Shown here: piece by piece, positions 1 to 42,364 of the stretch
Numbering within the stretch: the stretch's first letter is position 1
How the letters are laid out: each line of letters starts with the position of its first letter
Assembly: GCA_024698075.1 (NCBI GenBank)
Contig: JAILRP010000100.1
Location: 1 to 42,364 of the forward strand
Reading direction: 5' to 3'
From: Lachnospiraceae bacterium
GTDB taxonomy: Bacteria; Bacillota; Clostridia; Lachnospirales; Lachnospiraceae
DNA length: 42,364 bases
Translations under genes and position numbers: made by a program
The notes under the pieces: model-generated
What the model was told of the DNA's origin: nothing
The model's input: only the letters and a program-made list of their open reading frames with translations
Database searches by the model: none

Positions 1-173
1 CCTATTTGCATGCGTTTGACGGACTGGATGAGGTACATCATCAGATGGACGAGGATTCACTTTTAACAAAAATGCAGGAGATAGGATATAAGGACATACT
101 CCGGGCAAGGATCCCACTTCCTAATGGAAAGGCATTTATCATAATGGATTTTCAAAATGGAAAAATGGGATAG
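1..173 (+). CDS. C-terminal fragment of an unknown protein (start outside window)
   Basis: An open frame enters from the left edge (first full codon at 3) and stops at TAG 171-173. About 56 residues are visible. They contain a leucine/glutamate-rich helix-like stretch (LLTKMQEIGYKDIL) followed by a short beta-like end (RIPLPNGKAFIIMDF). This helix-then-strand pattern resembles the end of many class I methyltransferases and other Rossmann-like enzymes, but that is only an impression. No catalytic motif is visible, so no function is assigned. A C-rich repeat region and a new promoter follow, so it is probably the end of a separate transcription unit. Confidence 0.55.
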   Translation, partial: YLHAFDGLDEVHHQMDEDSLLTKMQEIGYKDILRARIPLPNGKAFIIMDFQNGKMG

Positions 174-202
174 AACGATAAATCGGAAGTTAATCTTCCT
201 AA

Positions 203-289
203 GGGGGGGCACCCCCTGGCAAAAATGCACCCCCTAAAAGTGCACCCCCTCTGCGAGAAATGCCCCCCTCTCTTGCAAACCGGGGTGCA
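203..289. repeat. Cluster of short C-rich repeats (GCACCCCCT)
   Basis: GCACCCCCT occurs at 209-217, 227-235 and 242-250, with a variant TGCCCCCCT at 261-269. The spacing is 15-20 nt. The first copy can pair with the preceding G-tract (AGGGGG at 202-207 with CCCCCT at 212-217). The array ends in an inverted TTGCA/TGCAA (273-277, 285-289). It fills the gap between the truncated gene and the phosphatase promoter. No T-run follows, so it is not an ordinary terminator. Function unknown. Confidence 0.6.
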
Positions 290-364
290 AGTTGTATTTT
301 GCCTGATAAAAAACTACGTTTTGACTACTATTCACGGCCAAGATTTGCCACATTTTGCGCGACT

Positions 365-393
365 TTGCCATTTGGCCCGATTTTCTGTAAAAT
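365..393 (+). promoter_or_regulatory. Sigma-A-type promoter for the phosphatase-CapA-kinase unit
   Basis: TTGCCA at 365-370, a 17-bp spacer, then TAAAAT at 388-393. Each box matches consensus at 5 of 6 positions. It lies about 70 bp upstream of the start codon at 464, predicting transcription from about position 400. Confidence 0.6.
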
Positions 394-463
394 GACCGAA
401 ACTTCTGCAGCCTGGCAAACTGGCGCAAACTGAAGCATATTGATGCAGTTTTGGAGGTAAGAA

Positions 464-937
464 ATGCCTATAAAAGTATTATTCATCTGCCACGGCAATA
501 TCTGCCGCAGTGTCTGCGCGCAGTATGTTTTTGATATGCTGGTCGGGGAGGATCGCCTTGAATACGCCTATACGTGCGAGTCGGCGGCAACTTCAAGGGA
601 GGAGATCGGCAATCCGATATATCCTCCGATGAGGCAGACGCTCATGTCGCATGGTGTCCCGATAGGTGATCACAGGGCCAGGCAGCTGAGGCGGAGTGAC
701 TATGATGAATATGATCTGATCATAGGCATGGACAGCGAGAACATGTATTACATAAGGAACATCATCGGGGAAGACCCGGAGGGGAAAGTCCGCACGCTCA
801 TGTCATATACGGACCGCCCGGACGAGCTGATCGATGATCCATGGTATACAAGGGATTTTGAGACTGCATACAGGCAGATAAGGCGGGGATGCGAGGCGCT
901 CCTTGATCATCTGAAGGAGGAGGGCTATGATGCCTGA
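464..937 (+). CDS. Low-molecular-weight protein-tyrosine phosphatase
   Basis: A 157-residue protein of typical LMW-PTP length. The phosphate-binding loop C-X5-R-S sits at residues 9-16 (CHGNICRS), with Cys9 as the expected nucleophile and Arg15 binding phosphate. The general-acid region appears near the C-terminus as DDPWY. In this family phosphotyrosine on proteins is hydrolysed through a cysteinyl-phosphate; in Firmicutes such enzymes often oppose BY-kinases in capsule or stress control. The start is supported by GGAGG a few bases upstream. The stop overlaps the next gene by 11 bp, so the two are probably translationally coupled. The substrate is unknown, and no BY-kinase is in the window. 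Arsenate reductase (same fold) is less likely because of the DDPWY region. Confidence 0.9.
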   Translation: MPIKVLFICHGNICRSVCAQYVFDMLVGEDRLEYAYTCESAATSREEIGNPIYPPMRQTLMSHGVPIGDHRARQLRRSDYDEYDLIIGMDSENMYYIRNIIGEDPEGKVRTLMSYTDRPDELIDDPWYTRDFETAYRQIRRGCEALLDHLKEEGYDA

Positions 938-2075
938 CAGACTGAAAAAGACTGCGTTTTTTCTGGCGGGCACCCTCATGCTTGCGTCTGCATTTCATGC
1001 GAATGCTCATGCCGCATATGCTGCCGCGAAGGATGACGGGGGCTTTAAGGTCGTCATGGTCGGAGACATCCTGCTTCATGACGGAATTGAAAAGTGCTCA
1101 CACCTCGAGGACGGCAGCTATGATTTTTCCGAGATATTCAGACATACCAAGGATGTCATTGAGTCGGCCGACCTTGCTATTGTAAATGAAGAGGTCATAA
1201 TCGGTGGCGAGGAGCTTACCGTCAGCGGATACCCGAGCTTCAATGCTCCGTACGCCATAGCCGATGCTCTGGCTGATGCGGGGTTTGATGTCATATGCCA
1301 TGCCACCAACCATGCACTTGACCGTGGAGGGCGTGGCATAGAGAACTGCCTGTCCTACTGGGACGAAAATCACCCCGAAGTCAAAACGGTCGGCATATAC
1401 CGCTCCGAGGCGGAACGGAGGCGGATCTGCATATATGAAAAAGACGGGTACCGTCTGGCGGTACTGAACTATACATACGGGACCAACGGGATCCCCCTTC
1501 CAAAGGGAAAGCCCTACGCGGTGAGCCTTCTTGATGAGACTTCGGTAAAGGAGGATATAGCCGCGGCAGAGGAGCTCGCTGATTTTACGATAGTGTGTCC
1601 GCACTGGGGAACCGAATACAGCCTCGGGATATCGGATATGCAAAAAAAATGGACAAAAGTATTTGCTAATTCCGGCGCAGACCTTATAATAGGTACACAT
1701 CCGCATGTGATAGAACCTGTCGGGGAATATGTGACAGATGACGGACGCAGGGTCCCGGTATATTATTCCCTTGGCAACTACATAAACTGGACGTCCGGAA
1801 GAGGCAGCGGCATTGCGAACCGAATGGTCGGGGCAATGGCCGTGGTAACGCTTAAAAAGGACCCGGAAGGCGAAACGGTCGTGGCGGATCATGGGGTGAT
1901 GCCGCTGGTTTCACATGTGGAATCAAAGATAAACGGATCGACGGTATATTTCCTTGAGGACTATACCCAGGCAAAATCATTCCTGAACGAGATCAGGTCA
2001 AGGGATTCCGTATTTTCGTACCGGTACTGTGAGGACCTGTGCCTCGGTATTTTTGATAAAGAACTGTGGAGGTAG
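927..2075 (+). CDS. CapA-like metallophosphatase-fold protein, secreted or membrane-anchored
   Basis: 382 residues. The N-terminus is basic then hydrophobic (about residues 5-32), reading as a signal peptide or uncleaved anchor. The body has the CapA/PGA_cap metallophosphatase signatures: VGDILLHDGI near residue 45, ADLAIVNEE, CHATNHALDRG, CPHWGTEY, GTHPHVIEP and YYSLGNYINW near 290. Family members include the CapA/PgsA subunit of poly-gamma-glutamate export, but many homologues have other, unknown roles. No other pgs or cap genes are visible, so a polyglutamate role is not supported here. It overlaps the phosphatase gene by 11 bp and ends two bases before the sensor kinase, so the three genes form one unit. 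ATG codons at 927 and 930 are both possible. Confidence 0.85.
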   Translation: MMPDRLKKTAFFLAGTLMLASAFHANAHAAYAAAKDDGGFKVVMVGDILLHDGIEKCSHLEDGSYDFSEIFRHTKDVIESADLAIVNEEVIIGGEELTVSGYPSFNAPYAIADALADAGFDVICHATNHALDRGGRGIENCLSYWDENHPEVKTVGIYRSEAERRRICIYEKDGYRLAVLNYTYGTNGIPLPKGKPYAVSLLDETSVKEDIAAAEELADFTIVCPHWGTEYSLGISDMQKKWTKVFANSGADLIIGTHPHVIEPVGEYVTDDGRRVPVYYSLGNYINWTSGRGSGIANRMVGAMAVVTLKKDPEGETVVADHGVMPLVSHVESKINGSTVYFLEDYTQAKSFLNEIRSRDSVFSYRYCEDLCLGIFDKELWR

Positions 2076-2077
2076 GA

Positions 2078-4288
2078 ATGTATCAGTTCGTGATAACCGT
2101 CCTCTATCTGACGATAGCGGGATTATTTGCGGTATGCTGGTTTGCACTCAGAAAGTGGAGCACAAGGATCCATGCATATCTTTTTTTCAGCTCGGTCGCA
2201 AATCTTGTATATGATGCCGCATGCCTTCTGGAACTGAGGGCCAAGGACCAGGACTCGTATGTGGTGGCCCTGAAAATGGGGTACATAGGAAGAATCTGGA
2301 TCGGACTGGCTCTTTTCCTGTTCGTTGTGGAACTGTGCGGGACCTACATCCCTTCTTTTGTAAAGGGATCCATGGCACTTGTTCATGCCATCATATATAT
2401 CAGCATCCTTGAGATCGAAAGGACCGACCTTTATTACAATTACATGGAATTCGTGATCGAAGACGGATTTCCCAAGCTTATCCATACGGGCGGCCCGCTT
2501 TATTTTGTCCAGAGTGCCCTCAATCTGTTCTACACGTTCGTCGGGGTGTTCATCATAACCCTCAAGTTCATAAGGGAGAAAAATCCGATCGCGAGAAAGC
2601 GGTATATGATGACGTCCATCGCGATGTTTTCGATAGGAGCTTCCTATGTGATCTACTATTTCAAGCTCATTCCTCTCGCGAAAAAGTTTGACGTCATGAT
2701 CTTCGGATTTGCGATCGGAACAGTATTCATGCTCATCGCGATCATCAAGTACAGGATGCTCGATGCGGAATCCCTTGCGAGAAAATATGTGGTCGACGAG
2801 CTGTCGGAAGGGATCATAGTCATTGATGCAGAAGGCAAGATCGCGTATTTCAACAAGCCTGCCGGAAGGCTTTTCCCCGAACTTACAAAGGGAAACCTAT
2901 CCGGGAAGGGGGCCGACAATATCATCGAGAGGATCCGCTTTGCCATATACTGTGACGAGCCGATGCGGATGGACAACAGGGTTTTCACCCCCAGGGCTAA
3001 TTCGCTGATGCAGGACGGGACCAACGTGGGAACCATATATGTTCTTGCCGATGACAGCGAACACTACAGATATATGGAAGAACTGCGCGAGCAGAAAGAG
3101 ATAGCCGATGAGGCGAACAAGGCAAAGTCGCAGTTCCTTGCAAACATGTCCCATGAAATAAGGACGCCGATAAATGCCATCCTCGGAATGGATGAGATGA
3201 TACTGCGCGACAGCTCCGAGAAGGAGATCAAGGAATACGCCGATGACATACAGACATCAGGCCGGACGCTCCTGACTCTTATAAATGACATCCTTGATTT
3301 TTCGAAGGTAGAAGAAGGAAAAATGGAGATAGTTCCCGTCCAGTACGATCCGGGACTGATGGTCAACGACCTTGTCAACATGGTCAGCGACAGGATCGCA
3401 CAGAAGGGGATCAAATTTGAGGTCATTTTTGACCGCAGCATCCCGAAGCTGCTTAAGGGTGATGAGATACGCATCAAGCAGTGCGCCATGAACCTTCTGA
3501 CCAATGCGATAAAATATACGGATTCTGGTGCGATAACGTTTGCCGTTGGCGCGGAAAGCGCCGGAGGCGGGAGCATAATGCTGAATATCTCCGTAAAGGA
3601 TACCGGTGTCGGCATCAAGCCCGAGGACATGCAGAACCTGTTCTCGCCGTTCGTCCGGGTGGAGGGCAAAAAGAACCGTATCATAGAAGGATCGGGGCTC
3701 GGCCTATCCATCACAAAGCGTCTCCTTGAACTGATGGGAAGCGACATACACATAAAGAGCAAATACGGCATCGGTTCGGAATTTTCGTTCTCGGTCAGCC
3801 AGGAAGTCCTGAACAGTGAACCTGTCGGCGACTACGGACACAGGGATTCGAAAGGGAAGAAGCACGTTTACCGGGAGCTTTTCCATGCGCCTGATGCAAA
3901 GATACTTGTTGTTGACGATATCAAGATGAACCTTACGGTCATCACAAAACTCCTTAAGAGGACGGAGATACAGATCGACACGGCGCTTTCCGGCCCGGAG
4001 GCAATTGAGAAGGCGGCCGGGAATGAATACGATATCATTTTCATAGACCATCTCATGCCCGACATGGACGGGATCGAGACATTAAAGCGCATAAAGGAGC
4101 AGGAGAATAAGAACCCGCCGGTATACGTGGCGCTTACCGCTAACGCCATTTCCGGTGCGAGGGAGATGTATCTCGATGCAGGGTTCAACGATTACATCTC
4201 GAAGCCGGTCGAGGGAGAGAGGCTTGAAAAGCTTATAAAAGGTTATCTTCCCGCCGAAAAACTCCTTGACACGCCTGATAGCGTGTAA
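2078..4288 (+). CDS. Hybrid sensor histidine kinase with 7TM input, PAS-like and receiver domains
   Basis: I chose ATG 2078 because GGAGGT (2068-2073) sits just upstream; the in-frame GTG at 2066 would place that SD inside the gene. This gives 736 residues. Order: about seven hydrophobic segments (1-225), a PAS-like domain (about 230-325), HisKA with MSHEIRTP (phospho-acceptor His359), HATPase_c with NLLTNAIKYT, DTGVGI and GSGLGL boxes, then a receiver domain (about 610-730) with the acceptor Asp657 in IIFIDHLMPDMDG and the conserved Lys in ISKPV. There is no DNA-binding output domain, so the phosphate likely goes to an Hpt protein or to a partner regulator elsewhere. It starts two bases after capA, linking sensing to the phosphatase/CapA pair. 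The ligand is unknown. Confidence 0.9.
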   Translation: MYQFVITVLYLTIAGLFAVCWFALRKWSTRIHAYLFFSSVANLVYDAACLLELRAKDQDSYVVALKMGYIGRIWIGLALFLFVVELCGTYIPSFVKGSMALVHAIIYISILEIERTDLYYNYMEFVIEDGFPKLIHTGGPLYFVQSALNLFYTFVGVFIITLKFIREKNPIARKRYMMTSIAMFSIGASYVIYYFKLIPLAKKFDVMIFGFAIGTVFMLIAIIKYRMLDAESLARKYVVDELSEGIIVIDAEGKIAYFNKPAGRLFPELTKGNLSGKGADNIIERIRFAIYCDEPMRMDNRVFTPRANSLMQDGTNVGTIYVLADDSEHYRYMEELREQKEIADEANKAKSQFLANMSHEIRTPINAILGMDEMILRDSSEKEIKEYADDIQTSGRTLLTLINDILDFSKVEEGKMEIVPVQYDPGLMVNDLVNMVSDRIAQKGIKFEVIFDRSIPKLLKGDEIRIKQCAMNLLTNAIKYTDSGAITFAVGAESAGGGSIMLNISVKDTGVGIKPEDMQNLFSPFVRVEGKKNRIIEGSGLGLSITKRLLELMGSDIHIKSKYGIGSEFSFSVSQEVLNSEPVGDYGHRDSKGKKHVYRELFHAPDAKILVVDDIKMNLTVITKLLKRTEIQIDTALSGPEAIEKAAGNEYDIIFIDHLMPDMDGIETLKRIKEQENKNPPVYVALTANAISGAREMYLDAGFNDYISKPVEGERLEKLIKGYLPAEKLLDTPDSV

Positions 4289-4294
4289 TATAAT
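4266..4294 (+). promoter_or_regulatory. Consensus sigma-A promoter for rplM-rpsI
   Basis: A perfect TTGACA (4266-4271), a spacer of exactly 17 bp, and a perfect TATAAT (4289-4294). The -35 and spacer lie inside the last codons of the sensor kinase gene and the -10 begins one base after its stop. Predicted start is about 4301. Such a strong promoter fits ribosomal protein genes. Confidence 0.9.
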
Positions 4295-4300
4295 CTGTCA

Positions 4301-4393
4301 ATGTGACGGCAGTCAGAGGTTGGCCATAGCCCCGGCCCGCTTAGGACCTGTCATGGATGATAAAGGATTTTCATTGTTTTTGGAGGTAATGTC
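4301..4393 (+). promoter_or_regulatory. 5' leader of rplM mRNA, possible L13 autoregulatory leader
   Basis: About 90 nt separate the predicted start from the rplM ATG. The leader can close an outer stem (AGGU with ACCU, extended by UGAC with GUCA) around a GGCC/GGCC hairpin. L13 leader RNAs are known upstream of rplM in low-GC Gram-positives. I cannot run a covariance model, so the match to that family is inference. Confidence 0.35.
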
Positions 4394-4822
4394 ATGAATA
4401 CATATATGCCAAACGAAGCCACTATCGAACGCAAGTGGTATGTCGTTGACGCGGCTGGATGTACTCTCGGCCGCCTGGCTGCAGAAGTTGCCAAAGTTTT
4501 AAGAGGTAAGAACAAACCTATCTTTACGCCCCATGCCGATACGGGTGACTGCGTCATCATAATAAATGCCGACAAGGTCACATTTACGGGCCGCAAGCTC
4601 GATCAGAAGATTTATTACCATCATTCTGAATATGTCGGCGGCATGAAGGAGACAAAGCTCCGCGATAAGTTTGCCCAGGCCCCTACTGAGGTTGTGGAAC
4701 TTGCTGTCAAGGGAATGCTTCCCAAAGGACCTTTGGGCCGCAGGATGTACAAGAAGCTGTTTGTTTATGCAGGCAGTGAGCATCCCCATGCAGCACAGAA
4801 GCCTGAAGAGTTGAAGTTTTGA
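4394..4822 (+). CDS. rplM: 50S ribosomal protein L13
   Basis: 142 residues, the normal bacterial L13 length. Family-typical stretches are visible: [17 protein letters not shown] near the N-terminus, [29 protein letters not shown] and [21 protein letters not shown]13 is an early-assembly protein of the large subunit. GGAGGT lies eight bases before the ATG. It is followed 32 bp later by rpsI, the usual bacterial rplM-rpsI pairing, expressed from the consensus promoter at 4266-4294. Confidence 0.97.
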
Positions 4823-4854
4823 CCGGTAAGCTTTCATAAAGGAGAAGAAAGAAA

Positions 4855-5253
4855 ATGGCTAAAGCAAAAGAGCAGTTCTACGGAACAGGAAGAAGAAAAT
4901 CATCCGTTGCAAGGGTATACATGAAGCCCGGCAAAGGAAATATAACGGTAAATAAGAGAGAACTCGACGACTATTTCGGACTCGAGACATTAAAGACGAT
5001 AGTACGTCAGCCCCTCGTTGCTACGGAAACAGAGAAGAAGTACGATATCAACGTTAACGTCAAGGGCGGCGGAACAACAGGACAGGCAGGAGCTATCCGC
5101 CACGGCATCGCAAGGGCTCTCCTTAAGATCGATGAGGACTTCCGTCCCACGCTTAAGGCAGCGGGCTTCCTTACAAGGGACCCGAGAATGAAGGAAAGAA
5201 AGAAGCCCGGTCTCAAGGCCGCAAGGCGTGCGCCTCAGTTCTCAAAGAGATAA
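4855..5253 (+). CDS. rpsI: 30S ribosomal protein S9
   Basis: 132 residues. Family hallmarks include [13 protein letters not shown] near the N-terminus, [21 protein letters not shown] in the middle and the basic tail ending in QFSKR, whose last residues reach the P-site tRNA in the ribosome. GGAG precedes the ATG. It is the last gene of the rplM-rpsI operon, directly followed by a strong terminator at 5275-5306. Confidence 0.97.
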
Positions 5254-5274
5254 TCTGCTGGTACAGATATTACG

Positions 5275-5306
5275 AAGACCCGGTACATTGTACCGGGTCT
5301 TTTTTA
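5275..5306 (+). terminator. Rho-independent terminator of rplM-rpsI
   Basis: A 12-bp perfect stem, AAGACCCGGTAC (5275-5286) with GTACCGGGTCTT (5290-5301), with a 3-nt loop and a run of T to 5305. Confidence 0.93.
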
Positions 5307-5379
5307 CCCGGATGGACCGCTGACTCCGTCCCGGGGGCCACTTACCCGGATGGACCGCTGACTCCGTCCCGGGGGGCCA
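5306..5379. repeat. Tandem direct repeat of a GC-rich 35-36-nt unit
   Basis: Two almost identical units lie at 5306-5340 and 5344-5379, starting ACCCGGATGGACCGCTGACT and ending in a G-run plus GCCA; they differ by one G in that run. The period is 38 bp. Each unit can fold (CCCGG with CCGGG, GAC with GTC inside). They fill nearly all the space between the rpsI terminator and the symporter gene. No T-run follows either unit, so they are not terminators. No clear promoter for the symporter is visible in this space. Confidence 0.85.
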
Positions 5380-5400
5380 TTTTATGGAAAGGAAGAGGTT

Positions 5401-6756
5401 ATGGAAGAGAAGAGAGAAAGCTTTGGAAGCAAGATAGGATTCATACTTGCTGCGGCGGGTTCGGCGGTCGGACTCGGAAACATCTGGAGGTTCCCGTATC
5501 TGGCTGCAAAGTACGGCGGAGGCATATTCATCCTTACGTATATCATTCTCGTTGTGACTTTCGGATTCTCGCTCATGGTCACTGAGATATCGCTCGGCCG
5601 CAGGACGGGCAAGAGCGTCATAGGTGCATACCGGAGCGCCGACAGGAGGTTCGGCTTCTTAGGGCCCGTGGCTGCACTTGTTCCGTTTATCATCACGCCG
5701 TATTACTGCGTCATAGGCGGATGGGTGCTCAAGTATCTGGTTACTTTTGTGACCGGCCGGTCGCAGGCGGCAACGGATGACGGCTTTTTCGGAGGCTTCA
5801 TAAGCCATGCCCAGCAGCCGACCGTATTCTTTGTGATCTATGCGGGTCTTACGGCGTTCATAGTCATATTCGGGGTCAAGAAGGGCATAGAGAGCATGAG
5901 CAAGATACTGATGCCGCTCCTGGTCATCCTGTCGGTAGGGATCGCAGTCTATACGCTGACCCTTCCGGGTGCAGGCACCGGAGTAAAATATTATCTGCTC
6001 CCGAACTTCGAAGGATTTACCCTGTCAAAGTTCCTGAAGACCATTGTTGCCGCAATGGGACAGCTGTTTTATTCAATGTCACTTGCGATGGGGATCATGG
6101 TCACATACGGCTCATATATGAGAAAGCAGGATTCGATCGAAGGCTCGGTCAGGCAGGTGAGCCTGTTTGATACGCTGATAGCGCTGATCGCGGGACTAAT
6201 CATCGTCCCTTCCGTATTTATATTCAGCGGCGGTGACGCGGATGCCCTCAACGCAGGCCCGGGGCTTATGTTCGTAACGCTGCCGAAGGTATTTGAATCA
6301 ATGAAGGGCGGACACATCGTGGGAGCGGCCTTCTTCGTTCTCGTCGCGTTTGCCGCACTTACCTCGTCAGTATCGCTGCTTGAGACGATGGTCTCTATAG
6401 TCTCGGAGAAGTTCGGATTAAAAAGAACCGGTTCGACGGCGGTATGCATCGTCATCGTTTTTGTCATGGGAATGCTCTCGGTTCTCGGATACGGTGCGTG
6501 GAGCAGTGTTGAGATATTCGGATGCCAGATACTCGACTTCTTTGCTTTTATCTCAAACAACATCATGATGCCGATAGTCGCGCTTCTTACATGCATACTG
6601 ATCGGCTATGTTGTGAAGCCGAGGTACATTGAGGATGAGCTGACGCTCAACGGGGAGAAGTTCCGGTCCAAGGGACTGTATGAACTGATGACAAAGGTTG
6701 TATGCCCCGTCTTCATGATCATCATCCTTCTTACCCCGTTCTTTGTGAGTCTGTAA
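5401..6756 (+). CDS. Sodium:neurotransmitter symporter (NSS/SNF) family transporter
   Basis: 451 residues, about 11-12 hydrophobic segments. The N-terminal signature of the LeuT-type NSS family is present: GFILAAAGSAVGLGNIWRFP in TM1 (Na+ and substrate binding region), then YGGGIFILTYI in TM2. In this family uptake of amino acids or related amines is driven by sodium; the exact substrate cannot be read. GGAAGAGG before the ATG serves as RBS. The gene stands alone between the rpsI terminator and a hairpin shared with the convergent SDR gene. No convincing promoter was found; the tandem repeat at 5306-5379 is immediately upstream. Confidence 0.93.
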   Translation: MEEKRESFGSKIGFILAAAGSAVGLGNIWRFPYLAAKYGGGIFILTYIILVVTFGFSLMVTEISLGRRTGKSVIGAYRSADRRFGFLGPVAALVPFIITPYYCVIGGWVLKYLVTFVTGRSQAATDDGFFGGFISHAQQPTVFFVIYAGLTAFIVIFGVKKGIESMSKILMPLLVILSVGIAVYTLTLPGAGTGVKYYLLPNFEGFTLSKFLKTIVAAMGQLFYSMSLAMGIMVTYGSYMRKQDSIEGSVRQVSLFDTLIALIAGLIIVPSVFIFSGGDADALNAGPGLMFVTLPKVFESMKGGHIVGAAFFVLVAFAALTSSVSLLETMVSIVSEKFGLKRTGSTAVCIVIVFVMGMLSVLGYGAWSSVEIFGCQILDFFAFISNNIMMPIVALLTCILIGYVVKPRYIEDELTLNGEKFRSKGLYELMTKVVCPVFMIIILLTPFFVSL

Positions 6757-6789
6757 AAAAATCATGGCGGATGGTCACATCCATCCGCC
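6755..6789 (-). terminator. Terminator of the SDR gene, possibly bidirectional
   Basis: GGCGGATGG (6766-6774) and CCATCCGCC (6781-6789) form a 9-bp stem with a 6-nt loop. On the minus strand the stem is followed within a few bases by seven T (A-run 6755-6761). The stem includes the last codons and stop of the minus-strand gene. The + side lacks a proper T-run, so stopping symporter transcripts here is less certain. Confidence 0.75.
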
Positions 6790-7494
6790 GTCTACTTTTA
6801 TTATCTGCCCGGTGAGGTAGTTTGTTGACTCGGCAAGAGACAGAATGACCGAGGCCACCTCAGCGGGTTTTCCTATGCGGTCTGCCGGTATGTCGGCAAC
6901 CACCTCGGCGAGCTCTTCGTCCGACAGGCGCGAGTTCATGTCGGTGTCGATGAGGCCGCATGCGACCGCATTCACGCTTATACCGCTCGGCGCAAGCTCT
7001 TTCGCAAGTGCCTTTGTAAACGCATCAAGCCCGCCTTTGGAGGCCGAGTATGCCACTTCCATCGATGCGCCCGACTCACCCCAGACCGAAGAAACGTTTA
7101 TGATCTTTCCCGAAAACTCAGACAGCATATGCGGTATGGCCGCGCGGCACATATAGAAGACAGAGCTTAAGTTCGTTGCAATCGTATTTTCCCATTCCTC
7201 ATCGGACATATCGGTCAGAAGCCCGACATATGAGATTCCTGCATTATTTACAAGCACCGATGGCGGGTCGATCTTTGAAAACAGATCTTTTACCGCCGCC
7301 GGGTCTGACACGTCGGCCTGGTATGCCTCGCATTTCACCTTGTATGTATCGGAAAGGTCTGCGGCAAGCTGCCGAAGGCTGTCGATATTCTTGATGCAGC
7401 AGAGCGTCAGGTCATATCCCGAGCGGGCAAATTCCATCGCTATAGCGCGTCCGATCCCGCGCGATGCACCGGTTATGAGAGCTTTCTTTTCCAT
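6775..7494 (-). CDS. Short-chain dehydrogenase/reductase, FabG-like
   Basis: 239 residues from the ATG at 7494 (minus strand), chosen because GGAGGTGACC precedes it directly and the product then begins MEKKALITGASRGIG. A longer upstream frame has no RBS and includes the promoter. Classical SDR motifs: TGASRGIG (NAD(P) loop, residues 8-15), NNAG (83-86), catalytic Ser136, Tyr149 and Lys153 in YSASKGG, and Asn108. These resemble 3-oxoacyl-ACP reductases. Because there are no fatty-acid genes alongside, the substrate is open; the YmfI-type EF-P-modification reductase is another possibility. It is the only minus-strand gene recognised here and is divergent from trxB. Confidence 0.88.
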   Translation of the reverse strand: MEKKALITGASRGIGRAIAMEFARSGYDLTLCCIKNIDSLRQLAADLSDTYKVKCEAYQADVSDPAAVKDLFSKIDPPSVLVNNAGISYVGLLTDMSDEEWENTIATNLSSVFYMCRAAIPHMLSEFSGKIINVSSVWGESGASMEVAYSASKGGLDAFTKALAKELAPSGISVNAVACGLIDTDMNSRLSDEELAEVVADIPADRIGKPAEVASVILSLAESTNYLTGQIIKVDGGWM

Positions 7495-7535
7495 GGTCAC
7501 CTCCGAAAACTGCTGATGTGTACATGGCACATATA

Positions 7536-7564
7536 TGGTATAATCTTCCGGTAACATTATACCA
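7536..7564. promoter_or_regulatory. Divergent mirrored extended -10 promoters (SDR / trxB)
   Basis: TGGTATAAT at 7536-7544 on the + strand and the same nine bases on the minus strand at 7564-7556, separated by 11 bp. Each is an extended -10 (TGN-TATAAT). No good -35 boxes are visible. The + copy serves trxB and the minus copy the SDR gene. The two start points would lie inside each other's -10 region, so the promoters probably compete. Confidence 0.75.
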
Positions 7565-7631
7565 CAAGTGAGTGATGACAGTTTGCCTGATCATCCAATG
7601 CCCCCGGGGCGAAAATCGGAGGATGGAAAAT

Positions 7632-8546
7632 ATGGAACAGACTTATGACGTTATAATAGTGGGCGCAGGTCCCGCAGGACTTACAGCAGGAATATATGCC
7701 GCAAGGGCGGATCTTAAGACTCTCATGATAGAAAGATACGGTGCCGGCGGACAGATACTGAACACTTATGAGGTCGACAATTACCCGGGACTTCCGGGGA
7801 TAACCGGCGCAGAACTCGGTGAGAAGATGGACAGCCATCTTGAAAAGTTCGGCGTTGAAAGGGTAATGGCTGAGATATCCGACATCAGGTTTTCGGAGGG
7901 AGCGAACACCGTCGTTACGGATGCGGGAACGTTCACCGGAAAGACCGTTATACTTGCGACCGGAAATTCACCGAGGAAGATCGGCATACCGGGCGAGGCC
8001 GAGCTTACAGGCGCAGGTGTCAGCTACTGCGCCACATGTGATGGTGCTTTTTTCAGAAAACGAACCGTTGCGGTCATCGGAGGCGGGGATGTTGCGGTTG
8101 AGGATGCCATATTCCTTGCGAGGGGATGCGAGAAGGTATATGTCGTGCACAGGCGGGATGAGCTGCGTGCGGCCAAGATACTTCAGAAGGCCCTGTTCGA
8201 GCTTGACAATGTCGAGATGAAGTGGAGCTTCATACCGAAGGAGATAAAAGGGATAGAGGACGGTTCTGTTAAAGGCCTTGTAATTGAGGATGTGAAAACG
8301 CATGAGGAGACGGTGCTCGATGTGTCGGGCGTTTTCATTGCCACGGGAAACACACCCAACGCTTCTTATACGGATGCGCTTGAAAAGGATCAAAACGGAT
8401 ATATCATCGCAGACGAGTCGTGCAGGACGAACATCCCAGGGGTGTTTGCGGCGGGCGATGTACGCTCAAAGCGTCTCAGGCAGGTATCTACGGCCGTATC
8501 GGACGGCGCAAATGCCGTATATTCGGCGCAGGAGTTTCTGATTTGA
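7632..8546 (+). CDS. trxB: Thioredoxin-disulfide reductase
   Basis: 304 residues from ATG 7632; GGAGG at 7618-7622 is nine bases upstream, whereas ATG 7623 touches the SD. Motifs: FAD-binding VGAGPAGLTAGIYAARA at the N-terminus, the redox-active CATC (Cys133/Cys136) followed by DGAFF, the second nucleotide-binding GGGDVAVEDA, and HRRDELRA for NADPH phosphate. The C-terminal FAD motif is GVFAAGDVR. The enzyme reduces thioredoxin with NADPH in the cytosol. Length and order match low-molecular-weight bacterial TrxB. It is transcribed divergently from the SDR gene; its stop codon forms part of the next gene's -35 box. Confidence 0.95.
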   Translation: MEQTYDVIIVGAGPAGLTAGIYAARADLKTLMIERYGAGGQILNTYEVDNYPGLPGITGAELGEKMDSHLEKFGVERVMAEISDIRFSEGANTVVTDAGTFTGKTVILATGNSPRKIGIPGEAELTGAGVSYCATCDGAFFRKRTVAVIGGGDVAVEDAIFLARGCEKVYVVHRRDELRAAKILQKALFELDNVEMKWSFIPKEIKGIEDGSVKGLVIEDVKTHEETVLDVSGVFIATGNTPNASYTDALEKDQNGYIIADESCRTNIPGVFAAGDVRSKRLRQVSTAVSDGANAVYSAQEFLI

Positions 8547-8571
8547 CATTAAGGGGATATTTTGTTATCCT
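8543..8571 (+). promoter_or_regulatory. Promoter for the NlpC/P60 gene, overlapping the trxB stop codon
   Basis: TTGACA at 8543-8548 contains the trxB stop TGA (8544-8546). A 17-bp spacer leads to TATCCT at 8566-8571 (4 of 6). Predicted start is about 8578. Confidence 0.65.
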
Positions 8572-8589
8572 ATACGTCGAGTTGAGAAA

Positions 8590-8606
8590 TGTAACAATTT
8601 TGTAAC
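8590..8606 (+). promoter_or_regulatory. WalR (YycF)-like binding box
   Basis: TGTAAC, five bases (AATTT), TGTAAC. This fits exactly the known WalR direct-repeat consensus TGTWAH-N5-TGTWAH. It lies just downstream of the predicted transcription start and 30 bp before a cell-wall hydrolase gene, the classic type of WalRK target. The downstream position would favour repression unless a second promoter exists. Confidence 0.6.
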
Positions 8607-8635
8607 ATTTAACCGGGGCAGTACCTGGAGGTTTT

Positions 8636-10048
8636 ATGAAAAAAGGCTTTCTGAGGGCAGTTTCGGCCGCTGCGGTGGCAGCAGTTACGATAACATGCTT
8701 TCCTATAGATGATGTGATGGCGTCACAGGCTTTCGTTTTCCCGGCAGCGGGCGGAGCACTGGCGGCAGGCATCGGATGTTCCATTCAGGATATCCGTGCG
8801 AACGTTGCCAGAAATGCCGCGATGAAGTCAACGATCGCCACTCACGACAAGATAACCAAAAAAGACGACGAGACCGTTGAGAAGGTTGAGACTCCTTCAT
8901 CAAAGGCTGTTAACGAAGGCACGACGATAGACGGTGTCGCAGTTGTCGGCTCCGCATCCGAGGGTGCCACTATAGAGATCACGTCTGACGACAATCCTAC
9001 CGGCAAAGGCGGGATGAACGGCGGAGATGACACGGAGCTTGAAACGGAAGACGTAAAGACCGAGGAACCTGCCAATCCCTCCATCGATGTCAAGCCTGAG
9101 GCGCAGGATGTCGAAGAAGGCGAGGAGGATCTGTCCGATCAGGTCATCGCCGTTGTTGACGGATACGTGAATGTGCGTTCAATGCCCGACGAGAACAGCG
9201 AGATCGTCGGTAAGCTCTATAACCATTCAGCCGGTACGTGGCTTGACAAGCAGGGCGACTGGTACAAGATCTCATCGGGAAATGTTGTCGGTTTCGTCAA
9301 GGGCGAGTACGTCAAGACCGGACTTGCGGCAGTAAAGCTGGCGGCCGAGGTCGGCCAGAGGACTGCAACGGTACATACCACAACGCTTAAGATAAGGGAA
9401 GAGGCAAGCCTTGATTCGAAGGTTCTCGGCCTTGTTGCCAATGAGGACCAGCTGACCGTCATCGAGGAAACCGAGGAATGGGTTAAAGTCAATATCGAGG
9501 AAGGTGACGGCTGGGTTTCAAAGGAATACGTCAGCATCGCCACGCTGTTCCCTCAGGCTGAGTCAAAGGCAGAAGAGGAAGCCAGACTTAAGAGAGAAGC
9601 CGCTGAGAGAAAGAAAGCCCAGCAGGCAGCTGCAAGAAGCGCTGGCGGCAAGAAGAGCGGCAAGAGCGGCGGCGGCGGAGGTTCGTATGCTGTGAGCGGC
9701 GGCGGACTCGGAGCGAGCGTTGCAAATTACGCACTCCAGTTTGTAGGCAACCCTTACGTTTACGGCGGCACCAGCCTTACGAACGGAACGGACTGCTCCG
9801 GATTCACGATGGGCGTATACAGAAACTTCGGCGTATCGCTGCCTCATTCATCCGGTGCACAGCGCTCGATGGGCTACGCGGTCGGAAGCCTTGCGGAGGC
9901 ACAGCCCGGCGACCTGGTATGCTACTCCGGACACGTCGGCCTGTATATCGGCGGAGGCCAGATCGTTCACGCATCAACCGCTGCAACGGGCATCAAGGTT
10001 TCGAACGCCGGATACCGTAACATCCTGGCGATCCGAAGGATATTCTAA
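8636..10048 (+). CDS. Secreted NlpC/P60 peptidoglycan endopeptidase with two SH3 domains
   Basis: 470 residues. A signal peptide (MKKGFLRAVSAAAVAAVTITC, ends about residue 30), an acidic low-complexity region, two bacterial SH3 domains (about 165-225 with VNVRSMPDENSEIVG and 240-300 with LKIREEASLDSKVLG), a charged Ala/Lys linker and a Gly/Ser stretch, then the NlpC/P60 domain (about 355-470). Catalytic residues visible: Cys387 in TDCSGF, His433 in GHVGLYIG and His445 in HAST. The family cleaves D-gamma-glutamyl-diamino acid bonds in peptidoglycan; the SH3 domains likely bind the wall. It stands alone, with its own promoter, a WalR-like box and a terminator. Confidence 0.93.
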   Translation: MKKGFLRAVSAAAVAAVTITCFPIDDVMASQAFVFPAAGGALAAGIGCSIQDIRANVARNAAMKSTIATHDKITKKDDETVEKVETPSSKAVNEGTTIDGVAVVGSASEGATIEITSDDNPTGKGGMNGGDDTELETEDVKTEEPANPSIDVKPEAQDVEEGEEDLSDQVIAVVDGYVNVRSMPDENSEIVGKLYNHSAGTWLDKQGDWYKISSGNVVGFVKGEYVKTGLAAVKLAAEVGQRTATVHTTTLKIREEASLDSKVLGLVANEDQLTVIEETEEWVKVNIEEGDGWVSKEYVSIATLFPQAESKAEEEARLKREAAERKKAQQAAARSAGGKKSGKSGGGGGSYAVSGGGLGASVANYALQFVGNPYVYGGTSLTNGTDCSGFTMGVYRNFGVSLPHSSGAQRSMGYAVGSLAEAQPGDLVCYSGHVGLYIGGGQIVHASTAATGIKVSNAGYRNILAIRRIF

Positions 10049-10079
10049 GACCGGAGCATATACAGATGTGAACTTATTG

Positions 10080-10119
10080 CGGCTGCCTTCTGAGGATTAC
10101 TATCAGGGGCAGCCGTTTT
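10080..10119 (+). terminator. Terminator of the NlpC/P60 gene
   Basis: CGGCTGCC (10080-10087) pairs with GGCAGCCG (10108-10115), an inner CTGA/TCAG extends it, and TTTT follows. Confidence 0.8.
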
Positions 10120-10161
10120 GAAATGCAGACGCCGTATCGGATGATCTTCGGACGGTATCGT

Positions 10162-10190
10162 TTGCTATGGACGGCCGATGATGGTATAAT
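10162..10190 (+). promoter_or_regulatory. Extended -10 promoter for hpf
   Basis: TTGCTA at 10162-10167, a 17-bp spacer, TATAAT at 10185-10190 preceded by TGG (extended -10). The ATG of hpf is 26 bp downstream. Confidence 0.75.
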
Positions 10191-10216
10191 ATCATTGTCC
10201 GAAAGGAGGTACTGAC

Positions 10217-10744
10217 ATGGAATTTGTAATAGTTGGAAAGAATATTGAGGTGACACCGGGCTTAAGGCAGGCAGTTGAGGACAAGATAGGAAAGCTTGAG
10301 CGTTATTTTACTCCCAACACCCAGATACATGTTACGCTCAGTGTCGAAAAGGACAGGCAGAAGATCGAGGTAACGATACCCGTCAAAGGCAGTGTTATCC
10401 GTTCCGAACAGGTTAGCAACGATATGTACGTTTCGATAGATCTTGTTGAGGAGATCATCGAGAGGCAGCTGAAGAAGTACAAGAACAAGATAATAGATGC
10501 AAAGCATGCTTCAGAGAACTTCCGTCAGGATTTTCTCGAGAAGGAGTATACGGATGATGATGAGATCAAGATCGTCCGCACCAAGAGGGTTGACATCAAG
10601 CCCATGTATCCCGAGGATGCCTGCGTTCAGATGGAGCTTTGCGGACATAGCTTCTATGTGTTCACGAACGCCGAGAACGGACAGGTGAGCGTAGTTTACA
10701 AGAGAAAAGGAAACACATACGGACTTATCGAGCCCGAGCTTTAA
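10217..10744 (+). CDS. hpf: Ribosome hibernation-promoting factor, long form
   Basis: 175 residues. The N-terminal S30AE/YfiA domain (about 1-100) begins MEFVIVGKNIEVTPGLR and binds the 30S decoding region. The C-terminal domain (about 120-175, KPMYPEDACVQMELCGHSFYVF to VVYKRKGNTYGLIEPEL) is the dimerisation domain that joins two 70S ribosomes into 100S particles. This two-domain form is typical of Firmicutes. A strong AAAGGAGGT sits before the ATG. It is followed 26 bp later by mtnA, probably on the same transcript. Confidence 0.95.
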   Translation: MEFVIVGKNIEVTPGLRQAVEDKIGKLERYFTPNTQIHVTLSVEKDRQKIEVTIPVKGSVIRSEQVSNDMYVSIDLVEEIIERQLKKYKNKIIDAKHASENFRQDFLEKEYTDDDEIKIVRTKRVDIKPMYPEDACVQMELCGHSFYVFTNAENGQVSVVYKRKGNTYGLIEPEL

Positions 10745-10770
10745 GCCGGGATGTGCCACAGGAGATCTAA

Positions 10771-11805
10771 ATGAGAGAAATTGGCTTAACTACCGTGGCA
10801 CTTGACGATGAGGCTAAGGAAATAATCATCATTGACCAGACGAAGCTTCCGAACGAGACTCGGATGCTTCGTCTGTCTTCTTCTGAAGAATTCTATGAGG
10901 CGATCTATCTTCTCAAGGTCAGAGGGGCGCCGGCGATAGGAGTATTCGCCGCATATGCCGCTTACCTTATGGCATGCAGATGCTCCGCGTCTGATTTTGA
11001 GAGCTTCTACTCGGAATTCTCAGAAAAAAGGGATTACCTCAATTCGTCAAGGCCGACGGCCGTAAACTTAAGCTGGGCCCTGTCCAGGATGGACAGGACC
11101 GTGCTCGCACATAAGAGTGAACCGGCAGCGGATATACTTGCGGCGTTGAAACGCGAGGCGGAGCTCATCCATAAAGAGGATGAGGATGCATGCATAGCTA
11201 TAGGTGAGAATGCTCTCTCGCTGCTCAAACCGGGGTACGGACTGCTCACGCACTGCAATGCCGGATGGCTTGCCACGTCAAAGTATGGGACGGCCACGGC
11301 CGCCATGTATCTCGGACATGAGCGCGGGTATGATTTTCGCATATACTGCGACGAGACGAGGCCGCTTTTACAGGGGGCAAGGCTTACCGCGTATGAGCTT
11401 GCCGCGGCGGGCATGGACGTTACGCTCCAGTGCGACAACATGGCCGCATCGCTGATGGCCGCAGGTCATATCGATGCCGTGCTGGTCGGATGCGACAGGG
11501 TCGCGGCGAACGGTGATACCGCGAACAAGATCGGAACGAGCGGAGTCGCCGCTATCGCAAAGCATTACGGGATCCCGTTCTATGTCTGCGGACCGATGTC
11601 GTCGATTGATGCTTCGCTCGAAAGCGGAAAGAGCATACCTATAGAGATGAGAAAACCCGAAGAGGTGACGGATATGTGGTATGCCCGTCCAATGGCGCCT
11701 GCCGGGATCAAGGTCTACAATCCCGCATTCGACGTCACGGACCATTCGCTCATAACCGCGATCATAACCGAGAAGGGGATATACCGTCCGCCGTTTTCGT
11801 TCTGA
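10771..11805 (+). CDS. mtnA: S-methyl-5-thioribose-1-phosphate isomerase
   Basis: 344 residues of the eIF2B-alpha/MtnA family. Family marks: KVRGAPAIGV near residue 55, LTHCNAGWLAT with the catalytic Cys, and VGCDRVAANGDTANKIGT with the catalytic Asp. MtnA converts 5-methylthioribose 1-phosphate to the ribulose form in methionine salvage. No other methionine-salvage gene is nearby, so a related role (for example ribose-1,5-bisphosphate isomerase or the 5-deoxyribose DHAP shunt) is possible. AGGAG precedes the ATG. It follows hpf closely and precedes the large secreted protein with only 23 bp between. Confidence 0.85.
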   Translation: MREIGLTTVALDDEAKEIIIIDQTKLPNETRMLRLSSSEEFYEAIYLLKVRGAPAIGVFAAYAAYLMACRCSASDFESFYSEFSEKRDYLNSSRPTAVNLSWALSRMDRTVLAHKSEPAADILAALKREAELIHKEDEDACIAIGENALSLLKPGYGLLTHCNAGWLATSKYGTATAAMYLGHERGYDFRIYCDETRPLLQGARLTAYELAAAGMDVTLQCDNMAASLMAAGHIDAVLVGCDRVAANGDTANKIGTSGVAAIAKHYGIPFYVCGPMSSIDASLESGKSIPIEMRKPEEVTDMWYARPMAPAGIKVYNPAFDVTDHSLITAIITEKGIYRPPFSF

Positions 11806-11828
11806 TATTTCGTTATGGAGGAAAAGTC

Positions 11829-14800
11829 ATGAGAATCAAAAAGATTTCTGTCAGGAGGGCAGCCGCAATGCTGGCTGCCGCAATTCTTCTTACGCAGATT
11901 CCCGCCCTGCCGGTGCAGGCTTCCGAGATCATGTCCGAAGGGGATTCGCTGATGGAGCCCGAAGAACCTGATGAGCCCGAAGAGAGACTTGTCCCGGTCA
12001 GGATTAAGGCAGAGGGGATGGAGATCACCCTGCGGGATGTTAATGATCCGGAGAATACATGCATTGAAGCGGTCACACGGGAGAATATCGATAAGTACTC
12101 GGCCGATCCGTACAGCTGCAGCATAGGGGACTGGATCATCCATACCGTTGATGATGTTACCATTGAGATAACGGTACTGCCGTCAGATGACGATAATGTG
12201 GCGATGGTGATAGCAAACTTCGGAGAGGGAACAGAATCCGAAGAGGCCGCAGATATCATTGAAGCTTCCGGGAGCATGAAAAGATATGATATCCTGATCG
12301 ATGATGAGGTAAGCCTTGACATCGTTGAAAAGGAGTATAAGTCTGTCCGCTTCGTAACCAGCCATGCTGAAGTAAGTTCGTATCTAAACGGCGATCCCTT
12401 TCCCCAAAATACGGCAAAGACTGTCGAGGGTGATAAGCTGCAGTTCACTGTTTCGACAGATGATTACTATCATATTGAATCGATAAGGTCAGGAGGCGAG
12501 GACATAGGGCAGGATCCGGCGGATTCCGGAATCTTTACGATCCCGGAAGTGAAGGATGATATGACTGTTGTCGTTACGGCCGTGCCTGATGACAGGGAGA
12601 TCAGCTTTTACATGAAACTGGCCGAACCCGTTGAGATCGAAGTTGATACGGAGGACGGCATTCTCTATCCGGATCCGGTGGATGATAAAAAGTACGTTCT
12701 CACTTACATGGGAGATGGTATAGGGTTCGCTTTTTCTCCTGCGGAAGGTGAAGTCCCGGAGGTCTATTATGTCGGACACGGCTCGGCAGTGTTTGAGGCA
12801 GTGGCTGAAAGCGTTTCGCCTGATGGAAGATACAGCTATTTCATCCCGTGGGAGAACATCCCGGTAAAGTCGAGCATCGTTATACAGAACAGCCATGCGG
12901 CCTGCATGCAGACAGTCAGCATTGAATACCCCTCTGAAGGTGATCCCGTAAAGGAACTGTCTGTCATCTGCGAAGGCAGTGAACTCGCCGTATCGGAGGA
13001 ATCTGATGAAGACGGCGTCCGCAAGGCAGTGTATGAGGTTGAGTTCGGTAAAACGGTCATGATACAGGCCGACATGAGCGATGCATATGATGTCGGACAG
13101 GCTGAGTTTAACGTATCGGGAGAAAAGGATACATATAACCTGTATGGATATTCCTCATATAAACGCACCCTTCCGGTCGCAGGCGATATAAACGTGAGGA
13201 TAACCCCGTTTGAACGTTATGAGCTCAGGATAAAAGAAAGCGCAGGGAAATATATTATTCCTTCATACCGTGGGATCCGCCGTACTTCCGGAAATGTTAC
13301 GCTTGAGCCGGGCGAATATACCGTGGAAGTATACAAGGGGAAGGAAAGGATGGCGTTAACCGGCGGTGATGTCATGTTCTCAGCCAGGGGCTCCGGAGGT
13401 GATTTTACCGGTGATGGGTTCGGATATGATTTTTCCGTTTCCGAAAATTCGCAAAGGCGGAGCTTCACGATGGAATTAAGCTGTAATGTGCCTGCAACGA
13501 CAAGGAAGATCAGAGAACTGATCAGTGTCAGCCTCGTGCCGAAACTTAGTGAGCTTAAAGCAGAGCGGGTGCCTGATGGAGGGACCCTCAGCACTGATTC
13601 ACGGAAATTCTTCTTTATATCCTCTAATAGGGGGATAGGAGCGATGAGGAGCGTGTCTGCGGACCTGACACGGGTCGATTACCGTGTTACATACGGAAAT
13701 GCGCATGAAGCGGGAGCCGACATAGGGAAGGATTCGGAGTATGCATCCGCTGAGCTTCAGACTCCTGCCCGGGAAGGGGCAGCAAAGCTGCAGTTCCGTA
13801 TAACATCGAAGTATAAGGAAACCGATCCGGGAAAAGTACTGACCATACATTTCTTTGATAAGAAGAACCCTGAAAATGATATGCTCACTGTTCCTTTTAC
13901 CATTGTCAAGGATCCGGGGATACAGGAGACAATGCCTGAAGCTTCGGTATCCAAGTCAACGGATGTATCCGCATCACTCGAGCTGCCGTATGTTGATTTT
14001 GCAAAACCTAAAAACGGAAAGACATATTACAGGATAAAGGTTACGCCGGAAGCTGCGGCTGAAGGTGAAACCGCACCGGCGGATATCATTCCGGAAAAAA
14101 CATACTATGCCGAGCGGACATACCCTGTACTCCTTGAGTACCCCGATGATGCAGAAGATCCGGATATTGAAAAGACCGACAAACTGAATGACAAGCGCAG
14201 GCGGGAATACAGACAGTATGTGACCGTACCGCTTATTGACAGGGCAGCCGGACAGGGTTTTGGATGGGATTTTGACGTTGAAGTATCATGCGTAAATATC
14301 CCGGCAGGAAGTTCGCTCTCTTTTGACGGGGAAGCTGATGCGGCGGAAAAGATATACGTTATGACAGGGGAGGACAAGATACGCAGGCTTAAGGTATCGA
14401 CGCTTGACCCTGTATACGCTCTTGCCGTTTCGGCAAAAAAGCTGAATGACACATTATTTGCCGGCGAGAAAGATATTGCAGCGGCGGTATTAAGCTATGG
14501 AAAAGGGACGACCTGTACTGCGGTGACTGCCGATGTTACGGACTGCAGTCCGGAAGAACGTCTTACGGTAAGGGTTGATGATGCAACGGACCGTCTGATA
14601 GTGTCTTCCGACGGCAGAACTATGATAGGGAAGCATACGATAAGCATCACTCCTGCCGGCAGGGAACAGGGAATTTACCAGAAGCCGGCGTTTGTGACGG
14701 TTACGGTCAATAAGCCGATCGATGAGATAACGGTCATGCCGGAGTCGGCGCAGTATCTTAAGCAGAAGGATAAGACGCTTACGGTAAAGTTCTCGACAGC

Positions 14801-16490
14801 CTTTAATCAGACATCGGGAGTAAAGCCCAAAACTGCCAAGGCGGTATATTACATCACGGACCAGTACGGAACGGTGATAGATGAGGAATCACCTTTATAT
14901 GGCTATGTGAAGATCTCAAACGGAAGCGTTACGGTAGACAAGTCGTTTGAGGTGCCCGAAGACAGGGTTTCCACGGTGTTTAGGATAAAAGCCATAGCAG
15001 ATGACTATACTGAGAACATGACATCAGGCCTGTCGGAGAAAATAACTATAAAAAGGGATCCCATGAAGATAGGTGCACTGATGCTTCTTTCATATGACGG
15101 CGCATCCCGCACGTACCGCACTGTCGCAAGGGACGGGGACAGTGTAACGACTGACGCCATAAACGACGCCGTGGTGGCGGCCCTTAAGGAAAATGCTCCT
15201 GTAAAGGACAGGTATTACAGTTACGAGATGTCGGAATACCTTATAGATGCCGGACAGCTGAAGTTTTCCACATCGAACAGGAACGCTCTCACGCTTCAGA
15301 CAGATGGTGCAAGGGTATATGCCGGGGCACAGAAGGCTGCGGATAATGTCACGCTGACCGCTAATACCACTGACGGCGGAAATGAAAATGCAAAGATCAG
15401 GGTGAACATCATTTATGATGAACCTAAGGAGCTCGGCCTTAGGATAGAAGCAGGAGGCATCAGTGCCGAAAATCAGCCGTTCGCTTTTGCAGGGACCCCG
15501 AATACGGCTGTATCCGTTACTGTTATAAAGAAAGACAGCGATGACAGCGAGTGGACCGAACTCGGATCGGCGGTCGATTATAAGCTCAGTGTTTCAGGCG
15601 GAAGCTTCATAACAAAAGACGAGGCATCAGGCAGGTATAAGCTCAGCGTTAAGGGCGAAAAAGCCGTTCTGAAGCTTGCATATAATAAAAAGACGAGCCA
15701 GTATGACGTGACCAACAGCGCGTACAGCACATACAGGTCAAACACGGTTTCGGTAAAGCAGAACGGTACGCTCATCTGCAATTACGGAGCGCATCAGGAT
15801 GTCGATCTTGTATTCTCCGGCAGCAGATATGACTTTAATGGAAAATATGTTCTTTTATGTAATGACTGGCAGCAGGCCGCAAAGAAACCTGAAGAATATG
15901 GCCGGCTTAACTCGGCGTGTGCCGTCCTGAATGCAGGACTGCCTGTCGGACTTGAGGAAAAGGATGGAAAGCCTGCGGTCACACTTGGGATTGATGGGAA
16001 GGTTCCCGCATTCGGATATAAGCTTTCAGCCGTTGCCGGACGTATCGAAGACGGGGCGTTCATTCCGGAAGCCAAGCCGGTGACTTTCACGTTGTCTGTT
16101 TCAAATCCGAAGCCGGTACGGGGATCGTTCAGACCCTCTTCGGCGCTTCGGATATCAAAGAGGAATCCGGAGGCGGCATTTCTTGCCGATACCGGAACGG
16201 AGCTGAAGTCACTCGCATACACTAAGATATACAACTGTAACATTAAGGGTGCGCCAAACCGCTTTACCGACTATTTTGATTTTACTCCGACAGGCGAGGG
16301 GATAAAGGCCGAGATCAGGCTGAAGGAAGGCCTGACCGCAGAGCAGAAGGAATATATAATGGGTCCGAAAGGCTCGGCGGACCGGACGGCATTCGTTGAG
16401 TATGATGTTTCATACGGAGATGACGGCTACGGAAATCCTCTTACGGTGACAACTGCCGTTGTCAGGATATCGGTATCGTTTACAAACTGA
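11829..16490 (+). CDS. Very large secreted protein of unknown function, beta-rich with repeat-like domains
   Basis: 1553 residues from ATG 11829, chosen because TATGGAGG is just upstream and the product then begins with a signal peptide (MRIKKISVRRAAAMLAAAIL, likely cut after VQA near residue 31). An acidic linker rich in PEEPDEPEE follows. The rest is long, low in Cys and rich in Thr/Val/Asp/Lys. Around residues 165-240 a stretch (EGDKLQFTVSTDDYYHIESI to FTIPEVKDDMTVVVTAV) looks like a divergent InlB B-type repeat; later parts read as Ig-like or cadherin-like strands (for example ITVMPESAQYLKQKDKTLTV). I see no LPXTG, SLH, LysM or C-terminal membrane segment, so attachment to the cell is unexplained. 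A free extracellular or adhesin-like role is a guess. Confidence 0.8.
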   Translation: MRIKKISVRRAAAMLAAAILLTQIPALPVQASEIMSEGDSLMEPEEPDEPEERLVPVRIKAEGMEITLRDVNDPENTCIEAVTRENIDKYSADPYSCSIGDWIIHTVDDVTIEITVLPSDDDNVAMVIANFGEGTESEEAADIIEASGSMKRYDILIDDEVSLDIVEKEYKSVRFVTSHAEVSSYLNGDPFPQNTAKTVEGDKLQFTVSTDDYYHIESIRSGGEDIGQDPADSGIFTIPEVKDDMTVVVTAVPDDREISFYMKLAEPVEIEVDTEDGILYPDPVDDKKYVLTYMGDGIGFAFSPAEGEVPEVYYVGHGSAVFEAVAESVSPDGRYSYFIPWENIPVKSSIVIQNSHAACMQTVSIEYPSEGDPVKELSVICEGSELAVSEESDEDGVRKAVYEVEFGKTVMIQADMSDAYDVGQAEFNVSGEKDTYNLYGYSSYKRTLPVAGDINVRITPFERYELRIKESAGKYIIPSYRGIRRTSGNVTLEPGEYTVEVYKGKERMALTGGDVMFSARGSGGDFTGDGFGYDFSVSENSQRRSFTMELSCNVPATTRKIRELISVSLVPKLSELKAERVPDGGTLSTDSRKFFFISSNRGIGAMRSVSADLTRVDYRVTYGNAHEAGADIGKDSEYASAELQTPAREGAAKLQFRITSKYKETDPGKVLTIHFFDKKNPENDMLTVPFTIVKDPGIQETMPEASVSKSTDVSASLELPYVDFAKPKNGKTYYRIKVTPEAAAEGETAPADIIPEKTYYAERTYPVLLEYPDDAEDPDIEKTDKLNDKRRREYRQYVTVPLIDRAAGQGFGWDFDVEVSCVNIPAGSSLSFDGEADAAEKIYVMTGEDKIRRLKVSTLDPVYALAVSAKKLNDTLFAGEKDIAAAVLSYGKGTTCTAVTADVTDCSPEERLTVRVDDATDRLIVSSDGRTMIGKHTISITPAGREQGIYQKPAFVTVTVNKPIDEITVMPESAQYLKQKDKTLTVKFSTAFNQTSGVKPKTAKAVYYITDQYGTVIDEESPLYGYVKISNGSVTVDKSFEVPEDRVSTVFRIKAIADDYTENMTSGLSEKITIKRDPMKIGALMLLSYDGASRTYRTVARDGDSVTTDAINDAVVAALKENAPVKDRYYSYEMSEYLIDAGQLKFSTSNRNALTLQTDGARVYAGAQKAADNVTLTANTTDGGNENAKIRVNIIYDEPKELGLRIEAGGISAENQPFAFAGTPNTAVSVTVIKKDSDDSEWTELGSAVDYKLSVSGGSFITKDEASGRYKLSVKGEKAVLKLAYNKKTSQYDVTNSAYSTYRSNTVSVKQNGTLICNYGAHQDVDLVFSGSRYDFNGKYVLLCNDWQQAAKKPEEYGRLNSACAVLNAGLPVGLEEKDGKPAVTLGIDGKVPAFGYKLSAVAGRIEDGAFIPEAKPVTFTLSVSNPKPVRGSFRPSSALRISKRNPEAAFLADTGTELKSLAYTKIYNCNIKGAPNRFTDYFDFTPTGEGIKAEIRLKEGLTAEQKEYIMGPKGSADRTAFVEYDVSYGDDGYGNPLTVTTAVVRISVSFTN

Positions 16491-16530
16491 CCGCCGGAAA
16501 AAAATATGGCGGACGCTGTCATTTATTGTG

Positions 16531-16559
16531 TTGAAAATCATCAGATGATTTGGTATAAT
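16531..16559 (+). promoter_or_regulatory. Strong promoter of the butyrate operon
   Basis: TTGAAA (16531-16536), a 17-bp spacer, TATAAT (16554-16559) with TGG before it (extended -10). Predicted start is about 16566, roughly 47 bp before thl. Confidence 0.88.
16535..16551. promoter_or_regulatory. Perfect 17-nt palindrome in the thl promoter spacer (candidate operator)
   Basis: AAATCATC-A-GATGATTT, two perfect 8-nt arms with a single central base, lying between the -35 and -10 and overlapping both edges. The odd-centred form with half-sites TCATC/GATGA is like operators of FadR-subfamily GntR regulators. A protein bound here would block RNA polymerase. No candidate regulator gene is in the window. 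Confidence 0.65.
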
Positions 16560-16573
16560 TGTAAATGCGCAAT

Positions 16574-16591
16574 TTGTCAAATATTTAACAA
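16574..16591. promoter_or_regulatory. Rex (redox-sensing repressor) binding site
   Basis: TTGTCAAATATTTAACAA against the Rex consensus TTGTTAA-N4-TTAACAA: 13 of 14 defined positions match. It starts about 8 bp after the predicted transcription start, suited to roadblock-type repression. Rex is known to control butyrate and fermentation genes in Clostridia in response to the NADH/NAD+ ratio. Confidence 0.78.
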
Positions 16592-16612
16592 TCTTTTTCG
16601 GAGGTATCGCTA

Positions 16613-17809
16613 ATGTCTAAAAAAGTCGTTATCGCAAGCGCCTGCCGTACAGCCATCGGCACTATGGGAGGTTCGCTTTCAACCATTCCCGTAGCTGATC
16701 TGGGCGCGATCGTTATCAAGGAAGCAGTCAAGAGGGCAGGCATCAAGCCCGAGGATGTTGAACATGTTTACATGGGATGCGTAATCCAGGCCGGACAGGG
16801 CCAGAACGTTGCCCGTCAGTCATCCATAAAGGCGGGACTTCCCATTGAGACTCCCGCAGTCACATCCAACGTTGTATGCGGATCCGGACTTAACTGCGTC
16901 AACCAGGCAGCACAGATGATAATGGCAGGAGATGCCGATGTTGTCGTTGCCGGCGGAATGGAGAACATGTCAATGGCACCGTTTGCAATCCCGAACGGAC
17001 GTTACGGATACAGGATGATGTGGCCTACGCAGAGCCAGGGCGGACTGGTTGACACAATGGTCAAGGATGCCCTCTGGGATGCGTTCAATGACTACCACAT
17101 GATCACAACCGCTGACAATATCGCCAGACAGTGGAATCTTACAAGGGAGGAGCTCGATGAGTTTGCCCTTGCCAGCCAGCAGAAGGCATGTGCGGCGATC
17201 GAGAACGGAGCGTTCAAGGACGAGATAGTTCCGGTTGAAGTAAAGAAGAAGAAAGAGACTGTTATTTTTGATACAGATGAAGGTCCCAGACAGGGATCTA
17301 CGATAGAGGCTCTTGCAAAGCTCCGTCCCATTAATCCCGACGGTTTTGTAACGGCAGGAAATGCATCGGGCATCAATGACGGTGCTGCAGCTGTCGTAGT
17401 AATGAGCGAAGAGAAGGCAAAAGAGCTCGGCGTTAAGCCTATGGCTACATTCGTTGCAGGCGCGCTTGCAGGTGTTGATCCCTCGATCATGGGAATAGGC
17501 CCTGTTGCAGCCACGAGGAAGGCAATGGCAAAGGCCGGATACAAGATCGAAGACTTCGACATAATCGAGGCAAACGAGGCATTTGCGGCACAGTCCGTGG
17601 CAGTTGGAAAAGACCTCGGAATAGATGTTGCAAAGCAGCTTAACCCCAACGGCGGTGCCATAGCACTCGGCCATCCGGTCGGAGCATCAGGAGCAAGGAT
17701 CTTTGTCACCCTCCTTCATGAGATGCAGAAGAAGGGAGCCAAGAAGGGACTTGCAACACTGTGCATCGGCGGCGGAATGGGATGTGCGACCATCGTTGAA
17801 ATGGAATAA
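16613..17809 (+). CDS. thl: Acetyl-CoA C-acetyltransferase (thiolase)
   Basis: 398 residues, typical for biosynthetic thiolases. Catalytic residues are in place: Cys89 in NVVCGSGLN (acyl-enzyme), His354 in GHPVGASG and Cys384 in CIGGGMGC. It condenses two acetyl-CoA into acetoacetyl-CoA, the first step of butyrate formation. GGAGGT precedes the ATG. It is the first gene of the butyrate operon, behind the promoter with palindrome and Rex box, and is followed by a hairpin before crt that may let it be expressed above the rest. Confidence 0.96.
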
Positions 17810-17819
17810 CATAGTGTAT

Positions 17820-17860
17820 AAAGCGTCAGCGCGGTTCGGTAAGACAGCGCTGATGCTTTT
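17820..17860 (+). terminator. Intercistronic hairpin between thl and crt (attenuator or leaky terminator)
   Basis: AAAGCGTCAGCGC (17820-17832) pairs with GCGCTGATGCTTT (17847-17859), 13 bp including one G-U, loop of 14 nt. A short T-run (TTTT, 17857-17860) ends the stem. The T-run is too short for a certain terminator, so partial termination or protection of the thl mRNA end is likelier. Confidence 0.6.
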
Positions 17861-17896
17861 GTGTGTATGGATGTTTTATTCAGGAAGGAGAATGGA

Positions 17897-18727
17897 ATGG
17901 AGTTTGTTACATACGAAACAAAGGACCGTGTGGGCATAATCACGATCAACAGGGAGAAGGCCCTCAATGCCCTCAATTCACAGGTCCTTGACGAACTCGG
18001 ACAGGCACTTGACGGTGTCGACGTAAATGAGATCAGATGCCTCATCCTTACGGGCGCGGGTGAAAAATCATTCGTTGCAGGCGCCGACATAGGCGAGATG
18101 AGCAGCCTCACAAAGGCTGAAGGCGAGGCTTTCGGCAAAAAGGGAAATGATGTTTTCCGCAGGTTAGAGACTTTCCCGATCCCCGTGATCGCAGCCGTAA
18201 ATGGTTTTGCGCTCGGCGGAGGATGCGAGATATCGATGAGCTGTGACATCAGGATATGCTCTGAAAACGCAGTTTTCGGACAGCCTGAGGTAGGACTCGG
18301 GATCACCCCCGGATTCGGCGGCACACAGAGGCTTGCACGCCTTGTCAGCCCCGGAATGGCCAAGCAGCTCATATATACGGCCAGAAACATTAAGGCAGAC
18401 GAAGCATACCGCATCGGACTGGTCAACCAGGTCGTAAAGGCTCAGACAAACGAAGCCGGCGAAGTAACCGTTAGCGCAAAGGATGCTCTTATGGCAGCTG
18501 CAATGAAGATGGCAGAGGGCATAGCAAAGAATGCGCCCATTGCGGTCCGCAACTGCAAGAAGGCAATAAACGAAGGACTTCAGACCGATATCGACAATGC
18601 GATCGTTATTGAAGAGAAGCTTTTCGGCGACTGCTTCGAAACAGAAGACCAGAAGGCCGGAATGGCAAACTTCCTTGAAAAGGACAAAGAGAAGAAGCTG
18701 AAGGTTGTACCTTTTCAGAATAAGTAG
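17897..18727 (+). CDS. crt: 3-hydroxybutyryl-CoA dehydratase (crotonase)
   Basis: 276 residues from ATG 17897; GGAAGGAG lies a few bases upstream, and the product begins MEFVTYETKDRVGIITINR, which is the normal crotonase start. The enoyl-CoA hydratase family motifs are present: GAGEKSFVAGADIGEM (oxyanion-hole region), NGFALGGGCE with Glu111 and QPEVGLG with Glu131, the two catalytic glutamates. It dehydrates 3-hydroxybutyryl-CoA to crotonyl-CoA. It lies between thl and hbd in the butyrate operon. The middle has a short extra segment (KAQTNEAGEVTVS) compared with the typical 260-residue enzyme. Confidence 0.95.
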   Translation: MEFVTYETKDRVGIITINREKALNALNSQVLDELGQALDGVDVNEIRCLILTGAGEKSFVAGADIGEMSSLTKAEGEAFGKKGNDVFRRLETFPIPVIAAVNGFALGGGCEISMSCDIRICSENAVFGQPEVGLGITPGFGGTQRLARLVSPGMAKQLIYTARNIKADEAYRIGLVNQVVKAQTNEAGEVTVSAKDALMAAAMKMAEGIAKNAPIAVRNCKKAINEGLQTDIDNAIVIEEKLFGDCFETEDQKAGMANFLEKDKEKKLKVVPFQNK

Positions 18728-18799
18728 TCAGGTTTTTCGGCTGCTTACGGTTCATATTTGATACCTATGGATTATTATAAATAATATGGAGGAAAAAAC

Positions 18800-19672
18800 A
18801 TGAAGGTTGGAATCATTGGTGCAGGCACAATGGGCCAGGGCATCGCAAAGGCATTTGCACAGGTTGACGGCTATGAAGTCATGCTCTGCGATATCAAGCA
18901 GGAGTGGGCAGAGGGCGGCAAGGACAAGATCATCAAAGGATATGATAAGCTCGTTGCCAAGGAAAAGATGACTCGTGAGCAGGCAGACGCCATCATCGGA
19001 AGGATCACCCCGGGCCTTAAGGAAAATCTCTGCAAGGACTGCGATCTTATCGTTGAAGCAGCTTTTGAGGATATGGAAGTCAAGAAGACAACGTTCAAGG
19101 AGCTTGATGAGCTCTGCAAGAGCGGCTGTGTATTCGCTTCAAATACATCATCACTTTCGATAACGGAGATCGGAAACGGACTGTCAAGGCCCATGATCGG
19201 AATGCATTTCTTCAATCCCGCAGACCGCATGAAGCTCGTTGAGGTCATTGCAGGCGTGAACACTCCCAACGAGACGGTTGAGACGATCAAGAAGATCTCA
19301 GCTGAGATCGGCAAGACGGCGGTACAGGTCAACGAGGCAGCAGGCTTTGTTGTAAACCGCATTCTCATCCCGATGATAAATGAAGCTGCATTCATCAAGA
19401 TGGAAGGTGTTTCGGACGTTGAAGGCATTGACGCTGCAATGAAGCTCGGCGCCAACCATCCGATGGGTCCCCTTGAGCTCGGTGATTTTATCGGACTTGA
19501 TATCTGTCTTGCCATCATGGACGTTCTCTATAAGGAGACCGGCGACAGCAAGTACAGGGCATGTCCGCTTCTTAGGAAGATGGTGCGCGGCGGCAACCTC
19601 GGTGTTAAGAGCGGCAAGGGATTTTACATCTACAATGAGGACCGCACCAAGACACCCATAGATAAATGCTGA
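18800..19672 (+). CDS. hbd: 3-hydroxybutyryl-CoA dehydrogenase
   Basis: 290 residues. The N-terminal Rossmann motif GIIGAGTMGQGIA binds NAD(P)H; SNTSSLSITEI and the catalytic His136 in GMHFFNPADRM follow, then VNEAAGFVVNRIL and the C-terminal helical domain with GANHPMGPLELGDFIGLD. It reduces acetoacetyl-CoA to 3-hydroxybutyryl-CoA. TATGGAGG lies upstream of the ATG. The gap to crt (72 bp) is AT-rich but has no credible promoter. Confidence 0.96.
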   Translation: MKVGIIGAGTMGQGIAKAFAQVDGYEVMLCDIKQEWAEGGKDKIIKGYDKLVAKEKMTREQADAIIGRITPGLKENLCKDCDLIVEAAFEDMEVKKTTFKELDELCKSGCVFASNTSSLSITEIGNGLSRPMIGMHFFNPADRMKLVEVIAGVNTPNETVETIKKISAEIGKTAVQVNEAAGFVVNRILIPMINEAAFIKMEGVSDVEGIDAAMKLGANHPMGPLELGDFIGLDICLAIMDVLYKETGDSKYRACPLLRKMVRGGNLGVKSGKGFYIYNEDRTKTPIDKC

Positions 19673-19720
19673 CGGGAAGAACCTGTCTTTACGTGGAGCG
19701 CATGATGCGCGGCACTCAAT

Positions 19721-19738
19721 AAGTTAAATTTTTAAACG
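19721..19738. promoter_or_regulatory. Weak Rex-like site upstream of bcd
   Basis: AAGTTAAATTTTTAAACG keeps the core GTTAA-N4-TTAA of the Rex consensus but loses the outer bases (9 of 14). It abuts the bcd ribosome-binding site (GGAGG 19739-19743). No promoter is visible beside it, so it may be chance in AT-rich DNA. Confidence 0.25.
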
Positions 19739-19751
19739 GAGGATTTTTATC

Positions 19752-20918
19752 ATGGATTTTTCTTTATCAAAAGAACATGAAATGGCAAGACAGCTTTTTA
19801 AGGATTTTGCCGAAACAGAAGTAAAGCCTCTCGCCCAGGAGATCGACCAGGAACACAGATTTCCCAGAGAGACAGTTGACAAGCTTGCAAAGTATGGATT
19901 TTTAGGCATTCCCGTACCCAAGGAGCTTGGCGGACAGGGATGCGATGTCCTTACATATGCAATGTGTGTTGAGGAACTCTCAAAAGTCTGCGGTACTACA
20001 GGCGTTATCGTTTCCGCACATACATCACTGTGCGTTGACCCTATCATGACTTTCGGTACGGACGAGCAGAAGCAGAAATACGTCGTTCCCCTTGCAAAGG
20101 GTGAAAAGCTCGGTGCTTTCGGACTTACAGAGCCCGGTGCCGGAACAGATGCACAGGGACAGCAGACCAAGGCAGTGCTTGACGGAGACGAGTGGGTGCT
20201 TAACGGAAGCAAATGCTTCATCACGAACGGGAAGGAAGCTGACGTAGATGTTATCTTCGCCGTTACCGGCAAGGTTGAGAAGCTCGGCAAGATGATGAAG
20301 GAGATCTCCGCTTTCATAGTTGAAAAGGGAACACCCGGATTTACTTTCGGTACAAAGGAAAACAAGATGGGCATATGCGGTTCCGCAACATACGAGCTCA
20401 TCTTTACCGACTGCCGTATCCCGAAGGACAACCTCCTTGGCAAGCAGGGCAAGGGCTTCAACATTGCCATGCATACACTTGACGGCGGACGTATCGGTAT
20501 CGCCGCACAGGCTCTCGGACTTGCTGCAGGCGCTCTCGAGACAACGATCAATTACGTAAAGGAAAGAAAGCAGTTCGGACGTTCGATCGGCGCATTCCAG
20601 AACACGCAGTTCCAGCTTGCCGACATGGCAACAAAGGTTGAGGCTGCAAGGCTTCTCGTATACAAGGCAGCACGTGCGAAGGACCAGTTCCAGAAGGACG
20701 GAAAATCAGCATACGGTGTGGAAGCTGCAATGGCTAAGCTTTACGCGGCCGAGGTGGCGATGGAAGTCACGACCAAGTGCGTACAGCTTCACGGCGGCTA
20801 CGGATATATCAAGGAGTACGATGTTGAGCGCATGATGCGCGATGCAAAGATCACGGAGATTTACGAAGGAACATCAGAGGTTCAGCGTATGGTCATCAGC
20901 GCGAGCCTGTTGAAATAG
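19752..20918 (+). CDS. bcd: Butyryl-CoA dehydrogenase
   Basis: 388 residues of the acyl-CoA dehydrogenase family. Motifs: AFGLTEPGAGTDAQGQ (FAD/substrate region), the C-terminal RMMRDAKITEIYEGTSEVQR with catalytic Glu372, and QLHGGYGYIKEY before it. It reduces crotonyl-CoA to butyryl-CoA. In Clostridia this enzyme works with the EtfAB pair encoded immediately downstream in a flavin-based electron-bifurcating complex that also reduces ferredoxin. ACGGAGG precedes the ATG. Only 12 bp separate it from etfB. Confidence 0.96.
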   Translation: MDFSLSKEHEMARQLFKDFAETEVKPLAQEIDQEHRFPRETVDKLAKYGFLGIPVPKELGGQGCDVLTYAMCVEELSKVCGTTGVIVSAHTSLCVDPIMTFGTDEQKQKYVVPLAKGEKLGAFGLTEPGAGTDAQGQQTKAVLDGDEWVLNGSKCFITNGKEADVDVIFAVTGKVEKLGKMMKEISAFIVEKGTPGFTFGTKENKMGICGSATYELIFTDCRIPKDNLLGKQGKGFNIAMHTLDGGRIGIAAQALGLAAGALETTINYVKERKQFGRSIGAFQNTQFQLADMATKVEAARLLVYKAARAKDQFQKDGKSAYGVEAAMAKLYAAEVAMEVTTKCVQLHGGYGYIKEYDVERMMRDAKITEIYEGTSEVQRMVISASLLK

Positions 20919-20930
20919 GAGGATAGACGG

Positions 20931-21716
20931 ATGAAAGTTGTAGTTTGTATCAAACAGGTTCCTGATACCAAGGGAGGGGTTAAGTTCAATCCCGACGGAA
21001 CACTTGACAGAGGCGCCATGCTTGCGATCATGAATCCCGATGACAAGGCGGGACTTGAAGCGGCCCTCAGATTAAAAGATCAGTACGGTGCAGAAGTCAC
21101 CGTTATAACAATGGGTCTTCCGAAGGCATCCGATGTTCTTCGCGAAGCTCTTGCAATGGGCGCCGATAAAGCAGTGCTTGTTACCGACAGGGTTCTCGGT
21201 GGTGCGGACACATGGGCAACATCAACAACGCTTGCAGGTGCGCTCAGAAATCTTGAGTATGATCTTATCATCACGGGACGTCAGGCCATCGACGGTGATA
21301 CCGCTCAGGTTGGTCCTCAGATCGCAGAGCATCTTGGGATCCCGGTCATCTCATATGCACAGGAGATCAAGGTGGACGGCGATAAGGTCACAGTTAAGCG
21401 TCAGTATGATGACAGATACCATATGGTCGAGGTTAAGATGCCCTGCCTCATCACGGCACTTTCCGAACTTAACGATCCCAGATACATGACTCCGGGCGGC
21501 ATCTTTGATGCATGCCAGGCTGAGATCACCACATGGGGAAGAGCAGATCTCAAGGATGTTGAAGACGGCAACTTAGGTCTTAACGGATCTCCGACAAAGA
21601 TCGCAAAGGCTTCCGACAAGGTACGTAAGGGCGCAGGCGAGAAGTTTGTTCCCGATACACCCGAAGATGCAGTGAACATCATTGTCGGCAAGCTTAAAGA
21701 GAAGCATGTGATTTAA
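20931..21716 (+). CDS. etfB: Electron transfer flavoprotein, beta subunit
   Basis: 261 residues, beginning MKVVVCIKQVPDTKGGVKF, the usual EtfB start. Later blocks typical of the family: REALAMGADKAVLVTD, LIITGRQAIDGDTAQVGPQIAE, and MPCLITALSELNDPRYM (the signature region). With EtfA it carries FAD; in the clostridial Bcd-Etf complex EtfB holds the bifurcating flavin and binds NADH. AGGAGG is directly upstream. It sits between bcd and etfA as in most butyrate operons. Confidence 0.95.
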   Translation: MKVVVCIKQVPDTKGGVKFNPDGTLDRGAMLAIMNPDDKAGLEAALRLKDQYGAEVTVITMGLPKASDVLREALAMGADKAVLVTDRVLGGADTWATSTTLAGALRNLEYDLIITGRQAIDGDTAQVGPQIAEHLGIPVISYAQEIKVDGDKVTVKRQYDDRYHMVEVKMPCLITALSELNDPRYMTPGGIFDACQAEITTWGRADLKDVEDGNLGLNGSPTKIAKASDKVRKGAGEKFVPDTPEDAVNIIVGKLKEKHVI

Positions 21717-21745
21717 TCTATAGTAAAGGAAAGTGGTGAATAATT

Positions 21746-22810
21746 ATGAATATGAGTCCCGAAACTATCGCGCAGTACAAAGGAGTATATGTATTTGCAC
21801 AGCAGGTAGACAATAAGGTGAGCGGAATCGCTTACGAACTTTTAGGAAAGGCAAGGGAGCTTGCCGAGCCTCTGAAGACAGATGTTACCGCGGTCCTTAT
21901 CGGATCCGGAATCAAGGATCTTGCAGACAGCCTTGCTGAGTATGGTGCAGACAAGGTCATAGTTGTGGATGATCCCGAACTTAAGGAATACAGGACTGAG
22001 CCTTATGCACATGCGCTTGCTTCAGTCATCAACGAGTACAAGCCCGAGATCATGCTTGTCGGCGCAACGGCGATCGGACGTGACCTTGGCCCTACCGTTT
22101 CGGCAAGGGTTGCAACAGGTCTTACGGCTGACTGTACGGTGCTCGACATAGGTGATTTTCCGCTTCAGCCCATTCTCGGCAAGGAAGATGAGCAGCTTCA
22201 CAACCAGCTCCTCATGACGCGTCCTGCATTCGGTGGAAACACGATCGCTACGATCGCGTGCCCTTACAACCGTCCTCAGATGGCAACGGTACGTCCCGGC
22301 GTTATGCAGAAGATCGAGCCCAAGAAGGGTGCAAAGGCAGAGGTTATCGAGTACAATCCCGGCTTTACGCCTGATAACAAGTACGTTGAGATCAAGGAAG
22401 TCGTCAAGGCTGTATCGGATGTCAAGGATATCATGGATGCCAAGATCTTAGTCTCAGGCGGACGTGGAGTAGGTTCTCCCGAGAACTTCAAGATTCTTGA
22501 AGATCTTGCCGCAGCGATCGGCGGACAGGTTTCATGCTCACGTGCGGTAGTCGATTCAGGATGGAAGCCCAAGGAGATGCAGGTAGGCCAGACAGGCAAG
22601 ACCGTACGTCCCAACGTATACTTTGCGATCGGTATCTCAGGTGCCATCCAGCACGTTGCCGGCATGGAAGAGTCGGATATAATCATCGCCATCAACAAAG
22701 ATGAGGATGCTCCCATATTCGATGTTGCCGATTACGGCATCGTAGGCGACCTTAACAAGATAGTTCCGAAGCTCACAGAAGAGATCAAGGCTGCGGCTGC
22801 TGCCAAGTAA
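21746..22810 (+). CDS. etfA: Electron transfer flavoprotein, alpha subunit
   Basis: 354 residues. The N-terminal half carries GVYVFAQQVDNKVSGIAYELLGKAREL and LVGATAIGRDLGPTVSARVATGLTADCT. The C-terminal FAD domain has SGGRGVGSPENF, GGQVSCSRAVVDSGW, QVGQTGKTVRPNVYFAIGIS and IAINKDEDAPIFDVADYGIVGDL, all typical of EtfA. It completes the electron-bifurcating partner of Bcd. ATG 21746 and 21752 are both possible starts; the first is kept because of the GGAAAGTGG upstream. A strong hairpin follows it before ptb. Confidence 0.95.
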   Translation: MNMSPETIAQYKGVYVFAQQVDNKVSGIAYELLGKARELAEPLKTDVTAVLIGSGIKDLADSLAEYGADKVIVVDDPELKEYRTEPYAHALASVINEYKPEIMLVGATAIGRDLGPTVSARVATGLTADCTVLDIGDFPLQPILGKEDEQLHNQLLMTRPAFGGNTIATIACPYNRPQMATVRPGVMQKIEPKKGAKAEVIEYNPGFTPDNKYVEIKEVVKAVSDVKDIMDAKILVSGGRGVGSPENFKILEDLAAAIGGQVSCSRAVVDSGWKPKEMQVGQTGKTVRPNVYFAIGISGAIQHVAGMEESDIIIAINKDEDAPIFDVADYGIVGDLNKIVPKLTEEIKAAAAAK

Positions 22811-22841
22811 AGCGCCCTGCCTGAAGGAAGTTAAGCAATGC

Positions 22842-22874
22842 GCAGGCCATGACAGGCAGGCTGTCATGGCTTGC
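22842..22874 (+). other. Strong intercistronic hairpin between etfA and ptb
   Basis: GCAGGCCATGACAG (22842-22855) pairs with CTGTCATGGCTTGC (22861-22874), 14 bp with one G-U and a 5-nt loop. There is no T-run after it, so it is not a standard terminator. It probably acts in mRNA processing or stability between the Bcd-Etf genes and ptb-buk. Confidence 0.75.
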
Positions 22875-22904
22875 ATTAGTGATTTGATAGGAGTGAATTG
22901 AGAA

Positions 22905-23822
22905 ATGGTTAAGAATTTTGATGACCTTCTTGCCAAGATCAAAACGATCAGCAAAAAGAAGGTTGCTATTGCTGTAGCACAGGACAAGGCCGTTCTTGAG
23001 GCCGCAAAGGCTGCAAAAGAACGTGACATCGCAGATGCCATCCTCGTGGGAAATGAAGCCGAGATACGCGCGATCGGTGCGGAACTTGGAATGAACATGG
23101 ATGACTATGAGATCATCAACGTTGAGGATGAGGCCGAAGCCGCTACAAAGGCAGTATCGATAGTATCCGAAGGAAAGGCCGACATTTACATGAAAGGACT
23201 TCTTCCGACCGGAATGTTCTTAAAGAGCGTGCTCAACAAGGAAGTGGGACTCCGTACGGGAAAGCCTCTTTCACACGTATGTGTCATCGAAGTGCCCAAG
23301 GTTGACAGGGTCCTGTTCTTATCGGATGTTGCTTTCATGCCGTATCCCACGCTTGAGGAAAAGAAGTGCATCATAGAATACACGGCCGATGTCGCAAAGG
23401 CATGCGGAGTGGAAAATCCCAAGGCTGCCGTTGTATGCTGCACGGAGACCGTCAATCCGAAGATGCCCATCACGGTTGAAGCTGACGAACTTTCCAAGAT
23501 GCAGGACAAAGGAGAGATCGCAAACTGTATCGTAGAAGGCCCTCTTTCGCTTGACATCGCCCTGTTCCCGGCCGCTGCCGAGGAAAAGGGAGCTATGGAC
23601 CGCAAGGTTGCGGGAGACGCGGATATCCTCATATTCCCCGATCTCCACGCTGGAAACCTCGTATACAAGTGCATGACTCAGGTTGTCGAGAACATGAAGA
23701 ACGGCTGCATTCTCACCGGAACGAAGGCACCTGTCGTCCTCACGAGCCGTGCGGACACATTTGAGACAAAGGTCAACTCCATTGCACTCGCAGCGATCGT
23801 TGCCCATGAACTGAAGAAATAA
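22905..23822 (+). CDS. ptb: Phosphate butyryltransferase
   Basis: 305 residues, the usual Ptb length and of the phosphate acetyl/butyryltransferase family. Visible blocks: KKVAIAVAQDKAVLEAAKAA, DIYMKGLLPTGMFLKSVLN, VEGPLSLDIALFP and DILIFPDLHAGNLVYKCM. It converts butyryl-CoA to butyryl phosphate. Following gene buk finishes the pathway with ATP formation. The stop codon (23820-23822) overlaps the first bases of a REP-like palindrome. Phosphate acetyltransferase is the alternative in the family, but the position before buk supports butyryl specificity. Confidence 0.93.
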   Translation: MVKNFDDLLAKIKTISKKKVAIAVAQDKAVLEAAKAAKERDIADAILVGNEAEIRAIGAELGMNMDDYEIINVEDEAEAATKAVSIVSEGKADIYMKGLLPTGMFLKSVLNKEVGLRTGKPLSHVCVIEVPKVDRVLFLSDVAFMPYPTLEEKKCIIEYTADVAKACGVENPKAAVVCCTETVNPKMPITVEADELSKMQDKGEIANCIVEGPLSLDIALFPAAAEEKGAMDRKVAGDADILIFPDLHAGNLVYKCMTQVVENMKNGCILTGTKAPVVLTSRADTFETKVNSIALAAIVAHELKK

Positions 23823-23855
23823 TGTGTCATAGGGACGGTTCTTTTGACACATTTT
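23821..23855. repeat. REP-like palindrome R1 (between ptb and buk)
   Basis: Arms AATGTGTCA (23821-23829) and TGACACATT (23845-23853) enclose a head containing GGGACGGTTCTT. It overlaps the ptb stop codon and ends 26 bp before the buk start. It is nearly identical to the reverse complement of R4 at 26152-26189. Confidence 0.88.
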
Positions 23856-23880
23856 GAAAAATTACATGAAGGAGATAAAC

Positions 23881-24948
23881 ATGGGATTAAAAAGTTTGAT
23901 AATAAATCCGGGCTCCACATCGACCAAGATCGGAATATTTGAGGATGAAAATCTTCTGTTTGACGAGACTCTTCGTCATTCGACTGAAGAGATAAGTTCC
24001 TATGAGTCGATTTTTGCACAGAAGGATTTCCGCAAGAATATCATACTGAATTTCCTGAAGGAGAAGAACTTCGACATCAATTCGCTTGACTTTGTCGTCG
24101 GGCGCGGCGGAATGTTGAAGCCCATTCCCGGAGGAACATATGAGGTGACAGATGCTCTCCTTGAGGACCTCAAGGTCGGAGTCCAGGGACAGCATGCATC
24201 AAATCTCGGAGGCATACTTGCAAGAGAGATCGGTGACAGCCTCAAGATACCTTCATACATCGTTGACCCCGTTGTCGTTGATGAGATGATGGATATCGCA
24301 AGATATTCGGGATGCCCGCAGCTCCCGAGGGTCAGTAAGTTCCATGCCCTGAACCAGAAGGCGGTCGCAAAGCGGTACGCCAAGGAGACCGGCAGGAAAT
24401 ACGAGGACCTGAACCTCATAGTCGTTCACATGGGCGGCGGATGTTCGGTAGGACCTCACAAGAACGGAAAAGTCATTGATATATTCAATGCGCTTGACGG
24501 CGATGGTGCCTTCTCACCCGAGCGTGCAGGTGCGGTTCCTCCCGGGGAACTCGTAAAGCTCTGCTTCTCAGGCAAATATAACGAGAAGCAGGTTTATAAG
24601 ATGCTTGTCGGAGAAGGCGGATTCAATGCTTATCTTGGCACGAACGACATGAGAAATGTCGACAAGATGATAGACGAGGGAAATGCAGATGCCAAGAAGT
24701 ACAGGGATGCATTCATCCTTCAGATGGCCAAGGACATAGGCTCTATGGCATGCGTTCTTGAGGGAAAAGTAGACCAGATAATCGTAACCGGAGGCATCGC
24801 GTATGACAAGGCGGTAGTCGAAGGGCTTAAGCAGCGCTGCGAATGGATCGCTCCCTTCACGGTATATCCTGGCGAGGACGAGCTTTTAGCGCTTGCACAG
24901 GGCGGACTTCGCGTCATGAACAAGGAGGAAGCCGCAAAGCCGTACTGA
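23881..24948 (+). CDS. buk: Butyrate kinase
   Basis: 355 residues from ATG 23881, chosen because AAGGAG lies seven bases upstream and the product starts [18 protein letters not shown], the family's ASKHA phosphate-1 motif. Other typical blocks: [43 protein letters not shown] (acetokinase family signature) and [15 protein letters not shown]. It transfers phosphate from butyryl phosphate to ADP, yielding butyrate and ATP. A longer upstream frame runs into the REP element and lacks an RBS. It ends the butyrate operon; a REP-derived hairpin with T-run follows. Confidence 0.95.
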
Positions 24949-24972
24949 TACGGTATTTGCTTCATATGGAGA

Positions 24973-25021
24973 GTGTGTCAAAGGTGTGTCAAAGGGACGG
25001 TTCTTTTGACACACTTTTTTT
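24973..25021 (+). repeat. REP-like palindrome R2, doubling as buk terminator
   Basis: GTGTGTCAAA (24984-24993) pairs with TTTGACACAC (25005-25014) around the GGGACGGTTCT head, then a run of seven T. This is a convincing rho-independent terminator. The left arm plus one base (GTGTGTCAAAG) is duplicated immediately upstream at 24973-24983. Same orientation as R1. Confidence 0.88.
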
Positions 25022-25241
25022 GTTATTTCAAAGATCATGAATTCTTTTTTTTTTCTCCTCTTTCTTAGTTATCGTTGATTTCATATTGATATCGTGATAT
25101 AGTCCGATTAGTCGGAGATGACGTTCTCCAACCATTTTATTGTTCATATCAATTCCTGCTCCAGATTGCAGTCGGATCCGACGATTTCTTATCGCCAAAT
25201 CCCAAGAAAAAAACGAAACAGCATAGTGTAAAACGTTTACG
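25022..25241. other. AT-rich gap without a gene, between R2 and R3
   Basis: About 220 bp with no credible coding frame on either strand. It contains a perfect 12-nt palindrome GTCGGATCCGAC (25171-25182), a small inverted repeat TCCGA/TCGGA (25103-25116) and homopolymer runs. It is clearly richer in A/T than the neighbouring genes. A promoter for the transposase gene is presumably here but none could be picked with confidence. Confidence 0.6.
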
Positions 25242-25266
25242 GTGTGTCAGAAGAACCGTCCCTGTA
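25242..25266. repeat. Partial REP-like element R3 (upstream of the transposase)
   Basis: GTGTGTCA then AAGAACCGTCCC: the arm and head of the same element in inverted orientation relative to R1 and R2, but the second arm is missing and the transposase RBS begins instead. The arm variant (GTGTGTCA) matches R2 rather than R1/R4. Confidence 0.82.
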
Positions 25267-25280
25267 GAAGGAGGTGCAAA

Positions 25281-26099
25281 TTGCCAAGAACTGCCAGAAA
25301 CATTCTTGAAGGAGGATACCGTCATGTCATTGTGAGGGGTATCGGAAAACAGATACTGTTCGAAGATGAGAAGGACAACGGATTTTTCCTCAGATTGCTC
25401 AAAAAATACAGTCTTGAGACAAATGTAAAAGTTTGTGCTTATTGCCTGATGGAAAACCATGTTCACCTGCTTATCCATGATCTTGCAACGGATACAGCGG
25501 TTTTCATGAAGAAGATAGGAGTCAGTTATTCCGCGTATTTCAACAAAAAATATGAAAGAACGGGCCATCTGTTTCAGGACAGATATAAAAGTGAAAATAT
25601 ATCTGACGAAAGAGGATATCTGACAGTGCTGCGTTACATCCTTCGAAATCCGGAAAAAGCAGGATTCTGCAGAACAGAGGAGTACAGATGGAGCAGCTTC
25701 AGCTCATATGAAGATGCGACCTCTTTTCTTGAACAAACGCTGACGTGGAGGCTGTTTGAGAACAGGGCCTCTTTTCGTGATTTTATTTTATGGAATAATC
25801 CGGAACACGGAACGGAGGACGGAATGGAACCGAAAAACAGCACAGAACTGGAAAACGGAATGGAACCGAAAAACAGCACAGAATTGGAAAATGGCATGGA
25901 ACCGGATGGCAGGATGGATGACGGAATGGCCAGAAAAAAGATAAGGGATTGTCTGGGGGTCCAGTCCGGGACAGTACTTCAAAGTTATGGAAGAGCGGAA
26001 AGAAACAGGGCATTAAGAGAGCTTAAGAACAATGGACTTACCATAAGGCAGATTGAAAGGCTGACCGGCATAAATCGTGGAGTGATCCAAAGGGCGTAA
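25281..26099 (+). CDS. REP-associated tyrosine transposase (RAYT; IS200-like Y1) with C-terminal HTH-like tail
   Basis: 272 residues from TTG 25281, chosen because AAGGAGGT (25268-25275) is six bases upstream; a frame starting earlier would begin inside REP element R3. The Y1 domain begins PRTARNILEGGYRHVIVRG, carries the metal-binding HVHLL (His60, His62) after CLMENH, and a likely catalytic Tyr in the SYSAYFNKKYERTGHLFQDR block. In this family one strand of short palindromes is cut and joined via phosphotyrosine. Residues about 181-210 are a 12-residue in-frame tandem repeat (GMEPKNSTELEN). The tail (ERLTGINRGVIQRA) resembles a helix-turn-helix. It is flanked by REP-like copies R3 and R4. 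It appears intact. Confidence 0.9.
   Translation: MPRTARNILEGGYRHVIVRGIGKQILFEDEKDNGFFLRLLKKYSLETNVKVCAYCLMENHVHLLIHDLATDTAVFMKKIGVSYSAYFNKKYERTGHLFQDRYKSENISDERGYLTVLRYILRNPEKAGFCRTEEYRWSSFSSYEDATSFLEQTLTWRLFENRASFRDFILWNNPEHGTEDGMEPKNSTELENGMEPKNSTELENGMEPDGRMDDGMARKKIRDCLGVQSGTVLQSYGRAERNRALRELKNNGLTIRQIERLTGINRGVIQRA
25821..25910 (+). repeat. 36-bp in-frame tandem repeat inside the transposase gene
   Basis: Two full copies (25821-25856 and 25857-25892) and half of a third. Each encodes GMEPKNSTELEN. The full copies differ by only two bases near their ends, so the duplication looks recent. It links the Y1 domain to the C-terminal tail. Confidence 0.9.
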
Positions 26100-26151
26100 A
26101 CCAAAGAACAGAATCAAAGGTCGAGAACTAAATGGCGGAAAATGGGCCTGG

Positions 26152-26189
26152 AAAATGTGTCAAAAGAACCGTCCCCATGACACATTTTT
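26152..26189. repeat. REP-like palindrome R4 (downstream of the transposase)
   Basis: AAAATGTGTCA (26152-26162) and TGACACATTTT (26178-26188), 11-bp perfect arms with a head containing AAGAACCGTCCCC. The T-run after the right arm lets it work as a terminator of the transposase gene. Orientation is opposite to R1 and R2. Confidence 0.9.
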
Positions 26190-26191
26190 GA

Positions 26192-26221
26192 TTGCTCCGG
26201 GGGGAGAAATCATGTTATACT
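26192..26221 (+). promoter_or_regulatory. Extended -10 promoter for the 134-residue protein gene
   Basis: TTGCTC (26192-26197), an 18-bp spacer and TATACT (26216-26221) preceded by TGT. It begins three bases after REP R4 and 37 bp before the start codon. Confidence 0.5.
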
Positions 26222-26257
26222 TTCAAATGTATATCTACATTTTTCAGGAGGGTACAG

Positions 26258-26662
26258 ATGGAGAAGGAAGTAGGTTGTTTTAAGGTTTGGACCGACGAGG
26301 GAGGCCGCAGGATCGTATATTCAAGAGGAAGGGGCATTGCACATGCCCATGAGATCGCATGGCTTTATGAAACGATAGTTGAGTTTTCGAAGGAGTGGCA
26401 TGACGACAAGGGTTTTGTATATATGGCATTCATCGAGGATCTCGAACAGGTGAGCCCGAAGGGCAGTATCCAGTATGTTGAGCTCCACCGCAATCTCGAG
26501 GCATGCGGATGCAAATACATCGCATATATCGAGGGCAATTCCTATGAGGTTTCTGTCCAGTCTTATAAGCATAAACAGATGAGCAATACACCGCGTACCC
26601 AGAACCGCTACTTCCCTACGCAGTACGAGGGGCTGGCTTGGTTTGAGGAGATGGGATTTTAA
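26258..26662 (+). CDS. Small cytosolic protein of unknown function
   Basis: 134 residues from ATG 26258, supported by CAGGAGGG ten bases upstream; an upstream in-frame start lacks an RBS. No signal peptide, no membrane segment. Composition is aromatic and charged: YSRGRGIAHAHEIAWLYETI, then KGFVYMAFIEDLEQVSPKGS, then a Cys pair (EACGCKYIAYIEG) and an end NRYFPTQYEGLAWFEEMGF. The alternating strand and helix pattern around WLYETIVEFSKEW and KGFVYMAFIEDL is loosely reminiscent of STAS/SpoIIAA-like folds, but I do not recognise the family. It is followed nine bases later by a methyltransferase gene, likely co-transcribed. Confidence 0.7.
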   Translation: MEKEVGCFKVWTDEGGRRIVYSRGRGIAHAHEIAWLYETIVEFSKEWHDDKGFVYMAFIEDLEQVSPKGSIQYVELHRNLEACGCKYIAYIEGNSYEVSVQSYKHKQMSNTPRTQNRYFPTQYEGLAWFEEMGF

Positions 26663-26671
26663 GGACGGATC

Positions 26672-27703
26672 ATGAGCGTTAAAAAGAAATACAGTAAACC
26701 GTTTGGTGACCTGAACAGTTTAAAGACAAGTTTTTTTGATGATAACGACGGAATGCTTAAAATGGCTGACGGCATGGCGGATGTCCTGCTCATGCAGCCG
26801 CGCCGCAGCGTATGCAAGATATGCGGTGCATCTCTTGGCAGGCCGCTTTATACGAGCCACCGCATCGGCTACATCACATGCAGCAGATGCGGGCATCTTA
26901 ACAGCGAATGTGAGGACACCGACGAGTTTGCGAGTCGCGTCTACGTCGAGGATGACTACTCGAAGAACTACAGCGCCGCGGACAAAGAGAATTACATCAG
27001 AAGAAGGGATATGATCTACATCCCGAAGGCGGAATACCTTCGCGACTGTCTGAAGCATGAAGGAATGGACGCATCGGATGCTGACATTCTTGACATAGGT
27101 GCCGGATGCGGATACTTTGTGTCCGCTGTAAGGGAACTTGGCATGACGGCATCGGGGATAGATGTTTCGGAGAGCGAAGTCAGGTTCGGGAATGCAATGA
27201 CCCCTGAGCCGTGGCTTACTCACGTGGGGCTCACGGATTCGATAGACTATATCAGTAATACATCCGCAAATATCCTGACTGCAATAGGCGTTCTGGAGCA
27301 TCTCGTGCATCTTGACGAAAACATTGAAGCGATAAGGTACAATTCGAACATCAGATATGTATTTGCATCGGTTCCGATGTTCTCATTCTCGAGCTGTTTT
27401 GAGGTCGCTTTTCCGAACGGGTACAACCGCCACACGGGAGGCACCCACACGCATCTGTTCACGAATGAGTCCGTTGAAGAGATGGCAGAGCACATGGGCT
27501 TTGAAGTTGCGTATGAATGGCGCTTCGGATCCGACATCAACGACCTATACAGGTTCCTGATGGTGTCAATGCAGAAGAATGACAACGAGGAGTTCTCAAG
27601 GTACTTTTCTGACAGGTTCGTGCCGCTCATGGATGAGCTTCAGCAGGTCCTCGACCGGAGCGAGTTCTCATCCGAGCTGCATTTTATCCTGAGGAGAAAA
27701 TAA
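26672..27703 (+). CDS. Zinc-ribbon class I SAM-dependent methyltransferase
   Basis: 343 residues. A zinc-ribbon-like element uses Cys48/Cys51 (CKIC) and Cys70/Cys73 (CSRC), then a Rossmann methyltransferase core with motif I ILDIGAGCGYF (Asp141 region), IDVSESEV and an LTAIGVLEHL motif. The C-terminal part (YNRHTGGTHTHLF and after) is typical of the Methyltransf_12/C-methyltransferase group. An N-terminal Zn site plus this core occurs in sugar C-methyltransferases, but there are no nucleotide-sugar genes nearby, so the substrate is unknown. A weak SD (AAGGACGG) precedes the ATG, which follows the small unknown gene by nine bases. It is ended by a clear terminator. Confidence 0.8.
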   Translation: MSVKKKYSKPFGDLNSLKTSFFDDNDGMLKMADGMADVLLMQPRRSVCKICGASLGRPLYTSHRIGYITCSRCGHLNSECEDTDEFASRVYVEDDYSKNYSAADKENYIRRRDMIYIPKAEYLRDCLKHEGMDASDADILDIGAGCGYFVSAVRELGMTASGIDVSESEVRFGNAMTPEPWLTHVGLTDSIDYISNTSANILTAIGVLEHLVHLDENIEAIRYNSNIRYVFASVPMFSFSSCFEVAFPNGYNRHTGGTHTHLFTNESVEEMAEHMGFEVAYEWRFGSDINDLYRFLMVSMQKNDNEEFSRYFSDRFVPLMDELQQVLDRSEFSSELHFILRRK

Positions 27704-27747
27704 TATCAGCTGATAACCGAAAAAGTGAACTCATATTTTCTTATAGC

Positions 27748-27783
27748 GAAAAAGGCAGCCATATAAAGTGGCCGCCTTTTTTC
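27748..27783. terminator. Terminator after the methyltransferase (probably bidirectional)
   Basis: GAAAAAGGCAGCCA pairs with TGGCCGCCTTTTTTC with one mismatch in the middle; the T-run is on the right and a matching A-run on the left, so it can act both ways. Confidence 0.85.
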
Positions 27784-27812
27784 TTGAATATGCCTGCCGC
27801 TTCTGTTAAAAT
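27784..27812 (+). promoter_or_regulatory. Promoter for secA
   Basis: TTGAAT (27784-27789), a 17-bp spacer, TAAAAT (27807-27812) with TGT before it. The -35 starts directly at the end of the preceding terminator. Confidence 0.72.
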
Positions 27813-27847
27813 AACTTTTGTATGCCTTATTGCAATGGAGATTTAAA

Positions 27848-30415
27848 ATGAACATTATTGAAAAGATTTTCGGAACACACAGCGAGCGCGAAGTAAAGCT
27901 TGTATTGCCGCTTGTTGACAAGATCGAGTCACTGCGCCCGAAGATGATGGAATTATCTGATGCAGAGCTCCGGGCACTTACGATAGATTACAAGAAAAGA
28001 TACTCGAACGGGGAGAGCCTTGATTCCCTTCTGCCGGAAGCCTATGCAACGGTCAGGGAGGCCGCCAGGCGTGTGCTCAACATGGAGCACTATCGGGTTC
28101 AGCTGATCGGCGGGATCATCCTTCATCAGGGACGTATCGCTGAGATGAGGACAGGTGAAGGTAAGACACTCGTGGCAACGCTTCCCGCATATCTGAACGC
28201 ACTTACCGGACGTGGCGTTCATGTTGTCACCGTCAATGACTATCTTGCCAACCGTGACGCGGAGTGGATGGGCCAGGTGCATGAGTTCTTAGGGCTTACG
28301 GTAGGTGTCGTCCTTAATTCCATGAAGCCCGAAGAACGGCGCAACGCCTATAACTGCGATATCACTTATGTCACGAACAATGAGCTCGGCTTTGACTATC
28401 TTCGTGACAACATGGTCATATACAAAGAGCAGCTTGTGCTCCGTGAGCTGGCATATGCCATCATAGATGAGGTTGACTCGGTGCTCATAGATGAAGCACG
28501 GACCCCGCTTATCATATCCGGACAGAGCGGCAAATCCACAAAGCTCTATGAGGTCTGCGATGTGCTTGCCCGCCAGCTTAAGCGAGGCAAGGATATGGAA
28601 GACCTTTCCAAGATGGACGCCATCATGGGAGTCGAGCGTGAGGAGACGGGCGATTTTATCGTAAATGAAAAGGATAAGTTCGTGACGCTTACCGCCCAGG
28701 GCGTATCAAAGGTCGAGAAATTCTTCCAGATAGAGAACCTTGCGGATTCGGAAAACGTCGAGATACAGAATAACGTCATACTCGCACTGCGCGCACACAA
28801 TCTCATGTTCCGTGACCAGGACTATGTGGTGAAGGATGATGAGGTGCTTATCGTTGATGAATTTACCGGACGTATAATGCCCGGGCGCCGCTATTCGGAC
28901 GGCCTGCATCAGGCCATAGAGGCCAAGGAGCACGTGAAAGTCAAGCGCGAGAGCAAGACTCTTGCAACGATAACGTTCCAGAACTTCTTCAACAAATTTG
29001 AGAAGAAGTGCGGAATGACAGGTACTGCACTTACCGAGGAAAAGGAATTCCGTGACATCTACGGAATGGATGTCATTGAGATCCCGACAAACAGGCCTGT
29101 TGCCAGGGTCGACCTGCAGGATGCGGTATACAAGACAAGGAAAGAGAAACTCCACGCGATATGCGATGAGATAGAAAGGGCGCATCAGACAGGCCAGCCC
29201 ATACTTGTTGGTACGATCACGATAGAAGCGTCCGAAGAGCTCTCAAAGCTCTTGTCAAAGCGCGGCATAGAACACAAGGTCCTGAATGCCAAGTTCCATG
29301 AACTTGAGGCGGCCATAGTTGCAGAGGCAGGTGTTCACGGAGCGGTCACGATAGCCACCAACATGGCAGGACGTGGTACGGATATCAAGCTTGACGAGGA
29401 GTCGAGGGCAGCGGGCGGCTTGAAGATCATAGGTACGGAGCGTCACGAATCAAGGCGTATAGACAATCAGCTGCGAGGCCGTTCAGGACGTCAGGGCGAT
29501 CCCGGTGAATCAAGGTTCTTCATCTCGCTCGAGGATGACCTGATGAGACTGTTCGGATCGGACAGGCTAATGTCGGTGTTCAACGCACTCGGCGTACCCG
29601 AGAATGAGCAGATCGAGCATTCGATGCTCACAAGCGCCATCGAGAAGGCGCAGAAGAGGATAGAGGCAAATAACTTCGGCGTCAGAAAGAACCTGCTCGA
29701 GTATGACCAGGTGATGAATGAGCAGAGGGAGATAATCTATGCCGAGCGCCGCCGCGTTCTTGACGGCGAGAGCATGAGAGACGTCATATTCAAGATGGCC
29801 ATGGATTTTGTTGAGAACACCGTCGAGATGTGCATCGGCGATGTATCCAATCCCGAGGACTGGGACCTTGCCGAACTCAACCAGCATCTGCGTGCCACGG
29901 TTCCCGTCGGCCAGATCAGGACTCCGGATGTCAGGGATATGAAGAAGGAACAGCTCATCCACAAGCTCAAGGAAGAGGTCGTCAAGATATATGAAGCCAA
30001 AGAGGCAGAGTTCCCGACACCTGAGCAGATCCGTGAGATAGAGCGTGTCATTCTTCTGAAAGTCATAGACAGAAAGTGGATGGACCATATCGACGACATG
30101 GACCAGCTCCGTCAGGGAATAGGCCTGCAGGCATACGGCCAGCGTGATCCCCTTGTTGAATATAAGATGATGGGCTACGACATGTTCAACTCCATGACCG
30201 ATGCGATAAGCGAAGAGACAGTCAGGATGCTCTTCCATATCCGCGTCGAACAGAAGGTTGAGCGTGAGGAGGTTGCCAAGATCACGGGAACGAACAAGGA
30301 TGATACCGGCCCGAAGAAGAGCGTAAAGCGCGAGAGCGATAAGGTTTATCCGAACGATCCGTGCCCGTGCGGCAGCGGGAAGAAGTACAAGAACTGCTGC
30401 ATGCACAAGAAATAG
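27848..30415 (+). CDS. secA: Preprotein translocase ATPase SecA
   Basis: 855 residues from ATG 27848 (ATGGAG ten bases upstream; product [17 protein letters not shown]). Motifs: [14 protein letters not shown] (Walker A), [32 protein letters not shown] (Walker B/DEVD), [21 protein letters not shown] in the preprotein cross-linking region, [12 protein letters not shown] and [10 protein letters not shown] in the second motor half, and the C-terminal zinc-binding [13 protein letters not shown]. It drives protein export through SecYEG, needed for the signal-peptide proteins seen elsewhere in this window. It heads a unit with prfB, hom and lysC. Confidence 0.97.
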
Positions 30416-30456
30416 ACCGGGGAAATGCGGATATTTGACAGAAGACAGACTGGATT

Positions 30457-31566
30457 ATGGTAGAACTTGATCAGATAAAAAGTGAATTGGGAAATCTTGC
30501 GGCACCTCTTGAAGAGCTTGAGTCAAGCCTCGGTGTTTCGGAAAAGGAACAGAGGATAGAGGAACTGCGCCGCGAGATGGAGGTCCCCACCTTCTGGGAT
30601 GACAACGAACGCGCCCAGAGGATGACGAAGGAGCTCAAAGATCTCGAGGATACCGTCAATACGATAAAGGAGCTGAAAACACAGCATTCGGATATCGGTG
30701 AGCTCATATCGATGGCCTACGAGGAAAATGATGAGGCCCTGATACCTGATATAAAGAGTGAATATGAGGAGTTTTCGGAGAAGCTTGAAAATCTGCGCAT
30801 AAGCACGCTCCTTTCCGGAGAATATGACCACAACAACGCGATACTCCGTCTCAATGCAGGCGCGGGCGGAACGGAGAGCTGCGACTGGGCGGGGATGCTG
30901 TTCAGGATGTACAGCAGATATGCCGAAAAGAAGGGATTTTCGGTCGAGGTCCTCGATATGCTCGACGGCGACGAGGCCGGGATAAAATCGGTGACATTCC
31001 AGATAAACGGAACGAACGCATACGGTTACTTGAAAGGTGAGAAAGGGGTACACAGGCTGGTGCGCATATCTCCGTTCAATGCGCAGGGGAAGCGCCAGAC
31101 AAGCTTTGTCTCCCTTGATGTCATGCCTGATATCGAGGAGGATCTTGATGTGGACATCAATGAGGATGATCTTCGGATAGACACCTACCGTTCCTCGGGA
31201 GCGGGCGGACAGCACATAAACAAGACGAGCTCCGCGATAAGGATAACGCATATCCCGACAGGCATAGTAGTGCAGTGCCAGAACGAGAGAAGCCAGTTCC
31301 AGAACAAGGACAAGGCCATGCAGATGCTGAAGGCAAAGCTTTATCTGCTGAAAAAAGAGGAGAATGCGGAGAAACTGTCCGACATAAGGGGCGAGGTCAA
31401 GGATATAGCATGGGGAAGCCAGATAAGGTCTTACGTGCTGCAGCCGTACACAATGGTCAAGGATACAAGGACGGAGCAGGAAGTTGCTCAGGCGGATGCG
31501 GTGCTTGACGGATATCTCGATCCGTTCATAAATGCTTATCTGAAATGGATCAACCAGAACTCATAA
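30457..31566 (+). CDS. prfB: Peptide chain release factor 2, without the usual frameshift
   Basis: 369 residues in one continuous frame. SPF at residues 205-207 is the RF2 tripeptide that reads UGA/UAA, and GGQ at 250-252 drives peptide release. Most bacteria encode prfB with a programmed +1 frameshift (CUU UGA C) near codon 25; the corresponding place here reads S-S-L-G-V with CTC GGT GTT and no stop. So the autoregulatory frameshift is absent. The start has no clear SD (GACAGACTGGATT before ATG). It lies between secA (41 bp) and hom (13 bp). Confidence 0.95.
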   Translation: MVELDQIKSELGNLAAPLEELESSLGVSEKEQRIEELRREMEVPTFWDDNERAQRMTKELKDLEDTVNTIKELKTQHSDIGELISMAYEENDEALIPDIKSEYEEFSEKLENLRISTLLSGEYDHNNAILRLNAGAGGTESCDWAGMLFRMYSRYAEKKGFSVEVLDMLDGDEAGIKSVTFQINGTNAYGYLKGEKGVHRLVRISPFNAQGKRQTSFVSLDVMPDIEEDLDVDINEDDLRIDTYRSSGAGGQHINKTSSAIRITHIPTGIVVQCQNERSQFQNKDKAMQMLKAKLYLLKKEENAEKLSDIRGEVKDIAWGSQIRSYVLQPYTMVKDTRTEQEVAQADAVLDGYLDPFINAYLKWINQNS

Positions 31567-31579
31567 AGGCGGTGCAGAT

Positions 31580-32803
31580 ATGGTAAATATTGCAGTACTG
31601 GGATACGGCACGGTCGGGTCGGGCGTTGTCGAGGTCATCGACAGGAACGGCGGATCCATAAACATGAAATCGGGCCGTGATATAAGGATCAAATATGTAC
31701 TCGATCTTCGCGATTTTCCCGGAGACAGGGTCGAACCCATCCTTGTGCATGATTTTGACGTGATATTGAACGATCCGGAGGTTAAGATCGTCGTTGAGGT
31801 GATGGGCGGCGTCGAACCGGCATATACGTTCGTCAAAAAGAGCCTTCTTGCGGGAAAGAGCGTGTGTACGTCAAACAAGGAGCTTGTGGCCAAGCATGGA
31901 CCGGAGCTCATAGCGATAGCCAGGGAGCATAACATCAATTTCCTGTTCGAGGCAAGCGTTGGCGGCGGCATTCCGGTCATCCGGCCGATCAATTCATCGC
32001 TTACTGCCGATCCTATAGTCGAGATCAGGGGAATCTTAAATGGAACGACCAATTACATCCTGACGCAGATGGATGTTGCCGGATGGGATTTTGACAAGGC
32101 GCTTGCGACGGCTCAGTCCGTTGGTTATGCGGAGCGCAACCCGGAGGCGGATATTGAGGGATATGATGCCACAAGGAAGATCGCGATATTGGCATCCCTT
32201 GCATTCGGCAGGAATGTCGATTATGAAAAGATATATACGGAAGGGATATCAAAGATAACGGTAACGGACATGCTCTATGCTAAGAAGCTGGGCGGAGCCA
32301 TAAAACTCCTCGGCTCGTGCACCAAGCAGGGTGACAGCTACTATGCGATGGTGGCGCCGTTCATTGTCGGTTCGGATCATCCCCTTTATGCGGTTAGCGG
32401 CGTATACAATGCGATCTTTATCCGCGGAGATGCGATAGGCAACGTCATGTTCTACGGAAGCGGAGCGGGGAAGCTGCCCACGGCATGCGCGGTCGTATCT
32501 GACATAGTCGATGCCGCCAAGCATCTTGACAAGCACATTTATACATTCTGGTCACCCGAGGAACTGACCCTTGCGGGGACAGGAGGCGCGGTCCGCAGCT
32601 TCTTCGCACGTGTATCCGGGAGTCCGGCAGACTGCGAGGCAGAGATCAAAGAAACGTTTGGCAGCGTCAGGTTCATACAGATCGACGAAGCACCCGGAGA
32701 ATTCGGATTTGTCACGGATCCGGTCACGGAGCAGTCGTTTGATGAGAATATCAAAAAGATACCGGGAGTTCTGGGAAGGATAAGGCTGGAGAGCAGCATA
32801 TAG
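31580..32803 (+). CDS. hom: Homoserine dehydrogenase
   Basis: 407 residues. N-terminal NAD(P)-binding GYGTVGSGV, then SNKELVAKHGPEL, EASVGGGIPVIRPI and RGILNGTTNYILTQM, which is the catalytic-domain signature, and GYDATRKIAILASLAFG. The C-terminal 75 residues (from about FFARVSG) look like a short, divergent ACT regulatory domain. The enzyme reduces aspartate semialdehyde to homoserine for threonine and methionine. It is followed 19 bp later by aspartate kinase; both act in the aspartate family pathway and are likely co-transcribed. Confidence 0.94.
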   Translation: MVNIAVLGYGTVGSGVVEVIDRNGGSINMKSGRDIRIKYVLDLRDFPGDRVEPILVHDFDVILNDPEVKIVVEVMGGVEPAYTFVKKSLLAGKSVCTSNKELVAKHGPELIAIAREHNINFLFEASVGGGIPVIRPINSSLTADPIVEIRGILNGTTNYILTQMDVAGWDFDKALATAQSVGYAERNPEADIEGYDATRKIAILASLAFGRNVDYEKIYTEGISKITVTDMLYAKKLGGAIKLLGSCTKQGDSYYAMVAPFIVGSDHPLYAVSGVYNAIFIRGDAIGNVMFYGSGAGKLPTACAVVSDIVDAAKHLDKHIYTFWSPEELTLAGTGGAVRSFFARVSGSPADCEAEIKETFGSVRFIQIDEAPGEFGFVTDPVTEQSFDENIKKIPGVLGRIRLESSI

Positions 32804-32822
32804 ATTATCAGGGAGAGAAAAA

Positions 32823-34031
32823 ATGCTGGTTGTAAAAAAATTCGGAGGCACATCTGTTGCCGACAAGGAACGCATCATGAACGTCGCGCGTCGATGCATT
32901 GCCGATTACAAGGCGGGCAATGATGTCGTCGTTGTCCTGTCTGCCATGGGCAAGACAACGGACGTTCTGATAGACATGGCTAAGGATATCAACCCGAATC
33001 CGCCGAGGCGTGAGCTTGACATGCTCATGACCACCGGCGAACAGGTGAGCGTTGCCATGATGGCGATGGCCATGGATTCACTCGGGGTTCCGTGCGTATC
33101 GCTCAACGCCTATCAGGTTGCGATGCATACCACGAGCGTCTATGGAAACGCCAGGCTTAAGAGGATAGACACGGAGAGGATAAGAAACGAGCTCGATCTT
33201 AAGAAGATCGTGATAATCACGGGATTCCAGGGCGTCAACAAGTATGACGACTATACGACGCTCGGACGCGGCGGTTCGGATACCACGGCAGTAGCATTGG
33301 CTGCGGCGCTACATGCGGACAGATGCGAGATATTTACGGACGTTGAGGGCGTATATACCGCGGACCCGAGAATTGTGAAAAAAGCGCGTAAGCTCAAGGA
33401 GATCACGTATGATGAGATGCTCGATCTTGCTACGCTCGGTGCGGGTGTGCTCCATAACCGCTCCGTAGAGCTTGCAAAAAAGTACGGCGTCAGGCTGGTA
33501 GTCCGTTCGAGCCTGTCCGAAGCCGAAGGCACAGTTATCAAGGAGGTTGTTAAAGTGGAAAGAATGCTTGTTTCCGGCGTTGCGGCCGATAAGAATGTCA
33601 CAAGGATATCAGTTGTTGGGCTTGAGGACCGGCCCGGTGTTGCCTTCAGGCTCTTCGATGCGCTTGCAAAGGCGAACATAAATGTTGACATGATCCTTCA
33701 GTCAATAGGACGTGATGACACAAAGGATATCACGTTTACGATACCGCGGGACATGGAGGCGGATGCCCACAGGGCGCTTGAGGATATAAAGGACACTCTC
33801 AACATGCAGGACATCAAGACCAATTCAGAGGTCGCAAAGGTATCCATTGTCGGAGCGGGAATGATGAGCAATCCCGGTGTTGCAGCCAAGATGTTTGAAT
33901 GCCTTTACAACGCTAATATCAATATACGCATGATCTCCACTTCGGAGATAAGGGTAACGGTCCTTATAGACGAAAAGGAAGTCGACAAGGCCATGAACGT
34001 CATACATGACATGTTCGGGCTTGAGGACTGA
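32823..34031 (+). CDS. lysC: Aspartate kinase
   Basis: 402 residues, monofunctional. The N-terminal kinase signature KKFGGTSVADKERI, ITGFQGVN and TTLGRGGSDTTAVALAAAL are visible; the C-terminal third holds tandem ACT domains (starting about VVGLEDRPGVAFRLFDALAK and VSIVGAGMMSNPGVAAKMFE), the usual site of lysine/threonine feedback. It phosphorylates aspartate, the first step to lysine, threonine and methionine. GGGAG precedes the ATG. No lysine riboswitch or T-box is seen upstream, so control is likely allosteric plus that of the shared operon. Confidence 0.95.
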   Translation: MLVVKKFGGTSVADKERIMNVARRCIADYKAGNDVVVVLSAMGKTTDVLIDMAKDINPNPPRRELDMLMTTGEQVSVAMMAMAMDSLGVPCVSLNAYQVAMHTTSVYGNARLKRIDTERIRNELDLKKIVIITGFQGVNKYDDYTTLGRGGSDTTAVALAAALHADRCEIFTDVEGVYTADPRIVKKARKLKEITYDEMLDLATLGAGVLHNRSVELAKKYGVRLVVRSSLSEAEGTVIKEVVKVERMLVSGVAADKNVTRISVVGLEDRPGVAFRLFDALAKANINVDMILQSIGRDDTKDITFTIPRDMEADAHRALEDIKDTLNMQDIKTNSEVAKVSIVGAGMMSNPGVAAKMFECLYNANINIRMISTSEIRVTVLIDEKEVDKAMNVIHDMFGLED

Positions 34032-34055
34032 ATCCGGGGACATCTGAACATAACG

Positions 34056-34105
34056 AAGACCGGCGGACGGTATCTGATCTTTCATAGGCTGTCCGCCGTC
34101 TTTTT
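34056..34105 (+). terminator. Terminator after lysC
   Basis: AAGACCGGCGGAC (34056-34068) pairs with GTCCGCCGTCTT (34091-34102) with one bulged C, followed by a T-run to 34105. Confidence 0.87.
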
Positions 34106-34128
34106 GTGTGTTGCAGCGGCGATTTTTA

Positions 34129-34137
34129 TGATATAAT
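34129..34137 (+). promoter_or_regulatory. Extended -10 promoter of the tsa operon
   Basis: TGATATAAT: TATAAT at 34132-34137 with TG one base before. No good -35. It lies 35 bp before the first gene of a run of twelve tightly packed + strand genes. Confidence 0.6.
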
Positions 34138-34172
34138 ATGATTATCTATAATCTGTTTTCAGGAGGGGCGAT

Positions 34173-34568
34173 ATGTCGCAAAACGAAAACCGTGAGGCCG
34201 CTGCCGAGAGGCTTGCCACGGCATCAATGGTCCTTGGGATCATTTCGATCATTTCGGTATTCTGCTGCTGCCCCTTTATCTTCTCGGCAATAGGCATAGT
34301 TCTGGCGCTTCTGTCAAAAGGCGCCGAGAGCGTGCTCCGTCCGAGGGCGAAGACGGGCCTTATCCTGTCAGTAGTGGGACTGGCCGTTTCGGTGATACTG
34401 CTCGTATTTTCCGTTGTGTTTCCGGTGTTCATGTACCAGACCAACCCCGAATTCCGGAAGAACTTCGTAGATCAGTACCAGGATGCCCTTCGGCAGGACG
34501 AGGAGCTTTTGAGAAATGCGTACGGTGATGATGTCTACGAGCAGATGAAGGATCTGTTCAAGGACTGA
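34173..34568 (+). CDS. Small membrane protein with DUF4190-like domain
   Basis: 131 residues. Two hydrophobic segments (about 19-47, beginning MVLGIISIISVFCCCPFIF, and 65-87) with a short loop between, and a charged C-terminal tail (DQYQDALRQDEELLRN). The two-helix pattern with an early ATASMVLGIISI is that of DUF4190 proteins, common in Lachnospiraceae. GGAGGGG lies before the ATG. First gene of the long operon. Function unknown. Confidence 0.72.
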   Translation: MSQNENREAAAERLATASMVLGIISIISVFCCCPFIFSAIGIVLALLSKGAESVLRPRAKTGLILSVVGLAVSVILLVFSVVFPVFMYQTNPEFRKNFVDQYQDALRQDEELLRNAYGDDVYEQMKDLFKD

Positions 34569-34607
34569 TCCGATGGCTTTAGCGGCCATGATGGAGGAGA
34601 ATGGCAG

Positions 34608-35117
34608 ATGACCATAGGCTCTGTCGGCAATTCAGTTTTGTCAGGATACATTTACACCGGATATCCTTATCGGCCGGAAGGCGCGGATGATGCCCAAAAG
34701 ACCGAAGTAGTGAAAAATCCGGGTGAATCCACGCGGGTTGCTCCCGGCCGCAGATCTTCTCCGGCGGAATGCCAGACGTGCAAGGAAAGAAAGTATCAGG
34801 ACGGCTCGGATGAGAACGTATCCTTCAAATCCGCCCAGCACATTTCGCCCGAGGCGGCTGCTTCGCGTGTGCACGCCCATGAGCAGGAGCATGTTACCAA
34901 TGCTTATTCCAAGGCGGCCAAGGACGGCGGTAAAGTCATTAACGCAAGCGTTTCAATACACACGGCGGTGTGCCCTGAGTGCGGCAGGACATATGTCTCA
35001 GGCGGCACAACGCATACGATGATAAAATACAACAATGAGAAAAATCCCTATCAGCAGAACAGGAAAGCAAACGATGCGATGGGACTGAGAGGGCAGAACA
35101 TTGATATTGCAGGATGA
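34608..35117 (+). CDS. SprA-like small protein with a metalloprotease-type HExxH-like motif
   Basis: 169 residues. It carries CQTCKERKYQDGSDENVSFK, then ISPEAAASRVHAHEQEHVTNAY (HEQEH, a zincin-type metal site), then a CPECGRTYVSGGTT pair of cysteines. This order matches the SprA-related family of putative metallopeptidases, which is my recollection rather than a search result. No signal peptide or membrane segment; the N-terminal 40 residues are low complexity. GGAGGAG is nine bases before the ATG. It overlaps the next gene by 17 nt. Substrate unknown. Confidence 0.75.
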   Translation: MTIGSVGNSVLSGYIYTGYPYRPEGADDAQKTEVVKNPGESTRVAPGRRSSPAECQTCKERKYQDGSDENVSFKSAQHISPEAAASRVHAHEQEHVTNAYSKAAKDGGKVINASVSIHTAVCPECGRTYVSGGTTHTMIKYNNEKNPYQQNRKANDAMGLRGQNIDIAG

Positions 35118-35916
35118 GAACAGAACACCGATATCTGATTTGAAGTTGAAGGCAAAGGATCAGTTACTTGGCAACTACGGAATAGCCGCCGGTTCCTTTG
35201 CCCTTCTTTTTGTTATCGTTTATGGTGTTTCGGTCATACTGATGACATCATTATCTTTCGGGATCATGGCAGGCTCTCCTGAAGAGATGCTTTCATTGAA
35301 GATGAGACTTATTACCCAGGTGATAGGAATAGCACTGGCGGCCATTTCGCTGCTCTTTTTTGTAGGCTATCTTCGGATCATGAAGATGATCGCAGACGGA
35401 GAGAGCCCGTCCGTGTCCGAGCTGTTCTTTGTTTTCAGGAATCACCCCGACAAGATCATAATCATTACCCTCGTGGTTACCGGCATACAGTTCATTCTGC
35501 TCCTGCCTTCGATGATCGCAGGTTCGCCGGCATCCGGCGGAGAAGATATGACGGCACTTGACGGAAAAAGGTTTCTTCTGTACATAGTCCTGTATCTGGC
35601 CGGACTTATAATCTCCTATATCATAGACCTCATGCTGGCGATGAGCTTTATGATATATCTCGATGATCCCGATGCGTCCTCCGTGGATATCATGAGGGAA
35701 AGCATCCGGATGATGAAGGGCAGCAAGTTCAGATACTTCTTTCTCACGCTCTCCTTTATCGGGTATTGGCTGCTCATCGCCTTAAGCTTTGGGATCGCCA
35801 TGTTCTGGGTGATTCCTTATCAGACGATGTCCATGGTAGAGTTTTACCTTGATCTTCGGGGAGACAGGGATGCAGAGCCATATGTTTCGGAGGCGTTTTA
35901 TGAGAGCGGATTTTGA
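35101..35916 (+). CDS. DUF975-family integral membrane protein
   Basis: 271 residues with about five or six hydrophobic segments (for example around 28-50, 74-95, 118-142, 162-185, 215-240). The N-terminal PISDLKLKAKDQLLGNYG is the conserved opening of DUF975 proteins. The start is a TTG (35101 or 35107), with GAGAGGG upstream inside the preceding gene, so translation is coupled. Its 3' end overlaps the next gene by 17 nt. Function unknown. Confidence 0.75.
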   Translation: MILQDENRTPISDLKLKAKDQLLGNYGIAAGSFALLFVIVYGVSVILMTSLSFGIMAGSPEEMLSLKMRLITQVIGIALAAISLLFFVGYLRIMKMIADGESPSVSELFFVFRNHPDKIIIITLVVTGIQFILLLPSMIAGSPASGGEDMTALDGKRFLLYIVLYLAGLIISYIIDLMLAMSFMIYLDDPDASSVDIMRESIRMMKGSKFRYFFLTLSFIGYWLLIALSFGIAMFWVIPYQTMSMVEFYLDLRGDRDAEPYVSEAFYESGF

Positions 35917-36379
35917 TGTTGTGATGACACCGGCTAAGATGTATGACTATATGCTGAGACATACGTTCACTTCGTTTTCGGGAATCGTCGGCGAGGTGCT
36001 CGGGATCGTGCTTGTCATCGGTTTTTTTGTGACGCATAACTGGATATATCTGCTGGCGGGAATCCTCTGCGTGTTCTATCAGCCGGTCGCCCTATATTAC
36101 CGGGCCGGACGGCAGGTGAAGACTAACGAGGTGTTCAGCCGGCCGCTTCACTATACGGTTGATGATACCGGTATCACGGTAAAGAGCGGAGATGTCTGCG
36201 ACAGCCTGACGTGGGACAAGATGTACAAGGCAGTATCGACATCAAGATCAGTGATACTGTATACAGGCAGGATCAACGCATGCATTTTTCCGAAAGAAGA
36301 TATGGGGCCTGTAAAGGATGATGTCATAGCCCTGATCAGCACACACATGGATCCCAAGCAGGTAAATATCAGGCTATGA
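35900..36379 (+). CDS. YcxB-like membrane protein
   Basis: 159 residues from ATG 35900, chosen because CGGAGG is six bases upstream; the longer upstream frame has no RBS. Two hydrophobic segments (about 27-62) and a C-terminal soluble part (HYTVDDTGITVKSGDVCDSL, then the WDKMYKAVSTSRSVILYTG region and IFPKEDM) match the YcxB-type C-terminal domain. Overlaps the DUF975 gene by 17 nt and tsaE by 4 nt (ATGA). Function unknown. Confidence 0.75.
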   Translation: MRADFDVVMTPAKMYDYMLRHTFTSFSGIVGEVLGIVLVIGFFVTHNWIYLLAGILCVFYQPVALYYRAGRQVKTNEVFSRPLHYTVDDTGITVKSGDVCDSLTWDKMYKAVSTSRSVILYTGRINACIFPKEDMGPVKDDVIALISTHMDPKQVNIRL

Positions 36380-36828
36380 AAGAGATATACGAATCATTCA
36401 GCGAAGAGGATACATTTGGTATTGCAAAAAAGATGGCGGAGTCGGCCGTGCCGGGCGGGGTCTATGCACTTACCGGCGGACTCGGGGCCGGCAAAACGGC
36501 CTTTGCCAAAGGATTTGCCGCGGGACTCGGGATAACTGAGCCTGTAGTCAGCCCGACGTTTACGATAGTCCAGATATATGAGAGCGGCAGGATGCCCCTC
36601 TATCATTTTGACGTATACAGGCTCGGAGATATCTCGGAAATGGACGAGATAGGCTACGAGGACTGCTTTTACGGGGAGGGTGTGTCGCTTGTCGAATGGG
36701 CCGATCTGGTTGAACCCGTTCTTCCGGATGGTACATATATGGTCTCATTCGAAAAGGATATCGAAAAAGGGACGGATTACAGGAAGATAACGATAGAAAG
36801 CAGTAAGGATGAAGATAATAGCCATTGA
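36376..36828 (+). CDS. tsaE: tRNA t6A synthesis ATPase TsaE
   Basis: 150 residues, normal for TsaE. Walker A GGLGAGKTAFAKGFAAGLG, the following SPTFTIVQIYESG switch-like region and HFDVYRLGD (Walker B area) are the family hallmarks, with VEWADLV near the end. TsaE is an ATPase needed with TsaB and TsaD to make N6-threonylcarbamoyladenosine (t6A37) in ANN-decoding tRNAs. Its start overlaps the previous gene by 4 nt and its end overlaps tsaB by 20 nt, indicating translational coupling. Confidence 0.94.
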   Translation: MKEIYESFSEEDTFGIAKKMAESAVPGGVYALTGGLGAGKTAFAKGFAAGLGITEPVVSPTFTIVQIYESGRMPLYHFDVYRLGDISEMDEIGYEDCFYGEGVSLVEWADLVEPVLPDGTYMVSFEKDIEKGTDYRKITIESSKDEDNSH

Positions 36829-37510
36829 TTCTTCGGGACTGGTCGCCACGGTGGCACTTGCCTCTGAGGATACGGTCATAGCGGAATATACGGTCAATTA
36901 CAAAAAAACGCACTCTCAGACCCTGCTCCCGATGCTTGACGAGATAAAGAAGATGACAGAGCTTGACCTTGGATCGGTAGATGCCATAGCAGTCGCGGCA
37001 GGTCCGGGGTCGTTCACGGGACTTCGGATAGGTTCGGCGACCGCAAAGGGTCTTGCACTTGCGCTCGAAAAACCTATCATAGAGGTGCCGACGGTGGATG
37101 CCCTTGCAATGAACCTGTGGGGAATATCAGATGTTATCTGTCCGATAATGGATGCAAGGCGGTCACAGGTATACACGGGCTTTTATGAATTTGACAAAGA
37201 CGGCTCTCTTAAAGTCCTCCGAAGCCAGTTTGCGGAAGACATGGGAGAGGTTGCCGGGATGCTTAACGTAATAGGGCGCCCCGTGGTCTTTCTTGGGGAC
37301 GGGGTTCCGGTCTCAAAGGAGATAATAGCGGAAAGGCTGAAGGTCCCGTACAGGTTTGCACCGGCCCACATGAACAGGCAGAGGGCCGGGGCTCTTGCAG
37401 TGCTGGCAGCAAGGTACTATGCTGAAGGAAAGACGGTAAGCGCAGCAGAGCATAAGCCGGAATACCTAAGGGTATCACAGGCTGAAAGGGAGAGCGGACG
37501 CAGGGTCTGA
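36809..37510 (+). CDS. tsaB: tRNA t6A synthesis protein TsaB
   Basis: 233 residues. Starts MKIIAIDSSGLVATVAL and carries the family block THSQTLLPMLDEI and VAAGPGSFTGLRIGSATAKGLA. TsaB is the inactive-type ASKHA partner that forms the scaffold with TsaD for t6A synthesis. It overlaps tsaE by 20 nt and is followed by rimI. Confidence 0.93.
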   Translation: MKIIAIDSSGLVATVALASEDTVIAEYTVNYKKTHSQTLLPMLDEIKKMTELDLGSVDAIAVAAGPGSFTGLRIGSATAKGLALALEKPIIEVPTVDALAMNLWGISDVICPIMDARRSQVYTGFYEFDKDGSLKVLRSQFAEDMGEVAGMLNVIGRPVVFLGDGVPVSKEIIAERLKVPYRFAPAHMNRQRAGALAVLAARYYAEGKTVSAAEHKPEYLRVSQAERESGRRV

Positions 37511-37522
37511 AATAAATGCCAT

Positions 37523-37960
37523 ATGTTATCTATAAGAACCATGGCTGAGGCCGACATTCCGAAGGTGGCTCAGCTTGAAAAGGAGATATTTCCTGATCCC
37601 TGGTCCGAGAAGGTATATAGGGAAACCTTTGCCCTGACCGGAGTTGAGTATATCGTGGCGTTTGACGGAGACACGCTTGCAGGCGCTGCCGGAGTAAGGA
37701 ACATAGTCGGTACCGGAGAAATAACAAACGTTATGGTTAAGGAAGGATACAGGAACAGGGGCCTGGCAGGACAGATCATGAAGGAACTCTTGGCGGCAGG
37801 AAGGCGCATCGGTGCGTCGGAGTTCACTCTTGAGGTCAGAAAAAGCAATTTGCCTGCGATAAAGCTGTATGAGAACATAGGTTTCGTATGCGAGGGTGTA
37901 CGCCCTCTCTATTACCGGCATCCGGATGAGGATGCACTGATATACTGGCTGAGAAGTTAA
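37523..37960 (+). CDS. rimI: Ribosomal-protein-alanine N-acetyltransferase RimI
   Basis: 145 residues of the GNAT fold. Acetyl-CoA pyrophosphate-binding loop GYRNRGLAGQIM (the R/Q-X-X-G-X-G/A pattern) and the C-terminal N-LPAIKLYENIGF are typical of RimI, which acetylates the N-terminus of ribosomal protein S18 in E. coli. The gene adjoins tsaB and tsaE, the usual genomic neighbours in Firmicutes. No clear SD; probably coupled to tsaB 12 bp upstream. Confidence 0.88.
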   Translation: MLSIRTMAEADIPKVAQLEKEIFPDPWSEKVYRETFALTGVEYIVAFDGDTLAGAAGVRNIVGTGEITNVMVKEGYRNRGLAGQIMKELLAAGRRIGASEFTLEVRKSNLPAIKLYENIGFVCEGVRPLYYRHPDEDALIYWLRS

Positions 37961-37969
37961 GGACAGAAT

Positions 37970-38884
37970 ATGTTGGATGTTTGCTTGCTCGGGACCGGCG
38001 GGATGATGCCGCTCCCTTACAGATGGCTGACGTCGCTCATGATGAGGTACAACGGCAGCAATATACTCATTGACTGCGGTGAAGGCACGCAGATCGCGAT
38101 GAAGGAGAAGGGATGGAGTCCCAATCCTATCGATATCATATGTTTCACGCATTATCATGCGGACCATATAAGCGGCCTTCCGGGACTGCTGCTCAGCATC
38201 GGCAATTCCGAGAGGACAATGCCGATCACCATGATAGGGCCTAAAGGCCTCGAGCGTGTAGTGAACGCGCTCAGGACTATAGCGCCGGACCTTCCCTATG
38301 AGCTGAAATTCATTGAAATATCCGAGCCGAGAGAGAAATTTGAGCTTTGCGGGTATGAGATAGAAGCTTTTAAGGTCAGCCATAATGTGACCTGCTACGG
38401 ATATTGCATCAGCATTCCCAGGATCGGCAGGTTTGATGCAGAGAGGGCGAAGGAGCTTCAGATCCCGCTTCCGTTCTGGAACCGTCTGCAGAAGGGCGAG
38501 ACCATAACCGAAGACGGCAGGACTTTTACCCCGGATATGGTAATAGGTCCGGCACGAAGGGGACTTAAGGTCACATACTGTACCGATACAAGGCCTGTTC
38601 CTGTCATATCCGAAATGGCATCGGCAGCCGATATATTCATATGCGAAGGAATGTACGGTGAGCCGGGAATGGAGGAGAAGGCAAAGGAGCACAGGCATAT
38701 GACTTTCTATGAGGCCGCAAGGCTCGCGGCAAATGCCGATCCGCAGCCAAAAGAGCTGTGGCTTACTCATTATTCCCCGTCACTGTCCTATCCGAAGGAG
38801 TATGAGAGGGAAGTCAGAAAGATATTTAAGAACACATATACGGCAAAAGACGGCCGGAGTGCCGATCTTATGTTTGAGGACTGA
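37970..38884 (+). CDS. rnz: Ribonuclease Z (tRNA 3' processing endonuclease)
   Basis: 304 residues, matching the short bacterial RNase Z. Metallo-beta-lactamase fold: GTGGMMPLP start, metal site FTHYHADHISGLPGL (HxHxDH), later His in KVSHNV, Asp in YCTDTRP, and the C-terminal LTHYSP. The region with KGETITEDGRTFTPDMVIGP resembles the exosite-neighbouring part of RNase Z. It cleaves tRNA precursors just after the discriminator base. Located between rimI and tsaD, inside the t6A gene cluster. Confidence 0.87.
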   Translation: MLDVCLLGTGGMMPLPYRWLTSLMMRYNGSNILIDCGEGTQIAMKEKGWSPNPIDIICFTHYHADHISGLPGLLLSIGNSERTMPITMIGPKGLERVVNALRTIAPDLPYELKFIEISEPREKFELCGYEIEAFKVSHNVTCYGYCISIPRIGRFDAERAKELQIPLPFWNRLQKGETITEDGRTFTPDMVIGPARRGLKVTYCTDTRPVPVISEMASAADIFICEGMYGEPGMEEKAKEHRHMTFYEAARLAANADPQPKELWLTHYSPSLSYPKEYEREVRKIFKNTYTAKDGRSADLMFED

Positions 38885-38892
38885 CAACAGGA

Positions 38893-39480
38893 ATGAAACG
38901 TCGTAACCCTGCCAGAATTCTCATAGTTTTTGTCGTGCTCGCGATTGGGATTGTGGGCTTGTTTTTCTATATCTCAAACAGGTCGAGGATCGTGGCCGAG
39001 GGACGCCAGCAGCAGATGACCCCGGTGCAGGAGGTGCTCGCGAGGAATCTTGACACCAATTATCCTCCGACACCGAAGGAAGTTCTGAAATTTTACAGCG
39101 AGATCACCAGGTGTTTCTATGGTGAAGAATATACCGATGAGGAGCTCATAAGGCTTGCCACGATGTCGAGGCGGCTGTTTGATGACGAGCTCGTGGCAAA
39201 CCAGACGGACGAGCAGTACTTAAGCGCGCTCAGGATGGATATTGACTCATGGAAGAAGGACAAGAAGGTCATTTCAAGCTATTCCGTCTCGAGCAGCACG
39301 GATGTGCAGGAATATTCGTACGGAGGATTCGAATGGGCCCAGCTGTACTGTATTTATTCCATCAGGATGGGGACAAATATCGCACCTATCCAGGAACATT
39401 TCATTATGAGAAAAGATTCTGCCGGGCATTGGAAGATACTCGGATGGGAGCTTGTGGAGCCGGGGGATGGCGATGAGTAA
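38893..39480 (+). CDS. Single-pass membrane-anchored protein of unknown function
   Basis: 195 residues. One N-terminal hydrophobic segment (about 9-28, [19 protein letters not shown]) preceded by basic residues; the rest is a soluble, likely extracytoplasmic domain ([26 protein letters not shown], then an [15 protein letters not shown] block). It resembles uncharacterised Lachnospiraceae proteins in the same operon position, possibly the DUF6715 type; I am unsure. It overlaps tsaD by 14 nt. Confidence 0.65.
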
Positions 39481-40483
39481 GACGAGGATCCTGGCGATAG
39501 AGAGCTCCTGCGATGAAACTGCCGCCGCGGTTGTAGCTGACGGACGTGAAGTGCTCTCAAACATCATATATTCACAGATAGACCTTCATGCACTCTTTGG
39601 AGGAGTAGTTCCTGAGATCGCATCAAGAAAACATATCGAAAAGATAAATCCTGTGATATCTGCAGCACTTGAGCAGGCTGAATGCACACTTCATGACATG
39701 GATGCGGTGGCCGTGACATACGGTCCTGGACTCGTCGGGCCGCTCCTCGTCGGCGTTGCGGAGGCCAAAGCCATTGCTTTCGCGGCCGGGCTTCCCCTGA
39801 TAGGTGTCCATCACATTCACGGACATATTTGCGCCAATTATATCGAACATCCGGATCTTGAACCGCCTTTTCTGTCGCTTGTGGTATCCGGCGGACATAC
39901 GCATCTCGTAAAAGTCAGGGAACACGGCGTATACGAGGTCATAGGCCGGACCAGGGATGATGCGGCCGGAGAGGCATTTGACAAGGTGGCAAGGGCCATA
40001 GGACTCGGCTATCCCGGGGGTCCGAAGATAGATGAGGCCGCGCGCAGAGGGAACAGCAGCGCGATAGAGTTTCCGAAGGCAAAAGTCGGGGGAAGCGAGT
40101 ATGACTTCAGCTTTTCCGGACTTAAAAGTGCCGTCCTCAATTATATAAACCACGCTGAAATGAAAGGTGAGCAGGTCGACCGCAATGACCTGGCCGCCTC
40201 ATTTCAGAAAGCGGTCGTGGATGTCCTGACAGAGCATGCGGTAATGGCCGTCAGGCAGTACGGAGCACATGATCTTGCCCTTGCGGGCGGAGTGGCAAGC
40301 AATTCGGCCCTCCGGGCCGGCATGGCATCAGCCTGTGAACGTGAGGGCGTGCGGTTTTACTGCCCGTCACCGGTATACTGTACCGACAATGCGGCAATGA
40401 TCGGAGTTGCGGCATATCATGAATATTTAAAGGGAAGATTTGCGGATTATACGCTGAACGCGGTCCCCAATCTTGCCATGTAA
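39467..40483 (+). CDS. tsaD: tRNA N6-threonylcarbamoyltransferase TsaD
   Basis: 338 residues from ATG 39467, where GGAG (39456-39459) is seven bases upstream; ATG 39473 is also possible. Family hallmarks: [14 protein letters not shown], the metal-binding [40 protein letters not shown] and [15 protein letters not shown], then a C-terminal DNAAMIG. It transfers the threonylcarbamoyl group to A37 of tRNA, working with TsaB and TsaE encoded upstream. The gene for RNase Z and an unknown protein separate it from them. Confidence 0.94.
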
Positions 40484-40525
40484 CGGCCGGGCCGATATAT
40501 CGGGCCCAAATAGCGGGAAGAATAT

Positions 40526-41266
40526 ATGAAAGATGGAAAAAGAACGGCCGCCGTAGTACTTGCGGGCGGCAGCGGAAAACGCATGGGAGGCGGCATCCCC
40601 AAACAGTATATGGATCTTGCCGGAAGGCCGCTTATATGCCATAGCCTGAAAGCATTCGAGGACAGCTTCGTGGATGACATAGTCCTTGTCTGCGGTGAGG
40701 ATGACAGGCAGTACTGTTCATCGGAAATAGTTGAAAAATACGGTTTTTCAAAAGTCCGGTGCATAGCCTCGGCCGGACGTGAGCGGTACCATTCGGTATA
40801 TAACGGCATGAAGGCGCTTGTGTGCATGTGGGAGGGCGCATCCGCCGAACCCTGTGACATAGTGTTCATTCATGACGGGGCAAGGCCTTTCGTAAACGAA
40901 GAGATCATAGGGCGCACATTTGAAGCGGCTGTCGGTTTCGGGGCAGCAGCCGCGGCAGTGCCGGCAAAGGATACGATAAAGCTTGCCAATGCGGCAGGGT
41001 TTGCCGTAGAAACAGTGCCCCGCGACATCGCATGGCAGATGCAGACGCCTCAGACCTTTGATTTTCGCAGGATCTACGAGGCGTACAGCCGGCTCATTGA
41101 GTCTGAGGAGGATATCATGAAAAAAGGGATAAACGTCACGGACGACACAATGGTGTTCGAGCTGTTTTCAGGAAGAAAGGTCAGGCTTGTCATGGGAGAC
41201 TACCGCAACATAAAGATCACTACACCTGATGACATGGCGATCGCAAGATATATCACGGAGGGATGA
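40526..41266 (+). CDS. ispD: 2-C-methyl-D-erythritol 4-phosphate cytidylyltransferase
   Basis: 246 residues. Nucleotide-binding loop VVLAGGSGKRMGGGIPKQY, then HDGARPFV (the family signature), PAKDTIKLA and WQMQTPQTF near the C-terminus. It makes CDP-ME in the MEP pathway to isoprenoids. No other MEP gene is adjacent. It is followed three bases later by the antiporter gene, in the same operon. Confidence 0.93.
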   Translation: MKDGKRTAAVVLAGGSGKRMGGGIPKQYMDLAGRPLICHSLKAFEDSFVDDIVLVCGEDDRQYCSSEIVEKYGFSKVRCIASAGRERYHSVYNGMKALVCMWEGASAEPCDIVFIHDGARPFVNEEIIGRTFEAAVGFGAAAAAVPAKDTIKLANAAGFAVETVPRDIAWQMQTPQTFDFRRIYEAYSRLIESEEDIMKKGINVTDDTMVFELFSGRKVRLVMGDYRNIKITTPDDMAIARYITEG

Positions 41267-41269
41267 CGG

Positions 41270-42262
41270 ATGATTGTTCCCATACTGCTTTTCATTGTAG
41301 GATTCATATGCCTTATAAAGGGCGGAGACTGGTTTGTTGACGGTGCCGCCGGGATCGCGGAAAAATTCCGGATGCCTGAGATACTTGTGGGGGCTACCGT
41401 AGTCTCGATAGGAACGACGCTCCCGGAAGTTATGGTATCAGCATCCTCGGCACTAAAAGGGCACGGGGAGATCGCATATGGAAACGCAATAGGATCGATA
41501 ATATGCAATACCGCGCTCATCGCAGCGCTGACGATGGCTTTTCGGCCTTCAAAAGTCGAAAGGAGGAGCCTGGTGCTGCCGACTTTCTTCTTCTTTACGG
41601 CTGCTGCATTTTACTGCACGGTTGCCTATACGGCCGGATATTTTTCGAGGGTAACGGGAATACTGCTGCTTCTCGTGTTTGCAGTATATATGGTGGTTTC
41701 CGTGAAGCGTGCGCTGTCAGAGCCTGCGGAGACAAAAGATCCGGAGGGCAAAGGAGACGCTTCGGAAGAGAAGGAGGCAAAAGCACCTGCACCTCTTTGG
41801 AAGCTTCTGGTCATGCTCGTGGTAGGTGCTGCGCTCATTGCCGTGGGTGCGGATCTTCTGGTTGACAACGGGACCATCATCGCCGAATGGATCGGAGTGC
41901 CCGAATCCGTCATAGCGCTCACTTTTGTAGCGCTCGGCACATCGCTTCCCGAACTTGTCACGGCCATTACATCGCTCAGGAAAGGGCTCGGTGCCCTTTC
42001 GCTCGGAAATGTAATAGGAGCCAACCTTTTCAACCTTGTTCTCGTATCCGGGTTGTCGTGTACGCTCTCGCCGTTCGCAGTGCCTGTCGGCAAGACGATC
42101 GCCGGGATGCCGGCTTCATTCATAATAGACATTCCTCTCATGTTCCTTGTAATGGCGTTTGTTACCATTCCCGCGCTCATAAAGGGAAAGCTTTACAGGA
42201 TTCAGGGAATAGTGCTGCTCATAGTGTATTTCGCTTTCTGCATATTCCAGTTTGCAGGTTGA
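41270..42262 (+). CDS. Calcium/sodium antiporter (NCX/YrbG family)
   Basis: 330 residues, about ten hydrophobic segments in two homologous halves. The alpha repeats are visible: GTTLPEVMVSASSALKG with GNAIGSIICN in the first half and LGTSLPELVTAITSLRKG with GNVIGANLFNL in the second, the ion-binding P/E/N-rich motifs of Ca2+:cation antiporters. A charged loop (EPAETKDPEGKGDASEEKEA) joins the halves. It would exchange Ca2+ for Na+ at the membrane. The gene ends the long operon; its stop codon overlaps the -35 box of the next promoter. Confidence 0.9.
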   Translation: MIVPILLFIVGFICLIKGGDWFVDGAAGIAEKFRMPEILVGATVVSIGTTLPEVMVSASSALKGHGEIAYGNAIGSIICNTALIAALTMAFRPSKVERRSLVLPTFFFFTAAAFYCTVAYTAGYFSRVTGILLLLVFAVYMVVSVKRALSEPAETKDPEGKGDASEEKEAKAPAPLWKLLVMLVVGAALIAVGADLLVDNGTIIAEWIGVPESVIALTFVALGTSLPELVTAITSLRKGLGALSLGNVIGANLFNLVLVSGLSCTLSPFAVPVGKTIAGMPASFIIDIPLMFLVMAFVTIPALIKGKLYRIQGIVLLIVYFAFCIFQFAG

Positions 42263-42287
42263 CACCGCAGCCGAGGTTTGTTAGAAT
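42259..42287 (+). promoter_or_regulatory. Strong promoter for tRNA-Ser, overlapping the antiporter stop
   Basis: TTGACA (42259-42264) contains the stop TGA (42260-42262). A 17-bp spacer leads to TAGAAT (42282-42287) with TGT before it. Expected start is about 42294, 36 bp before the tRNA. Confidence 0.85.
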
Positions 42288-42329
42288 ACTTTTTGCGCCG
42301 TATGGCATAAAACATATACGGACCGTTAT

Positions 42330-42364
42330 GGAGAGGTATCGAAGTGGTCATAACGAGGCGGTCT
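42330..42364 (+). tRNA. tRNA-Ser, 5' part only (cut by window edge)
   Basis: GGAGAGG acceptor arm at 42330-42336, then TA, a D-stem TCG/CGA (42339-42341, 42354-42356) with the conserved GG in the loop (42346-42347), a G, the anticodon stem GCGGT (42358-42362) and C-T (42363-42364). The last base is U33, so the anticodon would begin just outside. The long arms and acceptor sequence are typical of serine tRNAs; the anticodon cannot be read. Confidence 0.85.

Follow-up and report, generated by a model that had tools for sequence, protein, structure and literature searches.

The ptb-buk locus and its RAYT-type gene

The window analysed here is a stretch of 42,364 nucleotides from a Lachnospiraceae bacterium (GCA_024698075.1, contig JAILRP010000100.1, positions 1-42,364, forward strand), in which a RAYT-type gene, with small hairpin repeats on either side, sits amid the butyrate genes of a gut-type bacterium. 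RAYTs are viewed as domesticated transposases that maintain REP populations. The context is provided by two co-directional genes on the plus strand, ptb (22905-23822), encoding a phosphate butyryltransferase (TIGR02706, E 2e-122, 407.8 bits, slightly below the cut-off of 410.5), and buk (23881-24948), encoding a butyrate kinase (TIGR02707, E 2e-155, above the cut-off).

The RAYT-type gene (25281-26099, plus strand) has a TTG start and encodes an HUH/Y1 protein of 272 amino acids, which matches Pfam Y1_Tnp at E 4e-12 and scores 52.4 bits with NCBIfam REP_Tyr_transpos, below the cut-off of 80. It possesses NHVH at residues 59-62, Y119 within YILRNP and helix-turn-helix-like C-terminal helices at about residues 238-271; H60, H62, Y119, N123 and P124 are invariant in 16 of 16 aligned proteins. 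The first PDB fold match of its predicted model (pLDDT 83.7) is 4er8, the E. coli RAYT bound to a REP hairpin (TMt 0.73, 15% identity). The RAYT identity proposed in an earlier, sequence-only reading of the window is borne out by the Y1_Tnp match, the catalytic motifs and this fold match. An IS200/IS605 element, with a short tnpA of about 150 amino acids and several near-identical copies, was rejected given the length of the protein and a single Y1 match in the window genome (G000) by profile search, the RAYT itself.

The linker between the Y1 and C-terminal domains carries a 36-bp in-frame repeat (25814-25921, plus strand) with two good copies and a partial third, an insert that is absent from the other 15 aligned proteins save a few residues in one, and over which model confidence is low (residues 175-208). 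The C-terminal region is conserved across the alignment, and the model shows helices there; at a lenient E of 0.1, HTH_23 is found in 7 and HTH_28 in 4 of the 16 aligned proteins, and the sole domain match of the window RAYT C-terminus is MarR_2 (E 0.0012, under the cut-off). The segments ENHVHLL and HLFQD correspond to the NHVH and FQ motifs tabulated for subclass 2.1 (PMC6006769). Judged by its motifs, the window RAYT appears closest to subclass 2.1 (TIRYT); because its Y motif, YILRNP, differs from those of the subclass, we call it closest to 2.1 and do not file it there. Relatives at E 1e-5 occur in 1 of 50,697 phage and 14 of 72,556 plasmid records, and since they are few and all below 60% identity, there is no sign of recent spread by these vehicles.

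The four repeats and their insertion sites

R1 (23821-23853, plus strand) is a hairpin of the form AATGTGTCA-(TA GGGACGGTTCT TT)-TGACACATT with a single-stranded DNA fold z of -5.0, its first two bases being the final two of the ptb stop codon. R2 (24973-25018, plus strand; hairpin 24984-25014) reads GTGTGTCA...TGACACAC, with a duplicated arm in front (24973-24983) and a T run behind; its 18 pairs and T run make it terminator-like, three such sites being found against a mean of 2.1 in shuffles. R3 (25242-25263, minus strand), about 18 nt 5' of the RAYT start, is a half element consisting of the core and the TGACACAC arm. R4 (26152-26189, minus strand) is again a hairpin, AATGTGTCA-(TG GGGACGGTTCT TT)-TGACACATT. 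R1, R2 and R4 fold with z values of -4.6 to -5.4 relative to shuffles on either strand and are hairpins of a single family, of which R3 is a half copy: its 5' arm is absent, 2 of 6 arm positions pair, and when folded it is no more stable than its shuffles (z 0.25 and 1.03). The sequence-only reading had described four palindromic copies, which holds for R1, R2 and R4 and fails for R3; its coordinates, the orientation of R1 and R2 one way and R3 and R4 the other, and the placing of buk between R1 and R2 and of the RAYT gene between R3 and R4 are confirmed. Its description of a complete REP/RAYT unit does not hold in the canonical sense, as the GT[AG]G that marks a canonical REP at the hairpin foot is absent from R1, R2 and R4, the three inspected, in which it is the middle of the hairpin that carries the constant motif. 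As to the flank motif GGGGWSAS, R4 reads GGGGACGG (G for A), and R1 and R2 carry A or T-A ahead of GGGAC.

Comparison with relatives separates two events. R1 is missing in 26 of 27 aligned relatives and stands at the identical place in the remaining one, G279; R1 is, judged by these alignments, a separate insertion at the ptb stop codon, and the earlier claim of an insertion between ptb and buk is upheld by the same comparison. The distance from buk to the next gene is 153 nt in the relative G284 and 1309 nt in the window, and the empty site in G284, which carries a native hairpin and T run where the insert stands in the window, places R2 at the left and R4 at the right bound of an inferred insert of about 1.2 kb (24972-26190, plus strand; bounds accurate to a few bases) that holds R2, R3, the RAYT gene and R4. 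Since the RAYT insert is bounded by R2 and R4, with one relative empty there, the two nested pairs (R1-R4 and R2-R3) in which successive insertions had been read are not the insertion history. An empty site also exists in G269 for a REPIN pair on contig C50. Inspection by eye of the bases flanking repeats showed no fixed target sequence. If these hairpins are the substrate of such RAYTs, the locus would document repeats of this kind entering the ptb-buk butyrate genes, where R1 and R2 could change the transcripts.

Repeat population, hairpin architecture and co-occurrence with the gene

A search of the genome and its relatives, suggested by the sequence-only reading, found the element dispersed in both. 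The window genome contains 33 exact copies of GGGACGGTTCT against 2 of a reversed control; a GTGTCA or TGACAC arm accompanies 25 of these cores, and at least 5 of 6 arm positions pair in 24. REPIN-like inverted pairs, which support the earlier suggestion in this respect, lie on contigs C38, C50, C51 and C105, with a group on C29 and, on C93, a composite of opposed repeats enclosing about 212 nt. In this genome, and likewise in G045, dispersed copies share arms with the RAYT-flanking copies; in G251 the gene-adjacent copy differs from dispersed copies in core ending and arms, and in G256 it has just one arm in common with them.

At RAYT loci the core is GGGAC[G/A]G, nearly constant and strand-specific, the commonest form being GGGACGGTTCT. 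Among the 72 named loci whose flanks span 350 nt on each side, a plus-strand core lies upstream at 58, a minus-strand core lies downstream at 56, and 50 combine the two, the full arrangement being missing at 22; a core in the expected orientation is absent within 350 nt at 9 of 80 loci (L190, L207, L220, L232, L233, L244, L254, L256 and L257). Core density is 3.65 per kb near the RAYT gene and 0.48 per kb more than 1 kb away. GGGACAG is the core at 16 of the 92 loci whose core is labelled, and 21 of 113 loci have no labelled core; among 113 RAYT proteins (16 GGGACAG against 69 GGGACGG loci) no residue stood out as tracking the core variant, the best mutual information, 0.38, falling in a variable column. 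RAYT genes adjoining the core also appear in single records titled Prevotella, Bacteroidales, Treponema, Coriobacteriaceae, Desulfaltia and Atribacteria; such gene-repeat pairs in other bacteria suggest a little-studied kind of mobile repeat.

The arms, 5-6 bp long, vary in letters between genomes and keep their complementarity: across 140 elements, pairing at arm columns -4 to -8 reaches 58-76%, and it is 27-41% when the partners are dealt out. The hairpin axis is fixed at core base 6.0, where 75% are paired, against 22-29% in 14 other registers (122 elements). Opposite neighbours within 120 nt, counted in 7 genomes, are 24 plus-minus against 0 minus-plus, and up to 1500 nt they are 31 and 2; RAYT genes, composites and close pairs have the same end polarity.

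Gene and repeats co-occur in a phylum sample of 398 genomes, in which a RAYT profile match at E 1e-10 defined a gene call and kinship was ignored: a match is present in 69 of 82 genomes with at least 10 cores and in 61 of the remaining 316 (odds ratio 22). It is missing in 13 of the 82 high-copy genomes, and 61 of the 130 gene-bearing genomes have fewer than 10 exact copies of GGGACGGTTCT, some using other core endings. With kinship likewise ignored, core number against RAYT gene gives 9/15 versus 13/235 in the family sample, and within the genus median core numbers are 33 in 15 genomes with the gene and 4.5 in 20 without it, one genome of the genus, G193, having 25 cores and no RAYT gene. The REPIN-RAYT link is an association of counts.

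Interpretation and comparison with known systems

We consider it probable that the RAYT-type gene has a hairpin family of its own and that these repeats act as a REPIN-like population. The repeat would be a short hairpin with the core at its centre and arms that are free in letters provided they pair, and two facing repeats (GGGAC-> ... <-GTCCC) would form the ends of one unit, filled by 8-14 nt (REPIN-like), by about 212 nt as in the C93 composite, or by the RAYT gene. We propose that the Y1 enzyme binds the hairpin in single-stranded DNA, where it may read the core and recognise the arms mainly through their shape and less through their letters, and that it would cut close to the hairpin foot; the strand would then be joined at another site, in some cases at least a stop codon, and repeats copied in this way.

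We regard as unlikely a simple TIRtron, an inverted-repeat transposon with TIRs that the C-terminal helix-turn-helix binds as double-stranded DNA and with hairpins that play no part. The published TIR motif GGGGWSAS (PMC3733652) does resemble GGGGAC[A/G]G, the C-terminus is a conserved region with an HTH-like character in several relatives, and one end polarity is common to RAYT genes, composites and close pairs; yet the free arms stay complementary in each element around one fixed axis, which points to pairing within one strand, and the predicted Y1 fold is nearest to that of the hairpin binder 4er8. Alternatively, the gene might be a relic, with the repeats spread by something else and the association due to shared ancestry. 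Some genomes are indeed repeat-rich without the gene, and G034 combines 61 cores with a shortened gene copy only, but all 21 phylum genomes with at least 40 cores match the gene profile, the catalytic residues are intact in every aligned protein, and the window genome has no other Y1 match; we hold this to be very unlikely.

That the repeats serve simply as intrinsic terminators or as RNA hairpins with a regulatory role, among which the RAYT gene lies by chance, is highly improbable. Such a role would suit the terminator-like R2 behind buk, the native hairpin and T run of G284 at the R2 place and the strong RNA folds of R1 and R2, but R1 lies between co-directional genes and is missing in nearly all aligned relatives, an Rfam scan of positions 22800-27000 returned no family at threshold, and the common core with private arms, the 24 to 0 pair polarity and the co-occurrence with the gene would be left unexplained.

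The REPIN/RAYT systems of Pseudomonas and E. coli (PMC3116915, PMC2817692, PMC8266576, PMC8049555) likewise have hairpins in inverted pairs, copies dispersed through the genome and a small number of RAYT genes in each genome; they differ in that R1, R2 and R4 lack the GT[AG]G foot and the constant motif here is central. The CGTC-tagged REPs described as having a terminal unpaired CGTC tag, tails often of CCA and no associated transposase (PMC3733652) share with our repeats a CGTC in the core complement; this identity was dropped because the tag is central here and not terminal and unpaired.

In the TIRYT/TIRtrons, RAYT-like genes lie between inverted repeats, several with GGGGWSAS; some TIRs make up families of repeats that occur alone or in pairs, and some are self-complementary (PMC3733652). 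That survey reports that tyrosine transposase genes do not obviously correlate with REP or TIR families, and it sees TIR families in few genomes. The present system is alike in its RAYT-like gene with flanking inverted repeats that form families, and differs in that copy number follows the gene in the phylum sample and the hairpins have free arms about a fixed core axis. Subclass 2.1, equated with RAYT group 1, is the largest non-IS class of the 2018 survey, which gives it no known substrate and no REP-like sequences near its genes (PMC6006769); its C-terminal domain is of HTH_23, HTH_28 or Bac_DnaA_C-like type. The window RAYT resembles it in NHVH, FQ, protein length and the presence of an additional C-terminal domain, for which several relatives give HTH_23 or HTH_28 matches at the lenient threshold, and departs from it in having YILRNP in place of YIELNP or Y[IV]HLNP (PMC6006769). 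The description of such a unit as little studied fits these two surveys, which report for this class of proteins either TIRs or an absence of REP-like sequences (PMC3733652, PMC6006769), within the literature that could be searched. By titles and abstract starts, core spellings in the open-licence literature led to no REP work, and none of the matches listed there treated RAYT repeats in Bacillota.

If core-and-free-stem hairpins are the substrate of subclass 2.1, they would allow a direct test of whether a Y1 enzyme reads letters or shape, and would serve to mark repeat populations in gut Bacillota. The chances seem to us evenly balanced that they are a third large kind of REP beside GTAG and CGTC, one with a constant central core, lineage-private stem letters and RAYTs with an HTH-like tail for which surveys list no REPs, found in Bacillota and in single records elsewhere.

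RAYT gene and repeats among the butyrate genes

The gene at 25281-26099 (forward strand) encodes a RAYT-type protein of 272 aa, whose Y1_Tnp match is the only one in its genome (G000) and which carries NHVH, Y119 within YILRNP and a helical C-terminal domain. The protein scores 52 bits against the NCBIfam REP-associated transposase, below the cut-off of 80; the top PDB match of its AlphaFold model (pLDDT 83.7) is 4er8, in which the RAYT of E. coli is bound to a REP hairpin (TMt 0.73, 15% identity). The protein matches MarR_2 only (E 0.0012); HTH_23 and HTH_28 are matched by 7 and 4 of 16 aligned relatives, respectively. Its linker is lengthened by a 36-bp in-frame repeat (25814-25921).

Four core-bearing repeats, R1 and R2 in '+' and R3 and R4 in '-' orientation (23821-26189), had been placed around this gene and buk by the sequence-only reading, and a sequence check bore out their positions and orientations. 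Their description as four palindromic copies holds for R1, R2 and R4, the single-stranded folds of which beat 200 of 200 shuffles (z -4.6 to -5.4); R3 folds no better than shuffles (z 0.25 and 1.03) because its 5' arm is missing. Upstream of the RAYT gene is a butyrate gene set: thiolase, enoyl-CoA hydratase, 3-hydroxyacyl-CoA dehydrogenase, acyl-CoA dehydrogenase, two ETF subunits, ptb and buk.

The ptb-buk region was compared with relatives, as had been suggested. The spacer could be aligned in 27 of 36 genus relatives, and an element at the place of R1 was found in G279 only, the other 26 having no core there. In one relative, G284, the gap from buk to the next gene is 153 nt and includes a native hairpin plus a T run, the window gap is 1309 nt, and similarity between the two picks up again beside R2 and R4, which makes G284 the single empty site for this insert. 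R1 is absent from 26 relatives and the G284 site is empty, so R1 is one insertion and R2 and R4 are the bounds of another; the nesting, which had been suggested as a possible record of successive insertions, reflects map order and not insertion history. A RAYT gene also lies 3' of buk in G279 (75% identity) and G282 (68%). R2 is terminator-like behind buk (18 pairs plus T run) and perhaps stands in for the native terminator-like hairpin, the region having 3 such sites against a shuffle mean of 2.1. In other species of the genus, longer ptb-buk spacers of other sequence, without this core, occur at L141 and L143 (G251, G261) and at L153 and L154 (G269, G262). A small gene 3' of the insert (26258-26662) had no match in Pfam or NCBIfam; similar sequence is present in several genus relatives.

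A polarized repeat population

The proposed genome-wide search recovered the exact core GGGACGGTTCT 33 times in G000 (2.49 Mb, 105 contigs) versus twice for the reversed control. Of the 33, 24 can form five or all six arm pairs, and 25 have a GTGTCA or TGACAC arm. Copies on contigs C8, C99 and C104, with 3, 1 and 1 arm pairs, look like chance occurrences. The group on C29 combines the same core with different arms, TTCGCACA. Its locus L013 (4395-4486) comprises three cores flanked by TTCGCACA/TGTGCGAA arms that set them apart from the remaining copies of this genome; they may represent a second or an incoming arm family.

Polarity was counted from the listed core places in seven genomes. Neighbours within 120 nt were '+-' in 24 cases, '-+' in 0, '++' in 4 and '--' in 5; up to 1500 nt there were 31 '+-' and 2 '-+'. 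RAYT genes mostly lie within a '+ ... -' frame, in the window as R2 '+', R3 '-', RAYT gene, R4 '-', and so do three composites on C93 with 212-215 bp between terminal repeats. These three copies (L020, about 1325-1595, 2604-2870 and 4587-4855) share similar inner sequence and have a hairpin at each end. Close pairs on C38, C50, C51 and C105 are separated by 8-14 nt. The REPIN-like pair on C50 was not seen in any of 10 aligned relatives 3' of the corresponding gene. Similarity on both sides of the site is kept in G269 only, whose sequence continues directly after the stop codon and has about 14 nt not shared with G000. The C50 element begins at the stop codon, as does R1.

Association with the RAYT gene in other genomes

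A scan of named genomes gave at least 592 pattern matches, from which the best 80 RAYT loci were kept, these being the closest relatives of the query rather than a random sample. Their record titles include Lachnospiraceae, Butyrivibrio, Syntrophomonas, Desulforamulus, Bacillus, Prevotella, Treponema, Coriobacteriaceae, Desulfaltia and Atribacteria, many of them metagenome assemblies in which contig misassignment is possible. After eight loci with less than 350 nt on one side were dropped, GGGAC[AG]G stood '+' upstream in 58 of 72, '-' downstream in 56 and both in 50; core density was 3.65 per kb near the RAYT gene versus 0.48 past 1 kb. No core in the expected orientation was found at 9 of the 80. 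At L086 and L092 the flanking hairpin precedes GGGACAGACC instead of surrounding it, perhaps a second element layout.

With kinship ignored at every level, a strong RAYT match (E under 1e-79, limits set after the data were seen) occurred in 9 of 15 genomes with at least 10 cores versus 13 of 235 others in a family sample of 250; the genus (37 genomes, two with RAYT gene fragments excluded) had a median of 33 cores with the gene (n=15) versus 4.5 without (n=20); and in a phylum sample of 398 a match (threshold E 1e-10) was found in 69 of 82 genomes with at least 10 cores versus 61 of 316 others (odds ratio 22), and in 21 of 21 with at least 40. Exceptions are G193 (25 cores) and G266 (44) in the genus and 13 high-copy phylum genomes, including G515, G286 and G652, in which no RAYT match was found. 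G034, with 61 cores, has on contig C14 a shortened copy (L098, 139 aa, NHAH replacing NHVH); repeats may outlast the RAYT gene there.

Element structure and relation to known systems

For 140 elements, taken as the nearest GGGAC on each side of RAYT loci regardless of pairing, Watson-Crick pairing across arm columns -4 to -8 is seen in 58-76% versus 27-41% with re-dealt partners, and from -9 outward pairing is inside the shuffled range. Pairing is centred on core base 6 (75% in 122 GGGAC[AG]G elements; 14 other registers gave 22-29%), and stems of at least 6 occur in 31 of 70 loci (200 shuffles: mean 3.4, maximum 8). The left half, GGGAC, is invariant because elements were chosen by it; the right half varies (GTTCT commonest; also GGTTC, GTCCT, GGGTT and GACCC) and can mostly pair with GGGAC if G-T pairs are allowed, which shuffles cannot assess because the left half is fixed.

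At the places selected, private arms were seen in G045 (ACCAGG/TGGTA), G009 (GAGTCA, GAAACG), G254 (GAGACA, GAAACA) and G256 (GGGACC/GGTCCC). Gene-side and dispersed copies share arms in two of four genomes, G000 and G045; in G256 the single gene-side copy seen matches in the left arm only, and in G251 it differs in both core ending (GGGACGGAGTC) and arms. We propose that the RAYT gene probably has its own family of hairpin repeats, which behave as a REPIN-like population, a reading made slightly less firm by the G251 mismatch and the G256 half match.

According to PMC8266576, IS200/IS605-type and TnpAREP-type Y1 enzymes bind hairpins in single-stranded DNA and choose cut sites through a short guide adjoining the hairpin. 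Because the constant letters here sit at the hairpin centre, the enzyme would read GGGGAC there and would tolerate any paired stem; the latter fits a result in the same source, where exchanging a group 3 REP stem for its complement had only a moderate effect on cutting. Neither a fixed-axis core with free private stems nor one-way repeat pairing nor a repeat/RAYT-gene correlation was found in the open literature searched. This transposase class and inverted repeats bearing a GGGG-type motif are already described in PMC3733652, which notes no obvious correlation between genes and repeat families, and a later survey states that REP-like sequences were not found near subclass 2.1 genes (PMC6006769). 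The present elements differ from the description in PMC3733652 in that their copy number correlates with the presence of the RAYT gene.
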